From Pedobacter antarcticus (GTDB lineage: Bacteria > Bacteroidota > Bacteroidia > Sphingobacteriales > Sphingobacteriaceae), in the NCBI RefSeq assembly GCF_900112985.1, contig NZ_FONS01000004.1, forward strand, positions 186,001-250,000: a DNA stretch of 64,000 bases, read 5' to 3'. The notes below the pieces were generated by a model, which saw only the letters and a program-made list of their open reading frames with translations, was not told the DNA's origin and searched no databases. A program made the translations under genes and the position numbers. The first letter of the stretch is position 1, and every line of letters starts with the position of its first letter. Positions 1 through 64,000 of the stretch are shown one piece after another.

Positions 1-77
1 AGAATATGTGCTTCAAGTTTGGCCATAGTTCCAATTGGCTGGTCATCGCTGTCAATAAGTATTACCTCTTCATTCAT
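1..77 (-). CDS. idi: isopentenyl-diphosphate delta-isomerase, N-terminal part (runs off window)
   Basis: Only the first 25 or so codons lie in the window. They read MNEEVILIDSDDQPIGTM followed by AKLEAH, which is the typical start of type I IPP isomerase (the V-L/V-D--D-PIG---K-EAH pattern). The enzyme interconverts isopentenyl and dimethylallyl diphosphate and so feeds carotenoid synthesis. The ATG at 77-75 lies inside the end of the upstream gene (8-base overlap), so translation is probably coupled. The catalytic Cys and Glu motifs lie outside the window, so the call rests on the N terminus and the carotenoid context. Confidence 0.75.
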   Translation of the reverse strand, partial: MNEEVILIDSDDQPIGTMAKLEAHI

Positions 78-576
78 ATTTTAGGCTCATTTTTTCTTGC
101 TCCGAACAATGTCTGGAAGTCGTTAAATATGCGACAATGTTCTGTTTTAATTTGTTATCCCGGACTGTATTCAAATGGGTGAGCAGGAATTTTTTGTCCT
201 GCTTCACCTGTTTATCATAACCCAGAAATTGGGGCAGATTCGTCTGAATAGTAAAACGTAAAAATCTCACTTCTATGTCTTTATCATCCTTTTTAACTGC
301 TTCTTCCAATAATAGCTTTCCTCTTTTAAAACTTTTGTATTTACTGAAAGGATTAAATCCATATTTAGCCTGCATCATTTCTGCAGCCCCCTTATAGCCA
401 ATATAAATAGCTGCAGAATTTTTATCTGCACCCTTAAGTAAATTCAAAAGCTGATCAGCCGACTTTTTACTGCTTGCTGATTGTGCATATAAGTCTCTTA
501 GCTGATTTATCTCCGGTTCAGCGAAAAGACTGAATCCTGACAAGAAAAGCGAAATTAAAAGACAGACTGTTTTCAT
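70..576 (-). CDS. secreted helical protein of the carotenoid operon
   Basis: A 168-residue protein with a clear Sec signal peptide (MKTVCLLISLFLSGFSLFA, cleavage near residue 19-20) and a helix-rich mature part that looks like one or two degenerate TPR-like units (roughly residues 50-140, with AAIYIGYKGAAEMMQAKYG and LLLEEAVKKDDKDIEVRF). Its start overlaps the crtB stop by 4 bases (ATGA type) and its end overlaps idi, so it is embedded in the carotenoid operon. I do not recognise a named family or an enzyme motif. A periplasmic role linked to carotenoid placement or the cell envelope is only inference from position. Confidence 0.85.
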   Translation of the reverse strand: MKTVCLLISLFLSGFSLFAEPEINQLRDLYAQSASSKKSADQLLNLLKGADKNSAAIYIGYKGAAEMMQAKYGFNPFSKYKSFKRGKLLLEEAVKKDDKDIEVRFLRFTIQTNLPQFLGYDKQVKQDKKFLLTHLNTVRDNKLKQNIVAYLTTSRHCSEQEKMSLKYE

Positions 577-1409
577 ATAATATTCATTTTAAAACGGATG
601 ATTGAGTCAAACATAAGCCCAAATTTATGAGTATTTGAGATTCTTATCCGTTTTGCCATGACTTTTTCTGCAGAAGCATTTTTTATCTTGTTGAAGAGTT
701 CCTTGTAATACAGGTATGCCAGATAAACACCATTTCTGGACGTGCTGGGTAACTTTCGAATTCCGGCCAGGGCTTCGGTGAATTCTGCTTCAATTTCCTC
801 TTCAATCCGCTTTTTCTCTAAGTTTGAAAATTCTGCCAGATTAACATGTGGAAAGTAAGTTCTGCTTAAATTATAGTAATCTGCATTGACGTCCCGTAAA
901 AAGTTTACCTTCTGGAATGCAGAACCGAGCTTCATTGCAGATAGTTTTAAAGCTTCATATTGTTGGGTGTCACCACCTGTAAAAACCTGAAGACACATTA
1001 ACCCGACGACTTGTGCTGAACCCAGGATATACTGGTCATACTTTTCGGGTGTGTACTCATGCTTTTCCAGATCCATCTCCATACTTTTCAAAAACAGATC
1101 GATTAACTGATGTTCGATTCCATATTTATTTACTACCTGTTGGAATGAATTGATAACAGGATTAAGACTTATGCCGTGTGCGATACCCTCAAAGCAATCT
1201 TGTCTGAATTTGGTCAATAGAAATGCTTTATCGTAAGCATGAAAGCTATCTACAATTTCATCTGCCAATCTTACAAAACCATAGATGGCATAGATTGGGT
1301 CACGTAGTTTCTTGTCCAGGAAATAAATGCCCAGGGAAAAACTCGTGCTGTAACGCTTTGTTGTCATTTTACTGCATTCCGCAGATAGTTTATCAAATAT
1401 CTCTTTCAT
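573..1409 (-). CDS. crtB: phytoene synthase
   Basis: A 278-residue squalene/phytoene synthase family protein that would condense two geranylgeranyl diphosphates to phytoene in the cytosol or at the membrane. Both Asp-rich Mg-diphosphate motifs are visible: DEIVD at residues 50-54 and DVNAD near residue 175, the latter in the family context FQKVNFLRDVNADYYNL. Length is normal for bacterial CrtB. It overlaps crtI by 17 bases upstream and the secreted helical protein by 4 bases downstream, consistent with one polycistronic, coupled transcript. A diapophytoene synthase (CrtM) is less likely given the crtI/carH setting. Confidence 0.93.
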   Translation of the reverse strand: MKEIFDKLSAECSKMTTKRYSTSFSLGIYFLDKKLRDPIYAIYGFVRLADEIVDSFHAYDKAFLLTKFRQDCFEGIAHGISLNPVINSFQQVVNKYGIEHQLIDLFLKSMEMDLEKHEYTPEKYDQYILGSAQVVGLMCLQVFTGGDTQQYEALKLSAMKLGSAFQKVNFLRDVNADYYNLSRTYFPHVNLAEFSNLEKKRIEEEIEAEFTEALAGIRKLPSTSRNGVYLAYLYYKELFNKIKNASAEKVMAKRIRISNTHKFGLMFDSIIRFKMNII

Positions 1410-2901
1410 AGTCGGACTTTAGATACTTTATAAGTTGTTTGGCGGCGATATTACCAGAGATAATTGAAGGTGGTACACCCGGACCTGGTACAGTAAGCTG
1501 TCCGGCATAAAACAAACTCGGGATCTTTTTATTTTTAAGTGTCGGTTTAAGGTTGGCAGTTTGCATTAAAGTATTGGCAAGACCATAGGCATTACCTTTA
1601 TAAGAATTGTAATCGGCAATGAAATCAGAAACACAATAACTTTTTTTATAATCTATATGTTTTCGGACAGGGGTATCTGTGTACCGTTCCAGACGGTCCA
1701 TCATTAAATCAAAATAAATAGCTCTTGTCTCTTCGATGTCATCCAGGCCGGGAGCAAGGGGCATCAGCACAAAAAGGTTTTCATGACCTTCTGGTGCAAT
1801 TCCGGAGTCGGTCTTGGAGGGGCAGCAAACGTAAAACAGAGGTTTTGTCGGCCATTTAGGGTCTTTATAAATTTCACGCGCATGAACTTTAAGATCCTCG
1901 TCAAAAAATAATGTGTGATGTTTTAATCTTTGAATACTGGTATTCAATCCGATGTAAAAAATAAGACATGATGGAGCAAAGACCTTTTTATCCCAATAAT
2001 TCTCCGGATAATTTCTAAGCTTAGGCGCGAGTAATTTTTCTTCTGTATGATGGTAATCTGCAGTAGAGATAATTCCCTGATACTGCCTAAAACCCTGGCT
2101 TGAAGTTAATCCTCTAAGTGATTTCCCCTCGGTTTCTATTTGAGTAACAGTTTCATTGGTAAAAAAACGAGCGCCCCGCTCTTCGGCGACAGTTCTCATC
2201 GCATCAATGACTTTACCAAAGCCACCTTTTGGATACCATGTACCAAGTTTCAGCCCCGCATAATTCATCAGACTGTATAATGCCGGCGTATCTTCGGGCA
2301 TGGCACCAAGAAACAGCACTGGAAATTCCATCAGTGCGATCAACCGGGGATCTTTAAAATATTTTTTTACATGCGTACTGAAAGATGTGAATACCTGCAG
2401 TTTAAATAAACCACGGATCAGTTCTGTATCTGCAAATTCAAGAATGGAAAAACCAGGTTTATAAACAAGTTTTCCAATTCCAACCTGGTATTTATATTCG
2501 GCCTCGGCCAGAAACTTTTTTAATTTTACAGCGCTGCCGGCTTCAATAGTTTCAAAAAGATCACAGAGTTGCTGAAAATCAGCAGGAATGTCCAGTACAT
2601 CTTGTTCACCGAATACAAGTGTAAAACCAGGGTCCAGGAGCTCCAGTTCGTAAAAATCGGATGCTTTGTATCCAAAGTCATTAAAAAACTTCTCAAATAC
2701 ATCAGGCATCCAATACCAGCTCGGTCCCATGTCAAAGATGTAACCGTTATCTGTTTTTAACTGACGTGCACGGCCACCGACGCTTTCGTTTTTTTCGTAA
2801 ACGTCGGGCTGATAGCCAGCTTTGGCCATATATGCTGCTGCACTTATTCCGGCGAAACCCGATCCAATGATAGCTACTGCTGGTTTTGTTTTAATTGACA
2901 T
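1393..2901 (-). CDS. crtI: phytoene desaturase
   Basis: A 502-residue FAD-dependent carotenoid desaturase. The N terminus carries the dinucleotide-binding motif GSGFAG (residues 13-18) followed by the ADP-binding acid in VYEKNESVGGRA. The C terminus has the CrtI signature GQLTVPGPGVPPSIISG. It would introduce the conjugated double bonds of phytoene, typically giving lycopene. Its start overlaps the regulator gene by 11 bases and its end overlaps crtB, so it is the second gene of the operon. The paralogous CrtD-type 1-hydroxycarotenoid desaturase is possible but less likely beside crtB. Confidence 0.93.
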   Translation of the reverse strand: MSIKTKPAVAIIGSGFAGISAAAYMAKAGYQPDVYEKNESVGGRARQLKTDNGYIFDMGPSWYWMPDVFEKFFNDFGYKASDFYELELLDPGFTLVFGEQDVLDIPADFQQLCDLFETIEAGSAVKLKKFLAEAEYKYQVGIGKLVYKPGFSILEFADTELIRGLFKLQVFTSFSTHVKKYFKDPRLIALMEFPVLFLGAMPEDTPALYSLMNYAGLKLGTWYPKGGFGKVIDAMRTVAEERGARFFTNETVTQIETEGKSLRGLTSSQGFRQYQGIISTADYHHTEEKLLAPKLRNYPENYWDKKVFAPSCLIFYIGLNTSIQRLKHHTLFFDEDLKVHAREIYKDPKWPTKPLFYVCCPSKTDSGIAPEGHENLFVLMPLAPGLDDIEETRAIYFDLMMDRLERYTDTPVRKHIDYKKSYCVSDFIADYNSYKGNAYGLANTLMQTANLKPTLKNKKIPSLFYAGQLTVPGPGVPPSIISGNIAAKQLIKYLKSDYERDI

Positions 2902-3790
2902 CGGCTAAATGAGTTAAAGTATTCTCGAAATCTTCTATAGATTGAAACCAATTGACATTTTCTGCTAACTTGACCTGGTTTAACAGCTTTCCGTTGCCCG
3001 CCAGATGTATTCGGGAGTCGGCAAAACTCGTACTTAATTTATTCAGGTAGCTTTCTGCCTCCTGAGCGGATCTTGAACGAACCATAAATAGCAGCAGGTG
3101 CTCACATTGATTATGTGCCATCGCACTTTTAATGGATTCAAGCGGAACTTTTCCGCCCAGAAAGATAACCCGCTGTCCATGTCGTTTTAAAATATAATGG
3201 GCAAATAATAAACCGATATCATGGTCTTCATCTTCCGGCAAAAACAGTAGCCATGAAGAAGTTGATTTAAGCTTAACATTTACTTTACCTATTGCCGCGA
3301 AAATCTTCTGCCGGATCAGATGAGATAAAAAATGCTCCTGAGCAGGACAGATTTGATCACTCCGCCACATTAAACCGAGACGAACAAGCATTGGATAGAT
3401 GACCTGTTTATAAGTACAGATCATACCATGCTCAACAATGCATTTGGAAATTAGTTTATCAAATTTTAACTCATTATAAACAAGACCGAACTTAAGTAAC
3501 TGCGATATATAATATTCATAAGTTGAATCTGGAGAGATTGTATAGTCAATCTCCTTTTTTAGCAACTTTTCCAGTTCGGAATCTGAAAGAGCACAGACCT
3601 GTGAAATTTTCATTCCCGATTGGTTTAGCGAAACAATGTTTAGTAGCCTGCGCAAATGCCGGTCATTGTAAAGCCTTGTATTACCGGCGGTACGCATTGG
3701 TTCGAGCGCCTGATAACGCCTCTCCCAAATTCTGATGGTGTCTACGTGGATGCCGGATAACTGTTCAAGATCAGAAATAGAGTATGTCAT
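2891..3790 (-). CDS. MerR-family regulator with B12-binding domain (CarH/LitR-like photoreceptor)
   Basis: A 299-residue protein. Residues 1-70 are a MerR winged helix (YSISDLEQLSGIHVDTIRIWERRY). Residues about 90-165 form the four-helix bundle, and about 175-290 the Rossmann-type cobalamin domain. Two cobalamin-photoreceptor signatures are present: W142-x9-E152-H153 and E188-x-H190-x-x-G193, where H190 is the expected lower axial ligand. In CarH proteins the dark tetramer with adenosylcobalamin represses carotenoid genes and light disassembles it. It heads the carotenoid operon, so autoregulation of the whole operon is likely. Residue 143, just after the Trp, is Arg rather than the His reported in Thermus CarH. 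Confidence 0.9.
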   Translation of the reverse strand: MTYSISDLEQLSGIHVDTIRIWERRYQALEPMRTAGNTRLYNDRHLRRLLNIVSLNQSGMKISQVCALSDSELEKLLKKEIDYTISPDSTYEYYISQLLKFGLVYNELKFDKLISKCIVEHGMICTYKQVIYPMLVRLGLMWRSDQICPAQEHFLSHLIRQKIFAAIGKVNVKLKSTSSWLLFLPEDEDHDIGLLFAHYILKRHGQRVIFLGGKVPLESIKSAMAHNQCEHLLLFMVRSRSAQEAESYLNKLSTSFADSRIHLAGNGKLLNQVKLAENVNWFQSIEDFENTLTHLADVN

Positions 3791-3798
3791 TTATATTT

Positions 3799-3829
3799 TG
3801 TCCATATTTTTAGCGATGAAATATAGACA
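3799..3829. promoter_or_regulatory. 31-bp dyad, likely operator of the MerR/B12 regulator
   Basis: Left arm TGTCCATATTT (3799-3809) and right arm AAATATAGACA (3819-3829) are inverted repeats matching at 10 of 11 positions with a 9-base spacer. The dyad ends 8 bases before the start codon of the MerR-type gene at 3790, where a bound repressor would block transcription or early elongation. MerR-type and CarH-type proteins bind such dyads, so this regulator is the obvious candidate ligand. Binding is inferred, not shown. Confidence 0.6.
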
Positions 3830-4074
3830 AATAAAATGAATATTTGTTCTGGGCGTTGTTTTTAGCGCATTAAATTCGACCTTACATAAAAGGAGATAAC
3901 CGCTACAGCAGTCATCAGCCCTTGGTTTTCGAGGGAAATAAAATAAAATTATGTTTACTTGTACCCAATAAGTGTACATTTATCAGTGTCGTGTTATTTT
4001 ATTTAAACGCTTTGGTCCGGAAGTTTTTAATCTTCCTAGGATAGAGGCATGTTTTGAATTGTAATTACTATAAA

Positions 4075-4980
4075 ATGAACCAAAATATAAACTTGAACTC
4101 CGCCGGATTCCGCTTCCGGCAGGCGATGCAAAGGGAAAAACCCTTGCAAATAGTGGGGGCGATTAATGCAAATCACGCGCTTTTGGCCAGCCAGGCTGGA
4201 TTTAATGCCATTTATTTATCTGGGGGCGGTGTTGCTGCCGGATCATTGGGTATTCCAGATTTGGGCATTACAACTCTGGAAGATATTTTAATTGATATTA
4301 ACCGGATCACTAATGTGACAGATACTCCCTTACTGGTAGATGTTGACACTGGTTTTGGCCCTTCTGCGTTCAATGTGGCAAGAACTGTCAAATCTTTAAT
4401 TAAAGCCGGTGCAGCTGCTCTCCATATCGAAGACCAGGTTGGTGCCAAACGTTGTGGTCACAGGCCTGGTAAGGAGGTGGTTAGCAAAAGCGAAATGTCA
4501 GACCGGATCAAGGCGGCTGCAGATGCAAGAACTGATCAACACTTTGTACTTGGGGCAAGAACAGATGCTTTTGCCAGCGAAGGGCTGGAGGCTACATTGG
4601 ATCGGGCAGTGGCTTATGCGGAGGCTGGTGCAGATTTTATTTTTGCCGAAGCGGTACATAACCTTGTTGATTATCAGAAATTTGTCGATGCAACCGGTAT
4701 TCCCGTACTGGCGAACATTACGGAGTTTGGTATGATTCCGATGTATACTGTCGCCCAACTTGAACAAGCTGGTGTCGGGCTGGTGCTTTATCCTTTATCG
4801 GCTTTCCGTGCTGCTAACCGTGCTGCCCAGAATGTATATACTCATATTCGTCAGGACGGAACACAAGCTGCGGTAATAGACACCATGCAAACCAGAGAGC
4901 AGCTTTATCAAAGCATTGGCTACTACGCCTATGAAGAAAAATTAGATCAATTATTTAAACAGAATAAAGATGTCAAATAA
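4075..4980 (+). CDS. prpB: methylisocitrate lyase
   Basis: A 302-residue isocitrate lyase/PEP mutase superfamily enzyme that splits 2-methylisocitrate into pyruvate and succinate, the last step of the methylcitrate cycle. It carries the catalytic loop AKRCGH (catalytic Cys near residue 127), the metal-binding VDVDTGFG and the HIEDQ strand. I chose the ATG at 4075; an in-frame TTG at 4054 would add seven unlikely residues. Its stop overlaps the prpC start (4970), so prpB and prpC are co-translated. PEP mutase-like alternatives are excluded by the prpC and prpD neighbours. Confidence 0.93.
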
Positions 4981-6124
4981 CCAGGAACCAGGAACATTCA
5001 AGCCGAAGAAAAGTGTAGCGCTTTCCGGCGTCACGGCTGGTAATACAGCCTTATGCAGTGTCGGTAAAAGTGGTAATGATTTGCATTATCGAGGATACAA
5101 TATTCTTGATCTCGCAGAAGGTGCGGAATTTGAAGAAGTTGCTTATTTGCTTATTTATGGCGCATTGCCCAATAAGGCGCAGTTATCAACTTATAAAACC
5201 AAGCTCCGGTCCTTAAGAGGCTTACCAATATCGGTTAAAAAGATTTTGGAACAAATTCCAGCTTCTGCTCACCCAATGGATGTTATGCGCTCCACCGTAT
5301 CTGCGTTTGGAAGTATACAGCCCGAAAAAGACGATCATAATCTTGCTGGTTCCCGGGATATAGCCGACAAATTACTTGCATGTTTTAGCTCAGCATTATT
5401 GTATTGGTATCATTTTTCCCATAATGGTAAAAAGATAGAAGTAGAAACTGACGATGATAGTATCGGTGGTCATTTCCTTCATCTGTTGCACGGGAAAAAG
5501 CCTGATGCCTCCTGGGAGAAAGCCATGCAGATTTCGTTGAATCTTTATGCCGAACATGAATTTAATGCTTCGACGTTTACGGCTCGTGTTATTGCGGGAA
5601 CGGGTTCGGATATTTATTCTGCAATAACCGGTGCAATTGGTGCTTTGCGAGGGCCTAAGCACGGTGGGGCAAATGAGGTTGCATATGATATTCAAAGCCG
5701 TTATGGATCCGAGGAAGAGGCCGAGAAAGATATATTAGAACGTCTGGCCAGAAAAGAAGTTATCATTGGTTTCGGGCACCCGGTTTATACGATTTCGGAT
5801 CCCCGAAATGAAGTAATAAAAGGAGTTGCAAAAAGGTTATCTGAAGAAGCGGGTGACCTTTTGCTGTTTAACGTTGCAGAGCGGTTGGAAACGTTAATGT
5901 GGGATGAAAAGAAAATGTTTCCTAACCTTGACTGGTTCTCCGCAGTTTCCTATCACCTGATGGGTGTACCCACTTTATTATTCACCCCGCTATTCGTTGT
6001 ATCCAGAGTTACAGGTTGGAGCGCACATATTATTGAACAGCGTCAGGATGGAAAAATTATCCGTCCAAGTGCAAATTATGTCGGTCCAGAAAATAGAAGT
6101 TTTACTCCAATTGAAAAAAGATAA
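4970..6124 (+). CDS. prpC: 2-methylcitrate synthase
   Basis: A 384-residue type II-like citrate synthase family protein that condenses propionyl-CoA with oxaloacetate. Visible active-site pieces are the HPMDVMR segment, the PKHGGANE loop, the catalytic His region GFGHPVYT and the C-terminal Asp region ([17 protein letters not shown]). The length fits PrpC, which is shorter than the 430-residue housekeeping citrate synthases. It lies between prpB (11-base overlap) and prpD (4-base gap), which decides methylcitrate over citrate synthase. Confidence 0.93.
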
Positions 6125-6128
6125 GAAT

Positions 6129-7580
6129 ATGTCATCACACATTTCAAACGAAAGGCCGCAACCAGATCAGGTACTGACCGATATCGTAGACTATGTTTTA
6201 AATTATGAAATCACAAATGAACTTGCCTGGAAAACCGCGCATTATTGTTTGTTAGATACTTTAGGCTGCGGTTTTGAAGCACTAACTTACCCGGCTTGTA
6301 CCAAATTATTAGGACCAGTAGTAAAAGGAACTGTAGTTCCGAATGGAGCGAAAGTTCCCGGTACCCAATTTCAGTTAGATCCGATTCAGGCGGCATTCAA
6401 TATAGGAACAATAGTCCGCTGGCTTGATTTTAACGACACCTGGCTTGCTGCAGAATGGGGGCATCCTTCAGATAATCTGGGTGGAATATTGGCCACGGCA
6501 GATTGGTTATCCCGAACTGCGGTGGCACAGGGGAAGTCTGCAATAACTATGAAAGTTGTTCTTGATGCGATGGTTCGTGCCCATGAAATTCAAGGTGTAC
6601 TGGCATTGGAAAATTCTTTCAATAAAGTTGGGCTGGATCATGTGCTGCTGGTAAAAGTCGCGTCTACTGCGGTAGTAGGCAGGCTGATTGGTTTAAATAG
6701 AGATGAGCTCATCAATGCCGTTAGTCTGGCTTTCGTCGACGGGCAATCGCTACGCACTTACAGGCATTCGCCCAATACGGGCAGCCGCAAATCATGGGCA
6801 GCAGGAGATGCAACTTCCAGAGCAGTAAAACTTGCTTTAATAGCACAGACCGGAGAAATGGGATATCCGTCGGTATTAACGGCGAAAACCTGGGGATTCT
6901 ATGATGTTTCCTTTAAAGGAAATGAATTTAAATTTCAGCGTGGTTATGGTTCGTATGTTATGGAAAACGTACTGTTTAAAATCTCTTTTCCCGCAGAATT
7001 CCACTCACAAACTGGTGTAGAAGCTGCGATGACAATCTTTACACGTCTAGGAGTTCTGGGTAAGACTGCAGAAGATATTCAAAGTATCACCATAAGAACA
7101 CACGAGGCAGCAATTCGTATCATCGACAAAAAGGGACCACTTGATAATCCAGCAGACAGGGATCATTGTATCCAGTATATGGTAGCAGTTCCGTTAATTT
7201 TTGGCAGGCTAACTGCCGGGGATTATGAAGACCATATTGCAGCCGATCCCAGGATAGATATATTAAGAGATAAAATTGAATGTGTAGAAGACCCTCAATT
7301 TACTAAAGACTACCATGATCCACAGAAACGTTCTATAGCAAATGCCCTCACTGTGACTTTTCAAGACGGTACAGTACTGGAGGAAGTCGTTGTTGAATAT
7401 CCTATCGGACACCGTTTGCGCCGTGAAGAGGGAATGCCTGAACTGATTAAAAAATTCAGAATTAACCTGGCCAGAAGATTCCCGGAAAAACAGCAGCAGT
7501 CTATTCTGAGTCTTGCACTCGATTACGAAAGGCTGTTGGAAACACCGGTTAATGAATTTATCGACCTACTCGAGATTTAA
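6129..7580 (+). CDS. prpD: 2-methylcitrate dehydratase
   Basis: A 483-residue MmgE/PrpD family protein that dehydrates 2-methylcitrate to methylaconitate in an iron-sulfur-independent way; an aconitase is then needed for rehydration. Recognisable segments are the N-terminal [23 protein letters not shown] and the [15 protein letters not shown] loop. The length matches classical PrpD. The open frame runs further upstream inside prpC, but the ATG at 6129, 4 bases after the prpC stop, gives the standard N terminus. A terminator follows directly, so prpBCD is one transcription unit. Confidence 0.93.
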
Positions 7581-7613
7581 GGCGTTAAATTTCTTATTCC
7601 ATATATAAAAGAG

Positions 7614-7638
7614 GATGCCTGTAAAGGCATCTTTTTTT
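7614..7638 (+). terminator. intrinsic terminator after prpD
   Basis: GATGCC (7614-7619), a 6-base loop, GGCATC (7626-7631) and a run of seven T. It lies 33 bases after the prpD stop and ends the prpBCD transcript. Confidence 0.8.
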
Positions 7639-7822
7639 ATATATAAAAATGCAGTCTAACTCCCGATTGTTTTTGTTTTCCTTTTCCAGGGGCGGCCATT
7701 TTTTTAGCTGAATAACTACGATGCGCTGGAGTGATTTTAATTTGTATCAATTAAATATTTGTTTGGCGTGATGCGATACGCACTTCCTGAATATAAGTCA
7801 CTAGATTTGTTTTTTTTATGTT

Positions 7823-9343
7823 ATGATCACGGAAAGAATATTGAAGAGTGAATTAGCCGCCAAGGTGATTACTCCTGCACAGGCTGCTGCTTTTTTTAAA
7901 GATAAGATGGTAGTTGCATCCAGTGGCTTCACTAAAGCCGGAGATAGTAAAGCTGTTTTAACCGCACTGGCAGAACGTGCAAAGTTGGATCCTTTAAAAG
8001 TTACATTGATTACAGGTGCATCCCTGGGGCATGGCACTGATGGTATTCTAGCAGATGCCCATGCGATTTCATTACGTCTGCCATTTCAGGTTGATACGAT
8101 TATGAGAAGGGCCATTAATTCGGGTGAAGTGTTGTTTATTGATCAGCATTTGGGTGAGACAGCTAATTTGCTCAAAGCCAATAATTTCCCTAAAATAGAT
8201 ATTGCTATACTCGAAGCAATCTGTATTGAGCAGGACGGCAGTATAGTACCCACTACTTCGGTCGGGAATTCGGCGTCTTTTGCTGCACTTGCTGATAAAA
8301 TAATTATAGAAATCAATACAGAGATCCCTTTTTCACTGAAAGGTGTCCACGATATTTTCTCCCCGGGTGACTATCCTGACCGCAGGGAAATACCAATTGT
8401 AAATGCTGCGAGCCGGATTGGCCAGGGAACTATTCCGCTGGATACCGACAAGATTATCGGGATTGTATTTACCAATATTAAAGATAGTCCCGCCGATATT
8501 GCTCCTCAGGATGAGGTGACAGCTGTCATTGCTAGACATATTGTTGATTTTTTTACAACGGAAGTGGAAAAGGGTAATCTCACCAATTCTTTACTTCCGC
8601 TGCAGGCAGGCATCGGTAAGGTGGCTAATGCTGTCCTTCGTGGATTTCTGGAAAGTGATTTTGAAGGATTGACGATGTATTCTGAGGTGCTGCAGGATAG
8701 TACATTCGACTTGCTGGATTCCGGGAAGATGACCTTCGCATCTGGCTCTTCAATAACGGTATCTTCGGATTATTACGAACATATCTTTAATGACTTTAGT
8801 ATCTATAAAGACAAAATTGTTCTTCGTCCGCAGGATATCAGTAATGCAGCGGAAGTGATCCGCCGTCTGGGCGTAATTGCGATTAACACAGCACTGGAAT
8901 GCGATATTTATGGTAATGTTAATTCTACGCATATCGCAGGAACAAATATGATGAATGGAATTGGCGGTTCCGGGGATTTTGCACGTAACTCCTATCTTAG
9001 CATATTTGTGACCCAATCAGTCGCGAAAAATGAAACGATTTCACGTATCGTTCCGATGGTTTCACATGTCGATCATACAGAACATGATGTCGATATTATA
9101 GTAACTGAACACGGATTGGCTGATTTGCGCGGCCTTGCGCCAAGGCAGAGGGCAGAGGTGATTATTGAGCATTGCGCTCATCCGGATTATAAAGCTGAAC
9201 TGAAGTCTTATTTTGACAGAGCCTGCGCAAGGGGAGGACACACGCCCCATTTGCTCGAAGAAGCATTCAGTTGGTATACTTCATTAAGGCAGCACGGCAC
9301 TATGAAGCCGGTTTCTGCAGAAAAAGTCGAGTTTAGGGCTTAA
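7823..9343 (+). CDS. acetyl-CoA hydrolase/transferase family: succinate/propionyl-CoA (or acetate) CoA-transferase
   Basis: A 506-residue class I CoA-transferase. It has the family N-terminal half (VVASSGFTKAGDSKAV, LITGASLGHGTDG) and the catalytic-Glu segment MYSEVLQDSTFDL, then the C-terminal GSGDFARNSYLS and VDIIVTEHGLADLRGL blocks typical of the YgfH/AarC subgroup. Such enzymes move CoA between succinyl-, acetyl- and propionyl-CoA. Beside prpBCD it probably makes propionyl-CoA from propionate or recycles succinate formed by PrpB. A weak promoter -7-like TAGATTTG lies at 7802-7809. Exact substrates cannot be read from sequence. Confidence 0.85.
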   Translation: MITERILKSELAAKVITPAQAAAFFKDKMVVASSGFTKAGDSKAVLTALAERAKLDPLKVTLITGASLGHGTDGILADAHAISLRLPFQVDTIMRRAINSGEVLFIDQHLGETANLLKANNFPKIDIAILEAICIEQDGSIVPTTSVGNSASFAALADKIIIEINTEIPFSLKGVHDIFSPGDYPDRREIPIVNAASRIGQGTIPLDTDKIIGIVFTNIKDSPADIAPQDEVTAVIARHIVDFFTTEVEKGNLTNSLLPLQAGIGKVANAVLRGFLESDFEGLTMYSEVLQDSTFDLLDSGKMTFASGSSITVSSDYYEHIFNDFSIYKDKIVLRPQDISNAAEVIRRLGVIAINTALECDIYGNVNSTHIAGTNMMNGIGGSGDFARNSYLSIFVTQSVAKNETISRIVPMVSHVDHTEHDVDIIVTEHGLADLRGLAPRQRAEVIIEHCAHPDYKAELKSYFDRACARGGHTPHLLEEAFSWYTSLRQHGTMKPVSAEKVEFRA

Positions 9344-9393
9344 TTTAGCATGTATTCCGTAGAATGTTTAATTAGCTAAAATGAATCATAAAG

Positions 9394-10326
9394 ATGAAGT
9401 GTATTTTAAATATAGCCTCTTTCGCATTGCTGATTACTGCATGCAGTCCGGTAAAACAGAACGTACGAGATACAAAGCTATTAGGCTTTAAGTATAATTA
9501 TTGTGCTCCAAATGTGCCATATCTTAAGCAGGGGGCGCTATCGAAAGATACAATCGACCTTAAACTTACTCAGACGAATATTTCACCACGCGACCAGCTG
9601 ATTTGCAGGATTCTAGGTGTAAGTAAAGATATTGATGGTCTATGGAAGCTTAACCGCGCGGGTGGTAAGGATAATACTGCAGATAAAGTCTATCTCCGGC
9701 AAAAAATAAGTAATAAAATATTACTTGCTCAAACACAGTTGCAAGCCGTTGCAGCAGAACTGGATTGTGAAGGAGAGCGTGCTGATATGGCTGCAACCTA
9801 CCTGGATGCGCTAAATAGTAAGAGAAATACGAAGCTCACTGTCGGATCTGTCATTCTCGGTGCTTTAACCACTGTTGCCACCGCCGTTATTTCCAATAAT
9901 GGTGTACAAAATACCGTGGGAATAAGCGGAGGTCTTATTAGTGCAGGATTAGGTGCAATGACAATTAATCCGAAGGGGAGGGAGGTCGAGTTTGAGCATG
10001 CTCATAATTTACTGCGCAGTATCTGGACTGAGCCTGAAACTAATACAGATTATCCCGAGTTTGTGTGGGAGATGCTTCATGAAAAAAAATTTAGTAATCA
10101 GGGGAATGTAACTCTTTCGGAAAGTATCAAAAGGCGTTGGATTCAATTCCAGTTTGACGGCAAAATAGATCCGGAACAGGAGGCATTGCTCTTTGGATCC
10201 GGAGGTTTTTATGGTGCAGATGATCTGCATACTCGTGCATCAATGATCAATCAACTTCAGTCTTCGGTACGGTCCCTTAACCAGGAATTAACTGGCCTGA
10301 TCGGTTTCGTTGCTAATATGGAATAA
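9394..10326 (+). CDS. lipoprotein of unknown function
   Basis: A 310-residue protein with a lipoprotein signal peptide: a hydrophobic core then LITACS, with the lipid-bearing Cys at residue 17. Residues about 60-130 are predicted helical. Residues about 150-195 form a Gly/Ala-rich hydrophobic stretch (VGSVILGALTTVATAVISN and GISGGLISAGLGAM) that could be a membrane hairpin, a layout seen in some cell-envelope proteins. I do not recognise the family. It sits alone between the CoA-transferase and the metal-type operon and has its own gap on both sides. Confidence 0.8.
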   Translation: MKCILNIASFALLITACSPVKQNVRDTKLLGFKYNYCAPNVPYLKQGALSKDTIDLKLTQTNISPRDQLICRILGVSKDIDGLWKLNRAGGKDNTADKVYLRQKISNKILLAQTQLQAVAAELDCEGERADMAATYLDALNSKRNTKLTVGSVILGALTTVATAVISNNGVQNTVGISGGLISAGLGAMTINPKGREVEFEHAHNLLRSIWTEPETNTDYPEFVWEMLHEKKFSNQGNVTLSESIKRRWIQFQFDGKIDPEQEALLFGSGGFYGADDLHTRASMINQLQSSVRSLNQELTGLIGFVANME

Positions 10327-10338
10327 GTATATTTTCGG

Positions 10339-10368
10339 TTGATAGCGTTTTATTTAAAAATATATTTA
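10339..10368 (+). promoter_or_regulatory. Bacteroidota-type promoter of the small His/Cys protein - TonB receptor operon
   Basis: TTG (10339-10341), exactly 19 bases, then TATATTTA (10361-10368). This matches the primary-sigma consensus TTG-N19-TAnnTTTG except for the last base. Transcription would start near 10374, inside the dyad at 10372-10388, about 60 bases before the first gene. Confidence 0.55.
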
Positions 10369-10371
10369 CAT

Positions 10372-10388
10372 TTGCCACTCAGTTGCGA
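10372..10388. promoter_or_regulatory. imperfect palindrome over the predicted start site, possible metalloregulator operator
   Basis: TTGCCACTCAGTTGCGA is an imperfect palindrome, TTGCnAC-TCA-GTnGCnA, with 5 of 7 arm positions matching. It begins 4 bases after the predicted -7 box, where a bound repressor would block initiation. The downstream genes look metal-related, so a Fur/Zur-type repressor is the natural guess. No regulator gene for it is in the window. Confidence 0.4.
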
Positions 10389-10434
10389 CTATTGCTGCTG
10401 ATGTGCCCCTATGGTAAAAAGAAGAAGAGAATTT

Positions 10435-10758
10435 ATGAAGCAGTTAATTAGCAAGGCAGGTTGTCTTTTGCTGGTGGTGCTTTTTCTCTTTATATCTGCC
10501 GCGCAGATACTGCATACACATGGTTATAAGGTACAAACTGAGCACGCTACCGACAATAATAGTTTAGATCAATCCGGTGATTGTAAAGTGTGTGACTATT
10601 TTATTCACCACCATGGGAAGCAAATTTTTCTTAATTATCCTCCGCTTATAGCTATCCCTGTTCCGGAAATTGTCGTTATTTCTTCTGGTGTATTCGCCCG
10701 CATTTATAAGTTTACGCTTCAGGGGTTTACGAACAAGGGGCCGCCTGCATTCAATTAA
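10435..10758 (+). CDS. small exported His/Cys-containing protein, likely metal-related
   Basis: A 107-residue protein when started at the second ATG (10435), which follows a purine-rich stretch; an ATG at 10411 would add eight basic residues. It has one hydrophobic signal/anchor (CLLLVVLFLFISAAQ). The exported part carries possible metal ligands: HTHGYK, then CKVCDYFIHHHGK (a CxxC followed by three His). Small proteins of this kind commonly precede TonB receptors for transition metals in Bacteroidota. It is the first gene after a promoter/dyad pair. The function is inferred from ligands and context; no family is firmly recognised. Confidence 0.7.
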   Translation: MKQLISKAGCLLLVVLFLFISAAQILHTHGYKVQTEHATDNNSLDQSGDCKVCDYFIHHHGKQIFLNYPPLIAIPVPEIVVISSGVFARIYKFTLQGFTNKGPPAFN

Positions 10759-10906
10759 TTTCAATTGCATCGTCCTGATGCTTATTCATCGCCTTCTCAG
10801 GTGATGTGATTTACTATTTTATTTTTATATGGATCTGAAAAGATATCTGCTTTATAAGTATGTCTTTTCCTAGGATTCCTAATGGCTAAATAGCCTCTGA
10901 ATTTTA

Positions 10907-13294
10907 ATGAAGAAATTCCTTACTCTGTTTTTCTGTATGCTTTGGAGTGGGCTACTTTGCAGCCAGGACCTCCACCTGAGTGGAAAAGTGACCGCTGCGA
11001 CAGGCCTTCCTATCAAAAATGTGAGCATTTCAATTATAGGTCAATCCCGTTATTCCGTTACCGATTCCGCTGGTATGTTTTCAATATATGGTTTAAAACC
11101 AGGAGTATACGAGGTGAATTTTATACATATCGGGTATCAGAAAAAGGTGCAGATAGCTGTGGTCGCCACTGTTGATGTCTTTTTGACCATTACGATGGAG
11201 CAACGGCAACATCAACTAAAGGAGGTTAGCGTACGAAATAAGCGGGGAAAAATAAGAGGTCAGACCGAATCTATGAATATTGAAGTGGTCGGCAGTGAAT
11301 TTATTCAACGGAATTTGGGCGGAAGTTTAATGCAAACCCTAGACCGCCTTCCGGGAATTAATACAATCGGTATTGGATCCGGGCAATCCAAACCCCTTAT
11401 CAGGGGGTTGGGTTTTAACCGTGTGGTAGTTGTAGATAAAGGTGTTAAGCACGAAGGCCAGCAGTGGGGAGCAGACCACGGGTTGGAAATCGATCAGTTC
11501 GCAGCAGGCGAAGTAGAATTGATCAAAGGAGCAGCTTCCTTTCTTTACGGTTCCGATGCGATTGGGGGTGTGATTGATATTAAACCCAGAGCTATTCCTG
11601 GAAAAAATACATTTGGCGGCGCAGTGGATTTGATTGGAAAAAGCAATAATAATCTTTACGGCACATCTGCAAATTTGTTTGCCCGTAAAAACCACTTTTT
11701 TTATGATGCCCGTGTTACTTATCAGAATTATGGAGACTACAGAGTGCCTGCGGATCAGGTTTTTGTGTATGACTACGCCGTAAATCTTAAAGACGGACGA
11801 TTAAGAAATACTGCGGGCCGTGAAACTGCATTGCATTTTAATACCGGTTATATCAAGGATAGATTCAGGACTGTTTTTTATCTCAGTAATACTTATAGTA
11901 AAAGTGGATTCTTCGCAAATGCACATGGTCTGGAACCGAGAAGAGTAGACACCGAAATGCACGACCGTTCAAGCCGGGATATCCAGATGCCTGGGCAGGA
12001 GGTTAACCACTTGAAGTTAATAAACCGTACTGAGTATAGTGTTGCACAACATAGACTGCAAATGGAGCTTGGCTACCAACACAATTTTCGGCAGGAATTC
12101 AGTCAGTATGTAAATCATGGATACATGCCACCAGCTTATCCGGATACACTTAATATACCTGCAGATCTCGAGCGGGAATTTGATAAACACGTATACAGTG
12201 TAAATCTGCGGGATGAGTTTAAAGTAGGAAAGCATTTGCTAACTGCAGGGGTTAATGCAGAATATCAGCACAACCGGATCAATGGCTGGACTTTTCTTGT
12301 GCCTTCATTTAATCAGTTAACTGCGGGTGCTTTTATTTATGACAAATATGAGCTGAACGACCGTGTGCTTTTACATGCCGGAATGCGGTATGATTATGGA
12401 AGCGTCCGGCTCTTTGAATATCAGGACTGGTTTCCTTCTGAAGGTGCGACGGGCACAGCCGGCGGTAAACTGACCCGGGCAAATAATCTGAAACGCCGGT
12501 TTGGCAGCGTGGTCTGGTCAGCAGGCATAAACTATAACCCGGAACACTTTGTACTGAAAGCAAATCTGGGTAAAAGTTTCAGAATGCCCATTGCTAAAGA
12601 GTTGGGGGCAAACGGTGTCAACTATCATTATTTCAGTTATGAAAAAGGAGATGCAAACCTCTCGGCAGAACAATCTTATCAAGCGGACCTAAGCCTGGGC
12701 TGGGATGCTGAAAATTGGTCTGTACTGATCACTCCATTTTATAATTATTTCCCAAATTATATTTATCTGAATCCTACTGCTTACCATGATTATTTCTATG
12801 GTGCAGGTAACCAGGTCTTCCAGTATGCGCAAAGTAAAGTGATGCGTTATGGTGGCGAATTTAAACTCCGGGTGGATCTGCTAAAGGGGCTCAGTTCTGA
12901 ATTTGTAGGTGAATATTTATATGCCAGGCAGCTTTCAGGTGATAAAAAAGGTTATGGCTTACCCTTCTCACCACCTGTATCTGGTATGATAAGCTTGTCC
13001 TGGTCACCCGTATTCGGAAGGAATTTGGACGATACCTATTTTGCGATCGATTACCGGATTGCAGGAAAGCAGGACCGGATTGTTCCACCCGAAAAGAAAA
13101 CACCGGGCTATACAGTAATCAACCTTCAGGCAGGTACCAAAATAAACCTATTTCGTCAACCAGTAATGCATAGTCTGCAAGCGCAGAATTTACTGGATAC
13201 CAAATATATGAATCATACAAGCTTCTATCGCCTGATAGAATTGCCCGAGGCAGGGAGAAATCTTATCCTGTCTTTAAAAATCCCATTTCATTGA
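10907..13294 (+). CDS. TonB-dependent outer-membrane receptor, probable metal transporter
   Basis: A 795-residue receptor with a signal peptide (about 1-19) and a carboxypeptidase-regulatory-like beta domain (about 22-95, LHLSGKVTAATGLPIKNVSI). The plug (about 115-225) contains LIRGLGFNRVVVVDKGVKHE and GAASFLYGSDAIGGVIDI, followed by a 22-strand barrel ending in a C-terminal Phe-His (NLILSLKIPFH). The plug motif EGQQWGADHGLEID and the His-rich neighbours suggest a transition-metal substrate such as zinc or copper. It is followed by three lipoproteins of one type. Substrate is inference; the receptor call is secure. Confidence 0.9.
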   Translation: MKKFLTLFFCMLWSGLLCSQDLHLSGKVTAATGLPIKNVSISIIGQSRYSVTDSAGMFSIYGLKPGVYEVNFIHIGYQKKVQIAVVATVDVFLTITMEQRQHQLKEVSVRNKRGKIRGQTESMNIEVVGSEFIQRNLGGSLMQTLDRLPGINTIGIGSGQSKPLIRGLGFNRVVVVDKGVKHEGQQWGADHGLEIDQFAAGEVELIKGAASFLYGSDAIGGVIDIKPRAIPGKNTFGGAVDLIGKSNNNLYGTSANLFARKNHFFYDARVTYQNYGDYRVPADQVFVYDYAVNLKDGRLRNTAGRETALHFNTGYIKDRFRTVFYLSNTYSKSGFFANAHGLEPRRVDTEMHDRSSRDIQMPGQEVNHLKLINRTEYSVAQHRLQMELGYQHNFRQEFSQYVNHGYMPPAYPDTLNIPADLEREFDKHVYSVNLRDEFKVGKHLLTAGVNAEYQHNRINGWTFLVPSFNQLTAGAFIYDKYELNDRVLLHAGMRYDYGSVRLFEYQDWFPSEGATGTAGGKLTRANNLKRRFGSVVWSAGINYNPEHFVLKANLGKSFRMPIAKELGANGVNYHYFSYEKGDANLSAEQSYQADLSLGWDAENWSVLITPFYNYFPNYIYLNPTAYHDYFYGAGNQVFQYAQSKVMRYGGEFKLRVDLLKGLSSEFVGEYLYARQLSGDKKGYGLPFSPPVSGMISLSWSPVFGRNLDDTYFAIDYRIAGKQDRIVPPEKKTPGYTVINLQAGTKINLFRQPVMHSLQAQNLLDTKYMNHTSFYRLIELPEAGRNLILSLKIPFH

Positions 13295-13393
13295 AAATGA
13301 GAGCGAACTAATTTAAAATCAACACAAATATTTAAAAATCAAACAATTATGCAAAAAACAGATCAAAACACCTGGAATGCCAAGACAGGCAAA

Positions 13394-14107
13394 ATGAAAA
13401 TTAACAAGATGATGGTTATACTGCTCTTTTTCTCTGCAGCATTCACTGCTTGTAAAAAAGACGATAAACCGGAGATATCTGCGCCAGTTATCAACGCGCT
13501 GGAAATCGGTCATGACAATAATAAAACTGCTTATCCCGGCACCGATATTCATATCGAGGCCGAACTGATTGCTGCAGGAAAACTAGCAAGTGTAAAAGTA
13601 GAGATCTCTCCTAAATCAGGTAGCGGCTGGAAATTTAATCAGGAGTACGTAGATGGTTTTTCAGGTTTAAATAATGCAAGCTTCCACAAGCACATCGACG
13701 TGCCGGCAGATGCTGCTATCGGCCAGTATCTGGTGGTTTTCGCGGTAACCGATCAACAAGGATCAGTTACAAAAATAGAGAATACTCTGGAAGTAAAATT
13801 CGATCCTTTTCTACCCGCAGCGACCGGATTTGAGGTAGGTATTAACACTGCCGGTAATGATCTCCATATGGAAGCGACGCTTACTGCGGTTAATAAAATT
13901 GCTAAAGTCGTTGCTGAGGTACATGGGGCAGGATGGGAAAAAGAATTTGAATTTACAGATGCAGCAATGGTTGGACAGACTACCTATAAATTGCATAAAC
14001 ACCTGGATGTAACCGCAGCTCCAAAAGGCCATTATCATGTTCATCTGAAAATAATTGACCAGGCTGGAAAAGAAAATGAGTTTGAACAGCACTTTGACAA
14101 ACCCTGA
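13394..14107 (+). CDS. DUF4625-type lipoprotein with two repeats
   Basis: The ATG at 13394 (MKINKMMVILLFFSAAFTAC) gives a proper lipoprotein signal with lipobox FTAC; the upstream in-frame ATG at 13349 would add 15 polar residues. The mature part holds two copies of an immunoglobulin-like beta domain. The first contains ASFHKHIDVPADAAIGQY and the second YKLHKHLDVTAAPKGHYH. The repeated HKH and nearby His residues suggest metal binding at the cell surface or periplasm. First of three related lipoproteins behind the TonB receptor. I recognise the DUF4625 pattern; its biochemical role is not known to me. Confidence 0.8.
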   Translation: MKINKMMVILLFFSAAFTACKKDDKPEISAPVINALEIGHDNNKTAYPGTDIHIEAELIAAGKLASVKVEISPKSGSGWKFNQEYVDGFSGLNNASFHKHIDVPADAAIGQYLVVFAVTDQQGSVTKIENTLEVKFDPFLPAATGFEVGINTAGNDLHMEATLTAVNKIAKVVAEVHGAGWEKEFEFTDAAMVGQTTYKLHKHLDVTAAPKGHYHVHLKIIDQAGKENEFEQHFDKP

Positions 14108-14131
14108 TTACAAGATTAAATTAAATATCAA

Positions 14132-15055
14132 ATGAAGAAGATATATACTGTTTTTATACTAATAGGTCTGGCATCCGGACTTTCAGTTGCTTGTAAAAAA
14201 GATAATCAATCTGCTCCCGAAGCAGGAAAGCCAACTGTTGATAATATCGAAATTGGAACCGGCAATAATAAAAATGCCTTGCGAGGTAGAGATTTTCACT
14301 TAAATGCTGATATAATTGCAGGAGACAAAATAAGTGATGTTCAAGTTAAAATTCTGCAGAAAAGTACAGAAAGTTATTCAGCTTCCTGGAAGTTTGAACT
14401 GAATTGGGGGGAATTTAAAGGCGTTAAGAATACGAACGTGCACAAACACTTTACCATTCCTGCTGAAGCGCCAGAAGGAAAATACGATTTCTTTTTTATT
14501 GTCTTGGACGAAAATGGCAGCAAGCTGGAAATCAGGGAAGATTTTGTTATAACTGATCCTGCTAATGTTCCGGTCGACCCTCAAATAGGGAGGGATATGA
14601 TTTCCAGAAATGGACAGCTAATTTATTATATGGAAACCTGGGTTGAGAAGGAACTTATTTTTAAAAAAGGCGATGAGCTTAAAGCTCATGCTCAAGTCAA
14701 CGGAATTAAAGGTGATGGAATATTATATTCTGTGTTGATTAAAAGAAGTGCAAATTATCACCCTGAGTCCATAGATAATCTTGATTTTAATAAGGCTATT
14801 GTTATTTCAAGAGTAGAACATCATGACTTGCCATCGGCTTCGAAAGTGACTACGCTTAAACAGGTTAATGGTGTTTGGGGATGGGAAGATATCACGATCG
14901 GTGCCATTGAAGATTTCAATGAGCCGAAACCTAATCCCGTCTCGGGTGAGAAAAGTTGGGCATCCGGTCAATATGATCTGGTTTTTCTGTACAAAAACAC
15001 GACTTATAATCGCAGTACTTTTAAATCATTTCCAATCACTATAGACTATAAATAA
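14132..15055 (+). CDS. DUF4625-type lipoprotein
   Basis: A 307-residue lipoprotein (lipobox SVAC, lipid Cys at residue 21) starting 24 bases after the previous gene. Residues about 35-150 repeat the domain of its neighbour (IEIGTGNNKNALRGRDFHLNAD and NVHKHFTIPAEAPEGKYDF). A second part of about 150 residues has no clear repeat and ends with FKSFPITIDYK. The shared EIG-NNK and HKH signatures show it arose by duplication with the gene upstream. It is likely a surface accessory to the TonB receptor. Confidence 0.8.
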   Translation: MKKIYTVFILIGLASGLSVACKKDNQSAPEAGKPTVDNIEIGTGNNKNALRGRDFHLNADIIAGDKISDVQVKILQKSTESYSASWKFELNWGEFKGVKNTNVHKHFTIPAEAPEGKYDFFFIVLDENGSKLEIREDFVITDPANVPVDPQIGRDMISRNGQLIYYMETWVEKELIFKKGDELKAHAQVNGIKGDGILYSVLIKRSANYHPESIDNLDFNKAIVISRVEHHDLPSASKVTTLKQVNGVWGWEDITIGAIEDFNEPKPNPVSGEKSWASGQYDLVFLYKNTTYNRSTFKSFPITIDYK

Positions 15056-15099
15056 TCATGGTGTTGGAATTTAACACGATTCACTTATTAAAAAATACA

Positions 15100-15576
15100 A
15101 TGAGAAGAATAAATTTTTTACTGTCTCCAGTTTTAATACTCTTTTTGCTTACGAATTGTAGTAAAGACAATAATAGTACAATTGACACTACCTATCCAGA
15201 AATCGATAACACCGCTTCAGATGCGTTTCCTAAACAATGTAGTGTAATAAAACGTGGGGAGACGTTTACTTTTCGTGCATTACTGACTGATAACTCACAG
15301 CTTGGTTCCGTAAGCGTAGATATTCACCATAATTTCGATCATCACACACATAGTACCGAGGTCGATGACTGCGGAATGGAACCAGTAAAGAAGGCAGTAA
15401 AGCCTTTTTTACTGATCAGGGATTTTCCAATTCCTGCGGGATCGAAAAGTTACCACTTAAACACTGAAATCACTGTTCCTGCAGATATCGATCCGGGGGA
15501 TTATCATTTTATGATTCGTCTGACAGATAAAGCGGGTTGGCAGACTATAAAAGGACTAAGTGTAAAAATACAATAG
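15100..15576 (+). CDS. short DUF4625-type lipoprotein, His-rich
   Basis: Started at the ATG at 15100 (MRRINFLLSPVLILFLLTNC), this is a 158-residue lipoprotein with lipid Cys at residue 20. An in-frame ATG at 15058 would add 14 residues that do not fit a signal peptide. It holds a single beta domain with the His-rich stretch DIHHNFDHHTHSTE and the ending GDYHFMIRLTDKAGW. Together with its two upstream relatives it closes the operon; a stem-loop follows 13 bases after the stop. Metal binding is inferred from the His cluster. Confidence 0.78.
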   Translation: MRRINFLLSPVLILFLLTNCSKDNNSTIDTTYPEIDNTASDAFPKQCSVIKRGETFTFRALLTDNSQLGSVSVDIHHNFDHHTHSTEVDDCGMEPVKKAVKPFLLIRDFPIPAGSKSYHLNTEITVPADIDPGDYHFMIRLTDKAGWQTIKGLSVKIQ

Positions 15577-15589
15577 TCTATTCTATTTT

Positions 15590-15625
15590 ATTCAGCAGTG
15601 CATCCTGAAAAATGTGCTGCTGAAT
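15590..15625. terminator. stem-loop between convergent genes
   Basis: ATTCAGCAGTGCAT (15590-15603) pairs with ATGTGCTGCTGAAT (15612-15625) at 12 of 14 positions around an 8-base loop. It lies between the convergent lipoprotein and acetyltransferase genes, so a bidirectional terminator is likely. No strong T-run follows. Confidence 0.5.
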
Positions 15626-15636
15626 ATTAAATAGGT

Positions 15637-16329
15637 TTAGTTTTTTCCGGTATATTTTAATTTAACCAATGGAAAATCAATCCTTTTGGTGAAATTCAGA
15701 AATTCGTAGATTTGTATGGCTCTTTTATTTGATTCTAATACATGCAGAAATGGGATATTACCCTTTTCGATCGTTATCTGACATAGCCCGCGTAATAATT
15801 GCTGCGCATAACCATTGCCTGTATGGGAGGGATGTGTACAAACAGCGCTGAGCTCTGTGAAACCATCCAATTTCATTCTTTCTCCGGCGACCGCTACAAG
15901 AATTCCTTCCTTTCTTATGCCGTAATAATTGCCCAAAAGTGTTGTTTTTCGTTTAAAAAAACCTGGTTGTACAAGATTCACCAATGCATGGAGCTCATCT
16001 GAATCTTGTTCCGAGAGCTGTGATATGGGATTTATCGCGGATTCTACTGGAGAAGGGTTGTAAACCATTTGTATACAAGCTAATCGCTGCAGGATTTCCC
16101 AATTTTCAGGAACGGATTCCAGTTCGTCCTTTAAGAATCTTTCTTCCCCTTCTTTCAAATAAGCTTCCAGTTCTGTTAATAGATTTTTATCGTTATACTG
16201 TATACCCATAAATGGAATAGTTTGTTCCTGGTAGCATTTTACCCCAGGCGTACCAACTGCAAACTCCTGATGAACTGAAGATAAAGCGTTCCAGATTGGA
16301 TTGTCTAGTAAGAATAATTTAAGTTTCAT
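15637..16329 (-). CDS. GNAT-family N-acetyltransferase
   Basis: About 230 residues from the ATG at 16329 (MKLKLFLLDNPIWNALSSVH); the open frame reaches back to 16380. The C-terminal half has the GNAT fold with the acetyl-CoA binding motif AVCTHPSHTGNGYAQQLLRGL (the Q/R-x-x-G-x-G/A region) and the terminal NKRAIQIYEFLNFTKRI, as in the FR47-like subgroup. The N-terminal 100 residues are a poorly conserved extension. Substrate is unknown. The gene is alone on the minus strand, convergent with the metal-type operon. Confidence 0.85.
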   Translation of the reverse strand: MKLKLFLLDNPIWNALSSVHQEFAVGTPGVKCYQEQTIPFMGIQYNDKNLLTELEAYLKEGEERFLKDELESVPENWEILQRLACIQMVYNPSPVESAINPISQLSEQDSDELHALVNLVQPGFFKRKTTLLGNYYGIRKEGILVAVAGERMKLDGFTELSAVCTHPSHTGNGYAQQLLRGLCQITIEKGNIPFLHVLESNKRAIQIYEFLNFTKRIDFPLVKLKYTGKN

Positions 16330-16527
16330 TAGCCAGTGATCTTTATTGTAAATTTTTACGTAAAATTTTACATAAGTCAAATGTATGGATTTTGATGCTT
16401 AAAAAAAACCTAATATTTATTTTTTGCAGGATTTTTAGTTGCTACATAAACAAAAATTAATTTGTAAAGTTATTGTACATGAAAAAGCCAAAAGATTTTA
16501 TATTAGCGCCCGCCTGCAGAAAAAATT

Positions 16528-18318
16528 ATGTATAACGACCCGCCATTTTTAAGTAAAGAACAATTAATAACTGTACTAGATCAGACTAAAACAGCTACGG
16601 CTGTACATGTTGGAGAACTCGCTGTCATTCAAATGGCCAATGACGCGATGTTGAAAATCTGGGACAAAGACCGGTCAGTTATCGGGAAATCTCTTGAAGA
16701 TGCATTGCCTGAATTGAAAGGACAGCCTTTTGCAGAAATGTTTAAACGTGTATGGCAAGAAGGTATTACTGTTGCCGGAACGGAGACTGCCGCCGACCTG
16801 ATTACCGATGGACAGCTGTACACTTATTATTTTGATTTCGAATACCGTGCTATTAAAGACATAGACGGGAAAACTATCTGTATTTTACATACCGCAACCG
16901 ATGTAACCGAACGTGTGAAACATCGTTTAACACTTCAAGAAGCTTACTCGAAGGAGCAGGCTTTGTTGAGAGAACAATCACTCAACGAAGAACTTGCTGC
17001 CTCGAATGAGGAACTGAATGCGGTCAATGAAGAGTTATCTAAAAATCAGGATGAGCTTAAAATATTAAATGAAACCCTTGAAGGTAGAGTAGAAGCACGT
17101 GTCAGGGATTTAAGAGAGAGCGAAAATAATTTCCGCTTGCTCTCCGAAGAACTTGCGGCGATGAACGAAGAAATGGCGGCCGCTAATGAAGAACTTCTGA
17201 CTTCTAATGAAGAGTTATATGAGGCTCAGCAAAGATTGCAGGAAATTTACGACCGGCTTGAAGACAAGGAAATTGCCTTAAGGCTTGCCATTGAGGCTGC
17301 AAACTTCGGAACATGGCATATTCATTCTGTATCCAGGGAGTTTGTCACTTCCGCCAGGCTCAGGGAGCTTTTCGGATTCCATGCAGATCAGAACATAACA
17401 ATTGAAGATGCGCTCAATCAAATTACAGATGAATACCGGCAATACGTATCAGATAAATTTGAGAATGCTCTAAGTGGGAATGGCGATTATGATGTTTCCT
17501 ATCCTGTGGAAGGTTATCACGATAAAAAAATTCGATGGCTAAGGGCAGTAGGGAATTTAAAAGCAGATAAATCGGGTGAGTTTTCTGCTTTTACAGGTGT
17601 AGTGATGGATATCTCAGTACTTAAAAAGGATGAACAACGCAAAAACGATTTCATAGGTATGGTAAGTCATGAGCTGAAAACACCGCTTACCTCAATGAAC
17701 GGATACCTACAATTATTGCAGCGTAAAACCAGCAAAATGCAAGATGATTTTATTAATTCTTCTTTAGACATGGCAGTCAGACAAGTCAAAAAAATGACAA
17801 GTATGATTAATGGTTTTTTAAATGTTTCCCGTCTTGAATCTGGTAAAATAGTTTTAAATCGACATCACTTTCTTTTAAGCGACCTGGTACAGAACGCAGT
17901 GGAAGAAGCCAGATTAATGGAGACCGGCCATACTATAAACTTTCATCCTTGCGAAAATATACCTGTATACGCTGACTTCGATAAGATAAGTAACGTTATT
18001 TCTAATCTTTTGAGTAACGCCGTAAAATACTCACCTGCTGATAAGAATATTAACTTACAGTGCGAAATAACCGATGGAATGGCGCAGGTGAGCGTTAAGG
18101 ACAATGGTATTGGAATCAATGAGGTCGACTCCAGTAGAATTTTCGAGCGTTATTATAGAGTTGTGAGGGACAGTCATATTTCGGGTTTTGGTATCGGTCT
18201 TTATCTGAGTGCAGAAATTATTGCAAGACATCATGGTAATATCTGGTTAGAGAGTGATCCTGGTAAAGGTTCTACCTTTTATTTTAGTATTCCTTTAGCT
18301 AAACAACCCGGAAATTAA
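16528..18318 (+). CDS. PAS-domain sensor histidine kinase
   Basis: A 596-residue kinase with no obvious membrane segment, so probably cytosolic. Order: PAS domain (about 10-130), a long coiled coil of repeated NEEL/NEEM units (about 140-245), a second PAS with PAC (about 250-365), HisKA with the phospho-acceptor His near residue 381 in MVSHELKTPLTSM, and HATPase with N-box ISNLLSNAVKYSP, DNGIGI and FGIGLYLS. No receiver gene is adjacent, so it is an orphan kinase in this window. The input signal is unknown. Confidence 0.92.
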   Translation: MYNDPPFLSKEQLITVLDQTKTATAVHVGELAVIQMANDAMLKIWDKDRSVIGKSLEDALPELKGQPFAEMFKRVWQEGITVAGTETAADLITDGQLYTYYFDFEYRAIKDIDGKTICILHTATDVTERVKHRLTLQEAYSKEQALLREQSLNEELAASNEELNAVNEELSKNQDELKILNETLEGRVEARVRDLRESENNFRLLSEELAAMNEEMAAANEELLTSNEELYEAQQRLQEIYDRLEDKEIALRLAIEAANFGTWHIHSVSREFVTSARLRELFGFHADQNITIEDALNQITDEYRQYVSDKFENALSGNGDYDVSYPVEGYHDKKIRWLRAVGNLKADKSGEFSAFTGVVMDISVLKKDEQRKNDFIGMVSHELKTPLTSMNGYLQLLQRKTSKMQDDFINSSLDMAVRQVKKMTSMINGFLNVSRLESGKIVLNRHHFLLSDLVQNAVEEARLMETGHTINFHPCENIPVYADFDKISNVISNLLSNAVKYSPADKNINLQCEITDGMAQVSVKDNGIGINEVDSSRIFERYYRVVRDSHISGFGIGLYLSAEIIARHHGNIWLESDPGKGSTFYFSIPLAKQPGN

Positions 18319-18400
18319 AGAGTAAATGAAACATTTTATTTTCCACGATGTTAGGGGATTAAATTCTATTAATTAAAAACCTGTTATTAGCTTATCAATT

Positions 18401-18736
18401 ATGGAAAACAACGAAAATAGTGCCTTTCAAGATGCACTGGATCCGAGTGAATTGGATGCAGCTGCCAATTTTAGCGAACTTAACGAAGAAAATGACACCA
18501 TTGACGGAGAAAATGAAAATGAAGAACTTTCTCCTGCAGATGAAGAGGAACTAGCGGAGGGCAACCCTGTTCCGGATCAGGATGAATATACGGGCTACGA
18601 CTCCAGTGAAGATACAGGTAATACAGCAGCAGATCTGGATCTGAATTTAGACGATGACGACGATACAGCTATTGAACCAGAAGATCTCGACACGCTTAAC
18701 GCACAGGATGAGGACGATCAGGATACTATGTCTTAA
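18401..18736 (+). CDS. small highly acidic protein
   Basis: A 111-residue protein made largely of Asp, Glu, Asn and Ser, with no signal peptide, no Cys and no hydrophobic core; it includes DLNLDDDDDTAIEPEDLD. It is probably intrinsically disordered and soluble. It starts 83 bases after the histidine kinase and shares its strand, but co-transcription is not proven. I do not recognise a family. Acidic low-complexity proteins of this size occur widely in Sphingobacteriaceae without known function. Confidence 0.7.
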   Translation: MENNENSAFQDALDPSELDAAANFSELNEENDTIDGENENEELSPADEEELAEGNPVPDQDEYTGYDSSEDTGNTAADLDLNLDDDDDTAIEPEDLDTLNAQDEDDQDTMS

Positions 18737-18790
18737 AATGCGGGCCGGCATGTGATTCTCTGTTTACCCGAATGGAAGAAACGGGCGATG

Positions 18791-19876
18791 TTATTGGTAT
18801 GCCGGGATAATGTATTTTACTAAAATATCAAATGCCCGTTTTGCTTTCCATGAACCATAATTACTTTGTGTAAAAACGATAACCAAGCCTAAATCTTTAA
18901 TAGTCATAATGTATTGTCCGCCATTACCAGAAGCAAAAACAATATTCGCTGTGAACCCATCGGTTTTTACTTGTTCATTATACCAGTAATAACCATAAAA
19001 AGCAGGTTGGGGAATCGCCGTTTTGTTTTTGCTTAATTTAATGAAAGATGTTTCAGGTATAGGAATATTTGCCGTTGTAGAGCTTTTCAGCCATTTTTCA
19101 CTAACTATGCGTTTACCATTCCAGATACCCCTGTTAAGCAGGAGCTGACCTATTTTTTGCATATCCTGTGTACGGATAAAAAATGATCCTCCAGTCATAC
19201 CATGTCCAGCGGGGTCGGTAGTCCACCTGTAGTTTGTAATGCCCATTGGTTCGAACAGATATAATTTAGCGAATTCCATTATAGACATACCAGATGCATT
19301 GCTGATAATACCACTAATGATCATTGGGTCAATTGATGTATATGACCATATTTTTCCAGGTTCATGTTTCATTGGCACACTTAGCGAAAATTTCAGCCAG
19401 TCTTTGGTAGGTTCCATTTCGGACTCACAATCCTTTTCGCCATTCCATTCGTCGCAATCTATTCCGGAACGCATTTCCAGTAGATTTTTAATAGTTATTC
19501 TCCGTTTTAACGGATCTGCGGCAAATGCTTTCTCTTCCGGAAAGAAGGTGTAAACAAATTGATTTACATTTTTTACTATACCTCTGTCAATAGCAATTCC
19601 TAAAAGTAGGCTAGCTACTGATTTGAAAGAGGATCTGGAGTCGTTTAATGAATCTGCAGTAAAACCATTGAAATAGTGTTCATAAACCGGTGCTCCATCT
19701 TTTGAGATCAGAATGCTATTTATGCCAGAATACTCATTCCGTAAAATAGCTGCTTCAGCTTCAGCCATAATGCTGGAAGTTTTAACCGGAAGTGTCTGAG
19801 CATCCAGTTTCAACGTGAGTGTAAAGACAGGTATGAATGTAAGGACAGATAAAATAACGAGCGCATTAAGTTTCAT
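18791..19876 (-). CDS. serine hydrolase of the class C beta-lactamase / PBP family
   Basis: About 361 residues from the ATG at 19876, which gives a Sec signal peptide (MKLNALVILSVLTFIPVF...LDA); the frame extends to 19915. The catalytic Ser-x-x-Lys is SSFK in NDSRSSFKSVASLLLGIA, the second motif is Y-T-S in WSYTSIDPMIISG, and the C-terminal GNGGQYIM takes the place of the K-T-G strand. Such proteins act as esterases, D-amino-acid peptidases or, rarely, beta-lactamases in the periplasm. The substrate cannot be told. Isolated gene, convergent with the acidic protein. Confidence 0.85.
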   Translation of the reverse strand: MKLNALVILSVLTFIPVFTLTLKLDAQTLPVKTSSIMAEAEAAILRNEYSGINSILISKDGAPVYEHYFNGFTADSLNDSRSSFKSVASLLLGIAIDRGIVKNVNQFVYTFFPEEKAFAADPLKRRITIKNLLEMRSGIDCDEWNGEKDCESEMEPTKDWLKFSLSVPMKHEPGKIWSYTSIDPMIISGIISNASGMSIMEFAKLYLFEPMGITNYRWTTDPAGHGMTGGSFFIRTQDMQKIGQLLLNRGIWNGKRIVSEKWLKSSTTANIPIPETSFIKLSKNKTAIPQPAFYGYYWYNEQVKTDGFTANIVFASGNGGQYIMTIKDLGLVIVFTQSNYGSWKAKRAFDILVKYIIPAYQ

Positions 19877-19987
19877 GAAGTTAAAGATACATTTCAATTT
19901 GAGAATGAACTGCATAGAAATAATAATGTTTCTGTAGAGGTAATCGGCGCAGTTTTTGAAGCATGAAAATTAATCTAGTTTTTATAT

Positions 19988-21172
19988 ATGCCCGAGAACC
20001 AATTGTTATTAGACGCATTCAGAAATAGTAATTTTGAAGAAGCCAGGGAATTATTGAAGGAGGAATCAAATGTCCCCGTTGATCTGCAGCCCTTTGAAAG
20101 GATCCAGTTGTTCGACAAATTAATCAGAAATAAAGCATTCGATATTATTTTGCTCTTTATCAGACATCAATTAATTGAGACTGATTTATACGAATACACT
20201 AGTTTTGACCACACATTATTAAAAAGCATCTTCTTAAATCTTCAGCAAGAAGAAGAAGATATCATCTTTTTTGACGAGTTTCTTTCGTTGTTGCAAAATC
20301 TCAATGAGCCGATAAATAATCAAACACTTTTAGGTTACGCTCTAGAGTCAGGTGTGCATCCCGTATTGATTAAAAGCTTAATTAGGGCCGGTTGTGATAC
20401 AAACTGGGTAAATAATGCTGAAGAAACTTATCTTCACCAGATTGCATCGAATAACCGAATTACGCCAGAAATTGCTGTTATTCTCCTTGATTTGATGATC
20501 AATGAGGGTTTGGATGTGAACGCCATGGATATCGTTAAAAAAACGCCACTCATCCATGCAATTTCGAGAAATAAAGTTCAGTTAATAGATCTACTGCTGA
20601 AAAATGGCGCGGACACTAATAAGCCCGATAACGTAGGAGAAACTGCCATTTACCATGCTGTAGTTCATCAGCAGAATTTATCTTTATATCATATGCTATG
20701 CGCCTATGAAAAGCCGGATTTCGAGATTCTGAATAAAAATAAGGTGACGATATTATTTGAATTTCTGCGCAGATTAAACCGGCCTTCAGAAACTTTGCTG
20801 AACTTATTAACTGCCCTTATCAATGACGGTGCTGATCTATATGCACCTGCAATTTATTACGGGAGCGAGAAGACTCCGGCAGATATTGTTGCAGAACAGA
20901 CTTTCGATGTTTTTAATACAGTTATCCAGCTGGAGGCACTGGATCTAACGCGGCTAGACCAGAATGGGAATTCCCTGTTGCACAAAGTCTGTGCTTTTGA
21001 TGTCAATTTTGATCAGGAAATGGCCAAAGACACCTATCGAAAGGTCAAACTATTGATTCAAAAAGGTATTGATATCAATCTGACAAATAATCAAGACCAA
21101 ACTGCGATGATGCTCGCTTCAACTGATAACCTGAAAGCTAAAACTGTAGAGCTACTTTTGACCAATAAATAA
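19988..21172 (+). CDS. ankyrin-repeat protein
   Basis: A 394-residue protein with no signal peptide. Degenerate ankyrin repeats run from about residue 100 to the end; the clearest are KTPLIHAISRNKVQLIDLLL-KNGADTN, GETAIYHAVVHQQ and the final DQTAMMLASTDNLKAKTVELLL. The N-terminal 100 residues are helical and may be repeats too diverged to count. It lies 5 bases upstream of a second ankyrin gene and is probably co-transcribed with it and the membrane protein after it. Binding partner unknown. Confidence 0.88.
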   Translation: MPENQLLLDAFRNSNFEEARELLKEESNVPVDLQPFERIQLFDKLIRNKAFDIILLFIRHQLIETDLYEYTSFDHTLLKSIFLNLQQEEEDIIFFDEFLSLLQNLNEPINNQTLLGYALESGVHPVLIKSLIRAGCDTNWVNNAEETYLHQIASNNRITPEIAVILLDLMINEGLDVNAMDIVKKTPLIHAISRNKVQLIDLLLKNGADTNKPDNVGETAIYHAVVHQQNLSLYHMLCAYEKPDFEILNKNKVTILFEFLRRLNRPSETLLNLLTALINDGADLYAPAIYYGSEKTPADIVAEQTFDVFNTVIQLEALDLTRLDQNGNSLLHKVCAFDVNFDQEMAKDTYRKVKLLIQKGIDINLTNNQDQTAMMLASTDNLKAKTVELLLTNK

Positions 21173-21177
21173 TCATT

Positions 21178-22488
21178 ATGTCCATGTCATTTATAATTGC
21201 CTGTGAATCGGGCAAAAGAAAGATCGCTGAAATCTTATTAAAGAATAACGAAGTAGATGTTACTTATACCGATGAAAAAGGAAGAACTGCACTGCATTAT
21301 GCAGCGCATAGAGGATATCTGGATATTGTAAAGGCTTTAGTTGAAGCGGGGGCAGATCTGGATTATGAAGATCACAACGGAGAGACTCCGTTATTCTTTT
21401 CATGTCTGCAGAAGCAGAAGCAAACAGCAATGTTTCTGCTGGAAAAATGCTCGAGAACTGACATTAGGGATCACCAAGGAAATAGTCTTTTACATCTGGC
21501 AGCCAGGACGTCTCAGGCAGAGGTTCTTCAGGAATTATTAAAAACCGGTTCAAATGCAGATCAGGAAAATAATGAAGCAGAAACACCGTTGATGTTTGCC
21601 GCATATAGCCGGAATAAAGAGGTTCTTTTGCAGTTACTAAATATAGGAGTTAATGTGAATGCAGCAGATAAGCAGGGGAATACTTCTCTATTCTATGCTG
21701 TGAAGTCAGGCAGTAATGCAGCACTCTCATTGCTGTTGGAGAACGGAGCTGAGGTTAATCAGGCGAATCACGCTGGTGAAACACCATTGTTACTGGCCTG
21801 CCATCAAAATAACAATATGCTTGTTAAATTATTAGTTGAATTCGGCGCCGATATAACTGTTTCCTCAAATAATGGCTTGTCTCCAATCTGGTATGCCTGT
21901 AACCATAATCAAAAAGAAATTGTAAACCTTTTCATTCAACAAGGAATTGACATCAATTATAGCAAGCCACTGTCCGGAAATGATGACTCCATGAATTCAT
22001 ACCTGGATTGGGTACAGACAGCTAATAATCTGGCAAATGAGAGTAATTTCTCCTTGAATGAGAACTATCAGTATGGAGGGGAAAGCTTGCTGCACGTTGC
22101 TGTTAAAAAGGGGCACCTGAGTCTGGTTAAACTTCTTCTCGAAAACGGCGCGGCTGTTAATATTCAGGATGAAAGCGGGAATACCGCTTTGCATTATGGG
22201 GCTGCCAACGGGAAAAAAGATATTGTAAAAACCTTGCTGGAAAATGGTGCAGATATAGCAGCAGTTAACGTTAAAGAGCAGAAAGCGATTGATTATTCAA
22301 ATATCAAAGGATTTAATGAAATCACGGCGTTATTACTTTCTTTTGGACCTAAGGATACGAATGTTGACACTGGTAGTTCAATAAATACTAAAAAACAAGA
22401 TCTTCTGGATCTTAAAGACCTTTTAGATGCCGGAATCCTTACGCCGGCAGAATTCGAGATTGAAAAACAAAAAATACTTCAAGGATAA
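21178..22488 (+). CDS. ankyrin-repeat protein with C-terminal SHOCT domain
   Basis: A 436-residue cytosolic-type protein. About ten regular ankyrin repeats cover residues 5-390 (for example GRTALHYAAHRGYLDIVKAL and GNTALHYGAANGKKDIVKTL). A variable insert (about 265-295, SGNDDSMNSYLDWVQTANN) interrupts the array. The last 35 residues are a SHOCT domain (DLKDLLDAGILTPAEFEIEK), a short helix pair often found at the ends of membrane-associated or oligomeric proteins. It is coupled to the upstream ankyrin gene and precedes a small membrane protein. Confidence 0.9.
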   Translation: MSMSFIIACESGKRKIAEILLKNNEVDVTYTDEKGRTALHYAAHRGYLDIVKALVEAGADLDYEDHNGETPLFFSCLQKQKQTAMFLLEKCSRTDIRDHQGNSLLHLAARTSQAEVLQELLKTGSNADQENNEAETPLMFAAYSRNKEVLLQLLNIGVNVNAADKQGNTSLFYAVKSGSNAALSLLLENGAEVNQANHAGETPLLLACHQNNNMLVKLLVEFGADITVSSNNGLSPIWYACNHNQKEIVNLFIQQGIDINYSKPLSGNDDSMNSYLDWVQTANNLANESNFSLNENYQYGGESLLHVAVKKGHLSLVKLLLENGAAVNIQDESGNTALHYGAANGKKDIVKTLLENGADIAAVNVKEQKAIDYSNIKGFNEITALLLSFGPKDTNVDTGSSINTKKQDLLDLKDLLDAGILTPAEFEIEKQKILQG

Positions 22489-22515
22489 ATAGCAATAAAC
22501 AAACATTATATAAAA

Positions 22516-23037
22516 ATGGAATTTTACAGAAACAGAAAAAAGTCAGTTAATCTTATACTCATATGTTCAGGAATACTTGTTCTCCTGATAGCTATCTTTT
22601 TATACAGTATCGGTTTGTTTAATGGTGAGGTGGTTGCTAAGGGAGTCGCCATCTCCTCTATATTTGGTTTAATACTGGCAGTTATAATAGTTAAAATGTT
22701 AATCTCTTTAAGAGATACCTCCCCGTTGGTAATCTTGAGTGAGCAAGGTATAATAGCTAAAGTTACTCCGGTTAGTAAAGCAGCCGGGTTGATTTTGTGG
22801 GCCGATATTATTGATATGAACTTGACTAAAGTTGGTGCAGACACATTGATCGCACTTACAGTCAATAAACCTGATCACTACGGACCTATAATCCGTAAGA
22901 AATTATCTGCCCTGGCAACTAGCGGGGCAGATGACGGACAGGGAAACCTGTTAGTTTTCCTGACGGCTTCAGCGCTGGATGTTGAAGCACCGGAATTACT
23001 ATCCATAATCACGAAATATAAAGACGGACTGCGTTAG
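22516..23037 (+). CDS. membrane protein of the STM3941 type
   Basis: A 173-residue protein with two N-terminal membrane segments (about 12-34 and 42-64), followed by a soluble part of about 105 residues with a PH-like pattern (PLVILSEQGIIAKVTPVSKAAGLILWADI) and a final helix. It resembles the STM3941 group of small membrane proteins. It starts 27 bases after the ankyrin-SHOCT gene and ends the unit. The SHOCT/ankyrin protein may act with it at the membrane; this is inference only. Confidence 0.75.
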   Translation: MEFYRNRKKSVNLILICSGILVLLIAIFLYSIGLFNGEVVAKGVAISSIFGLILAVIIVKMLISLRDTSPLVILSEQGIIAKVTPVSKAAGLILWADIIDMNLTKVGADTLIALTVNKPDHYGPIIRKKLSALATSGADDGQGNLLVFLTASALDVEAPELLSIITKYKDGLR

Positions 23038-23152
23038 TCATTAAAATTTTAAATAATACTCTTGGAGGTGAAGAAGACGCCTGCTTGATTAGATATTTTA
23101 CTTTTAACAGTGGCTTAATATCCGGGCTATAATTTTGGCCGCCAGAAGAGTT

Positions 23153-23716
23153 ATGGATATTAACAGTACAGACAATATAATCTGGAGTCACATTATAAAG
23201 GGGGAAGAGAAAGCCTTCGAGATTCTTTTTATCAGGTATTATCCGGGATTAATCAGGTATGCGAAAAATCTTCTCCCATATCCAAGCGATGAAGCAGAAG
23301 ATATCATCACCGATGCTTTCTTTAAAATATGGCAGCAGCGGGAAACTGTAAATATTCACACATCTGTCGTTTCGTATCTTTATGTGGTTGTGCGCAGCCG
23401 TATTTACGACTTCTACCGGGCAAAACGAATGCATGTTCCTATTGAGGATGCACTCGATTTTGCCGGACCAGAATATTTAGTTCCTGACCATCTTCTAGTC
23501 TATAAAGAATTATGTATGGAAATGGAATACCTCATCAGCCTGCTTCCCAAACGTACCAGATTAATTTATCAGATGAACAGAAATGATAATATCACCTATA
23601 AAGATATTGCTGTCATTTTAGATATCTCGGTCAACTCTGTGAAAACACATATGTATCGCGCAATCAGTTTCTTAAAAGAGTCTTATTATGCTTCGCCTAA
23701 AAATTCCGGGTGTTAA
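23153..23716 (+). CDS. ECF RNA polymerase sigma factor (FecI/RpoE-like)
   Basis: A 187-residue sigma-70 family protein from the ATG at 23153; a TTG at 23135 would add six residues. Region 2 is visible as AFEILFIRYYPGLIRYAKNLL and DAFFKIWQQRETV, and region 4 as LLPKRTRLIYQMNRND then YKDIAVILDISVNSVKTHMYRA (helix-turn-helix). It is followed by a FecR anti-sigma gene and a SusC gene with an STN domain, so the set forms a trans-envelope signalling system that would control the SusC/SusD operon. Confidence 0.92.
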   Translation: MDINSTDNIIWSHIIKGEEKAFEILFIRYYPGLIRYAKNLLPYPSDEAEDIITDAFFKIWQQRETVNIHTSVVSYLYVVVRSRIYDFYRAKRMHVPIEDALDFAGPEYLVPDHLLVYKELCMEMEYLISLLPKRTRLIYQMNRNDNITYKDIAVILDISVNSVKTHMYRAISFLKESYYASPKNSGC

Positions 23717-23816
23717 GCTATTGTTACCCATATTATCGTTGTGTGAATTCGTGAGATGCCTGTCATGAACTGGTTACTCTTAATCGTCCTATAGATGAAA
23801 AAAGAGAAATACCATT

Positions 23817-24815
23817 TTGGAAGAAATATATTTATTGATTACACGCCATCTGGCAGGGCAGACGAGCGAGGAAGAAGAAAAACATCTACGGGAATGGACC
23901 AGTTCTTCTTCGGTTAATGCAAGAACCTTTGAGGAAGTTAAACAGGTTTGGCTAGCTTCTTATCAAAGAGATGATACAGCAGCGATCCATGCTTTTCAGC
24001 GACTCGACAAAAAAATGCATGCTCACAAAAAGCAGAAGCCCGGTATTACTCCGTCCGGTAAGTTACCAATTTCTAAACCCAGGCGATTTGCCATAATTGC
24101 ATCACTCGCCCTGACCTTTATAATTTCAGCATTACTTTATAAGGTTTATTATCCATCGGAACCGGTTGTGATTAAAGAATTCACGGTCTCCGGTCAGAAA
24201 AAAGAGATCTGGCTGGCTGATGGAACTAAAGTTTTTCTTGCTCCTCAAAGTGAGCTTTTTTATCCAAAAGATTTTACAGCAGAAAAGCGGGTGGTTGAAC
24301 TGCAGGGCGAGGCGTATTTTGAGGTAAGTAAAGACCCGCACCGGCCATTTATTGTACGTACAGCAACACTGGACGTACAGGTATTGGGTACGCATTTCAA
24401 CGTAAACAGCTATAAAAAGAATACCTCCACATCCGTATCGCTAATGGAAGGAAAAGTTAAAGTACTCATGGCGGGAGACGATGGAGATGAATATCTGCTG
24501 GAGCCGGGTCAGGAACTCTCATTGAATAAATTAAATCATCAGGTTTATCAGCATGAGTTCGATCAGGAATCTACAACCGGCTGGATGACAAATACATTAT
24601 TAATTAAAAACGAGAAGTTGGGGCAGGTAGCTGAAAAGATAAACCAGCTTTATGGTGTTAAACTCATTTTCGCAGATCAGGCTACGGCCGACACCCGTTT
24701 GTACGCGAGATTCAAAAACGAATCCTTAATAAATGTACTGGAAACGATTAGTGCAACTGGAAATATTGCCTACCGTATAGAAAGAAACAAGGTCTATTTA
24801 ACCCTTAAAAATTGA
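23817..24815 (+). CDS. FecR-family anti-sigma factor
   Basis: A 332-residue protein: cytosolic N-terminal part (1-90, YLLITRHLAGQTSEEEEKHL) that would hold the sigma factor, one membrane segment (about 92-112, FAIIASLALTFIISALLYKVYY), and a periplasmic FecR domain (about 125-230, IWLADGTKVFLAPQSELFYP and VLGTHFNVNSY) with a C-terminal STN-like fold (ATGNIAYRIERNKVYLTL). No in-frame ATG is available: an in-frame stop lies a few codons upstream, so translation most likely begins at TTG 23817. It relays the state of the SusC receptor to the ECF sigma factor. Confidence 0.9.
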   Translation: MEEIYLLITRHLAGQTSEEEEKHLREWTSSSSVNARTFEEVKQVWLASYQRDDTAAIHAFQRLDKKMHAHKKQKPGITPSGKLPISKPRRFAIIASLALTFIISALLYKVYYPSEPVVIKEFTVSGQKKEIWLADGTKVFLAPQSELFYPKDFTAEKRVVELQGEAYFEVSKDPHRPFIVRTATLDVQVLGTHFNVNSYKKNTSTSVSLMEGKVKVLMAGDDGDEYLLEPGQELSLNKLNHQVYQHEFDQESTTGWMTNTLLIKNEKLGQVAEKINQLYGVKLIFADQATADTRLYARFKNESLINVLETISATGNIAYRIERNKVYLTLKN

Positions 24816-24877
24816 ATTTACAAAACAGAATAATATCCTGATAGAAAGAGACATGCCAGGCATGGGCTTTTTAAAAT

Positions 24878-24906
24878 TTAACCGGCATGGACTAGATGCC
24901 GGTTAA
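24878..24906 (+). promoter_or_regulatory. perfect stem-loop in the leader before susC, possible attenuator
   Basis: TTAACCGGCAT (24878-24888) and ATGCCGGTTAA (24896-24906) form a perfect 11-bp stem with a 7-base loop, 49 bases before the susC start. A second inverted pair just upstream, CATGCC/GGCATG (24852-24864), shares the CATGCC and GGCATG words, so the two can pair in alternative ways. There is no T-run after the stem. Confidence 0.45.
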
Positions 24907-24955
24907 TAACGCCATATAAATGTTCGAATATTTAAGATAACGAATTTGCTAATTT

Positions 24956-27900
24956 ATGAAAATAAAGATATTTACACGCTATTTATTCTACCCCTTATTG
25001 TGCATTATTAGCACAATAACATTATTAATCACGACGGGCATAGGGCCGGTTTCTGGTGCCGAAAAAGATCAGGACCTCTCTAAAATACAGTGCTCGGTAA
25101 CTGCCTCGAGACAATCCTTACAAAGCGTTTTTGACTTGATACAGAAACAAACGGCTTTTAGTATAGTATGTGTGAATCAAATGGGGTTTTTACAAAAAGA
25201 AATCACTCTTAATGCGCCTAAAAGCAACCTCGAAGATGTAATGCAGCAGCTTTCGGTAAAAGCTGGTTTTACTTATACAGCATTAAGCGATAAGATCATT
25301 GTTAAAACCATCGCACCGGCGGGCATTGCAAATAATGTTGCAAGAGTTATTAAGGGACGTGTTACAGATAAAACTAATGGAGCGCTTCCGGGTGTATCCA
25401 TATTAGTAAAAGGAACAAATACAGGTACTTCCAGTAATCAGGAAGGTGATTTTTCCATTAAAGCGTCGACTGGTGATATTTTGACTGTTTCCTTCATAGG
25501 ATATAAAACTGCAGGAATTCCGGTAACCGAAGCTGAAAATTATGCAATTATACTGGAAGAAGATGCGCAAGGCCTATCTGAAGTTGTGGTAACTGCATTG
25601 GGCGTAAAGAAGGAGAAGGCTAAACTCGGGTATGCTGTTCAGGAAGTTCAGGGTGAGAGCCTGGTAAAGGCGCGTGAACCCAATGTTATCAACTCCCTGA
25701 CAGGTCGTGTTGCAGGTCTGAATATTCAGAATTCTACCGATCTTTTTCAGGACCCTAAAATCTCATTACGTGGACGTAGTCCGCTGGTGGTTATTGATGG
25801 TATTCCGGATCAATCCGCAGACGTGTGGAAAATTAACGCCGATGATATTGAAAGTATGACCGTACTTAAAGGTGCAAATGCTTCTGCTTTATATGGCTCT
25901 ATCGGACAGAATGGTGCAATTATGATTACGACTAAACGTGGTAAAAGTAATGGATTGAGTATTGACGTTAATACCTCTACCGAATTTCAGCCGAGCTTTG
26001 TGCGGATCCCAAAAGTTCAAACGCAGTATGGAAATGGATTTAAGGGGCAGTATGCCTATGTGGATGGTTCTGGAGGCGGAACAGAAGGCGGCGGCTGGAT
26101 CTGGGGGCCTAAACTCGATCAGTTGGATCCATCGACACGCAGTGGATATTTTGAGACCCCACAGTTTAACAGCCCGATTGATCCCCTTACTGGAAAGCTG
26201 GTTCCACTACCTTTTATATCCCGGGGGGAGAACAATGTATCAGATTTCTTTAGAACCGGAAGTATATCCAGTAATAATATAAGTGTTACCCAAACGTCTG
26301 ACCGGGGCACATTCAGAGCATCTGCTTCTCATGTTTATCAACGAGGAGTCGTACCAAACACAGATTTAAAAAACACCTCTTTTAATCTTTCGGGGAACTA
26401 TAAACTGACCGACGAGCTAACTATGGATGCCAGGATCAGTTATAACCGTCAATACACTAATAATTTTCCTGAAACAGGTTACGGGCCAACAAACTATTTA
26501 TACAATCTGATTTTATGGACAGGTGCAGACGTGAGTGTTAAAGACTTACGAAATTACTGGACGCCAGGTAAAGACGGGATACAACAGCGTAATTATAATA
26601 ATTCCTATTATAATAATCCGTATTTCCAGGCTTATGAATATTTACAGGGATATGCGAAAGACAACACATTTGGATCACTCAACCTGAATTATAAACTGAG
26701 TCCTTCTTTTAGTGTGCAGTTCAGAAACGGAATAAATACCTACGGACTAAACCGCACTTATAAAGAGCCTAAAAGTTATATTGGATATGGAGATAAATCC
26801 CGCGGACAGTACACAGTTGCTACTGGTAATTATTTTGATATTGCATCTGACCTCATTGTTGACTATAATCATACCTTCACTGATAAAATCAAGCTGCATG
26901 CGCAATTTGGCGGATCAAATTATTACAGAAATCATAAGTACGGAAGCACCAATACTGACGGTCTTGACGTTCCAGGGTTCTATAACTTATCTAATTCGAC
27001 AAATCCGCTTCAGGGTACAAATTTCATAGAGGAGAGACGTACAAGTGGAATTTATGGTTTAGTAGATCTTGAATTTTTAAATGGAATCTATTTAACTGCC
27101 ACCGGTAGGAATGACCATATTTCTACTTTACCTGTTGCAAACAATAGTTTCTTTTATCCGTCTGTGAGTTCATCTGTAGTGATTTCCCAGCTCACCAAGT
27201 TGCCAGATTGGCTTAGTTATCTGAAAGTTAGGGGAGCGTGGTCCAGAGTCTCCAGTGCGACACTGAATGATAACACAGGTGCGGCACTGAGTGATAAAAC
27301 TTATACCTACAGTTATCTTCCTTCTTATAATAAGGGAGTGATCTGGAATAGTCAGCCGTCGCTCGCTTATGGCAGTGCACTATTAAATGGAAGCCTGAAA
27401 CCGCAGACATCGGATAGCTGGGAAGCGGGTCTGGATGCGCGATTTTTTAATAACAGATTAAGTTTGGAAGCTACTTATTATCAGACTCGTGACTACAATA
27501 ATATTGTATCTATTCCAATCTCAAATACAAGTGGTTTTAAAACAAGGTTGGACAACGGAAACGTATATCAGCGTAAAGGTGTCGAGCTTGTACTTTCCGG
27601 AACTGCCATACAAAGCAAGAACTTCAGCTGGGATATTACAGCAAACTTCAGTCAGTACCGCAGATATCTGAAAGAAATTTATGGCAATGCAGACCGCCTT
27701 AACAACCTGAAAGTAGGCGATCGTACAGACAAGATATTTACAACCGTTTATCAGGAAGATCCGAATGGCAATGTGATCTATGGTGCCAATGGCTTTCCAC
27801 TGGAAGATACCTTTCAACGTTCAGTCGGAAATCAGGATCCTAACTGGACTTATGGAATGGAAAACTCCTTCCGCTACAAGAATTTTAGCTTTAAGTTCTT

Positions 27901-28405
27901 AGTAGACGGTCGTTTGGGAGGCAAGATCTATTCTACTACTAATCAGAAAATGTGGTGGGGCGGAACAAATCCAGGTACTGTAAACCAATATCGTGATGAT
28001 GCCAATGCAGGTAATTCAACTTTTGTAGGTGAGGGTGTAATCTTGACTTCCGGTCAAGTAAATTATGACGGGAATGGCGTAATTATAAATGATACACGTA
28101 CGTTCGCACCGAACACTAAAGCCGTAAATTATATTGATTATATGACCAATACAAGTAATGGTGCTTATAATAACTACAACTATTTCTCCCAGACTTTCCT
28201 GAAACTACGGGAAGTTACATTAACCTGGCAAGTACCCGCTAAATGGCTTGGTAAATCGGGAATAAAGGCATTAAATATCTCTGCCGTAGGACGTAATCTA
28301 TTGCTATTCTCTAAAATGCCTAATGTAGATCCTGATCCGGGCGTTGACAATCTTCAAACTCCTTCTATGCGCACCATAGGATTTAATGCGAACCTAAGAT
28401 TCTAA
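24956..28405 (+). CDS. SusC/RagA-type TonB-linked outer-membrane protein with STN domain
   Basis: A 1149-residue protein. Order: signal peptide (about 1-35), STN domain (about 45-118, QSLQSVFDLIQKQTAFSIVC), carboxypeptidase-regulatory-like domain (about 128-205, VIKGRVTDKTNGALPGVSIL), plug with the SusC signature VVVTALGVKKEKAKLGYAVQ, and a large beta barrel ending in LRF. The STN domain is the part that contacts FecR, matching the sigma and FecR genes just upstream. It pairs with the SusD gene 16 bases downstream for uptake of an oligomeric or phosphorylated nutrient. Normal length for the family. Confidence 0.95.
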   Translation: MKIKIFTRYLFYPLLCIISTITLLITTGIGPVSGAEKDQDLSKIQCSVTASRQSLQSVFDLIQKQTAFSIVCVNQMGFLQKEITLNAPKSNLEDVMQQLSVKAGFTYTALSDKIIVKTIAPAGIANNVARVIKGRVTDKTNGALPGVSILVKGTNTGTSSNQEGDFSIKASTGDILTVSFIGYKTAGIPVTEAENYAIILEEDAQGLSEVVVTALGVKKEKAKLGYAVQEVQGESLVKAREPNVINSLTGRVAGLNIQNSTDLFQDPKISLRGRSPLVVIDGIPDQSADVWKINADDIESMTVLKGANASALYGSIGQNGAIMITTKRGKSNGLSIDVNTSTEFQPSFVRIPKVQTQYGNGFKGQYAYVDGSGGGTEGGGWIWGPKLDQLDPSTRSGYFETPQFNSPIDPLTGKLVPLPFISRGENNVSDFFRTGSISSNNISVTQTSDRGTFRASASHVYQRGVVPNTDLKNTSFNLSGNYKLTDELTMDARISYNRQYTNNFPETGYGPTNYLYNLILWTGADVSVKDLRNYWTPGKDGIQQRNYNNSYYNNPYFQAYEYLQGYAKDNTFGSLNLNYKLSPSFSVQFRNGINTYGLNRTYKEPKSYIGYGDKSRGQYTVATGNYFDIASDLIVDYNHTFTDKIKLHAQFGGSNYYRNHKYGSTNTDGLDVPGFYNLSNSTNPLQGTNFIEERRTSGIYGLVDLEFLNGIYLTATGRNDHISTLPVANNSFFYPSVSSSVVISQLTKLPDWLSYLKVRGAWSRVSSATLNDNTGAALSDKTYTYSYLPSYNKGVIWNSQPSLAYGSALLNGSLKPQTSDSWEAGLDARFFNNRLSLEATYYQTRDYNNIVSIPISNTSGFKTRLDNGNVYQRKGVELVLSGTAIQSKNFSWDITANFSQYRRYLKEIYGNADRLNNLKVGDRTDKIFTTVYQEDPNGNVIYGANGFPLEDTFQRSVGNQDPNWTYGMENSFRYKNFSFKFLVDGRLGGKIYSTTNQKMWWGGTNPGTVNQYRDDANAGNSTFVGEGVILTSGQVNYDGNGVIINDTRTFAPNTKAVNYIDYMTNTSNGAYNNYNYFSQTFLKLREVTLTWQVPAKWLGKSGIKALNISAVGRNLLLFSKMPNVDPDPGVDNLQTPSMRTIGFNANLRF

Positions 28406-28421
28406 TTGTAAAGACATACAC

Positions 28422-29879
28422 ATGAAAAAAAGAGTATTCATTTTACTTGCAGCAAGCATTGTTTTACTGCATACAGGATGTAAAAAACTAAGCGAATTTC
28501 AAATAGACCCCAATAAGTCGACCATTGCCACACCAGATTTATTACTTAATACGGTCGAACAAAAGGCTTTTCAGTCTACGAGTTTGAATGTTGCAGTTGC
28601 GACAAGACAGATGGGAATTACCGAGTCTGCATCCAATTATCAATATTATGGCTGGACCAGGAGCGATTACGGCGATTTTGACAATCTCTTGCAGGTGGTT
28701 AAAATGGAGCAGGCAGCGACCGCACAAAACAAACCAGAATATATGCCACTGGTGAAGTTTTTCAAAGCATGGTATTTTTTAAAACTAACCCAGACTTTCG
28801 GCGATATTCCTTATAGCGACGCTTTGAAAGGCGAAGATAATATCAGCTCACCAAAATATGACAAACAGGAAGATATTTACCTCAGCATATTGAACGACCT
28901 GAAAACTGCAAATGGCATGATTGACGGAAACACACCTTCTGTACAGCGTGATATTGTCTATAATGGTAATATGATGAATTGGAAGCGTGCAATCAATTCA
29001 TTAGCGTTAAGGGTATTGATGAGCTTATCGATGAAGGAAAATGACAGTCGTTTTGAGATTAAAAAGCGGTTTGCTGAAATCGTAAATAACCCGTCCCAAT
29101 ATCCGGTTTTCACGGGTAATGCAGATAATGGCCAGTTAAAATTCTACGATCTTCAGGATAATCGTTATCCATATTTTAATGATAATAGTATCCAGACTGC
29201 CTATTATATGGATGAAAGTTTTGTCAATATATTAAAACAGCTTAAGGATCCGAGATTGTTCAGCTTTGCAGATAAGGCACCGAAGTTCGCAGCATTGCCA
29301 GCAACAGATTTTAGTGCTTATGCCGGCATACAAGGAAGTGCTCCAGTTAATGAAAATGCTTTGCGTCAGATAAAAGGAGAAGCATCCAGGATTAACCCCC
29401 GGTTTTATAGCAATCCGGTGAACGAAGCCAGTATCGCAATTGGATACCCTGAGCAGCAGTTTATTTTAGCAGAAGGTGTGACCAGGGGCTGGATCGGAGG
29501 AAGTGCAAATGATTATTATCAGAATGGAATTGCGGCTTCCATGAGTTTTTATAATATTGATCAGACGACTATCAAAAATTATTTGTCACAGAGCGAATTG
29601 CAGTTGGGCAATAATGCTGTTTCACAGATTATTACTCAAAAATATATTGCTTCGTTTATGAACAGCAGCTGGCAACCATTTTTCGAACAGAGACGTACTG
29701 GTTTTCCGGTTTTTGAGGTTTCCGGTTCAGGCGTGTTGAATAATAAACGCGTACCTAAACGCTGGATGTATCCGGAGTCGGACTTGCAGGTAAATCAGCA
29801 GCATGTGATTGATGCAATTAGCAGGCAGTTTCCGGAGGGAGATAATATAAACGGAGTAATGTGGCTCCTTAAGCCATAA
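28422..29879 (+). CDS. SusD/RagB-family nutrient-binding lipoprotein
   Basis: A 485-residue lipoprotein with lipobox HTGC (lipid Cys at residue 20). It belongs to the SusD-like group with TPR-type helices (SKYDKQ-like segments such as EYMPLVKFFKAWYFLKLTQTFGDIPYSDAL) and the C-terminal QIITQKYIASF / FEQRRTGFPV blocks. It would form the lid of the SusC barrel and bind the substrate at the cell surface. Directly after susC and before a phosphodiesterase-like gene, so the substrate may carry phosphate groups. Substrate is inference. Confidence 0.92.
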   Translation: MKKRVFILLAASIVLLHTGCKKLSEFQIDPNKSTIATPDLLLNTVEQKAFQSTSLNVAVATRQMGITESASNYQYYGWTRSDYGDFDNLLQVVKMEQAATAQNKPEYMPLVKFFKAWYFLKLTQTFGDIPYSDALKGEDNISSPKYDKQEDIYLSILNDLKTANGMIDGNTPSVQRDIVYNGNMMNWKRAINSLALRVLMSLSMKENDSRFEIKKRFAEIVNNPSQYPVFTGNADNGQLKFYDLQDNRYPYFNDNSIQTAYYMDESFVNILKQLKDPRLFSFADKAPKFAALPATDFSAYAGIQGSAPVNENALRQIKGEASRINPRFYSNPVNEASIAIGYPEQQFILAEGVTRGWIGGSANDYYQNGIAASMSFYNIDQTTIKNYLSQSELQLGNNAVSQIITQKYIASFMNSSWQPFFEQRRTGFPVFEVSGSGVLNNKRVPKRWMYPESDLQVNQQHVIDAISRQFPEGDNINGVMWLLKP

Positions 29880-29924
29880 GTTCTGAACTCAATTCTTATA
29901 TTCATCAATACGATCAGATATTAC

Positions 29925-31154
29925 ATGAAAAAAATATTTATTTGCGGCCTTTTACTGCTGAGTGTCAGTGGTTATGCGCAATCTAAGCGAAAAGTAGTTT
30001 ATGTTATTGCAGATGGCATTCCACCAGATGTCATAGAAAAATTGGAATTACCAAACTTCAAACGTATAATCAATGAAGGTACTTACCTCAGGATACATGT
30101 TGGAGGCGATAAGGGAAGTTATAATGAGACACCGACTATTTCTGCAGTAGGGTATAACAGCCTGCTTACCGGAACCTGGGTGAACAAACATAATGTGCCG
30201 GATAATGATATTAAGGAACCTAACTATAATTATCAAAATATATTCAGGTTATTTAAATCCCAATTTCCAGACAAAAAGACGGGGATATATTCTAGCTGGA
30301 CAGATAACCGTACTAAGCTTTTAGGGCATCGACTGCCTTCGGCCGGTAATTTACAGGTCGATTATATTGCCGACGGTTATGAATTGGATACGTTGAATTT
30401 CAAGCATGATAAGCAGCGCGATTTTATGCACAGCATCGATGAAAAAGTCGTGGAACAAGCGGCATTGAGCATCAGAAAAGATGCACCTGATTTGTCCTGG
30501 GTATACCTGGAATATACAGATGATATGGGGCATATGTATGGTGATAGTCCTAAATATTATGCATCAGTTCAAATGCTGGATGTTCAGATGGGTAAAATAT
30601 ATGATGCCATCAACGAGCGTAAAAGGAAGTTTAAAGAAGACTGGCTGCTAATTATTACAACAGATCATGGGCGTAGCGAAAAAGATGGTAAAGGACATGG
30701 CGGGCAATCAGACAGGCAGCGTAATACCTGGTTGGTAACTAACAGTAATGACTTGAATAAATACGCACATACTTATGATCCAGGGATTGTAGATATTATG
30801 CCTACGATCGCCAGGTATTCGGGTGTACAAATCCCCAAAGATGTTTTGGAGGAAATTGATGGAACACCACTGATTGGCCCGGTGTCAGTAGCAGATATGA
30901 AAGTCAATTACATTCAGGGAGATATTGACCTCAGCTGGAAGGTGATTGAGAACTCCGGGAATGTTAAAATATGGGTTACTACTACCAATAACTTCAAGAC
31001 AGGTGGAAAGGATACCTATCATATGGTCAAAGAAGTTCCGGTAAAGGATGGGCATGCATTAATTAATGTGAAAGAATATCCTTCTGAATTTTATAAAATT
31101 GTAATCGAAGCGCCCGCTAATACATTAAATAAGTGGCTTTTTGTAGAAAAATAG
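29925..31154 (+). CDS. alkaline-phosphatase superfamily, nucleotide pyrophosphatase/phosphodiesterase-like
   Basis: A 409-residue exported enzyme (signal peptide about 1-18, GYAQ cleavage). Metal and catalytic motifs are in place: VVYVIADGIPPD (first Asp), the nucleophile Thr in NETPTISAVGYNSLLTGTW, DDMGHMYGD (Asp-His pair) and TTDHGRSEKDGKGHGG (Asp-His then His). The last 80 residues are a beta domain. It would cleave phosphodiester or pyrophosphate bonds in the periplasm or at the surface. Placed at the end of the sigma/FecR/SusC/SusD unit, it probably processes the imported substrate. Confidence 0.88.
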   Translation: MKKIFICGLLLLSVSGYAQSKRKVVYVIADGIPPDVIEKLELPNFKRIINEGTYLRIHVGGDKGSYNETPTISAVGYNSLLTGTWVNKHNVPDNDIKEPNYNYQNIFRLFKSQFPDKKTGIYSSWTDNRTKLLGHRLPSAGNLQVDYIADGYELDTLNFKHDKQRDFMHSIDEKVVEQAALSIRKDAPDLSWVYLEYTDDMGHMYGDSPKYYASVQMLDVQMGKIYDAINERKRKFKEDWLLIITTDHGRSEKDGKGHGGQSDRQRNTWLVTNSNDLNKYAHTYDPGIVDIMPTIARYSGVQIPKDVLEEIDGTPLIGPVSVADMKVNYIQGDIDLSWKVIENSGNVKIWVTTTNNFKTGGKDTYHMVKEVPVKDGHALINVKEYPSEFYKIVIEAPANTLNKWLFVEK

Positions 31155-31176
31155 TCTGTCTTAGCTTGGTAAATAT

Positions 31177-31209
31177 AAAAATAGAGTGCCTTGAAAGCAC
31201 TCTATTTTT
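31177..31209. terminator. intrinsic terminator after the SusCD-phosphodiesterase operon
   Basis: AAAAATAGAGTGC (31177-31189), a 7-base loop and GCACTCTATTTTT (31197-31209) form a 13-bp stem with A- and T-rich flanks, 23 bases after the phosphodiesterase stop. Confidence 0.85.
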
Positions 31210-31261
31210 GTTGCAGTGCTGTGATTTCGAATGTTCAATTTTGACATATAAAAAATAAAAT

Positions 31262-32200
31262 ATGATGAAAGCAATCATTTTAAAAGAGTTTGGATCTGCC
31301 GATCAGCTGCAAATCCAAGAGTTGGAGATACCAGCAGTAAAGGAACAAGAAGTGTTGATCCGGGTAAAAGCAATAAGCATAAATCCAGTAGATATAAAAA
31401 CCCGAGAAGGTAAAGGGGCTGCCGGAAAAATCGGAGAGGAGAGGCCGATTATTTTGGGTTGGGATATCTCCGGGATTGTAACGGAATCGCGGTCTGAGAG
31501 GTTCAAAGTTGGCGATGAGGTATTTGGAATGGTCAACTTCCCCGGGCACGGTAAAGCTTATGCGGAATATGTATCGGCACCTGCCGATCAACTGGTACTA
31601 AAACCTGTATCAATAAGCCATATCGATGCAGCTGCAGCTACGCTGGCGGCTTTGACAGCATGGCAGGCCCTGGTAACCAATGCGAAGGTTAAAGCTGGAG
31701 ATCGTGTATTAATTCATGCTGCGGCTGGTGGGGTAGGAAATTACGCGGTACAGATTGCCAAGCACCTCGGCGCCTATGTAATTGGAACTTCTTCCGGTGC
31801 AAAAAAAGATTTTGTACTTAGTCTGGGTGCAGACGAGCATATAGATTACACAGCTGTTCCTTTTGAGCAGGCCACGAGAGATATTGATTTTGTGCTGGAC
31901 ACCATCGGCGGTGACAACATAGACCGGTCTTTGAAAGTGATTAAAAAGGGGGGCACGATAATCAGCATTCCTTCCGGATTCAGAGAAATGGTGGCCGAAA
32001 AAACAAAGGATTCAGGAATTAACGGATATTTCATAATGGTGCAATCGGATGGTCAGGATATGCAGCAGATTGCAAGGTTACTAGAAAATGGTCAGCTTAA
32101 ATCTCATGTATCGCAGGTCTTTGATTTCGAAGATATGATAATTGCCCATAAAGCACTGGAAACCGGGAGGACGCAAGGGAAAATAGTTGTCAGGTTATAA
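31262..32200 (+). CDS. zinc-independent NADP-dependent oxidoreductase (quinone oxidoreductase type)
   Basis: A 312-residue medium-chain dehydrogenase/reductase. N-terminal GroES-like domain (about 28-110, IKTREGKGAAG-KIGEERPIILGWDISG) and NAD(P)-binding domain with AAAGGVGNYAVQIAKHLGAYVIGTSS and the SLGADEHIDY segment. The Cys/His zinc ligands of alcohol dehydrogenases are absent, which fits the quinone/enone reductase branch. Two ATGs in a row (31262 and 31265) could start it. Flanked by terminators on both sides, so it is a single-gene unit. Physiological substrate is unknown. Confidence 0.9.
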   Translation: MMKAIILKEFGSADQLQIQELEIPAVKEQEVLIRVKAISINPVDIKTREGKGAAGKIGEERPIILGWDISGIVTESRSERFKVGDEVFGMVNFPGHGKAYAEYVSAPADQLVLKPVSISHIDAAAATLAALTAWQALVTNAKVKAGDRVLIHAAAGGVGNYAVQIAKHLGAYVIGTSSGAKKDFVLSLGADEHIDYTAVPFEQATRDIDFVLDTIGGDNIDRSLKVIKKGGTIISIPSGFREMVAEKTKDSGINGYFIMVQSDGQDMQQIARLLENGQLKSHVSQVFDFEDMIIAHKALETGRTQGKIVVRL

Positions 32201-32216
32201 TAAGCCTGAAAAAGGA

Positions 32217-32247
32217 AAACGGGAATGATCTCCGACCATTCCCGTTT
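32217..32247. terminator. hairpin terminator after the oxidoreductase gene
   Basis: AAACGGGAATG (32217-32227) pairs perfectly with CATTCCCGTTT (32237-32247) around a 9-base loop, 17 bases after the stop codon. The T-run is short (three T). Confidence 0.7.
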
Positions 32248-32360
32248 AATCTAAATTAACGCTCTCATATACTAAAGCGTTCAAAACAATAAATTATTGT
32301 GCCGTTCTAAAATTAATTCATGATTTTTCTAAATCATCACTACTTTTATAGAATTCAGGC

Positions 32361-32924
32361 ATGCAAGACATATTACGTCAACATATAGAGAAAATAGTGT
32401 CATTGAGTGACGAGGAATTTGCTTTCGTACGTACTCATTTTACAGCCAAAAAATTTAAGAAGCACCAATTTCTTATACAGGAAGGTGAACCGGTGAAATA
32501 CTTTTATTTTGTAGTTTCCGGGCTTTTAAAGCTTGTACACACCGATAATACGGGAAAGGAGCATATTGTTTCTTTTGCTATGGAAGATTGGTGGGAAAGT
32601 GATTTTTATGCGTTCTATACACAAACTGCAGCAACACTGTCGCTGGAATGTGTAGAAGATACAGAAGTACTCTGCCTGTTACTCAAAGACTATAAAAAGC
32701 TGTGTGACGATCTTCAGAAGATGGAACGTTTCTTCCTCGAGAAATCAAACTATGGTTTTATCGGGTCACAAAGACGTATTATATCGTGGTTAACGTCAAA
32801 TTCTAAAGAGCGTTATGAACAGCTTCTTAAACAGTATCCCTCTCTTGTACAGCGAGTACCTAAAAGTCTGCTTGCCGCCTACCTCGGTGTTTCCCGCGAA
32901 ACATTGAGCAGACTGTCTCCTTAA
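32361..32924 (+). CDS. Crp/Fnr-family transcriptional regulator
   Basis: A 187-residue regulator. Residues 1-110 are a cyclic-nucleotide-binding-type beta roll (LIQEGEPVKYFYFVVSGLLKLV, then DWWESDFYAF). The full cAMP-binding motif is not evident, so the effector may differ or be absent. Residues about 135-187 form the winged helix, with LLAAYLGVSRETLSRLS as recognition helix; the protein ends right after it. Such short Crp-like proteins are common in Bacteroidota. The target is unknown; divergent targets are not evident. Confidence 0.88.
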   Translation: MQDILRQHIEKIVSLSDEEFAFVRTHFTAKKFKKHQFLIQEGEPVKYFYFVVSGLLKLVHTDNTGKEHIVSFAMEDWWESDFYAFYTQTAATLSLECVEDTEVLCLLLKDYKKLCDDLQKMERFFLEKSNYGFIGSQRRIISWLTSNSKERYEQLLKQYPSLVQRVPKSLLAAYLGVSRETLSRLSP

Positions 32925-33050
32925 TGCTGTGATATAACTCACTTTTTATTCGTGCGCTTTGTCAAGAGCCAGTTCCATGGGTTATCTGCAGATTTGAATA
33001 TAAATTTTAAATAAGCGCCAGTGTTGGTGCGAATTCAAAGCCCTGATAAA

Positions 33051-33440
33051 ATGGAAACAAGAAATATTAATCCCTGGAAATGGCAGGATACACGTAGTTA
33101 CTCACAAGCTGTTGAAGTTAAAAATGTCGAAAGTACGCTGTATTGCTCAGGCCAGGCGGCTATAGATGCGAATGGAATATCAAGTAACGAAGATATGAAG
33201 TCCCAGCTCATTCTGGCATTGCAGAATCTGGAACAAGTGATTCAGGAAGCCGGTTATGAATGCAAAGGTATTGTCCGGTTGAATATCTACACGACCTCAA
33301 CTGCCGAACTTTGGCCTCATTTTGATATTTTCCAGAACTGGATAGCGAAATACGGCATTAAACAAGCAACGACCCTATTAGAAGTAAAAAGTCTTTTCGA
33401 AACATTAAAAGTCGAATTTGAAGCTACAGTAGTAAAATAA
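33051..33440 (+). CDS. RidA/YjgF-family protein
   Basis: About 129 residues from the ATG at 33051; the open frame extends to a GTG at 33021. It has the RidA core (TLYCSGQAAIDANGISS, then NLEQVIQEAGYECKGIVRLNIYT and FETLKVEFEATVV). RidA proteins are trimers that hydrolyse reactive enamine/imine intermediates from pyridoxal-phosphate enzymes. The Arg that binds the carboxylate in true RidA (usually in the IVRVNVYL... segment and near C terminus E-x-x-A) is present as IVRLNIYT, so activity is plausible. Single gene after the Crp regulator. Confidence 0.87.
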   Translation: METRNINPWKWQDTRSYSQAVEVKNVESTLYCSGQAAIDANGISSNEDMKSQLILALQNLEQVIQEAGYECKGIVRLNIYTTSTAELWPHFDIFQNWIAKYGIKQATTLLEVKSLFETLKVEFEATVVK

Positions 33441-33508
33441 CTGAGATCAGAACAAGTGCTTTTAATCAAAGGTTAATTATGTCATGCTCGGGTTTCGCTA
33501 AGTTTCGA

Positions 33509-33579
33509 TTCATACTTCCTTCACTGTTTATTCATAGTTCCTTCATACTTCCTTCAATCGAAATTGAAGGAAGTATGAA
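33509..33579. repeat. direct repeats ending in a perfect 17-bp hairpin
   Basis: This sits in the 330-base gene-free stretch 33441-33770. Three direct copies of TTCATAcTTCCTTCA occur at 33509-33523, 33531-33545 (one change, C to G) and 33542-33556. The last extends to TTCATACTTCCTTCAAT (33542-33558), a CGAA tetraloop, and the perfect inverse ATTGAAGGAAGTATGAA (33563-33579). No coding potential is seen nearby. It could be an RNA hairpin, a DNA-protein site or a decayed mobile-element end. Confidence 0.8.
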
Positions 33580-33770
33580 CGGACATTGGATGCAGTCCGA
33601 CCAGGATCCGCAATAATGACGAAATACACCTTCTCGTCTGACGATAAACAGAATAAATAGGAATACTACGAATTGCTCAATCATTATTGATAGGAGAAGC
33701 GCGCAGGAATAGTTCTTTAATTTTATTTGTAAGGCTTAAATTGTTTTTCCGACTAAGCCATAAAAACAAT

Positions 33771-34190
33771 ATGAAAATTCAAAAAATGGGATACGCTTTT
33801 GGTGTAATTGCGACATCGTTAGTATTATTATGGATTGGTATTCTGAAGTTTACTGCTGCGGAGGCTGCCGCTATCAAACCTCTTGTAGAGCATAGCTTTT
33901 TAATGAGCTGGATGTATAAAATTGCTTCGGTAAATATCGTATCAGTTCTAATAGGTCTGTTTGAAATAATCACAGGTCTGCTCTTATTGCTTTCTTTTCG
34001 GATTAAAATAGCCGGAAAAATAGGAGGGTATCTCGCGTTAATCATATTTCTGACAACAATTAGCTTTCTTGTTACCACACCTGGGATTTGGAAAAAGGTT
34101 GAGTTTGTACTTGTAACCGACTTTTTCATTCTAAAAGACCTGGCATTTCTAGCTATATCCTTACAGGTAATTGAGCGTCACTCAGATTAA
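33771..34190 (+). CDS. DUF417 (YkgB-like) membrane protein
   Basis: A 139-residue membrane protein from the ATG at 33771 (MKIQKMGYAFGVIATSLVLL); the upstream part of the open frame is not protein-like. Four hydrophobic segments are visible, with the family features LWIGILKFTAAEAAAIKPLV, HSFLMSWMY and LTTISFLVTTPG. Homologues called YkgB are sometimes linked to reactive-chlorine stress; the function is not settled. At about 140 residues it is shorter than the usual 190-200, missing part of the C terminus. It precedes, but is separated from, the BlaI operon. Confidence 0.82.
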   Translation: MKIQKMGYAFGVIATSLVLLWIGILKFTAAEAAAIKPLVEHSFLMSWMYKIASVNIVSVLIGLFEIITGLLLLLSFRIKIAGKIGGYLALIIFLTTISFLVTTPGIWKKVEFVLVTDFFILKDLAFLAISLQVIERHSD

Positions 34191-34197
34191 TATCTCT

Positions 34198-34254
34198 AAA
34201 AGTTAGTATACAACTGGAAAGTCAGTTGTATAACTAACTTTTAGTTGTGTAACT
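34198..34254. promoter_or_regulatory. large dyad and repeated AGTTGTrTAACT elements, predicted BlaI-type operator
   Basis: AAAAGTTAGTATACAACTG (34198-34216) and CAGTTGTATAACTAACTTTT (34223-34242) form a near-perfect inverted repeat (one base shorter in the left arm) around a 6-base spacer. AGTTGTATAACT and then AGTTGTGTAACT (34243-34254) repeat the same half sites. The core TACA-n-TGTA spacing is the kind bound by BlaI/MecI/CopY repressors. It ends 24 bases before the blaI-like start, so repression of its own operon is expected. Confidence 0.7.
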
Positions 34255-34278
34255 GAAATATAAGTTATACCTTCGGAT

Positions 34279-34641
34279 ATGGAAGAATTAACCAGAAGCG
34301 AAGAAAGGGTAATGCAGGTCCTTTGGAAACTGCAAAGCGCATTTGTCAAGGATATTATTGAAGCACTGGACGAAGAGCCGAAGCCACCATATAATACAAT
34401 CTCCTCCACAGTAAGGTTGCTGGAGAAAAAAGGTTATGTATCCTACAAAGCGTATGGAAAAACTTATGAGTATTTTCCTGCGATAAGTAAGGCAGCGTAT
34501 ACAAAGACAACCTTCTCAAAAATGTTTGCTGGATATTTTGATAGTTCACCTGCAAGTTTACTCTCATTTATGGTTAAAGAGGAGCAGTTAAGCGAACAGG
34601 ATGTTGAAAATCTCAAAGCTTTGATCAAGAAAAAATCCTGA
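34279..34641 (+). CDS. BlaI/MecI/CopY-family repressor
   Basis: A 120-residue winged-helix protein of the BlaI/MecI type (RSEERVMQVLWKLQSAFVKDII, then NTISSTVRLLEKKGYVSYKA). The C-terminal part (YFDSSPASLLSFMVKEEQLS) is the dimerisation region. Homologues are inactivated when a partner membrane metalloprotease (BlaR1/MecR1) cuts them or triggers their loss. The partner here is the gene 2 bases downstream. A matching operator lies just upstream. Confidence 0.92.
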   Translation: MEELTRSEERVMQVLWKLQSAFVKDIIEALDEEPKPPYNTISSTVRLLEKKGYVSYKAYGKTYEYFPAISKAAYTKTTFSKMFAGYFDSSPASLLSFMVKEEQLSEQDVENLKALIKKKS

Positions 34642-34643
34642 TC

Positions 34644-36107
34644 ATGGAATTCATCTATTATCTGCTGAAAGTCAGTATATGTCTGGCGCTTTTTTTCGGA
34701 ACTTACGTGCTGTTCTTAAAGAAACTAAGCTTTTTTAAAGGTAATCGCGCGTATCTGGTTGCCACATTGCTGCTCAGTTTTACGATTCCTTCCCTGAAAT
34801 TTGAGCGAAGTCAGGAGATTATTGCTCCCCGGTTTTTTGGCGACTACGATACTGTAGAACATATATCAGGTAAATCACTTTCACCAATAGTGATCAGTGA
34901 TGCGACTGGTTTCCTGTCACTTTCAGATTTGTTTTTTTACACATATCTTTTAGTTATGCTGATGTTTTTGTCAGTAAGCTTCTTTAAAATATATCAGTTA
35001 ATCCGGTATGCCGATGCTGAGTTTACCCGTATCGACGGTTTAAAGGTCATTTATAAGAAAAGCGGCTTTGTTAACTGCTCCTTTTTTAATTACGTTTTTA
35101 TAGATCGGGACAGTCTGACAAAAAATGAAATGCAGATACTGTTAGCACATGAACGGGTTCATGCGAAACAGCTGCATACGCTCGATAAATTAGTTTTATT
35201 GCTTTGTAAATCGTTGCTGTGGTTCAATCCAGTTATTTATTGGTATGAAAAGGCTTTAGAAGAGGTACATGAATTTGAAGCCGACCAGATCACAGCAACT
35301 GAGTTTTCTGCTGATACCTATGCAAACCTGCTTATCGGACTTGCTTCAAAGAAACCATCAAATCCAATTCTCCATAGTTTCAGCAGGCAGCCACTTAAAA
35401 CCAGGATTGTAAGGCTGTTTACAAAGACATCATCCCCTAGATTGAGGTGGTCTTATTTAACCATTATTCCATTACTTGTTTGCCTAAGTTGGATATTTGC
35501 ATTTAAAGCGCCTGATATCTCCCTGAAACAGGTTGCCGGGAACAGCAATTTTGTGTTGGTTTTGGACGCCGGGCATGGGGGTACAGATAAGGGAGCTGAG
35601 GGTGGTGGCATTTTGGAAAAAGACCTGGCATTGCTAATCTTGCAAAAGGTAAACAGCATTGCAAACGAAAGAAATGTTAAAGTTGTCACGACGAGAAATA
35701 TAGACCAGTATCTATCTTTAAAGGATCGTGTTAAATCAAAAGGCGATCTATTGGTTTCATTTCATCTGGGTCAGGATATTGATCCTAAAATTAACGGAAT
35801 CCAGCTGCTGGTTGGAAATGCCGGCGCAGATAGTGTGAAACGTAAAAGGTTAGATCAAATTAGTTATCAGTTATATAAAAACTTAAGTCAGCTCAAAGAA
35901 ATTGCAGTAGACAACACACCAAAAGAAGTTGAAAGCCTGTATATTTTAAACAAAAGCAGCGCGCCGGCAATTATCCTTGAATTAGGTTATTTAAGCAATA
36001 AAAATGACAGGGATTATTTGACTAACCCCGTAAAACAGGAAGAGTTAGCAAACACAATCGTAAGTTCTATAATAGAATACAACACCATCCTAAATCGGGA
36101 AAAATAG
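34644..36107 (+). CDS. BlaR1-like M56 peptidase fused to N-acetylmuramoyl-L-alanine amidase
   Basis: A 487-residue protein. The N-terminal part has four hydrophobic segments and the M56 metalloprotease motif HERVH (His169 and His173) with a downstream ligand in EFEADQ near residue 211. A last membrane segment (about 272-292) leads to an Amidase_3 domain (about 300-487). All four amidase active-site positions are visible: His311 in LDAGHGG, Glu325 in LEKDLA, His374 in VSFHLG and Glu446 in IILELGYLSN. BlaR1 normally ends in a penicillin-binding sensor domain instead. The gene lies 2 bases after the repressor and 9 bases before a TonB receptor. Confidence 0.88.
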   Translation: MEFIYYLLKVSICLALFFGTYVLFLKKLSFFKGNRAYLVATLLLSFTIPSLKFERSQEIIAPRFFGDYDTVEHISGKSLSPIVISDATGFLSLSDLFFYTYLLVMLMFLSVSFFKIYQLIRYADAEFTRIDGLKVIYKKSGFVNCSFFNYVFIDRDSLTKNEMQILLAHERVHAKQLHTLDKLVLLLCKSLLWFNPVIYWYEKALEEVHEFEADQITATEFSADTYANLLIGLASKKPSNPILHSFSRQPLKTRIVRLFTKTSSPRLRWSYLTIIPLLVCLSWIFAFKAPDISLKQVAGNSNFVLVLDAGHGGTDKGAEGGGILEKDLALLILQKVNSIANERNVKVVTTRNIDQYLSLKDRVKSKGDLLVSFHLGQDIDPKINGIQLLVGNAGADSVKRKRLDQISYQLYKNLSQLKEIAVDNTPKEVESLYILNKSSAPAIILELGYLSNKNDRDYLTNPVKQEELANTIVSSIIEYNTILNREK

Positions 36108-36116
36108 CAAAATAAC

Positions 36117-38501
36117 ATGTTTAAATTCGCAAGCTTTCTTTTGTTTGCCGGTATGTTTTTACTGGTGAACAGATCCTCCGCGCAATATAAAATAATTGGT
36201 AATGTATCTGGAGAAGATGGCTCGGCGGCTGCCATATCGGTTACGATTACAAATAAGGATAACTTTTCGAAAATAACACGAACGGACATTCTGGGCAGGT
36301 TCATTTTTAATGATCTTAAAAAAGACAATTATCTGCTCTTATTTTCTTCGGTAGATTTTGGGGAAATACAACACAAGCTACTACTGGCGGCAGATACTGT
36401 AATTAGTGTAAAACTCGAAAAATCGGCAATTGAGCTGCAAAATGTAGAAATTCGGTCTACAAAAGCATTAATAGAGAAAAGGGTAGACAGGACAATTTTT
36501 AATGTAAATGGGAGTGTAGCCGCAATTGGAAGTGATGCACTAGAGCTAATGAGCAAAGTTCCCGGCATCCGGGTTGTAAATGACAGGGTTTCTTTAGTCG
36601 GCAAAGGAAGTATCAATATTATGATTAATGATAAACTCACGCCACTATCTGAAGATGATTTGGCTAACTATTTAAGATCTATTCCTTCAGATCATATCTC
36701 CCGAATTGAGGTTATCACCAATCCTTCTGCTAAATATGATGCTCAGGGGAATAATGGTTTGATTAATATCGTGTTAAAGAAATCTGTTGCAGAAGGATTT
36801 AAGGGGGCAGTAAATCTCGGTTTTACTCAGGCGACTCATCATACTGGCTCCGGTGGCGGAAATTTAAGCTTTAGAAAAGATAAAATCACCTTATTCACAA
36901 ATTTCAATTTTCGTAAAGGCTCAACCGTTCCTTTTGAGCAAAGCAGTATTTTTTATCCCACGCAGACCTGGAACATAGTGAATAAAGACCGGAATTTTCG
37001 AATTGTACCCAGCGGACAATTAGGTCTGGATTATCAGATTTCAAAAAATACAATTGCCGGAATCTCTTATAATGCCGGACTGACAGATTTCCATTCTGAA
37101 GAAAATATAAAAACAACAGTATTTAATAAAGCAGGGGCGATAGATTCGCTATTGAATTCTGACGCCAATGCCAAGATCAAATCGAATTATAAGACGGCAA
37201 ATTTTTATTTGAAACAGTTAATTGATACAATGGGTAAACAGCTTGTCATTAATGCAGACTGGTTTAAGTATAGAGATGATAATCAGCGATTTTTCGATAA
37301 CACAACTTATAATCAGGATGGTGGGATAATTCCAGGATCATTTGCTCAATATCTTTCGTCAAGCGGGCAGAATATCGATCTATATACCTTAAAGGCTGAT
37401 GTGGATTTACCATACAAGGCATTTACTCTTTCTTTAGGGGCAAAAGCGAGCTTTATAAAAAATAAAAGCGATGTATCCTTCTACAGGATGAAGAATGATA
37501 TTTATGAAATTGATAATAGTCAGACCAACCTTTTTAATTACACTGAAAATACACAGGCACTTTATTTTAACCTGAATAAAACCATCAATAATTGGGATTT
37601 TCAGATGGGATTAAGAGCCGAGTATACGCAGATAGAAGGTGTGTCTGTAAATTCAACAACCGGCGATGATTATCTAAGGCTGTTTCCTACTTTATTTATA
37701 AGCTATCGGAAAAATGAAGAAAGTGAGTTTTCTTTGAACTATGGACGCCGTATTAACCGGCCAGCTTATAAAAAGCTGAACCCTTTCCGATGGTACAGTA
37801 ATCAATATTCCTATGCAGAAGGTAATCCATTTCTACGACCTTCTTACAATAATAACATCGAATTGTCCCATACCTATTCCAAGGTTTTAACTACGACATT
37901 GTCGTTCAATAATACCAATGATGGGTATAGTAATGTGAATTTTACCGACGTAAATACTAATATTCAGATCTTGCGCCCCTTGAATTTAATTACCAGCTAT
38001 CAGTATCAGTTGAGCAACTCTATTATTTTTAATCAACTGAAATGGTTAGAAAGCGTAAATCAGCTGGATGTATATTATGTTAGGTCTAATTCGTCTATTG
38101 CGCAGACTTTGCCGGGTTTAAATGGTTTTGGGGCTTATTTTTCTTCCTCCAACCAAGTTGTGTTTAATAAGGTCAGAACAATGATGGGGGAGTTGAACTT
38201 TTGGTATCAGTTCCCCGGAGTTAATGAACTGAATAAAATGAAAAGTCAATATCGTCTTGATATTGGATTTAAAAGACTGCTTTTAGATAACAAACTCCAG
38301 CTTGCATTGAATGTATCCGATATACTGAAAAGCGGAAAGGAAAGATATAGTAGTATAGTCAACGGCATAGGTCAGGAGTATAAAAACTATTATGATTCAC
38401 AATATTTACGCTTAACAGTCAGGTATAATTTCGGAAACGAAAAAATTAAGCAACAAGATCATAAGCCTGGTAATGAAGAAGAAAGACGTCGGAGTAACTG
38501 A
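36117..38501 (+). CDS. TonB-dependent receptor / outer-membrane beta-barrel family protein
   Basis: A 794-residue protein with a signal peptide (about 1-22, SSAQ), a short carboxypeptidase-regulatory-like domain (about 25-105), a plug (about 115-225, IEVITNPSAKYDAQGNNGLINIVL), and a barrel with the family segment LNYGRRINRPAYKKLNPFRW. It belongs to the small-substrate, peptide-like OMP_b-brl group typical of Bacteroidota. It is the third gene of the BlaI / M56-amidase operon. The C terminus ends with a Lys/Glu/Arg tail rather than a Phe, a little unusual for a barrel. The substrate may be cell-wall or antibiotic-related, but that is inference from the operon. Confidence 0.88.
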   Translation: MFKFASFLLFAGMFLLVNRSSAQYKIIGNVSGEDGSAAAISVTITNKDNFSKITRTDILGRFIFNDLKKDNYLLLFSSVDFGEIQHKLLLAADTVISVKLEKSAIELQNVEIRSTKALIEKRVDRTIFNVNGSVAAIGSDALELMSKVPGIRVVNDRVSLVGKGSINIMINDKLTPLSEDDLANYLRSIPSDHISRIEVITNPSAKYDAQGNNGLINIVLKKSVAEGFKGAVNLGFTQATHHTGSGGGNLSFRKDKITLFTNFNFRKGSTVPFEQSSIFYPTQTWNIVNKDRNFRIVPSGQLGLDYQISKNTIAGISYNAGLTDFHSEENIKTTVFNKAGAIDSLLNSDANAKIKSNYKTANFYLKQLIDTMGKQLVINADWFKYRDDNQRFFDNTTYNQDGGIIPGSFAQYLSSSGQNIDLYTLKADVDLPYKAFTLSLGAKASFIKNKSDVSFYRMKNDIYEIDNSQTNLFNYTENTQALYFNLNKTINNWDFQMGLRAEYTQIEGVSVNSTTGDDYLRLFPTLFISYRKNEESEFSLNYGRRINRPAYKKLNPFRWYSNQYSYAEGNPFLRPSYNNNIELSHTYSKVLTTTLSFNNTNDGYSNVNFTDVNTNIQILRPLNLITSYQYQLSNSIIFNQLKWLESVNQLDVYYVRSNSSIAQTLPGLNGFGAYFSSSNQVVFNKVRTMMGELNFWYQFPGVNELNKMKSQYRLDIGFKRLLLDNKLQLALNVSDILKSGKERYSSIVNGIGQEYKNYYDSQYLRLTVRYNFGNEKIKQQDHKPGNEEERRRSN

Positions 38502-38612
38502 TTTACAGCTGATCATTATTTATATTGCGACTTCTGGCGATTTAGTAATGGCAAGATGGCCCGATTAAAAGCCTTTGCTGTTAAAAAGGAGTAACTTTCA
38601 AAAGTGATTAGT

Positions 38613-39050
38613 ATGAAAAATAAAATATTATTATTCGCGATAATTCTAATTTCGTCACTGACTTCTGAAAAGCTGGCAGGACAGACGAAAAAAGATGTCT
38701 ATTATGTCGTAGATACCCTAAGTACTGCTCCTAATAATAAGATTGCTGAGTTGGGGACGGAAGGAAACCTTAAGTATATAAGTTTTTATTGCAAGTGTGT
38801 CCCCCCTTACAACAGAAATTTAACTTTCGTTTATGATCCAGGTAAACAAAACGTTCAGATTCTTAGAGAAATTAATCATCCGACTCTTTCATGGAAGGAT
38901 TTACAAGAGTTAATCGTAAAGGCCGGGGCTGAGTTTAAGCATCAGTATAATCTGACGATACTAGAAGTACTACCCGACAAAACCTATAGATCAGCAAACG
39001 TTAGACTGGTACTATACCCCGAAACTACCGTGGATTTTGAGAAGCTTTAG
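38613..39050 (+). CDS. secreted protein of unknown function
   Basis: About 145 residues from the ATG at 38613 (MKNKILLFAIILISSLTS signal peptide, then KLAGQ); a GTG at 38604 would add three residues. The mature protein has one Cys-x-Cys (YCKCVPPYN) and a beta-rich pattern ending VRLVLYPETTVDFEKL. No family is recognised. It lies 111 bases after the receptor gene on the same strand, so it may be co-transcribed, and is followed by the large hairpin at 39127-39214. Confidence 0.75.
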   Translation: MKNKILLFAIILISSLTSEKLAGQTKKDVYYVVDTLSTAPNNKIAELGTEGNLKYISFYCKCVPPYNRNLTFVYDPGKQNVQILREINHPTLSWKDLQELIVKAGAEFKHQYNLTILEVLPDKTYRSANVRLVLYPETTVDFEKL

Positions 39051-39126
39051 CATTACCATAGCGTTTGAAAACTTCCACCTAAGAAGAAGTGATGTTGACA
39101 CATTTCAGTTTAAAGTCTAATAAAAA

Positions 39127-39214
39127 AAAAGCACAAGTTATATTTAAAGATGAAGTGAACCCCAAAAGTTGGACAAAAACTTTTGGGGTTCACTTCAAAA
39201 TGACTTGTGCTTTT
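39127..39214. terminator. nested hairpin with IS-end-like palindrome between convergent genes
   Basis: The outer stem AAAAGCACAAGT (39127-39138) / ACTTGTGCTTTT (39203-39214) is a perfect 12-bp pair and looks like a two-way terminator for the converging genes. Within it sits a perfect 19-bp inverted repeat, GAAGTGAACCCCAAAAGTT (39152-39170), loop GGACAAA, and its inverse (39178-39196). The word GTGAACCCCAAAAGTTGGACA in the left arm and loop resembles the ends of IS3/IS150-type insertion sequences. Confidence 0.75.
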
Positions 39215-39223
39215 CTTTAATTT

Positions 39224-39436
39224 TTAAAGGCCTGAACAAACCTGGTAATGAATATATGACATGTTAGCTATTTCTCTTGTAGAAAATCCACCAGCCCAAA
39301 ACATTTCAGCTCCCATGTCAAATGCATATTGAAGACAATTTCTAGAAGGCGCAAGTCTTCCAGTAGATGCATTTAAACTTGTTGACATTAATAATACGAT
39401 AGCTAATAATCCGAAGTACTTTTTAGTTGTTTTCAT
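39224..39436 (-). CDS. small secreted peptide
   Basis: A 70-residue product from the ATG at 39436 (MKTTKKYFGLLAIVLLMSTSLNAS signal peptide), leaving a mature part of about 47 residues with two Cys (NCLQYAF and YQVC) that could form a disulfide, and an aromatic-rich centre (MFWAGGFSTREIANMSYIHY). A TATATTTG promoter -7-like word lies about 45 bases upstream of the start. It is convergent with the secreted protein across the nested hairpin. I do not recognise it; a signalling or antibacterial peptide are both possible. Confidence 0.6.
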   Translation of the reverse strand: MKTTKKYFGLLAIVLLMSTSLNASTGRLAPSRNCLQYAFDMGAEMFWAGGFSTREIANMSYIHYQVCSGL

Positions 39437-39616
39437 AAATTTAAATTTTAGTAAAAAAATACACTGTAATAGATAAATCAAATATATACCTAAAATAATT
39501 TCCCTTTTTGTTATAATGATTATTCGGGAATATTAAGTTATTATTTGCTGAGGTCAATCTATTATATGCTTACCATAGCTGCAGGTTAGACAAGAAATAG
39601 GTTAAACATAAGCAAG

Positions 39617-41986
39617 CTAAAGCCTGCTCTGTTCACTTGTTTTCCCCTTAAGGGCTTTACTCTTCAGCGCATTATTACCTAGGTTATATTTGAAGCTGAA
39701 CCGGATGTTTTGAGTATCTCCGTAATAGGTAAATGAGTTACGTTGATCGGCGTAATTGGAACTTACCGTCATTTTCTCACCACGGTAAACATCGGATATC
39801 ATTAAGCCAATTTCCGCTCTGTTGCTAAATAGTTTTTTACTGGCACTAAAATTTAGACTGCTCATAGAACTCACTTTGGCCGGGCCTTGTATGCCACCTG
39901 TGGTAAAGCTGAAGTTGACGTTAGCGCTAAATCCATCGCTTTTGCTAATTATATATTGCTGGTCTATATTGGCGTTTAATGAATTGGTCCGGTTGTACAG
40001 CATAGTCCCATCGCTTAACTTGAAGCTGCTTTCAACTCGGTTCGGTCCAGCCTGCAGGTCGATAGTGAACCAAGGCGCTAGTTGGAAGTTGGCGCTAAAA
40101 TCGATACCATAATAGCGGTTTCCAGGGATGTTAGTAACCTTTTGGATCAGTAAATTATTTACATTATCCTGGAAAGGTAGTTGAATTGTGGGATTTTGTT
40201 CATAGCTGTAATAAGCTTCAGCCCTATAGTTACCTTTATAAGCATAACTTATGCTAAGCTTGTCGGTAATAGCCGGCTTGAGCTTAGCATCACCTACCAG
40301 GTAAGAATTTGGACTGAAATAAGTTTTTGAAGGATTTAGATAGCTGTATTGCGGACGACTAATCCGCCTGCCATAAGACAGGCCTAAAGTATGACTGTCA
40401 TTAAGCTTGTTCTGCGCAAAGAAAGTCGGGAACAAATTGTAATAACTCTGTCTGTTCATCTCCTGCTGTTGGCTCGAATTTCCCAGTGTGGCGGTGTGTT
40501 CAGCGCGTAGTCCCGCCTTTAAGCTCCAGTTTTTGATTTCCTTATGGAGACCGATATAACCTGCCAGTACCGATTCATCATACCGGTAGGTATTGCTGAG
40601 CGCGGGATCGGCAGCAAAACTACCGGGCAGGTATTGCTGAAAATCCTGTTTATTATCAGCATTCACTTTGCTATATTTTAAACCGCTTTCCAATTCAAAC
40701 AGCGGCATATTGTTACGGTAATCCAGCTGGGTGCTAAACAACCGGATCTGCTGATCATTGTTGTTTTTAAACCGGCCAAAGTAAGAATCCGCTACGTGGT
40801 AAATTGTACTGATATCTTGATCTGCCCTGTTAAGATCTTTCGTGAAATCTGCATTCAGATTCAATGATTCTTTAGCTGAGAAACGATGTTCATAGGAGAT
40901 ATTATAAGCCTTATTACTGCGTGGCGTGGTCCGTTCATTTCGTGTGTCGAAGCTATATTTATACTGTCCGTTTTCATAGATAGCCGTAGGTATCAGGTAA
41001 AGTGCATGATTCTTTTTTGCAATATATCCGTTTGTGCCGATTGTGATAGTATTAAGACTGTCCGGCGTATACTCCACATTAAACCGATAGGTATGCTCAG
41101 CATCTCGGAAATTCTTTCGCCTGAGTGTGTTATACCAGGTCTGCTGCTGGACAACATAATCAGTTATTTCACTGATCTCATTATAAAAGATTCCATTACC
41201 AAAAGTATAATTGGCAGCAGCAGCAAATTTCTGCCCTTTTATATACTGGTTTGTACCGAAATTACTTTTGGCATAAATTCCCTGGGTGTGGCTACTATTT
41301 ATTGAGCCTTTGTAGCCGCTTTGCAGGTTGTTTTTTAGTTTAATATTGATAACTGCGCTACCAGATGCATCGTATTTTGCGGGTGGGTTAGTAATAATCT
41401 CTACAGACTTGACTTCGTTACCACCGGTACTTTCCAGAAATGCTTTCAATTCATCACCGGAGAGATAAACTTTTTTATCGTTAATGGTCACCAAAATAGA
41501 TTTACTGCCGCGCAAGGAAAGCTCCCCGCCACCGGACTGGACCCCGGGCGCACGTTTGACGATCTCCCAGGCATTAGCGGATGATAGCACGGTATTCTCT
41601 ACACTGAATTCCACCCGGTCTATTTTACGTATGATCTTAGGTTTAATGGTTGTGATTTGTACTTCGGCAAGCTGCGAAACCTCATCTTGTAAATTTATAA
41701 TTGGTAGCTCCATATCTCTATCCACCTCAACTGATTGCTCAAAGGATACAAAACCGACTACATTGATCAATATTTTATAATCATCCTTGGCTAGTCCTGC
41801 GAATTTGAACGCTCCGTCCGGGGTCGCAACGGCCCGTTGGTTAAAGCTGCTATCTTTACTGCTCTTCAATGTTATATTAGCATAAGGAACAGCAATGTGT
41901 TTTTCGTCCCGGATATGACCTGACAAAGTAAGATTTTGTGTGAATCCTGCCAGAGGCAGTAATAATAGAGAAAATAAAATGCGCAT
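39617..41986 (-). CDS. TonB-dependent receptor / outer-membrane beta-barrel family protein
   Basis: A 789-residue protein with a signal peptide (about 1-17), a carboxypeptidase-regulatory-like domain (about 18-95, LSGHIRDEKHIAVPYANITL), a plug (about 110-210, with IITNPPAKYDASGSAVINIKL) and a barrel containing LGLSYGRRISRPQYSYLNPSKTY. It is of the same group as the receptor of the M56-amidase operon, as the parallel YDAxG and GRRIxRP segments show. It is transcribed divergently from an OmpR-type two-component pair, which probably regulates it. Substrate unknown. Confidence 0.9.
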   Translation of the reverse strand: MRILFSLLLLPLAGFTQNLTLSGHIRDEKHIAVPYANITLKSSKDSSFNQRAVATPDGAFKFAGLAKDDYKILINVVGFVSFEQSVEVDRDMELPIINLQDEVSQLAEVQITTIKPKIIRKIDRVEFSVENTVLSSANAWEIVKRAPGVQSGGGELSLRGSKSILVTINDKKVYLSGDELKAFLESTGGNEVKSVEIITNPPAKYDASGSAVINIKLKNNLQSGYKGSINSSHTQGIYAKSNFGTNQYIKGQKFAAAANYTFGNGIFYNEISEITDYVVQQQTWYNTLRRKNFRDAEHTYRFNVEYTPDSLNTITIGTNGYIAKKNHALYLIPTAIYENGQYKYSFDTRNERTTPRSNKAYNISYEHRFSAKESLNLNADFTKDLNRADQDISTIYHVADSYFGRFKNNNDQQIRLFSTQLDYRNNMPLFELESGLKYSKVNADNKQDFQQYLPGSFAADPALSNTYRYDESVLAGYIGLHKEIKNWSLKAGLRAEHTATLGNSSQQQEMNRQSYYNLFPTFFAQNKLNDSHTLGLSYGRRISRPQYSYLNPSKTYFSPNSYLVGDAKLKPAITDKLSISYAYKGNYRAEAYYSYEQNPTIQLPFQDNVNNLLIQKVTNIPGNRYYGIDFSANFQLAPWFTIDLQAGPNRVESSFKLSDGTMLYNRTNSLNANIDQQYIISKSDGFSANVNFSFTTGGIQGPAKVSSMSSLNFSASKKLFSNRAEIGLMISDVYRGEKMTVSSNYADQRNSFTYYGDTQNIRFSFKYNLGNNALKSKALKGKTSEQSRL

Positions 41987-42035
41987 AGTGTTTGATTAGA
42001 TGCCTCAAACATCTATAAACCTGTACTTGCTTTTG

Positions 42036-42062
42036 GTTAATGCTTTGTTAACGGTAGGTTAA
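42036..42062. promoter_or_regulatory. three GTTAA direct repeats at 11-base spacing, predicted response-regulator site
   Basis: GTTAA begins at 42036, 42047 and 42058, exactly one helical turn apart, as seen for OmpR/PhoB-type regulators that bind direct repeats head-to-tail. The repeats lie in the 125-base gap between the divergent TonB-receptor and histidine-kinase genes, so either or both may be controlled. Confidence 0.55.
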
Positions 42063-42111
42063 TGGCTAATGAAAATTTAGGAATAACCTGGAAGTCCAAT
42101 ATCTTTAGAAA

Positions 42112-43428
42112 ATGAAACGGAAAATAAAGTACTTGATCTGGGGTTGCAGCACAGCCATAATAGCGTTAACTGCTATCCAGACATATTTTATTTACAATAC
42201 TTATATTCTTAAAGAGAAAGACGCAGAAACATTGGTTAGGGCAGAACTCACCCGGATGGAGAGCGAAATAAATATTGATTCGATCCGGAATGACTGGTTT
42301 ACACAGGCCGAAATGCTTGTACGTACAAAAGGTGCTGAAGCTGCGGCCGCTTTTTTAAGTCGCGGTTCACCCGCAATTAGCAGGCAGGTTAGTGCTTATA
42401 TCAGAAAGAATAAAATTTTAGAAAAATACAAAACCACTTATGAGGTAATTATTCATAAGGTTTCTCTTCAAGGTGATGGTTCCGTGCTAAATCTGAACAA
42501 CAAACGTTGGTTTGCAAACGGAGTCGTTAACGGTGGCCACCAATTAATACTTCATGATCTGATTTCAAATAGTGATGCTGACGGAGCTTTGGTACGAAAC
42601 TTTAATTCGCGGTCAACTTTCACTATTCATGGCGGCAGTAGTAGTATTCTCCGTGAAATGCTTGGCTTACTTATCTTTTCGGTGGTCCTGTTAACGGTAG
42701 TGATCCTGCTTTTTTATTTTTCCATCAGGAGCCTGATTACGCAGAAAAAGATAGCAGATCTGCAGACGGATTTCATCAACAATATCACCCATGAATTTAA
42801 TACACCCTTAGCGACAATGGGTATTGCGCTGAGTACGGTCAGGTCTCAATTATTATTAATGGAAGATAACGGTATCAGCTCGAATGGATTAAATGTTCTT
42901 GACCGCCAGTATCACCGTTTAAAAAAATTGATAGATCAGGTTGTTACGCATACAGGCGTAACCGGACAGCTGGTACTTAACAAGGTAGAAATACCGTTAT
43001 TGGATTTCCTGGAAAAACTGCTCGACGACTTCCAGTCAGCTCATTCCGGCATTGAGCTTATTCGCAAACTTAAAGAGGTTCCCAAAGAAATTCTGGCTGA
43101 TCCTTTTTATCTCACCACAGCGATAACCAACCTATTGGGAAACGGAGTGAAATATGGTGGTACGCAACTTATAGTTGATGTGATGAAGCAGGAGGATCGC
43201 TGCCGGGTTATGATAACGGACAACGGAATCGGCATTGCACAGGCAGATATCAGCAATATTTTTCATAAGTTTTACCGCGTGGAAAAGGGTGATATACATA
43301 CCACCAAGGGGCTTGGCCTTGGTTTGTTTTACACGCGCAGCATAGCAGGCGCTCACGGTGGAGAGCTCAGCGTTCAAAGCATCCCCGGGACAGGATCCAC
43401 TTTTACATTGATTATTCCTCTCGCATGA
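42112..43428 (+). CDS. sensor histidine kinase
   Basis: A 438-residue membrane kinase. First membrane segment about 8-28, periplasmic part about 30-180, second segment about 185-205, no clear HAMP domain, then HisKA with the phospho-acceptor His227 in NNITHEFNTPLATMG, and HATPase with N-box AITNLLGNGVKYGG, DNGIGI and GLGLGLFYTRSIAGAHGG. It overlaps the response-regulator start by 4 bases. The signal is unknown, but the divergent TonB receptor is the likely output or partner. Confidence 0.92.
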   Translation: MKRKIKYLIWGCSTAIIALTAIQTYFIYNTYILKEKDAETLVRAELTRMESEINIDSIRNDWFTQAEMLVRTKGAEAAAAFLSRGSPAISRQVSAYIRKNKILEKYKTTYEVIIHKVSLQGDGSVLNLNNKRWFANGVVNGGHQLILHDLISNSDADGALVRNFNSRSTFTIHGGSSSILREMLGLLIFSVVLLTVVILLFYFSIRSLITQKKIADLQTDFINNITHEFNTPLATMGIALSTVRSQLLLMEDNGISSNGLNVLDRQYHRLKKLIDQVVTHTGVTGQLVLNKVEIPLLDFLEKLLDDFQSAHSGIELIRKLKEVPKEILADPFYLTTAITNLLGNGVKYGGTQLIVDVMKQEDRCRVMITDNGIGIAQADISNIFHKFYRVEKGDIHTTKGLGLGLFYTRSIAGAHGGELSVQSIPGTGSTFTLIIPLA

Positions 43429-44102
43429 AACATATTTTAATGACCGAAGATGACCTGGATTTTGGCGGTATTCTGAAGCAATACCTGGAACTGGCGGGTT
43501 TTAGGGTAACATGGAAGCTTCATGGTGAGCAGGCACTGGCACATCTGAAAACAGAAATTCCTGATATCTGCGTGCTGGACGTAATGATGCCAGTAATGGA
43601 CGGTTTCACATTAGCGGAAAATATTATATTGATATACCCTGATATGCCCTTTGTTTTCTTAACCGCAAGGAGCCAAAAGGACGACCGCCTTAAAGGCCTT
43701 GGATTAGGTGCTGATGACTATATAGTTAAACCTTTTGAAGCCGAGGAGCTCGTTCTGCGGATCAAAAATATTCTGGCACGTAGTACGCAGGCGGGAATGC
43801 TTTTACCTGAAGTTCTGCTGCTTGGACAATATAAATTTGATCATCAAAGCCTTTTATTGATACACAATTCCGGTAATATTCGCCTGACTGAAAAAGAAGC
43901 CTTACTACTGCGTCATTTCTACTTGAATAAGAACCGGTTGATTAAGCGGGAAGAGATCCTGTTACAGCTATGGAAAAGCGACGATTATTTCTCGGGACGC
44001 AGCCTGGATGTGTTTGTAAGTAGACTGCGCAAATACCTCAGTGCAGATGACCAGATTTCACTGTCAACAGTAAGGGGGATAGGATTCGAATTTAAGTATT
44101 AA
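43425..44102 (+). CDS. OmpR-family response regulator
   Basis: A 225-residue regulator with a receiver domain (phospho-acceptor Asp52 in CVLDVMMPVMDG, acidic pair TEDD, Lys in YIVKPFEAEEL) and an OmpR winged helix (about 130-225, RLTEKEALLLRHFYLNKN, SRLRKYLSADD, RGIGFEF). It follows the kinase with a 4-base overlap. The 11-base-spaced GTTAA repeats upstream of the pair are the natural binding site. Confidence 0.94.
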   Translation: MKHILMTEDDLDFGGILKQYLELAGFRVTWKLHGEQALAHLKTEIPDICVLDVMMPVMDGFTLAENIILIYPDMPFVFLTARSQKDDRLKGLGLGADDYIVKPFEAEELVLRIKNILARSTQAGMLLPEVLLLGQYKFDHQSLLLIHNSGNIRLTEKEALLLRHFYLNKNRLIKREEILLQLWKSDDYFSGRSLDVFVSRLRKYLSADDQISLSTVRGIGFEFKY

Positions 44103-44161
44103 TAGGGCCAAAACAGCAGAAAGCAGGATTGCTAAGCTTGTTAGATTTCAATTGTACCTTA

Positions 44162-44869
44162 TTAAAGCTTTCGCATCATTTCGTTGAAAAATATATCATG
44201 ATAGGATTTACCGATCGCGATCTCATGTTTTCTAATAACTACATCATGATGATCAAAAGAATCTATTTTAGATTTATTGATAATATATGAACGATTTATG
44301 CGTAAGAATTCCACTTTAGGAAGCCATTCATAGATGTTTTTAATGGTCATACGAGATATAATCCGTTGCTCTTCCAGTTGGAAAATAACATAATCCTTCA
44401 AACCTTCAATAAAGAGAATATCACTGAGATTAATTTTAAAAAATCGGCGATCAGATTTCACAAAGATGTAGTCTTCTGCGACTTTTTCTACACTTTTCTG
44501 CTCCTCGTCTATTAAAAGTGCATGGTAGGCAATGGCCTTCTCTACAGCTTTGCGAAAACGGGCATCATTTATAGGCTTAACTATATAATCTACAGCATCT
44601 AACTCGTAACTATCTACGGCGTATTCTGAATACGCAGTCGTAAAAATTACCAATGTGGTTTTCGGAATTATTCGTGCAAACTCTATTCCACTGATGCCTG
44701 GCATGTTAATATCTAAAAAAACTAGATCAACCGCTGTCTCTTGTATAAAAAGGCCGGCAGATGTCGCATTGTTAAAACTGCCTAAGAGTTCTAATTGTAC
44801 AATCTGATCAACTAATTTTTTTACACCCTTGCGTGCTATAGGTTCGTCATCAACTATAATACATCTCAC
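44162..44869 (-). CDS. LytTR-family response regulator
   Basis: A 235-residue regulator with a receiver domain (Asp53 in DLVFLDINMPGISG, VDDEP acidic pair, Lys in YIVKPINDARF) and a LytTR DNA-binding domain (about 135-235, RFFKINLSDILFIEGLKDYV and EFLRINRSYIINKSKIDSF). The start codon is GTG at 44869, which overlaps the stop of the upstream kinase (GTGA). It forms a LytS/LytTR pair and is the last gene of a run that begins with a TonB receptor. Confidence 0.92.
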   Translation of the reverse strand: MRCIIVDDEPIARKGVKKLVDQIVQLELLGSFNNATSAGLFIQETAVDLVFLDINMPGISGIEFARIIPKTTLVIFTTAYSEYAVDSYELDAVDYIVKPINDARFRKAVEKAIAYHALLIDEEQKSVEKVAEDYIFVKSDRRFFKINLSDILFIEGLKDYVIFQLEEQRIISRMTIKNIYEWLPKVEFLRINRSYIINKSKIDSFDHHDVVIRKHEIAIGKSYHDIFFNEMMRKL

Positions 44870-45927
44870 AGTTTTAAGATTAATTTCACGGTATAAGTAT
44901 CAGTTGATTCGCTCTTCGTTAATGAATAGCTATTTGCGTAGAGCAAATTTAGCCTTCGAACGATATTGGTCAACCCAATGCCGCCTATTTTTCGTGAAAC
45001 AGGCTGTGCAGGTTTTGAATTCTCACATATAAATTGAAGTTCTTTATTTTCCAGCTTAAAAACAACATGAACATAAGAAGATCCATGGCTATCCAAATTG
45101 TGTTTTACAGCATTTTCAACAAAGGGTATAAATAGCAAGGGGGCAACAAAAATCGAATTAAGGTCGCCTTTACTTTCCATGATAAACGTAAACTGTTCTC
45201 TCCGTACTTTTTCCAATTCCAGATAATCGTTCAATAATTGAATATCATCTGTCAGACGAACCTTTTCTTTAAAGCTGTCTGTAAATTGATATTTCAATAA
45301 GTCGTCTAATTTAGTTAAAATATGAGAAGCCATCTCAGGGTCTTCGTCTACTAATATATGGGCATTGTTAATGGTGTTAAATAGAAAATGCGGATTAATT
45401 TGACTTTTCAAAAATTTCAATTCTGACTCTCCTGCAGCTTTTTGCAATTCCTGTTCTTTAATATTGCTATACATTAATGGTTTAAACAATAAGACAGTTG
45501 ACATGCCGAAAATGAACAAAATAATGGCCAGAAAGGACGAAGATAGGCTCAGAAAGAGAGCAAAAATGCTGGGCTCTTGCCGGCTGACGGCGATATCATA
45601 AAATAGGTCTTGCAAAACCATTAGTATCAAGAGGGCTAAAATTGTAAATAGCACCACAGCTATTAGATACGCTATCATCTTGTCTTTAGCCAGAAAATAA
45701 GGGAACAATAAGTAAACGTTGACATACACCAGCATATTCATAAATAAATAGTAAGTGATCCAGCCACAAAAACGATTGAAGGAAAGATTTAAACTGTCCG
45801 GGGCATCGAAAAATATACCAATTGTAATAAGTAGCATAATAACTTGTAAAGTAAGATGCCGGGGTACGCGATACTTATCTTGTGTCAAGAATGCGATTCC
45901 TTTATTATTTTCCGTTATAAATTCCAT
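44866..45927 (-). CDS. LytS-type sensor histidine kinase
   Basis: A 353-residue kinase, start ATG 45927 sharing one base with the upstream stop (TGATG). Four membrane segments (about 25-150), then the His_kinase internal region with the phospho-acceptor His180 in KSQINPHFLFNTINNAHIL and an HATPase with the Asn box PFVENAVKHNLDSHG and GIGLTNIVRRL. It is intact and should phosphorylate the LytTR regulator next to it. The gene upstream is a degenerate relative. Signal unknown. Confidence 0.92.
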   Translation of the reverse strand: MEFITENNKGIAFLTQDKYRVPRHLTLQVIMLLITIGIFFDAPDSLNLSFNRFCGWITYYLFMNMLVYVNVYLLFPYFLAKDKMIAYLIAVVLFTILALLILMVLQDLFYDIAVSRQEPSIFALFLSLSSSFLAIILFIFGMSTVLLFKPLMYSNIKEQELQKAAGESELKFLKSQINPHFLFNTINNAHILVDEDPEMASHILTKLDDLLKYQFTDSFKEKVRLTDDIQLLNDYLELEKVRREQFTFIMESKGDLNSIFVAPLLFIPFVENAVKHNLDSHGSSYVHVVFKLENKELQFICENSKPAQPVSRKIGGIGLTNIVRRLNLLYANSYSLTKSESTDTYTVKLILKL

Positions 45928-46955
45928 CACCTTAGGTCTAATTGGAGTTCTACTTTTCCTGATTGAGTAGTCAAATTATATAAATCGGGATATAATTTAT
46001 TTAGTTTATTGACGACTTCTATTTTATCTTCATTACTTATGGTAAAGTCTTCAGAATAATAACAGTTAAATTCTAATTTATTGTTTACAGTTTCAATTGA
46101 AATATTCAGCGCTGTAACCGTGTTATTATTTAGAATATGCTGTGGCAACACAATTAACAGGAGGGGAGGAATTAGTATATTAGAGGTATTACCGCTTACT
46201 TCAATCTGGTATTCGAAATGCTGATCGCTGATTAGATCATTTAAGATTAAGAAGTTTTTTATAAAGGTGATCTCTGAATTAAGAAAAACCTTTTCCTGGT
46301 CGCAATCATATAATTGATAACGCAGGATTTTTCCAATTTGCATAAGGATTTCAGCTGCTTTTTTTGCATCCTGATTGGTGAGAGATGAAGCTTTTTTTAA
46401 GGCCTTGGACAGGAAAATTGGAGAAACCTGACCTTTGAGTTTGTTGACTTCCGATTCCAAAAATTGATATTCTAAGGTAATAATATGATCATTAGTATGC
46501 TTCCATTGACGAAACAAGGTCAGCGCGGACATGCTCCAAAAGCAAATAACTGTAATCATAGAATTGGATAGACTATCCAGAAAAATCAGGGGATTGGTGT
46601 AGGATTGTATCCGGTGCGGCAAACCCAAATAAGTTCGTACAGTATATTCCAGAATTATACCTGAATACAGCAGTATAAATACAATAAGCAGCAAATATAG
46701 AATATAGGTCATGTAATTCTCCTTGAGCAATAAGCGCGGGATCAGTAAAAAATAGTTAAGATAGGTGCTTACTAAATAGGTCGAAAACGATACTAGGCAA
46801 ATGATATATAGCCTATTCCCCAATTGCGGCATACAATCCTGATAACTTATAAATACCTGATTGAAAGTTATAATAGCTAAGGTAAGAATAAAGAGAAGGT
46901 GTCTCCAGATTCGGTATTTAGAATCAACAATCAGCGGATAGAATTTACTTTGCAT
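45927..46955 (-). CDS. LytS-like pseudokinase (phospho-acceptor His missing)
   Basis: A 342-residue membrane protein with the same layout as the kinase downstream: four hydrophobic segments (about 15-150), then the internal region. At the position of the catalytic His the sequence reads KGQVSPIFLSKALKKA, so Ile180 replaces His. The Asn box is also lost (LIVLPQHILNNNTV) and the Gly boxes are not recognisable. The open frame is intact with no stop or frameshift, and the gene is coupled to the active kinase by TGATG. It may act as a sensor subunit that pairs with the active kinase. Confidence 0.85.
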   Translation of the reverse strand: MQSKFYPLIVDSKYRIWRHLLFILTLAIITFNQVFISYQDCMPQLGNRLYIICLVSFSTYLVSTYLNYFLLIPRLLLKENYMTYILYLLLIVFILLYSGIILEYTVRTYLGLPHRIQSYTNPLIFLDSLSNSMITVICFWSMSALTLFRQWKHTNDHIITLEYQFLESEVNKLKGQVSPIFLSKALKKASSLTNQDAKKAAEILMQIGKILRYQLYDCDQEKVFLNSEITFIKNFLILNDLISDQHFEYQIEVSGNTSNILIPPLLLIVLPQHILNNNTVTALNISIETVNNKLEFNCYYSEDFTISNEDKIEVVNKLNKLYPDLYNLTTQSGKVELQLDLR

Positions 46956-46986
46956 GTAATTTTCTCAAAGTTCAAATAAAATTACA

Positions 46987-49497
46987 TTAAAAATCTATTC
47001 TGTATAATATATTAAAGAGTGAAGTTGCCTGTTTTTTGGGCTCAATATTGCCACTTTTTAGATTATAGGCATGGCCATAATACTCTTTGGTACCGGTAGC
47101 ATTTAACCATTTAACAGCAAATTCCTGCGCACGTTTAGATCGGTTTATTCGATAACTTATGGAATAATTGGCTAGGAAAAGCGGTGCAAATTGTTTGGTG
47201 TAAGCCTTTGTCTCTTCGTATCCTATCTTGTGATCCAGAGGGTTAAAGGAAGCTGTTTCATCTACCGGAGTATAGCGATCGCCTCCCTGCAGCGTTAATT
47301 TCAGATTGACGCTCAATACATCTCTTTTTTGTACACCTAACCTCCACTCTTTGCCTGCTAATCCATTGACAATAAAACGTCTATTGAATTTTGTATTATG
47401 CCAGATACCGTCTCCACCAGTGTATTTGGAGTCAAATATAGAAGCGGTCATGATATAGTAAAATCCTTTGTTCAGGTATTTTTCCAGGGTTACATCTACA
47501 CCAAAGTTTCTTCCTTTGCCTTGATTTACTAAAGCGTCCTCTACATAGAACAAACTACGATTGAGTACAGAATAAGAGCTGTCAGCTATAACCGGCACAT
47601 TAAATAGGTATTGAAAGTAAGGTTCTGCTTTTAGACTCATATTCTCTGATATTTTATATTGATAGGATAATAATATGTGATGAGTTTTTATGAAATCAAG
47701 ATTTTGGTTTACTTGGTGTCCGGTAATTTTATCTTTGACATAATACACATCCATTTTTTCCATACGGCTATGTAAGCCATAGGCCAAAGACACGACATTT
47801 TTTGGAGACGTTTGCCACCTGATAGATGCTCGCGGTTCTATCGCACGACTCTTATTTAAATTTAGCATTTGTGCATTTATGCCTATTGTAGCAGATAACT
47901 TATCACTTAACTCAAACCGGGAACTGCTGTATGCTGAAATTAGATTGGTATGGCCAGTTCCTTCCGCAATGCTTTCTAATGAGTTCCCTATATAGGGTGC
48001 AAGCTCGAAGTGCATATTATACTGCATGCGGGTAAGGGTGAAACCTGTTTTATTGGTATGTCTTGAACTGTATTGTTTATCAAAGGAAGATGTGAAGATC
48101 AGATTGGTATATCGGCTGTCTACGTTCAAATATGGACTTGTGTTTTCTGTATCATCATAGTAATCTTCTATAGCTTCATTACTGGAATAACTGGACGCCA
48201 ATGTGCTGCGGAAGGTTCCTCCATTAGCCAGGTAGTACTGATGACTAATACCTGCTGTTGCCGTGGTTTGTTTCATTTCCGAATACTTGCCGTCATCTGT
48301 GTATTTCCAATTAGCTTCTTGTTCTTTTTTATTTCTGAATTTATCGACCAATCCTGTACCCCAGATAGAAAATGTTCCGGCGCGTCTTGTGGGGAAGTTC
48401 AATTTAAAGTTTAAGTCCTGATAGTCCAATAATTGGTTTTTATGATCGCCGGAACTTATTTTACTCATCAGTCCGGTTGTAGAATAGCGATAATTGAATA
48501 GATAGGATGCATCACTATTTTTACTAAAAGGACCTTCAGAAGCGAAGTCTAAACCCAATAAACCGGCCTGAAAAGTATGTTCATATTTGCGATTGTTGCC
48601 CTTACGCAGTTTCATGTCAAATACACCCGAAACCGCATTATTGTATTCGGCGGGAAAGGCACCAATATAGAAGTCCGAATTAGCTAAAACATTTGTGCTC
48701 AATGACGAGAGTACACCGCCCCCTAAGGTTGCTATATCTGCAAAGTGGTTTGGATTCGGTATTTCTACTCCCTCCATCCGCCATTGCAGCAAGCTAGGTG
48801 CATTGCCGTGAACGGATATCCCATTATTACCGACATTGAGGGACACCCCCGCAAAGGAGCTTACCAGACGAGCAGGATCATCCATTCCTCCGGCATAACG
48901 ACTGGCTTCTTCCATTCTTAACAAGCGACCTCCTGTCAAAGCCATTTTATTAGAAACCTGTTCTTTGTTAGATACGTAGTTGATAACCACATCTTTTAAG
49001 GCAACTTCAGAAGTAAGCATCGTTATCTCTAACAACACTTCTTTGCCCGAACTCAAAATAATTTCATTGATTACTGTGGGGGTATACCCTACACAAGACG
49101 TCTGAATGCTGTATCGACCAATTGGTACATTTTGCAAGCTGAAGTGTCCATCTGCCGTTGTTTGGGTTGATATACCGGGAAGTTCAAGCAGCTTAACAGA
49201 TACCATTGGGATGGCCTCACCCGACAGCTGATCTTTTATTACACCTCTTATTTGTTGGGAAACAGTTTGCTGACTGTACGCTGAAATAGGAAATAGCAGA
49301 CTCAGCAGTAGCATGGGCATTTTATTCTTTAATATGCTCATAATCTTATAGAACATATTGAATATCTGTTGTATTCTTTTTTTCTTAGACAACTCTTCAC
49401 TTAAAACTTCTTCAAGGGAAACCAATACTTTCTCGCAATCGGAAACTGCAATTTGTGATAATTCTGATATTTTTTTGATTGTGTCTCTTTTATTCAT
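46987..49497 (-). CDS. TonB-dependent receptor with HU-like N-terminal extension
   Basis: An 836-residue protein. Residues 1-45 (MNKRDTIKKISELSQIAVSD then CEKVLVSLEEVLSEEL) look like the first two helices of an HU-family DNA-binding protein. Then comes a signal peptide (from Met53, MSILKNKMPMLLLSLLFPI, cleavage near SAYSQ), a carboxypeptidase-regulatory-like domain (about 80-160), a plug (with PARLVSSFAGVSLNVGNNGI) and a barrel. An AGGAG sequence 6 bases before the first ATG and a TAATTTTG promoter word (49520-49527) support use of the first start. A start at Met53 (49341) would give a normal receptor. It shares a strand with the LytTR/kinase genes. Confidence 0.85.
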   Translation of the reverse strand: MNKRDTIKKISELSQIAVSDCEKVLVSLEEVLSEELSKKKRIQQIFNMFYKIMSILKNKMPMLLLSLLFPISAYSQQTVSQQIRGVIKDQLSGEAIPMVSVKLLELPGISTQTTADGHFSLQNVPIGRYSIQTSCVGYTPTVINEIILSSGKEVLLEITMLTSEVALKDVVINYVSNKEQVSNKMALTGGRLLRMEEASRYAGGMDDPARLVSSFAGVSLNVGNNGISVHGNAPSLLQWRMEGVEIPNPNHFADIATLGGGVLSSLSTNVLANSDFYIGAFPAEYNNAVSGVFDMKLRKGNNRKYEHTFQAGLLGLDFASEGPFSKNSDASYLFNYRYSTTGLMSKISSGDHKNQLLDYQDLNFKLNFPTRRAGTFSIWGTGLVDKFRNKKEQEANWKYTDDGKYSEMKQTTATAGISHQYYLANGGTFRSTLASSYSSNEAIEDYYDDTENTSPYLNVDSRYTNLIFTSSFDKQYSSRHTNKTGFTLTRMQYNMHFELAPYIGNSLESIAEGTGHTNLISAYSSSRFELSDKLSATIGINAQMLNLNKSRAIEPRASIRWQTSPKNVVSLAYGLHSRMEKMDVYYVKDKITGHQVNQNLDFIKTHHILLSYQYKISENMSLKAEPYFQYLFNVPVIADSSYSVLNRSLFYVEDALVNQGKGRNFGVDVTLEKYLNKGFYYIMTASIFDSKYTGGDGIWHNTKFNRRFIVNGLAGKEWRLGVQKRDVLSVNLKLTLQGGDRYTPVDETASFNPLDHKIGYEETKAYTKQFAPLFLANYSISYRINRSKRAQEFAVKWLNATGTKEYYGHAYNLKSGNIEPKKQATSLFNILYRIDF

Positions 49498-49816
49498 CTT
49501 TAACTCCTGATTGATAACACAAAATTAACTTGCGCCAAAACGTGCTCTGGAGATTTGCGACAGAATACCGGTTTTATGCGACGAAAGGGAGAATTAAGGG
49601 TAAGAGGTGGGGAGATTTACTTGGTGTAGAAATATAATCATTTATATCTCAATAAGTTAACTATTGGTATTCGTGTTAATAATGAATAGGTTTTAATTAT
49701 ATATTTGTTAAATATTATAATCTTATTTTTGGTTAAAATTAACTATTATGATTTCTTTTGTATCCATGTGTTGCAGATGTTCCAGTTAAATAGTTTGTAA
49801 ACCAAATAGTACCCAT
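49498..49816. other. gene-free AT-rich gap
   Basis: 319 bases with no coding ORF in either strand that looks real. It holds the TAATTTTG promoter word for the receptor gene (minus strand, 49520-49527) and, for the plus strand, two TAnnTTTG-type words, TATATTTG near 49699 and TATTTTTG near 49723, of which neither has a clean TTG 19 bases upstream. Confidence 0.6.
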
Positions 49817-50041
49817 ATGAAAAATACAAAAATGGGTTTTGAAAAATATTTTTTTGTTGAGGAAGTGAGATGTATAATGGCCGGGAGTGCTGGGAGGCAT
49901 CTTGGTTGTAATGGATTTTTGTTGGCATCTTTATCTCTTCTTCTTACGCCAGTAGCAGGGACCGCAGCGGGTGCAAGCCTAATAACCGGGCGGCTCTCAT
50001 TTATTAACGACGCGCTTTCAATTGCAGGGGGGAACGATTAA
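49817..50041 (+). CDS. peptide precursor with double-glycine-type leader (bacteriocin-like)
   Basis: A 74-residue product. Residues 1-23 fit the C39-peptidase leader consensus: Ala22-Gly23 at -2/-1, Ile20 at -4, Val17 at -7, Glu16 at -8 and Phe12 at -12 before the predicted cut (CIMAG-SAGRH). The core (about 51 residues) is Gly/Ala/Ser/Leu-rich and hydrophobic, with GxxxG-type spacings (LLTPVAGTAAGASLITG) and one Cys, as in unmodified class II bacteriocins. A membrane protein and the broken start of a C39 ABC exporter follow on the same strand. The ORF is short, so the function is inference. Confidence 0.6.
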   Translation: MKNTKMGFEKYFFVEEVRCIMAGSAGRHLGCNGFLLASLSLLLTPVAGTAAGASLITGRLSFINDALSIAGGND

Positions 50042-50067
50042 GGAAATGCTTAAAATAGATAATTAGA

Positions 50068-50757
50068 ATGGCAGGTGATTTTTATGAGGTGAAAGTTCTT
50101 AGCGCAGTTAGATATGGTGTATTCATAAATATATATTTGTTCGGGGGTGTAGCATTAACTGCTTTTTTAACATGGCAGCTGCATCAAATAGTAATATTAT
50201 ATATTGGAGTATTTATATTTTGTATAACTCCGGTTTTCATGAAAAAAATATTTAGGCGTAAGTTCATTAGAGATGTTAAAATAAATTTTTTGCCGGAAAG
50301 TATACATATAGATTTTTATAAAAAAGGCGAATCTGATTTATTTGACAGAATCGAAGTCGACTATAATAAAATCAATTCCTATAGATTTAGTGAGAATGTA
50401 GATTCTTCAGTAATTGCGCTTTACATCGAGAATACCTCAAAATTGAGCTTGCACTTTGAAAACCAAAATGATATTGATTCGATCGTTTCTGTTTTTAGAA
50501 AATATTTAAAAGACTATAACCACCGAAATGTAGGTAGACCCAAAATTCGTTTAAAACCAAGTCTATATACTACAAAATTAGGCACAGCAGTTATTATCTT
50601 TTTAGGTATCGGTTGGATCTTGATTTCTATTTATTTACTAATTAATATTCCTAAGACTATACCATTCACAACTATCGGAGGTATATTTTTCTTTCTTCAA
50701 ATACTAACTCAGCGAAAAAGGGATATTCAAACAAGCGTCATGGAAAATGGTAAATAA
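50068..50757 (+). CDS. membrane protein with a soluble middle domain, possible immunity protein
   Basis: A 229-residue protein with two membrane segments near the start (about 20-35 and 42-60), a soluble PH-like middle (about 65-165, FLPESIHIDFYKKGESDLFDRI) and two more near the end (about 175-195 and 200-215). It is AT-rich and uses more Lys/Ile/Tyr codons than its neighbours. It starts 27 bases after the GG-leader peptide. Membrane proteins in this position often give immunity or sensing, but I do not recognise a family, so this is context only. Confidence 0.72.
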   Translation: MAGDFYEVKVLSAVRYGVFINIYLFGGVALTAFLTWQLHQIVILYIGVFIFCITPVFMKKIFRRKFIRDVKINFLPESIHIDFYKKGESDLFDRIEVDYNKINSYRFSENVDSSVIALYIENTSKLSLHFENQNDIDSIVSVFRKYLKDYNHRNVGRPKIRLKPSLYTTKLGTAVIIFLGIGWILISIYLLINIPKTIPFTTIGGIFFFLQILTQRKRDIQTSVMENGK

Positions 50758-50786
50758 AAATGTCTTCTTAAATGATTTAATTTAGT

Positions 50787-50932
50787 GATTGGATTCCACA
50801 GGAATTTCAGCCCGACGCAAAAGATTGTGGACCGACTTGGATAAAGATTATTTATAAGTATTATGGTCGATTTTTTAGTGACACTATTTAAGAGATCTTT
50901 GCGGAATTTCTAGAGAAGGAATTTCACTTTTT
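50787..50932 (+). pseudogene. remnant of a C39-peptidase ABC exporter (frameshifted N-terminal fragment)
   Basis: No ATG-started ORF covers this. From 50787 one frame reads DWIPQEFQPDAKDCGPT then IKIIYKYYGRFFSDTI, the catalytic-Cys segment of the peptidase-C39 domain (QPDAKDCGPTCLKxI-YYG). It stops at TAA 50889-50891. In the next frame, from 50888, LRDLCGISREGISLF continues the same domain. One lost T (ATTTTA to ATTTA) explains the shift. An in-frame stop upstream (50778) and the loss of everything beyond about 50 residues show that the gene is dead. These exporters cut GG-leaders and export the peptide. Confidence 0.75.
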
Positions 50933-50956
50933 GCTCCGGTTGGACAGAAGCACGGA

Positions 50957-51087
50957 ATGGGGATTAGCTCGCTGCGCTCGCTGATCCCCGGAGGGGGGGC
51001 TTCAACCAAAAATGCTGTCGCTGCGCTCCTGGCAATTTTTTGTTTTAACCTGGCCTTCGAACTGAAGGGTTCGGGCCGGTGTAAAAC
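50957..51087. repeat. cluster of hairpins with direct repeat downstream of tRNA-Ser
   Basis: A GC-rich patch between the exporter remnant and the tRNA terminator. GGGGAT (50959-50964) pairs with ATCCCC (50984-50989), with TAGC/GCTG nested inside. TCGCTGCGCTC occurs twice (50969-50979 and 51018-51028). A third hairpin pairs GTTTTA... with ...TAAAAC (about 51041-51087), containing GGCC and GAAC/GTTC pairs. There is no convincing ORF. Confidence 0.6.
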
Positions 51088-51120
51088 AAAAAATGCCACC
51101 CGAAAAGGGTAGCATTTTTG
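51088..51120 (-). terminator. intrinsic terminator of tRNA-Ser
   Basis: Read on the minus strand, GCTACCC, loop TTTTC, GGGTGGC, then six T, directly after the tRNA 3' end. The flanking A- and T-runs extend the stem. Confidence 0.8.
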
Positions 51121-51122
51121 TT

Positions 51123-51210
51123 TGGCGGAGAGTGGGGGATTCGAACCCGCGGACCTTTAACAGTCAACAGTTTTCAAGACTGCCGCAATCGACCACTCTG
51201 CCAACTCTCC
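51123..51210 (-). tRNA. tRNA-Ser (anticodon UGA)
   Basis: Acceptor stem GGAGAGT / ACTCTCC closes perfectly, with G73 and an encoded CCA (51123-51125). The anticodon loop CTTGAAA gives TGA, reading UCA/UCG-type serine codons. The long variable arm of a class II tRNA (TTGACTGTTAAAGGTC) and the GGTTCGAATCC T-arm are present. 88 bases. Confidence 0.97.
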
Positions 51211-51214
51211 GCGA

Positions 51215-51245
51215 CAAAAGTACAAATAATGTTTATTTGTGCAAA
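51215..51245 (-). promoter_or_regulatory. canonical Bacteroidota promoter of tRNA-Ser
   Basis: On the minus strand TTTG (51245-51242), exactly 19 bases, then TACTTTTG (51222-51215). This fits TTTG-N19-TAnnTTTG at every position. Transcription would start at or one or two bases before the mature tRNA 5' end (51210). Confidence 0.85.
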
Positions 51246-51331
51246 CACTAGAGTTAAACAATCGCTTAAATGCCTCATTATAAAGTCGTTTTTTTTCAAA
51301 AAGACATCAAGTAGGCCGTTTAAACGGTGTT

Positions 51332-51832
51332 TTATTCCATTGCGGGTAGGCCGATAGCCTGCCATTCTTCCTTTGAAGGACCGTAAATACCAATAATAGG
51401 TAAGTCCAGCATGCGCATTATAATGGTCATCTGGCTGCGGTGGTGGGCTTCGTGTGCGATCAGCACATGCAGTACCTTTCCTTTTGGCCATTGTTCGCCA
51501 TACATGTCGATACTATCTTCCAGGCTGGAGTCTGTCCACTTTAAGCGTACTCTTTTCTTTAAAAGGCTGCTATGCTCTTCGTGCAGCTGAATAATCTCTT
51601 CAATAGTGGATGGGCTTGAAAGATCAGCCATCGGATCAGAGTCGATTAATCCGGCATGCAGACCCATTTCTGTAATCGTTTGCGTAATGTGCCAGGCGAG
51701 CCTGTTTAAGCTGCGTATGTTTTCGTGGATCTTAATGTTTTTTTTGTCTTCCGTAATCAGGCTGAAAAGTTTGCGTGTCTGGGCGGTTTCTTCCTGATAG
51801 TTTTTTTCGAAGTCTGAAATGCTGCGGTACAT
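51332..51832 (-). CDS. DinB-family protein
   Basis: A 166-residue four-helix-bundle protein of the DinB/YfiT type. The metal-binding His pattern is present: RLAWHITQTI (first His), then HVLIAHEAHHRSQMTI (second and third His). Homologues include metal-dependent thiol transferases and others of unknown activity; the catalytic chemistry cannot be told here. Start ATG at 51832. It stands alone between tRNA-Ser and a divergent small gene. Confidence 0.88.
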   Translation of the reverse strand: MYRSISDFEKNYQEETAQTRKLFSLITEDKKNIKIHENIRSLNRLAWHITQTITEMGLHAGLIDSDPMADLSSPSTIEEIIQLHEEHSSLLKKRVRLKWTDSSLEDSIDMYGEQWPKGKVLHVLIAHEAHHRSQMTIIMRMLDLPIIGIYGPSKEEWQAIGLPAME

Positions 51833-51955
51833 AGGTGTGTTTAGATATTTGTTTTGCTCGATTAGTTTTGAATAGAGTGTATTCAGCTGTTGAAAATAAA
51901 AAAAATCCAGCTTTCAAGCCATATAAACAGGAATAAAAAAATATTTAAGATATTG

Positions 51956-51987
51956 TTTGTAACAAGTCTAAATAATCACAATATTTG
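51956..51987 (+). promoter_or_regulatory. promoter of the small protein before ferritin
   Basis: TTTG (51956-51959), 20 bases, then AATATTTG (51980-51987), one mismatch to TAnnTTTG. The spacer holds AAGTCTAAATAATC, reminiscent of the iron-responsive boxes (TCTAAATA-type) described in this phylum; that link is weak. Confidence 0.5.
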
Positions 51988-52009
51988 CAGGACTAATACA
52001 AATCCACAC

Positions 52010-52375
52010 ATGCAAACACTTGTTGCCGCACCAAAAGTAAAATTAGCACCTGTATTTGAGACCAGTAATGGAAGTGTCTATCAGTCGGACAATGAGAATT
52101 GCTGGTATGTTGACTTTGCTGGTAAGTTTGCGCGTTTCGATTATCGTTGCATGATGAAATTGAAAAAAGCGGTGCTTGGTATAGATATAGAGGCTCTGTT
52201 GCTGGCTACAGACAAAGCTCCTGACGTAGAGATTGTATTTATCTGCGCTTGTGATCACTGTTATGTATTAACACTGCTGGAGATCATTTCATTCAAAGAA
52301 TTACTCGAAGGAACCTTCGTGATGCTGGAACTCAATAGGATCATTCACGATAGAGTATATCGTCTGTCTTTCTAA
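52010..52375 (+). CDS. conserved small protein of unknown function
   Basis: A 121-residue cytosolic protein from the ATG at 52010 (MQTLVAAPKVKLAPVFETSN); the longer open frame from 51890 is not protein-like. It contains four Cys, including CACDHC, which could bind a metal, and a regular alternation of strands (CWYVDFAGKFARFDYRCMM). It resembles small proteins of about 110-120 residues that occur near iron genes in Bacteroidota (DUF6686-like in feel, not confirmed). The ferritin gene follows, 104 bases on. Confidence 0.7.
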   Translation: MQTLVAAPKVKLAPVFETSNGSVYQSDNENCWYVDFAGKFARFDYRCMMKLKKAVLGIDIEALLLATDKAPDVEIVFICACDHCYVLTLLEIISFKELLEGTFVMLELNRIIHDRVYRLSF

Positions 52376-52479
52376 CTACTTAGAATTAGAATCTTTCCAT
52401 ATTTCTCATTTATAAGGTAATATAGAATTATAGCACTATTTTTGATTCATCAAATAGACTACAATTTAATATTATTCAT

Positions 52480-53013
52480 ATGAAAGATATCACTCGTGTA
52501 AAGTGTATGCTGTCTACAGAAGTAGAAACACTTTTAAATCAACAAATAAAAAAAGAAGCACAATCATCATCTGCTTATCTTTCTATGGCTTCATGGTGTA
52601 ACAGAAATGGTTTCGACTTTTCTGCAGACTATTTCTTTAAACAAGCAGAAGAAGAAAGAATGCACCAGTTAAAAATTTACAAATACGTATTGGATTTAGG
52701 CGGGACCGCGATCTCTCCTGAAGTAACTAACATCAAAATAGAATACAATTCATTCAAAGAAGTATTTGAAGAAGCCTTAGATCAGGAAATCAGCGTAACG
52801 CAATCATTGAAAAACATTGCGGCTTATTGCTATAAAGAACAAGATTTTGTAACTATTGAGTTCCTTAACTGGTTCTTTAAAGAACAACGTGAAGAGGAAT
52901 ATAAAGCAAGACGCGCACTCGAACTGTTCGAAGTTATCGGTGAAGAAGGAACCGGAAGATGGCAGATTGACAAACACGTTGGGGGCATTCAATATAACGA
53001 AGATCCGGCGTAA
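52480..53013 (+). CDS. ftnA: ferritin
   Basis: A 177-residue non-heme ferritin. Ferroxidase ligands are visible: Glu in KEAQSSSAYLSMASW, Glu-Glu-x-x-His in AEEERMHQLKIY, and Glu/Gln in DQEISVTQ and EQREEEYKA. It would store iron as a 24-mer. The start may be Met1 (52480) or Met10 (MLSTEVETLLNQQ); the latter matches the usual ferritin N terminus. A TATTTTTG promoter word lies at 52437-52444. A strong terminator follows. Confidence 0.93.
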   Translation: MKDITRVKCMLSTEVETLLNQQIKKEAQSSSAYLSMASWCNRNGFDFSADYFFKQAEEERMHQLKIYKYVLDLGGTAISPEVTNIKIEYNSFKEVFEEALDQEISVTQSLKNIAAYCYKEQDFVTIEFLNWFFKEQREEEYKARRALELFEVIGEEGTGRWQIDKHVGGIQYNEDPA

Positions 53014-53032
53014 TCGTCCACAAATGAAATAC

Positions 53033-53059
53033 AAAGGCACCCAATCGGGTGCCTTTTTT
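53033..53059 (+). terminator. intrinsic terminator of the ferritin gene
   Basis: AAAGGCACCC (53033-53042), loop AATC, GGGTGCCTTT (53047-53056) and further T. It lies 20 bases after the stop. Confidence 0.9.
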
Positions 53060-53143
53060 TATGCCTGTAATTTATGTTTAATGGTTGAGGTCAGGTGCCT
53101 GCTTAGATTTATGATAACAGCGGCAACCTTATTTAAAGGTAGA

Positions 53144-54139
53144 TTATTGCTTTTCTGCATCTTTTGCAGCATTCGCCTCAGCCTTTGCTTTCTTCTTAAA
53201 GAAACCTCTCAGAAGGAAGTTATGCTGCAATGCTTCCATATTCTCGTCTAATTTTTTAGTGCTCGATTCCAGGTTGCTGACAGTAGATTTCAGGCGTGCG
53301 CCAGTCTCCTCATCATTTAGCAATACACCGATTGCATTCTTATCGGAATTCAGTTTGCTACTGGTTTTGTTCAGATTATTGGTCATTTCCGAAGCAGAGG
53401 CAGCAGTAAGCTGGAGACTTTTGACAGCACTTTTCAGATTACTGAATACAGTAGTGTCTGTTAGTAATTCCGTAGCAAGTGTACCCTTATTATTCAGTTT
53501 AGAAGTATATTGAGATATAGCTGATGTTACCCTGGCAGTGGTAGCAGATGCATTTTCAAGGTTAACACTCATCTGACGAAGTCTATCGGCCATTACCGAA
53601 TCAGTAAGTAAAGTACCTAAAGTGCCTTTGCCTTTCAGCATACTGGAGCTAACAGATTTGAAGTCATTAGTAATAGCCAGTATGTTTTCGTTATTGGCTT
53701 GTAAAGTCTTCATTATATCTTCTGGCCCTAAAGCTTGCGCAATTTGCAGTTTATCGCCATCTTCAACTTCCGGGGATTGAGTAGGCCCACCGAGTATTTC
53801 TATCATTTTGTTACCGATAAAACCTTCTGAGCCTAATTTCGCCAGTGAATTTTTGTGGATATATTTCTGTGCAGATTTCTCGATATGCATAGTCACCTCG
53901 ACCTGTGAGGTACCATAGAAATTGATTTTGCTAACTGTACCTATCTTTACGCCCGAGAAAAAGACATTATTACCCGCCTGTATACCGTTCACATTGTCAA
54001 AAACGGCGAACAGGGTGATGCTGCTGACAAAACGTTTTTGTTTCCCACCTAAAGTAAGTACCCCCGCAATAAAGATGACGAGTCCTATAAAGATGAAAAT
54101 TCCTACTATAATTGATCTCTTATTTTCTGTAGCGCTCAT
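53144..54139 (-). CDS. mlaD: MlaD/MCE-family lipid-transport substrate-binding protein
   Basis: A 331-residue protein with one N-terminal membrane anchor (about 11-31, IIVGIFIFIGLVIFIAGVLT), an MCE domain (about 38-115, LFAVFDNVNGIQAGNNVFFSGVKIGTVSKI) and a long C-terminal helical coiled coil (about 130-305) ending in Lys/Ala-rich residues. MCE proteins bind phospholipid in the periplasm and dock on the MlaE/MlaF transporter. It directly follows mlaF and mlaE. Confidence 0.92.
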   Translation of the reverse strand: MSATENKRSIIVGIFIFIGLVIFIAGVLTLGGKQKRFVSSITLFAVFDNVNGIQAGNNVFFSGVKIGTVSKINFYGTSQVEVTMHIEKSAQKYIHKNSLAKLGSEGFIGNKMIEILGGPTQSPEVEDGDKLQIAQALGPEDIMKTLQANNENILAITNDFKSVSSSMLKGKGTLGTLLTDSVMADRLRQMSVNLENASATTARVTSAISQYTSKLNNKGTLATELLTDTTVFSNLKSAVKSLQLTAASASEMTNNLNKTSSKLNSDKNAIGVLLNDEETGARLKSTVSNLESSTKKLDENMEALQHNFLLRGFFKKKAKAEANAAKDAEKQ

Positions 54140-54907
54140 TTATTTTGTGAAATTATAATTATAAAAAGATTGTACCCTTTCGTCCGGACTTGCAAATACT
54201 TCATCGAACGTTCCCTGTATTGCAAACTGTCCATCAAGCAACATAGCAATTCTGTCGCCAGTTTGCTTGGCACAGGTTAAATCGTGGGTAATGATAATAG
54301 ATGTGGTGTTATATTTTTCCTGAACTTCATTAATCAGGTTGTTAATTTCGATACAGGTAATAGGATCCAATCCCGCTGTCGGCTCATCATAAAGCATGAT
54401 TTCAGGCCTTAGAATTAGGGTTCTGGCGATACCAATACGTTTACGCTGGCCGCCCGAGAGTTCGGAAGGCATCTGTTCGATAGTCTGAGATAAACCCACT
54501 GCTTCTAAAACTCGTTCCACCTGGACATTGATTTCCTTGCGCCTTAAGTTTCTGGAGTTACGGACAAGCGGGAATTCAAGGTTCTTACGAACCGTCATAC
54601 TGTCATATAATGCACTGTTTTGAAAAGAGAAGCCTACTTTAAGACGCAGCTCCATCAAATCCCGGGAGTTAAGAGTTTCTACTTCTCTTCCTAATACATT
54701 GACTTCTCCGGAATCCGGATAAAGCAGACCTGAAATAATTTTTATTAATACAGATTTACCCGTTCCTGAACGGCCAAGTACAACCAGGTTTTCCCCCTGG
54801 TAAACTTCCAGATCTACGCCGCGGAGAACGTGAAGGTCTCCAAATGATTTTTTAAGGTCTTTGATTGCAATGACCGCATTATTTCTGTCTATAGCTTTCT
54901 GTTGCAT
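54140..54907 (-). CDS. mlaF: Mla-type ABC transporter ATP-binding protein
   Basis: About 255 residues from the ATG at 54907; the frame extends to a TTG at 54916. Walker A GRSGTGKSVLIK, signature LSGGQRKRIGIARTL, Walker B ILRPEIMLYDEPTAGLDP and switch His in IIITHDL are all in place. It energises phospholipid movement between membranes with MlaE and MlaD. It lies 12 bases after mlaE and one base before mlaD. Confidence 0.93.
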   Translation of the reverse strand: MQQKAIDRNNAVIAIKDLKKSFGDLHVLRGVDLEVYQGENLVVLGRSGTGKSVLIKIISGLLYPDSGEVNVLGREVETLNSRDLMELRLKVGFSFQNSALYDSMTVRKNLEFPLVRNSRNLRRKEINVQVERVLEAVGLSQTIEQMPSELSGGQRKRIGIARTLILRPEIMLYDEPTAGLDPITCIEINNLINEVQEKYNTTSIIITHDLTCAKQTGDRIAMLLDGQFAIQGTFDEVFASPDERVQSFYNYNFTK

Positions 54908-54919
54908 ATTTGTCAAGGA

Positions 54920-55726
54920 TTAACGGAAAGCATTTACAATCTGTACAATAATAATTTCTTCCACAAAAATAAGGAACATGGCCGCAACAACGGCAGAGTT
55001 TGCTGCCCGTCCGACACCTTCAGTACCTTTCGAAGAATTGTATCCATGATAACAACCAACTGCTCCAATTGTGAACCCGAAAACTGTCGATTTAAAAGTT
55101 GTCGAAAAAATATCAAGAAAGCTTAAAGAATCGAATACCTGGGAAAAGAACATTGCGAAACTAGTCTGTTCATTACTGTGTACGCTTAAGAATGCACCAA
55201 ATAAAGCTACAAATGCGGTATACATTACAAGTACAGGAATCATAAAGGTAGTAGCTATTATTCTGCTTACAACTAGATATTTAAAAGGGTTTGTTGCTGA
55301 AACCTCCATGGCATCAATCTGTTCAGTAACTTTCATTGAACCCAATTCTGCACCCATGTTAGATCCAACCTTTCCTGCTGCAATTAATGCAGTAACAAGC
55401 GGAGCTAATGCACGCACGATAGCTATTGAAATAAGGGAAGGCAACCAGGACGTCGCACCAAAATTTGCGAGCGAAGGACGGCTTTGATTCGTAAATACTA
55501 TACCTGTAATAAATCCTGTAAGTGAGATCAGGGGCAGAGATTTATAGCCTACCTCATAACACTGGTGGATGATTTCTTTAAATTCGTAAGGCGGTACAAA
55601 AACTTCTCTGAAGAAGCGGAGAATGAACTGGTAAGCATGGTAAATACTGTAGAACATGCTATCCAGTCTTTTGGAGACTACGTATTTTGGCTTGGGACTT
55701 TCCGGATTATCTGTGTTAGGATCCAT
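54920..55726 (-). CDS. mlaE: MlaE-family lipid ABC transporter permease
   Basis: A 268-residue permease from the ATG at 55726; the open frame begins at a TTG at 55744. Five to six membrane segments run from about residue 60 to 265. The MlaE signatures LAPLVTALIAAGKVGSNMGAELGSMKVTEQIDAMEVSATNP are visible and match the family well. First gene of mlaE-mlaF-mlaD on the minus strand. A 290-base gap precedes it with no other gene. Confidence 0.93.
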   Translation of the reverse strand: MDPNTDNPESPKPKYVVSKRLDSMFYSIYHAYQFILRFFREVFVPPYEFKEIIHQCYEVGYKSLPLISLTGFITGIVFTNQSRPSLANFGATSWLPSLISIAIVRALAPLVTALIAAGKVGSNMGAELGSMKVTEQIDAMEVSATNPFKYLVVSRIIATTFMIPVLVMYTAFVALFGAFLSVHSNEQTSFAMFFSQVFDSLSFLDIFSTTFKSTVFGFTIGAVGCYHGYNSSKGTEGVGRAANSAVVAAMFLIFVEEIIIVQIVNAFR

Positions 55727-56016
55727 TCTTAAAATTTGATGCAAAAAGATGATGCTTCATCCTGCAAACCAGCAGGGATATGAATGCAAACAATCAGAAA
55801 TGCATTATTGTTTGTGCTGACTTTAGCTACATTTTGGTCAAATGTAAGATAACAGCTATTATTCGTGAATAGCTTACATTAAAATGACAAAATAATGATG
55901 TGGAGCCATAATAACATAGTTTCTAAGCACAAAAATATTCAATTTATGCAATATTGTTTCATTTACAATCCCATAAAGCTTAGTTTTACCATATTGATAC
56001 CCTAAATATATATGTA

Positions 56017-56688
56017 ATGAATAGAATTTTAAAATCCGCTCTGTTCGGTTTATCTCTCTTAGTTTTTTCAAACACCACATTAAAAGCCCAGGAACATCCC
56101 CCTTTCTGGCAGGACATTCAGGCCATCAAACAATATGATCGCGTTTATGAACCACCGAAAAATCCTATCTTATTTGTCGGTAGTTCTTCCATTCGCTTGT
56201 GGGTAGATTTCACAAAAACATTTAAAGATTATACGGTGCTCAACCGGGGAATTGGAGGAGCAGTTACAGCTGATATTGACCGGTATCTGGAAGATATCGT
56301 ATTTCCATATCAGCCCAAACAAATTGTACTTTATATCGGAGAAAACGATTTACTGGAAGCTAGTAATGCTGAGCAGGTATTTAAATCTATAAAAAAACTC
56401 TATACAGATATCAGGACCCGCCTGCCGGAAGTTCCGATAATTTATCTCGCTATCAAAGGTAGCCCTTCCAGATCTAAAGAATTTAATAAGGCTAGTGAAA
56501 CTAACAGATTGGTTAAGAATTATTTAATAGATAAAAATAACGCTATTTTTATAGATGTTTTTACGCCAATGCTAGATAAAAAAGGGGAAATGAACCCATC
56601 AATTTTCAAAGCAGATCAGCTTCATATGAATGCATCCGGATATGCCATCTGGAACAAATTATTGGTTCCGCATCTGCTTAAAGATTAA
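56017..56688 (+). CDS. exported SGNH/GDSL-family hydrolase
   Basis: A 223-residue enzyme with a signal peptide (about 1-25, ending LKAQ). SGNH blocks: I, LFVGSSSIRLW (catalytic Ser); II, NRGIGGAV; III, LYIGENDLLEA; V, ADQLHMNASGY (Asp and His). Such enzymes are ester hydrolases or platelet-activating-factor acetylhydrolase-like enzymes acting in the periplasm. It lies 36 bases before the tricorn-like protease and may share its transcript. The substrate is unknown. Confidence 0.9.
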   Translation: MNRILKSALFGLSLLVFSNTTLKAQEHPPFWQDIQAIKQYDRVYEPPKNPILFVGSSSIRLWVDFTKTFKDYTVLNRGIGGAVTADIDRYLEDIVFPYQPKQIVLYIGENDLLEASNAEQVFKSIKKLYTDIRTRLPEVPIIYLAIKGSPSRSKEFNKASETNRLVKNYLIDKNNAIFIDVFTPMLDKKGEMNPSIFKADQLHMNASGYAIWNKLLVPHLLKD

Positions 56689-56723
56689 AGATAACCCTAA
56701 ACTATAATAAACAGAATCATCAA

Positions 56724-59700
56724 ATGAAGAAAACAGTACTCTTAGGTATTTTTCTGGCATTGGCATCTTTGTCCACACAGGCACAACAGCCAGCCAGATG
56801 GATACAGCAACCCGCAGTTTCACCCGATGGAAAATGGATTGCATTCAGTTATAAAGGCAATTTGTTTAAAGTTCCTTTCGCAGGTGGGCAGGCTTTGCCG
56901 CTAACAATCGCATCTGCGTATAGTGGTTATCCGGTATGGAGCCGTGATAGTCAGAAAATAGCATTTGCTTCAGACCGGTATGGTAACTTCGATGTTTATA
57001 TTATGAGCGCCGCAGGCGGGTCGTCCACCAGGCTTACTTATAATTCCAGTAAAGACATTCCTTATGACTTTTCAGGAAATAATGAGTCGGTAATTTTCGG
57101 AACCGACCGTTATGATACCTACACCTCTGCACGTTTCCCGAACAATGCAATGTTTATGAAACTATATGAAGTTCCGGCTCAGGGTGGGAGCAGCAGAATG
57201 ATTAGCAGTGCGGGAATGGAATTTGCCCATTACAACCCACAGGGTGATCAGGTAATCTTTCAGGATAGAAAAGGTTATGAAGATCCCTGGAGAAAGCATC
57301 ATACCTCAGCTGTGACACGTGATATATGGACTTATCAGATTAATAGTGGCACCTATACCAAGGTATCGGATTTTAAAGGAGAGGACCGTGAACCTGTATG
57401 GGGTGAGAATGGTGTGTTTTACTATCTGAGTGAGCGTAATGGTAATCAAAACCTATTTCGTTCTTCGTTAAAAAACCCGGTGGAAGTTACGCAGCTGACC
57501 AAATTTGAGCAGAATCCTGTCCGGAATTTGTCCAGAGCTGCTAACGGTTCATTAGTGTTTACCTATAATGGGGATGTTTATACCTTAAAAGAGGGCGCAG
57601 AGCCGGTTAAAGTAGACATAAACTTACAGGCCGACTTTTCTGCAGATCAGATTGCAACGCTGCCTGTAAAAGGCCAGGCAGCTGAAATGGCTGTTTCAAA
57701 AGATGGAAAGCAAGTTGCATTTGTTTACAGAGGTGATATTTTTGTAAGCTCAGCAGACGGTTCCACTACCAAAAGGATTACAAATACGCCTTATCAGGAA
57801 AGAATGGTCGATTTTAGCCCTGATGGTCGTAAATTACTGTTTTCCGCAGAGCATGAAGGCTCCTGGGATATTGACGAGGTAAGCATTGTGAATGCTTCTG
57901 AGCCTTATTTTTACGTTGCTACAGTTTTGGATGTGAAATCTGTCATTGCCGGACCTAAAGATGAGTTTCAGGGCGTTTATTCGCCGGATGGTAAAAAAAT
58001 CGCTTATCTGGAAGAAAGGAATGTCCTTAAATCTTTTGATATCGCTGCAAAGACGACACGCACGTTATTGCCACAGGGGTTAAATTACTCTTATGCAGAT
58101 GGTGACCAGTATTTTACCTGGTCTCCGGATAGTCAGTTTCTGCTGGCACAATCGACAGAAGGTGGCGGCTGGTTTCAAAATGAAGTGGTGCTGATTAAAG
58201 ATGACGGCTCGGGTAAACGGGTAAATTTGACAGAAAGCGGTTTTAGTGATCAGACTCCTCAATGGGGACTAGATGGCAAGATGATGTACTGGATTACGGA
58301 CAAAGACGGTATGAAGAACCTGAGCAGGGGTAGTCAGGCAGATATTTATGCGATGTTCTTTGATCAGGCTGCCTGGGATAGATTCCAGCTGAGTAAGGAA
58401 GATTTTGACCTTAAAAAGGACGCAGAGAAAAAAGATACAGCAGGTAAACAGATCGTGTTGACGGCTAAACAGAAAAAAGAAGCTGCAAGAACTGATAAAC
58501 CAGTTAATTATGACCTGAAAAATCTGGACAACCGAACTAAACGCCTAACAAATGCTTCAACAACAATTACAGGTCTTAAGCTTTCTAAAGACGGCGAGAA
58601 ACTGTACTATATGGCACGTTATGAAAAAGGTTTCGATCTTTGGGTAACGCAGACCAGGACCAATGAGAGTAAGGTACTGGCTAAGCTGGACGCACCTTAT
58701 GCAAGTCTTGATATCAGCGATGATGGTAAATCTTTATTCGTGCTTGCCAATGGCAATATCAGCAAAATAAACGCAGAAGATGGAAAGGTTAATGTAGTGA
58801 AGATCAATTCACAGATGGAGCTGAACGCTGCTGCTGAACGGGCTTATATTCTGGAGCATGCCTGGAAGCAAGTGAAAAAGAAGTTCTATGATCCGAAACT
58901 ACATGGTGTCGACTGGGATTATTATTATAATAATTACAAGCAATTTCTACCATATATCAACAATGAATACGATTTTCAGGTTCTTTTAAGTGAGTTTCTT
59001 GGTGAATTAAATGCCTCGCATACCGGTGGACGTTATAGCCCCTCGTTTCCAAACGGCGATGAAACTGCGGCTTTAGGTCTGATCTATGATCTGGGTCGTA
59101 AAGGTGACGGACTGCTTGTAAAGGAAATTATTCCGGGAGGTCCATTTGACAGGGCTGGTTCGCAGATGAAAAAAGATATGCTCATCGAGAAAATTGATGG
59201 CGTGCAGCTTAATCAGAAAAGTGATTGGGCAAAACTGTTGAATCAAAAAGCCGGTCAGCTGACAAGAATTACTTTCCGCCCGTTAAAAGGTGGTAGTCAG
59301 CTAGAAGAAAGTGTAAAGCCAATCAAGCCCTCAGTGGAAACCAGCGTCCTGCTTTATAAGAAATGGGTGAAGCTGATGGAACATTTGACTGACAGCCTTT
59401 CTGGTGGTAAAGTCGGCTATGTACATGTGAGAAGCATGGACGACCCTAGTTTTAGGGTTACTTTTGATAAAGTACTCGGTAAAAACAAAGATAAAGGTGC
59501 ATTAATCGTCGATTCCCGCTTTAATGGCGGAGGTTGGTTGCATGATGACCTGGTTACTTTCCTGGGTGGTAAGCAATATTTCACCTTACGCCCTCAGGGA
59601 CATATCACAACAGGTGGCGAGCCGTTAAACAAATGGTCAAAACCAAGTTGTGTGCTAATGAGTGAAGGTAATTATTCTGATGCGTTTATGTTCCCCTATG

Positions 59701-59972
59701 CCTATAAGGCACTGGGAATGGGTAAACTCGTCGGTATGCCGGTAGCAGGAACAGGAACCGCCGTATGGTGGGAAACTCAGATCAATGACCGTTTAGTCTT
59801 CGGAATTCCGATGATCGGTACTTATGGTCCGAATGAAACACATGCGACCGAGAACCATCAGCTGGAACCAGATGTACTTATCGCCAATGAATACGAGAAA
59901 GTACTGGCAGGGCAGGATCAGCAGCTTGAAGCGGCTGTTAAGGAAATGCTAAAGACAATTCCTAAGTCCTAG
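56724..59972 (+). CDS. tricorn-like protease (S41 family peptidase with beta-propeller)
   Basis: A 1082-residue exported protein (signal peptide about 1-20). Two beta-propellers of PD40/WD40-like repeats cover about 30-670 (AVSPDGKWIAFSYKGNLF, FSPDGRKLLFSAE). Then a C1-type helical linker (about 690-760), a PDZ domain (about 770-850, EIIPGGPFDRAGSQMKKDML) and an S41 catalytic core (about 870-1070, GALIVDSRFNGGGWLHDDL and LMSEGNYSDAFMFPYA with the Ser). It degrades peptides in the periplasm after they enter the propeller. Full-length for tricorn homologues. Confidence 0.92.
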   Translation: MKKTVLLGIFLALASLSTQAQQPARWIQQPAVSPDGKWIAFSYKGNLFKVPFAGGQALPLTIASAYSGYPVWSRDSQKIAFASDRYGNFDVYIMSAAGGSSTRLTYNSSKDIPYDFSGNNESVIFGTDRYDTYTSARFPNNAMFMKLYEVPAQGGSSRMISSAGMEFAHYNPQGDQVIFQDRKGYEDPWRKHHTSAVTRDIWTYQINSGTYTKVSDFKGEDREPVWGENGVFYYLSERNGNQNLFRSSLKNPVEVTQLTKFEQNPVRNLSRAANGSLVFTYNGDVYTLKEGAEPVKVDINLQADFSADQIATLPVKGQAAEMAVSKDGKQVAFVYRGDIFVSSADGSTTKRITNTPYQERMVDFSPDGRKLLFSAEHEGSWDIDEVSIVNASEPYFYVATVLDVKSVIAGPKDEFQGVYSPDGKKIAYLEERNVLKSFDIAAKTTRTLLPQGLNYSYADGDQYFTWSPDSQFLLAQSTEGGGWFQNEVVLIKDDGSGKRVNLTESGFSDQTPQWGLDGKMMYWITDKDGMKNLSRGSQADIYAMFFDQAAWDRFQLSKEDFDLKKDAEKKDTAGKQIVLTAKQKKEAARTDKPVNYDLKNLDNRTKRLTNASTTITGLKLSKDGEKLYYMARYEKGFDLWVTQTRTNESKVLAKLDAPYASLDISDDGKSLFVLANGNISKINAEDGKVNVVKINSQMELNAAAERAYILEHAWKQVKKKFYDPKLHGVDWDYYYNNYKQFLPYINNEYDFQVLLSEFLGELNASHTGGRYSPSFPNGDETAALGLIYDLGRKGDGLLVKEIIPGGPFDRAGSQMKKDMLIEKIDGVQLNQKSDWAKLLNQKAGQLTRITFRPLKGGSQLEESVKPIKPSVETSVLLYKKWVKLMEHLTDSLSGGKVGYVHVRSMDDPSFRVTFDKVLGKNKDKGALIVDSRFNGGGWLHDDLVTFLGGKQYFTLRPQGHITTGGEPLNKWSKPSCVLMSEGNYSDAFMFPYAYKALGMGKLVGMPVAGTGTAVWWETQINDRLVFGIPMIGTYGPNETHATENHQLEPDVLIANEYEKVLAGQDQQLEAAVKEMLKTIPKS

Positions 59973-59998
59973 TCCTTAAAACGAAGTCTTTATAAATT

Positions 59999-60033
59999 AA
60001 AGGGGCAGTCCAATCCGGACTGCCCCTTTTTTT
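59999..60033. terminator. bidirectional terminator between convergent genes
   Basis: GGGGCAGTCC (60002-60011), a 5-base loop and GGACTGCCCC (60017-60026), with AA before and seven T after. It lies 26 bases after the tricorn-like gene and just before the end of the convergent DUF2723 gene. Confidence 0.92.
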
Positions 60034-60046
60034 ATGCAATCATTTG

Positions 60047-63000
60047 CTAAACCTTAATTCCAAACCGGTCTGCAGCTTTCAGAAACTGCTGACGGAGTTC
60101 GATACTCAGCTTATCTCGCTTGTAACCTTTGCTGATGTCTTCAAGTCCGTTTAATATGGCAAGTCCAAACCGGATTTCCTGTAAATACCTGCGTTGAAAA
60201 TCAGGCGGCAGGGTATAGACATAGTTGAACTCCTGTTCCAGGAACCCTGCTGTTTGCCTGGCAAGTTGCTCCGCTTCCTGAGTTCTGTTTAAAGCATATA
60301 GATTTTGCACCGTGTACATCCGGTAAAGTGTATCACTGACATTGTAATTGCGCAGTGGTAACTGATCTAAACCTTTATTTAAGACTAACCCTGCTTCTTT
60401 ACTTCTACCTTCCTTTATAAGGTTCGCAGTCAATGTGTTATTGAGTTCCCAGGTTGAATTCAGAATCCTTCTGGATTCAGGATCCAGATATGTCGATTTT
60501 TTAAAACCTGCAAAATCCAGTTTCTCCATCATATTTTTATAGAGAACAGCAGTATTTGTTCTTTCTCTTTTACCCTGCAGTTCCTCTTTCTCATGCGAGA
60601 TAGGCAGAAGGCGGTAGGCATAGCCTTCCAGATAAAGATAATCATCCATACCGGCATAGGAATCCTCAGATACCGAAGTCGCAAAATATATTGGTCTTTT
60701 CCAGTTGTTCTGAACCAGGATATCAAATAAGGCCAGATCACCTTTGCCAGCATAGTTTTTCTTGAAAGTCCATTCCATCGAAGATGCGGCTTTGTGTATC
60801 TCGTCTGCTGGTAAAGTTCCTGTTTGGACAAGCTCATTGGCATCTATTGTCATTTTTAGCTTTCTGGCTGGCAGAAAATTCATAAATGTACCGTCAGCCA
60901 TTTCCACCTGATCACTCTTATTTTCAGATGTCATTACAGCTAACAGATCCTTTAGTTCCACACTGTCTTTGATCCCATAATCTACATAGGGTAGATAGTC
61001 CCGCACCCCGTCAACGTACTGTTCCTCTTTCATCTGCATAGGAATAGCAGGGCTTTCGTTTAACGGTTTCCTTAATTGGTTAATAAAAGACGGATCTTGT
61101 AAGAACTGTAAAGAAATAACTCTGATGTCAGTTCGGATACCCTCAACTTCCTGTGCATACCATAGTGGATAGGTATCGTTATCTGCGTTGGTAAACAATA
61201 TAGCATCCTTTTCACAGGAATTCAGGTAGTTTCTTGCCCAGTCCAGTGCTGTAGTTTTAGCAGAACGGTCATGATCATTCCAGTTTTGGGTGGCCATTCT
61301 CAGGGGAACGGTAAGCATACAAATTGCCGTTACGAGCATCAAACTCCATTTCGGATTCATCAGTTTGGAGAAATTGTCTTGCAGGAAGAATACGCCAAAT
61401 CCAATAAAGATCGCGAATGCGTAAAAGGAGCCCGTATAGGCATAATCACGTTCTCTGACCTGAAGCGGATCCTGGTTGAGATACAGAATGATGGCGATAC
61501 CGGTAAAAAAGAAAACGGTGCTCACCAATATCAGTGCAGACTTATCCTTTTTACTCAGCCAGAATAGTCCGCAAATTCCTAAAATCAGCGGTATCCCGAA
61601 ATAGACATTCCGACCTTCGTTAGCTTTCATACGATCCGGGAGATTTTCCTGACTGCCTAAACGTGGGCCGTCAATAAAATTCAGCCCAGACAGCCAATTC
61701 CCATTTTGAATCTCACCCTGTCCCTGTATGTCATTTTGCCTGCCGGAGAAATTCCATAGAAAATAACGCCAGTACATAAATCCGACCTGCCAGGAACTGA
61801 AGAATTTAAGATTAGACAACATATCCGGACCTTCATTTTCGCCAAGGTCCAGCCAGTCCCTGTAGTATTGCACGTGCCCCGGCTTCTGACTGTAGGTGCG
61901 TGGGAAAATTAAGTTCCTGTCGAATTTCTGCTGGTAACGGCTGCCGGAAACTTCATAGCTTGTTTTCCCCTTCCTGTAGGTGTCTTCTTTGGGGATATTA
62001 GCTGTGTTTTTTGCATCAAAAGTCTGTCCGTAGAGTAACGGGGTAGAGCCATAGCTGTTTCTGGACAGGTAGTCAAATAAAGAAAAAGGGTTATCCGGAT
62101 TACTCAGGTTGATATTAGTTTTGGCGTCTGCACGAATAATAATCAGCATATAAGAACTGAATCCAAACATTAAAAACACTGTGCTTAGTAGTGCCAGATT
62201 TAATCTTGGATAGTGTTTTTTGATGCTATATTTAACTCCTGAAAATAATAGTAATGCAATAGTAATCAGTGAAGTTAATGCGCCTGATCCGAATGGTAAC
62301 TTTAATTCATTTACAAAGAACAGATCCGTATACGCAGCAAAACTAACCATGTATTGGATAACGATAAATTGTACTAAACCAACAATTGCACAGCCTGCAA
62401 GAAATGCTTTCAGCAAACCTTTAAAAGTAGTTTTTGAATAATGATGAAAGTACCAGGCCAGGGAGACTGCCGGAATGATGAGCAGGCTCAGAAGGTGGAT
62501 ACCTATAGAAAGTCCGATTATAAATGCGATGAATAAAAGCCAGCGGTTGTCTGCCGTACTTTCCCACCGAAATACTGCCCAAAAGGTGATTGCTGTAAAT
62601 AAAGATGACAACGCGTAGACCTCAGATTCCACTGCCGAGAACCAGAAAGTGTCTGAAAATGTGTAAGCTAAGGCGCCAACAGTTCCTGCCGCAAGTATCG
62701 CCCAGGTATTTGACTGAAGATTTTTTCCGGATTTGACTTTAAGAGCCAGTGCGGTAATAGTCCAGAATAAAAACATAATTGTTGCTGCACTGGCCACTGC
62801 GGCACTCCAGTTTACCCAGTAGGCAATTCTTGAGGTTTCTCCCATGGCCAGTAGAGTGAACATTTTGCCAATCATTAGAAAAAGGGGGGCGCCGGGCTGG
62901 TGGCCAACCTGTAATTTATTAGCGGTTGCTATAAATTCTCCACAGTCCCAAAAGCTCACTGTTGGCTCCATGGTCAGCCAATAAGTAGTCAGGGCAATTA

Positions 63001-63247
63001 AAAACACGCCCCACCCGAATAAGGTATTTAGTCTTTTATAACGAAGTACGACTTTAGGCTGATTAATTATGTCGCTGAAATCCTGTTTGATATGAGATTT
63101 GATTTTGTCGAGGTCGAAGGCTTCGCCTTTCTCTTTTTCCAGTGCGGAGAGAATGTGGTCATATATCTCATCTTTTAACTGCCTGGTTAGCCCGAACTCA
63201 TTCAGACAAGACCTGATCTGTTCCTGTTGCGGGATACTAGCTTTCAT
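60047..63247 (-). CDS. DUF2723 (TMEM260-like) membrane protein with PadR-partner prefix domain
   Basis: A 1066-residue protein. Residues about 1-70 are helical and soluble (QIRSCLNEFGLTRQLKDEIY, then DLDKIKSHIKQDF), like the permease-prefix/HAAS domains found in partners of PadR regulators. From about 72 the DUF2723 core starts with the signature EPTVSFWDCGEFIATANKLQ and HQPGAPLFLMIGKMF, with about a dozen membrane segments to 640 and a soluble C-terminal half with TPR-like helices near the end. DUF2723 proteins are related to protein O-mannosyltransferases. It overlaps the PadR gene by 4 bases (ATGA). Confidence 0.9.
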   Translation of the reverse strand: MKASIPQQEQIRSCLNEFGLTRQLKDEIYDHILSALEKEKGEAFDLDKIKSHIKQDFSDIINQPKVVLRYKRLNTLFGWGVFLIALTTYWLTMEPTVSFWDCGEFIATANKLQVGHQPGAPLFLMIGKMFTLLAMGETSRIAYWVNWSAAVASAATIMFLFWTITALALKVKSGKNLQSNTWAILAAGTVGALAYTFSDTFWFSAVESEVYALSSLFTAITFWAVFRWESTADNRWLLFIAFIIGLSIGIHLLSLLIIPAVSLAWYFHHYSKTTFKGLLKAFLAGCAIVGLVQFIVIQYMVSFAAYTDLFFVNELKLPFGSGALTSLITIALLLFSGVKYSIKKHYPRLNLALLSTVFLMFGFSSYMLIIIRADAKTNINLSNPDNPFSLFDYLSRNSYGSTPLLYGQTFDAKNTANIPKEDTYRKGKTSYEVSGSRYQQKFDRNLIFPRTYSQKPGHVQYYRDWLDLGENEGPDMLSNLKFFSSWQVGFMYWRYFLWNFSGRQNDIQGQGEIQNGNWLSGLNFIDGPRLGSQENLPDRMKANEGRNVYFGIPLILGICGLFWLSKKDKSALILVSTVFFFTGIAIILYLNQDPLQVRERDYAYTGSFYAFAIFIGFGVFFLQDNFSKLMNPKWSLMLVTAICMLTVPLRMATQNWNDHDRSAKTTALDWARNYLNSCEKDAILFTNADNDTYPLWYAQEVEGIRTDIRVISLQFLQDPSFINQLRKPLNESPAIPMQMKEEQYVDGVRDYLPYVDYGIKDSVELKDLLAVMTSENKSDQVEMADGTFMNFLPARKLKMTIDANELVQTGTLPADEIHKAASSMEWTFKKNYAGKGDLALFDILVQNNWKRPIYFATSVSEDSYAGMDDYLYLEGYAYRLLPISHEKEELQGKRERTNTAVLYKNMMEKLDFAGFKKSTYLDPESRRILNSTWELNNTLTANLIKEGRSKEAGLVLNKGLDQLPLRNYNVSDTLYRMYTVQNLYALNRTQEAEQLARQTAGFLEQEFNYVYTLPPDFQRRYLQEIRFGLAILNGLEDISKGYKRDKLSIELRQQFLKAADRFGIKV

Positions 63248-63585
63248 GTACGTTCAGGTTTGAGGTTTAAAAGAAGCTTTAAGTTCTCCATAAAACTGGT
63301 TGTTTCCTGAACCTTTATTTCCAGCGCTTCCAGTCCGGCAGATGTCAACGCATAATACTTTCTGATGCGGTTATCGACTTGTTCAGTGCTGGTTTCCAAT
63401 AAACCTTCCGCCTCCATTTTATGAAGTGCGGGATACATAGCGCCTTCTGTCAGTTTGATTTCACCACTAGTGATGTCTTTTACCTTTTGAGTGATCTCAT
63501 AACCGTACATCCGGTCATTCTCCTTAAGCAGGTTCAGAATAATAGTCTGAAGACTGCCCTTCAACAAATTATTTGGTATATGCAT
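63244..63585 (-). CDS. PadR-family transcriptional regulator
   Basis: A 113-residue winged-helix regulator of the PadR type (LKGSLQTIILNLLKENDRMYGYEI, then TEGAMYPALHKMEAEGLLET and RKYYALTSAGLEAL). The C-terminal part is the dimerisation helix. It is followed, with a 4-base overlap, by a membrane protein carrying a PadR-partner prefix domain, which suggests that the two act together. A TATATTTG word (minus strand, 63597-63590) lies 4 bases before the ATG, so the transcript may be nearly leaderless. Confidence 0.92.
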   Translation of the reverse strand: MHIPNNLLKGSLQTIILNLLKENDRMYGYEITQKVKDITSGEIKLTEGAMYPALHKMEAEGLLETSTEQVDNRIRKYYALTSAGLEALEIKVQETTSFMENLKLLLNLKPERT

Positions 63586-63918
63586 AAAACAAATATATAT
63601 AATTTACCTATATACATAAGAAAATTATGCATACTGATTTATAGTATATTAGTCTACTTTCAACTTTTATTATGTATCATAATGGTCGTAATAATGGAAA
63701 TGGTTCTCCATGTACGTATGAGCAGGTTGATCTCTTGTCCTGCAGCCGCAGGTGTATTTCTTTTTGGGTTTACCGGATTTAATTAGGAGGGCTTAAGTCA
63801 GGAGTAAAGTTTTTAAAGCGATTATTGAATTGAAAATCAGTGTTTTGATAGTTTATTTTATTTTTTGGAAACCGTGACGGGTATATCCACCGTACATATG
63901 GCAAATATCAAAACTAAA
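63586..63918. other. gene-free gap, divergent promoter region
   Basis: 333 bases between the divergent PadR gene and the exported protein at the right edge. AT-rich TATATA-type words (TATATAATTTACCTATATA, 63595-63613) near the PadR start may be an operator. No ORF in it looks real: the longer open frames overlap or are short and lack typical composition. Confidence 0.5.
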
Positions 63919-64000
63919 ATGAAAAAAATATTCTTATCCGCATTTGCAATAGCAGCTATCGCATTTGCTTCAACAACAGCAGTTAAAGCACAATCGAGCA
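63919..64000 (+). CDS. start of a secreted protein (runs off window)
   Basis: ATG at 63919 followed by a clear Sec signal peptide (MKKIFLSAFAIAAIAFASTT then AVKAQ, cleavage after VKA). Only about 27 codons are in the window, so the mature protein cannot be named. Confidence 0.75.
   Translation, partial: MKKIFLSAFAIAAIAFASTTAVKAQSS

Follow-up and report, generated by a model that had tools for sequence, protein, structure and literature searches.

A BlaR1-like M56 protease with an Amidase_3 outer domain, encoded beside a BlaI-type repressor, as a candidate cell-wall sensor in Pedobacter antarcticus

A predicted operon around an M56–amidase fusion

The window analysed here, a stretch of 64,000 nucleotides from the 4.57 Mb genome of Pedobacter antarcticus, carries on its forward strand a putative operator region (34209–34269) directly before a gene for a 120-residue repressor of the BlaI/MecI type (34279–34641; PF03965, 103.5 bits). 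This is followed by a gene encoding a 487-residue fusion of an M56 protease with an Amidase_3 domain (34644–36107) and by a gene for an outer-membrane β-barrel protein (36117–38501; PF14905, 315 bits), the probable regulated gene. With blaI ending 2 bp before the fusion gene and the barrel gene beginning 9 bp after it, the three genes are probably cotranscribed. The repressor aligns over residues 3–119 of its 120 with the MecI structures 1sd6 and 1okr, and the aligned part includes what we take to be the region in which MecI is cut. At the N-terminus of the barrel protein there is a CarbopepD_reg-like match that stays below its Pfam cut-off. The first-pass annotation of this DNA had spoken of a TonB receptor; the barrel is indeed present and a receptor likely, but a profile search at E 0.001 gave no match to a Plug domain. 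Directly upstream of the operator region lies a gene for a DUF417/RclC-like membrane protein (33768–34187, forward strand). A small, probably secreted protein of 148 residues is encoded 102 bp past the barrel gene on the same strand (38604–39050); at E 0.001 it matched nothing in Pfam or NCBIfam, and it may be a further member of the operon.

Within the fusion protein, residues 1–264 (34644–35435) make up the predicted membrane-embedded M56 part, a zinc protease with H169ExxH173 and E210. They are followed by a helix at residues 265–286 and a short linker at 287–301 (together 35436–35546), and then by the Amidase_3 domain at residues 302–487 (35547–36104), with zinc ligands H311, E325 and H374 and catalytic E446. 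Pfam places Peptidase_M56 (PF05569) at residues 157–256 (38.6 bits, cut-off 31), covering only positions 187–294 of the 296 in the profile, and Amidase_3 at residues 306–477 (114.2 bits, cut-off 27). Across 32 aligned fusions, H169, E170 and H173 of the protease and H311 and E325 of the amidase are invariant, and E210, H374 and E446 nearly so; the roles of the four amidase residues were assigned by motif from CwlD (PMC8496864). The fused amidase domains span 176–197 residues. Of 23 free amidases from relatives, 22 span 227–256 and one 197, which suggests, by length alone, that the fused form is compact and lacks the insert of most free relatives' enzymes. Within Amidase_3, only the AmiA/B/C subset is said to have an autoinhibitory element (PMC8496864).

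An AlphaFold2 model based on an alignment of 46 sequences has a mean pLDDT of 83.8 and a pTM of 0.56, a value at which the placement of the two halves relative to each other is unsure. Its long helices lie at residues 2–25, 31–50, 93–123 and 265–286; with the first three taken as TM1–3 and the last as TM4, they would fit the four of BlaR1. Residues 3–252 of the model match BlaR1 of Staphylococcus aureus (8exs, Z 16.1, rmsd 5.8 over 224 residues; 8ext, Z 15.6, rmsd 4.0 over 213; BlaR1 matches overall at Z 14–16). Residues 298–484 match amidases, best 4rn7 (Z 26.6, rmsd 1.6 over 178 residues) and further LytH (7tj4, Z 26.4), AmiC2 (5emi, Z 25.5) and CwlD (7rag, Z 24.3). Foldseek ranked amidases first and found BlaR1 at E 3e-5, and its joint alignment of both parts to whole BlaR1 had an rmsd of 18–19. 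If the topology is that of BlaR1, the M56 domain would lie in the cytoplasm and the amidase in the periplasm, where a linker of about 15 residues would hold it close to the membrane surface.

The initial description of the gene as a BlaR1-like M56 peptidase with a complete Amidase_3 domain is borne out by both Pfam matches, which lie above their cut-offs, by the open reading frame and by the fold matches; His311, Glu325, His374 and Glu446, which it had listed as in place, are all present. An assembly artefact, which it had named as a danger to its reading, or a chance fusion is ruled out by full-length orthologues with 89% identity in P. cryoconitis and with 63% and 59% in two other genomes from the same genus, by the 60 distinct fusions described below, and by purifying selection. 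Compared with the 89% orthologue, the window gene has a dN/dS of 0.14 overall and 0.11 in the amidase part; all dN/dS values given here are simple pairwise counts, and several region comparisons gave no value, their dS being saturated.

Operator palindromes, gene neighbourhood and history of the fusion

Before blaI there are two exact copies of the palindrome AGTTnnnnAACT (34224–34235 and 34243–34254), a third site with one mismatch on the other strand (34209–34235) and a half site AGTTATA, and the region is likely to overlap with the promoter core. AGTTnnnnAACT is found upstream of blaI in 53 of 60 regions (with L177, which has no sequence before blaI, scored as a miss) versus 14 of 2273 control windows from the same loci, and in 52 of 58 regions after removal of two duplicate records recognised by hand (L188 = L069, L177 = L066). 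It also occurs in 40 of a set of 44 blaI upstream regions, 37 of which come from fusion operons. Of the six regions that lack it among the 58, three (L068, L120 and L124) show by eye a TAC/GTA-type palindrome, which resembles what we take to be the classical BlaI operator. This pattern of occurrence points to the AGTTnnnnAACT palindromes as BlaI operators. The whole window contains five AGTTnnnnAACT sites against 1.5 expected, and the three outside the operator region probably arose by chance.

In the genome that holds the window, matches to the operator pattern are usable only at zero or one mismatch. With up to two mismatches, the scan returned 21 sites against 34 for the reversed control, and the attempt to define a genome-wide regulon at this threshold was dropped, the control having given more sites than the pattern itself. 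At zero or one mismatch there are three sites, two at the window operon and one at the outer-membrane gene of an M56–TonB system. This latter gene, at locus L006, is preceded by an exact composite operator, AGTTGTATAACT, which supports the barrel genes as true targets.

A search for M56–Amidase_3 fusions adjoining blaI genes, proposed as a check in the first-pass annotation, found the association throughout: blaI is in the same operon in all 62 fusion ORFs (60 distinct ones and two duplicates), immediately ahead of the fusion in 58 and separated from it by one extra M56 gene in four. Many Pedobacter operons contain a second M56 gene. A homologue of the barrel gene follows at least 33 of the 62 fusion ORFs, several loci being short, and some operons (L040, L042, L080 and L081) consist of blaI and the M56–amidase gene alone, with the next gene reversed; induction of an outer-membrane gene is plausible only where such a gene follows the fusion. 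Among other neighbours, LpxB is encoded next to blaI in L121, and penicillin acylase genes (PF01804) lie beside the fusion operons in L041 (6419–8590, reverse strand) and L080 (6481–8652, reverse strand) and at a distance of a few genes in L121 (7510–9558, forward strand). Penicillin acylase was considered as a link to β-lactams and is treated as synteny, none having been found among the five window genes tested.

With a search profile built from 32 fusions, matches covering both domains were found in at least 55 of 145 genomes of the genus, at no fewer than 57 loci (best ten candidates per genome scored). In a sample of 399 genomes of the family, genus included, at least 22 genomes of other genera have the fusion (best three candidates per genome), as do at least five genomes of two other families in a sample of 395 genomes of the class (best four candidates per genome); one more fusion (L068) comes from Gelidibacter, a member of the Flavobacteriaceae. 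The 60 distinct fusions examined come from Pedobacter, from other members of the Sphingobacteriaceae and from two or more additional families. When 41 fused and 41 unfused M56 domains are placed on one tree, at least seven changes of state are needed, and the simplest account has nine: the fusion has been repeatedly lost or gained, and it is probably old in this group. (Trees and residue tables omit M56 domains of up to 200 residues and amidase domains of up to 130, with identical sequences collapsed.) Searched by profile with every filter disabled, the tails of 40 unfused M56 proteins showed no amidase remnant (best E 0.26), on which ground hidden, decayed amidases in these proteins were rejected; the amidase is, to judge from these tails, a discrete and clean cassette. 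Two pairs of loci contrast in their synonymous divergence: for L181 and L183, dS is 0.01 in the amidase and 0.54 in the M56 domain, whereas for L181 and L184 it is 0.66 and 0.08, which suggests that the outer domain has been exchanged among strains by recombination.

Other outer domains occupy the same place in sister proteins. Out of eight unfused M56 proteins scanned, four have an LptA/OstA-like domain (PF03968) above the cut-off (L044, 184–1839; L045, 4001–6598; L046, 4001–6250; L053, 4001–5839; all on the forward strand and beside the same kind of blaI) and one below it, a hint at a second envelope signal, namely lipopolysaccharide transport. The P. antarcticus genome itself encodes two M56–TonB_C proteins, at L005 and L006, each beside blaI; the M56 match of L006, at 28.6 bits, is below the Pfam cut-off. 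These two share the M56–BlaI module with the window fusion and, in L006, the type of operator, but their outer domain is a non-enzymatic TonB C-terminal domain rather than an amidase. In L121 (3074–5575, reverse strand) and L123 (3986–6175, forward strand), M56, Amidase_3 and Plug domains are combined in single proteins, in L121 together with TonB_C.

Loss of the catalytic glutamate and the role of the outer domain

Natural variants of the active site bear on whether the outer domain binds or cuts. CwlD holds its zinc with two His and one Glu, and its presumed catalytic residue is Glu199; the E199A exchange abolishes function, yet the protein stays at its usual level and retains about 60% of its binding to GerS (PMC8496864), so that loss of this Glu need not unfold the domain. 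All zinc ligands and the catalytic Glu are present in 50 of the 60 distinct fusions, the window gene included. The other ten have lost the Glu: position 446 is Ser in four, Asp in three and His in one, and in the remaining two Gln at 374 is combined with Val or Ile at 446. Each of these Gln374 copies (L043 and L083) is the second of two in its operon, the first being intact. The zinc ligands are intact in 58 of the 60 fusions and in eight of the ten Glu-less ones, and all ten keep the fusion and a blaI in the operon. The tree needs four separate losses of the Glu; it is a quick tree with long branches (L187 at 2.41), and the count of four could change for L187.

In four pairs of the Ser lineage, dN/dS is 0.04–0.08 in the amidase versus 0.16–0.25 in the part before it. 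The amidase values are 0.11 in two pairs of the Asp lineage (a third, 0.85 at a dS of 0.01, is uninformative), 0.14 in the Gln pair, and 0.13 and 0.15 for intact copies of the same genus group, where one pair was saturated. The Ser-lineage amidase is thus under strong purifying selection, the comparison with intact copies resting on few pairs. Four Glu losses with fusion and blaI kept, together with the constraint in the Ser lineage, favour binding as the mode shared by all copies: most likely, the outer domain senses peptidoglycan by binding and cutting is optional. Intact copies, including the window gene, may cut as well, and those with Asp at 446 might have kept some activity.

On balance we think it probable, though with considerable room for doubt, that the fusion acts, in the manner of BlaR1, as a transmembrane sensor-transducer that monitors the cell wall and passes on binding in the zinc groove through M56 to the release of BlaI. 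The amidase-fold domain, situated in the periplasm near the inner membrane, would use its zinc groove to bind peptidoglycan or stem peptides, which intact copies may also cut. Occupancy of the groove would shift the fourth membrane helix and activate the cytoplasmic M56 zinc protease, which in turn would inactivate the BlaI-type repressor by cleavage or release. With BlaI off the AGTTnnnnAACT operators, blaI, the sensor gene and the outer-membrane protein gene would be induced. For β-lactams, BlaR1 follows the same order of sensing, protease and repressor (PMC7593790). We infer the ligand, the activation, the cleavage of BlaI, the induction and the amidase activity, and a ligand other than peptidoglycan is conceivable. 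A sensor-transducer that works by binding or cutting peptidoglycan had been proposed in the first-pass annotation; it fits the architecture, the model, the repressor, the operator and the conservation, and the choice left there between the two modes now leans towards binding as the one that all copies share. What stands against sensing by binding is the full catalytic set in 50 of the 60 fusions, which argues that selection for cutting persists in most of them.

This same conservation would be expected if the amidase were the output. BlaI and M56 would then, on another signal, set the amount of an amidase that, like LytH, is anchored in the membrane and trims peptidoglycan as it is made, and the fusion would merely tie the enzyme to its regulator. 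An active site complete in all four residues in 50 of 60 fusions, the compact form of the domain, its superposition on LytH with a Z of 26.4 and the existence of operons that contain blaI and M56–amidase only (L040, L042, L080 and L081) all agree with such a role. We nevertheless regard it as rather unlikely, since four times the Glu was lost while fusion and blaI were kept, the Ser lineage is strongly constrained, and sister M56 proteins carry non-enzymatic outer domains (TonB_C, LptA/OstA-like) in the same place.

N-acetylmuramoyl-L-alanine amidases release peptides that start with L-Ala, and an amidase in the same chain as M56 would supply such L-Ala-headed stem peptides. After uptake, these might be trimmed by M56 or another peptidase to γ-D-Glu-diaminopimelate, which would dissociate BlaI. 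Release of BlaI from its operator by this dipeptide has been reported, together with the proposal that BlaR uses its zinc site as an L-Ala aminopeptidase on the tripeptide, but the affinity reported is weak, at about 2–8 mM (PMC3305447). Moreover, the peptide would have to be transported and no transporter was detected among the operon genes of the window, and copies that have lost the catalytic Glu should not work in this way; we consider this route improbable. Just as doubtful is a blend of this route with sensing, in which one protein makes the coinducer of its own repressor, by an amidase cut and trimming to the dipeptide by M56 or a partner, and the enzyme has decayed four times, in side lineages, into a pure peptidoglycan receptor. 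Least probable is that M56–amidase answers a defect of the outer membrane or of lipopolysaccharide transport with the amidase only as a peptidoglycan anchor: PF03968 above cut-off in four of eight unfused M56 proteins, tails behind the amidase in eight Pedobacter fusions that are related to those of unfused proteins, and an outer-membrane protein gene after at least 33 of 62 fusion ORFs would agree with it, but an anchor needs neither the zinc ligands kept in 58 of 60 fusions nor the full catalytic set kept in 50.

Relation to known systems and meaning for the Bacteroidota

The reading as a cell-wall sensor places the fusion next to BlaR1/MecR1 and BlaI/MecI of S. aureus and B. licheniformis, with which it appears to share a four-helix membrane part with an M56 zinc protease, a single outer domain after the last helix, an adjoining BlaI-type repressor and palindromic operators before the repressor gene. 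By M56, predicted fold, repressor and operator, the system is of the BlaR1/BlaI kind, without the penicillin sensor: the outer domain of BlaR1/MecR1 is a penicillin-binding, class D β-lactamase fold, whereas that of the window fusion is Amidase_3 (residues 302–487), and the gene that comes next encodes an outer-membrane barrel instead of β-lactamase or PBP2a, with AGTTnnnnAACT as the operator motif. BlaR1-type signalling has been described for β-lactams (PMC7593790). With amidases of the LytH, CwlD and AmiC type, the fusions share fold, zinc ligands and catalytic Glu, but in the window fusion the amidase is compact and continues the chain of a signalling protease whose gene adjoins that of a BlaI-type repressor, and 10 of 60 fusions have lost the catalytic Glu.

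Also related in kind are proteins that combine M56 with M23, a different family of peptidoglycan hydrolases, in one chain. A review names M56 among the rare catalytic partners of M23, which together make up less than 1% of hits, and the excerpted text describes neither a repressor nor an operon nor a function for them (PMC9662197). With these rare fusions added, the earlier statement that no system of the present form has been described stands for the open-licence papers searched, among which we found none on M56–Amidase_3 proteins. In the excerpted text of PMC12578637, occurrences of M56 are supplier numbers and BlaI is not used for a repressor; for Porphyromonas gingivalis, a BlaI-family gene and an M56 gene are, in the part of PMC10470040 at hand, merely named in tables.

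If true, our interpretation would make the M56–BlaI module a general switch with an exchangeable outer domain, be it an amidase, TonB_C or an LptA/OstA-like domain. We know of no well-described envelope-stress regulator of a BlaR1-like kind in the Bacteroidota, for which the fusion would represent a sensor that reads the cell wall directly. Relatives without the Glu are in effect mutants supplied by nature, in which binding can be told apart from cutting; they also have a bearing on an older idea, by which fragments of peptidoglycan play a part in the regulation of BlaI.
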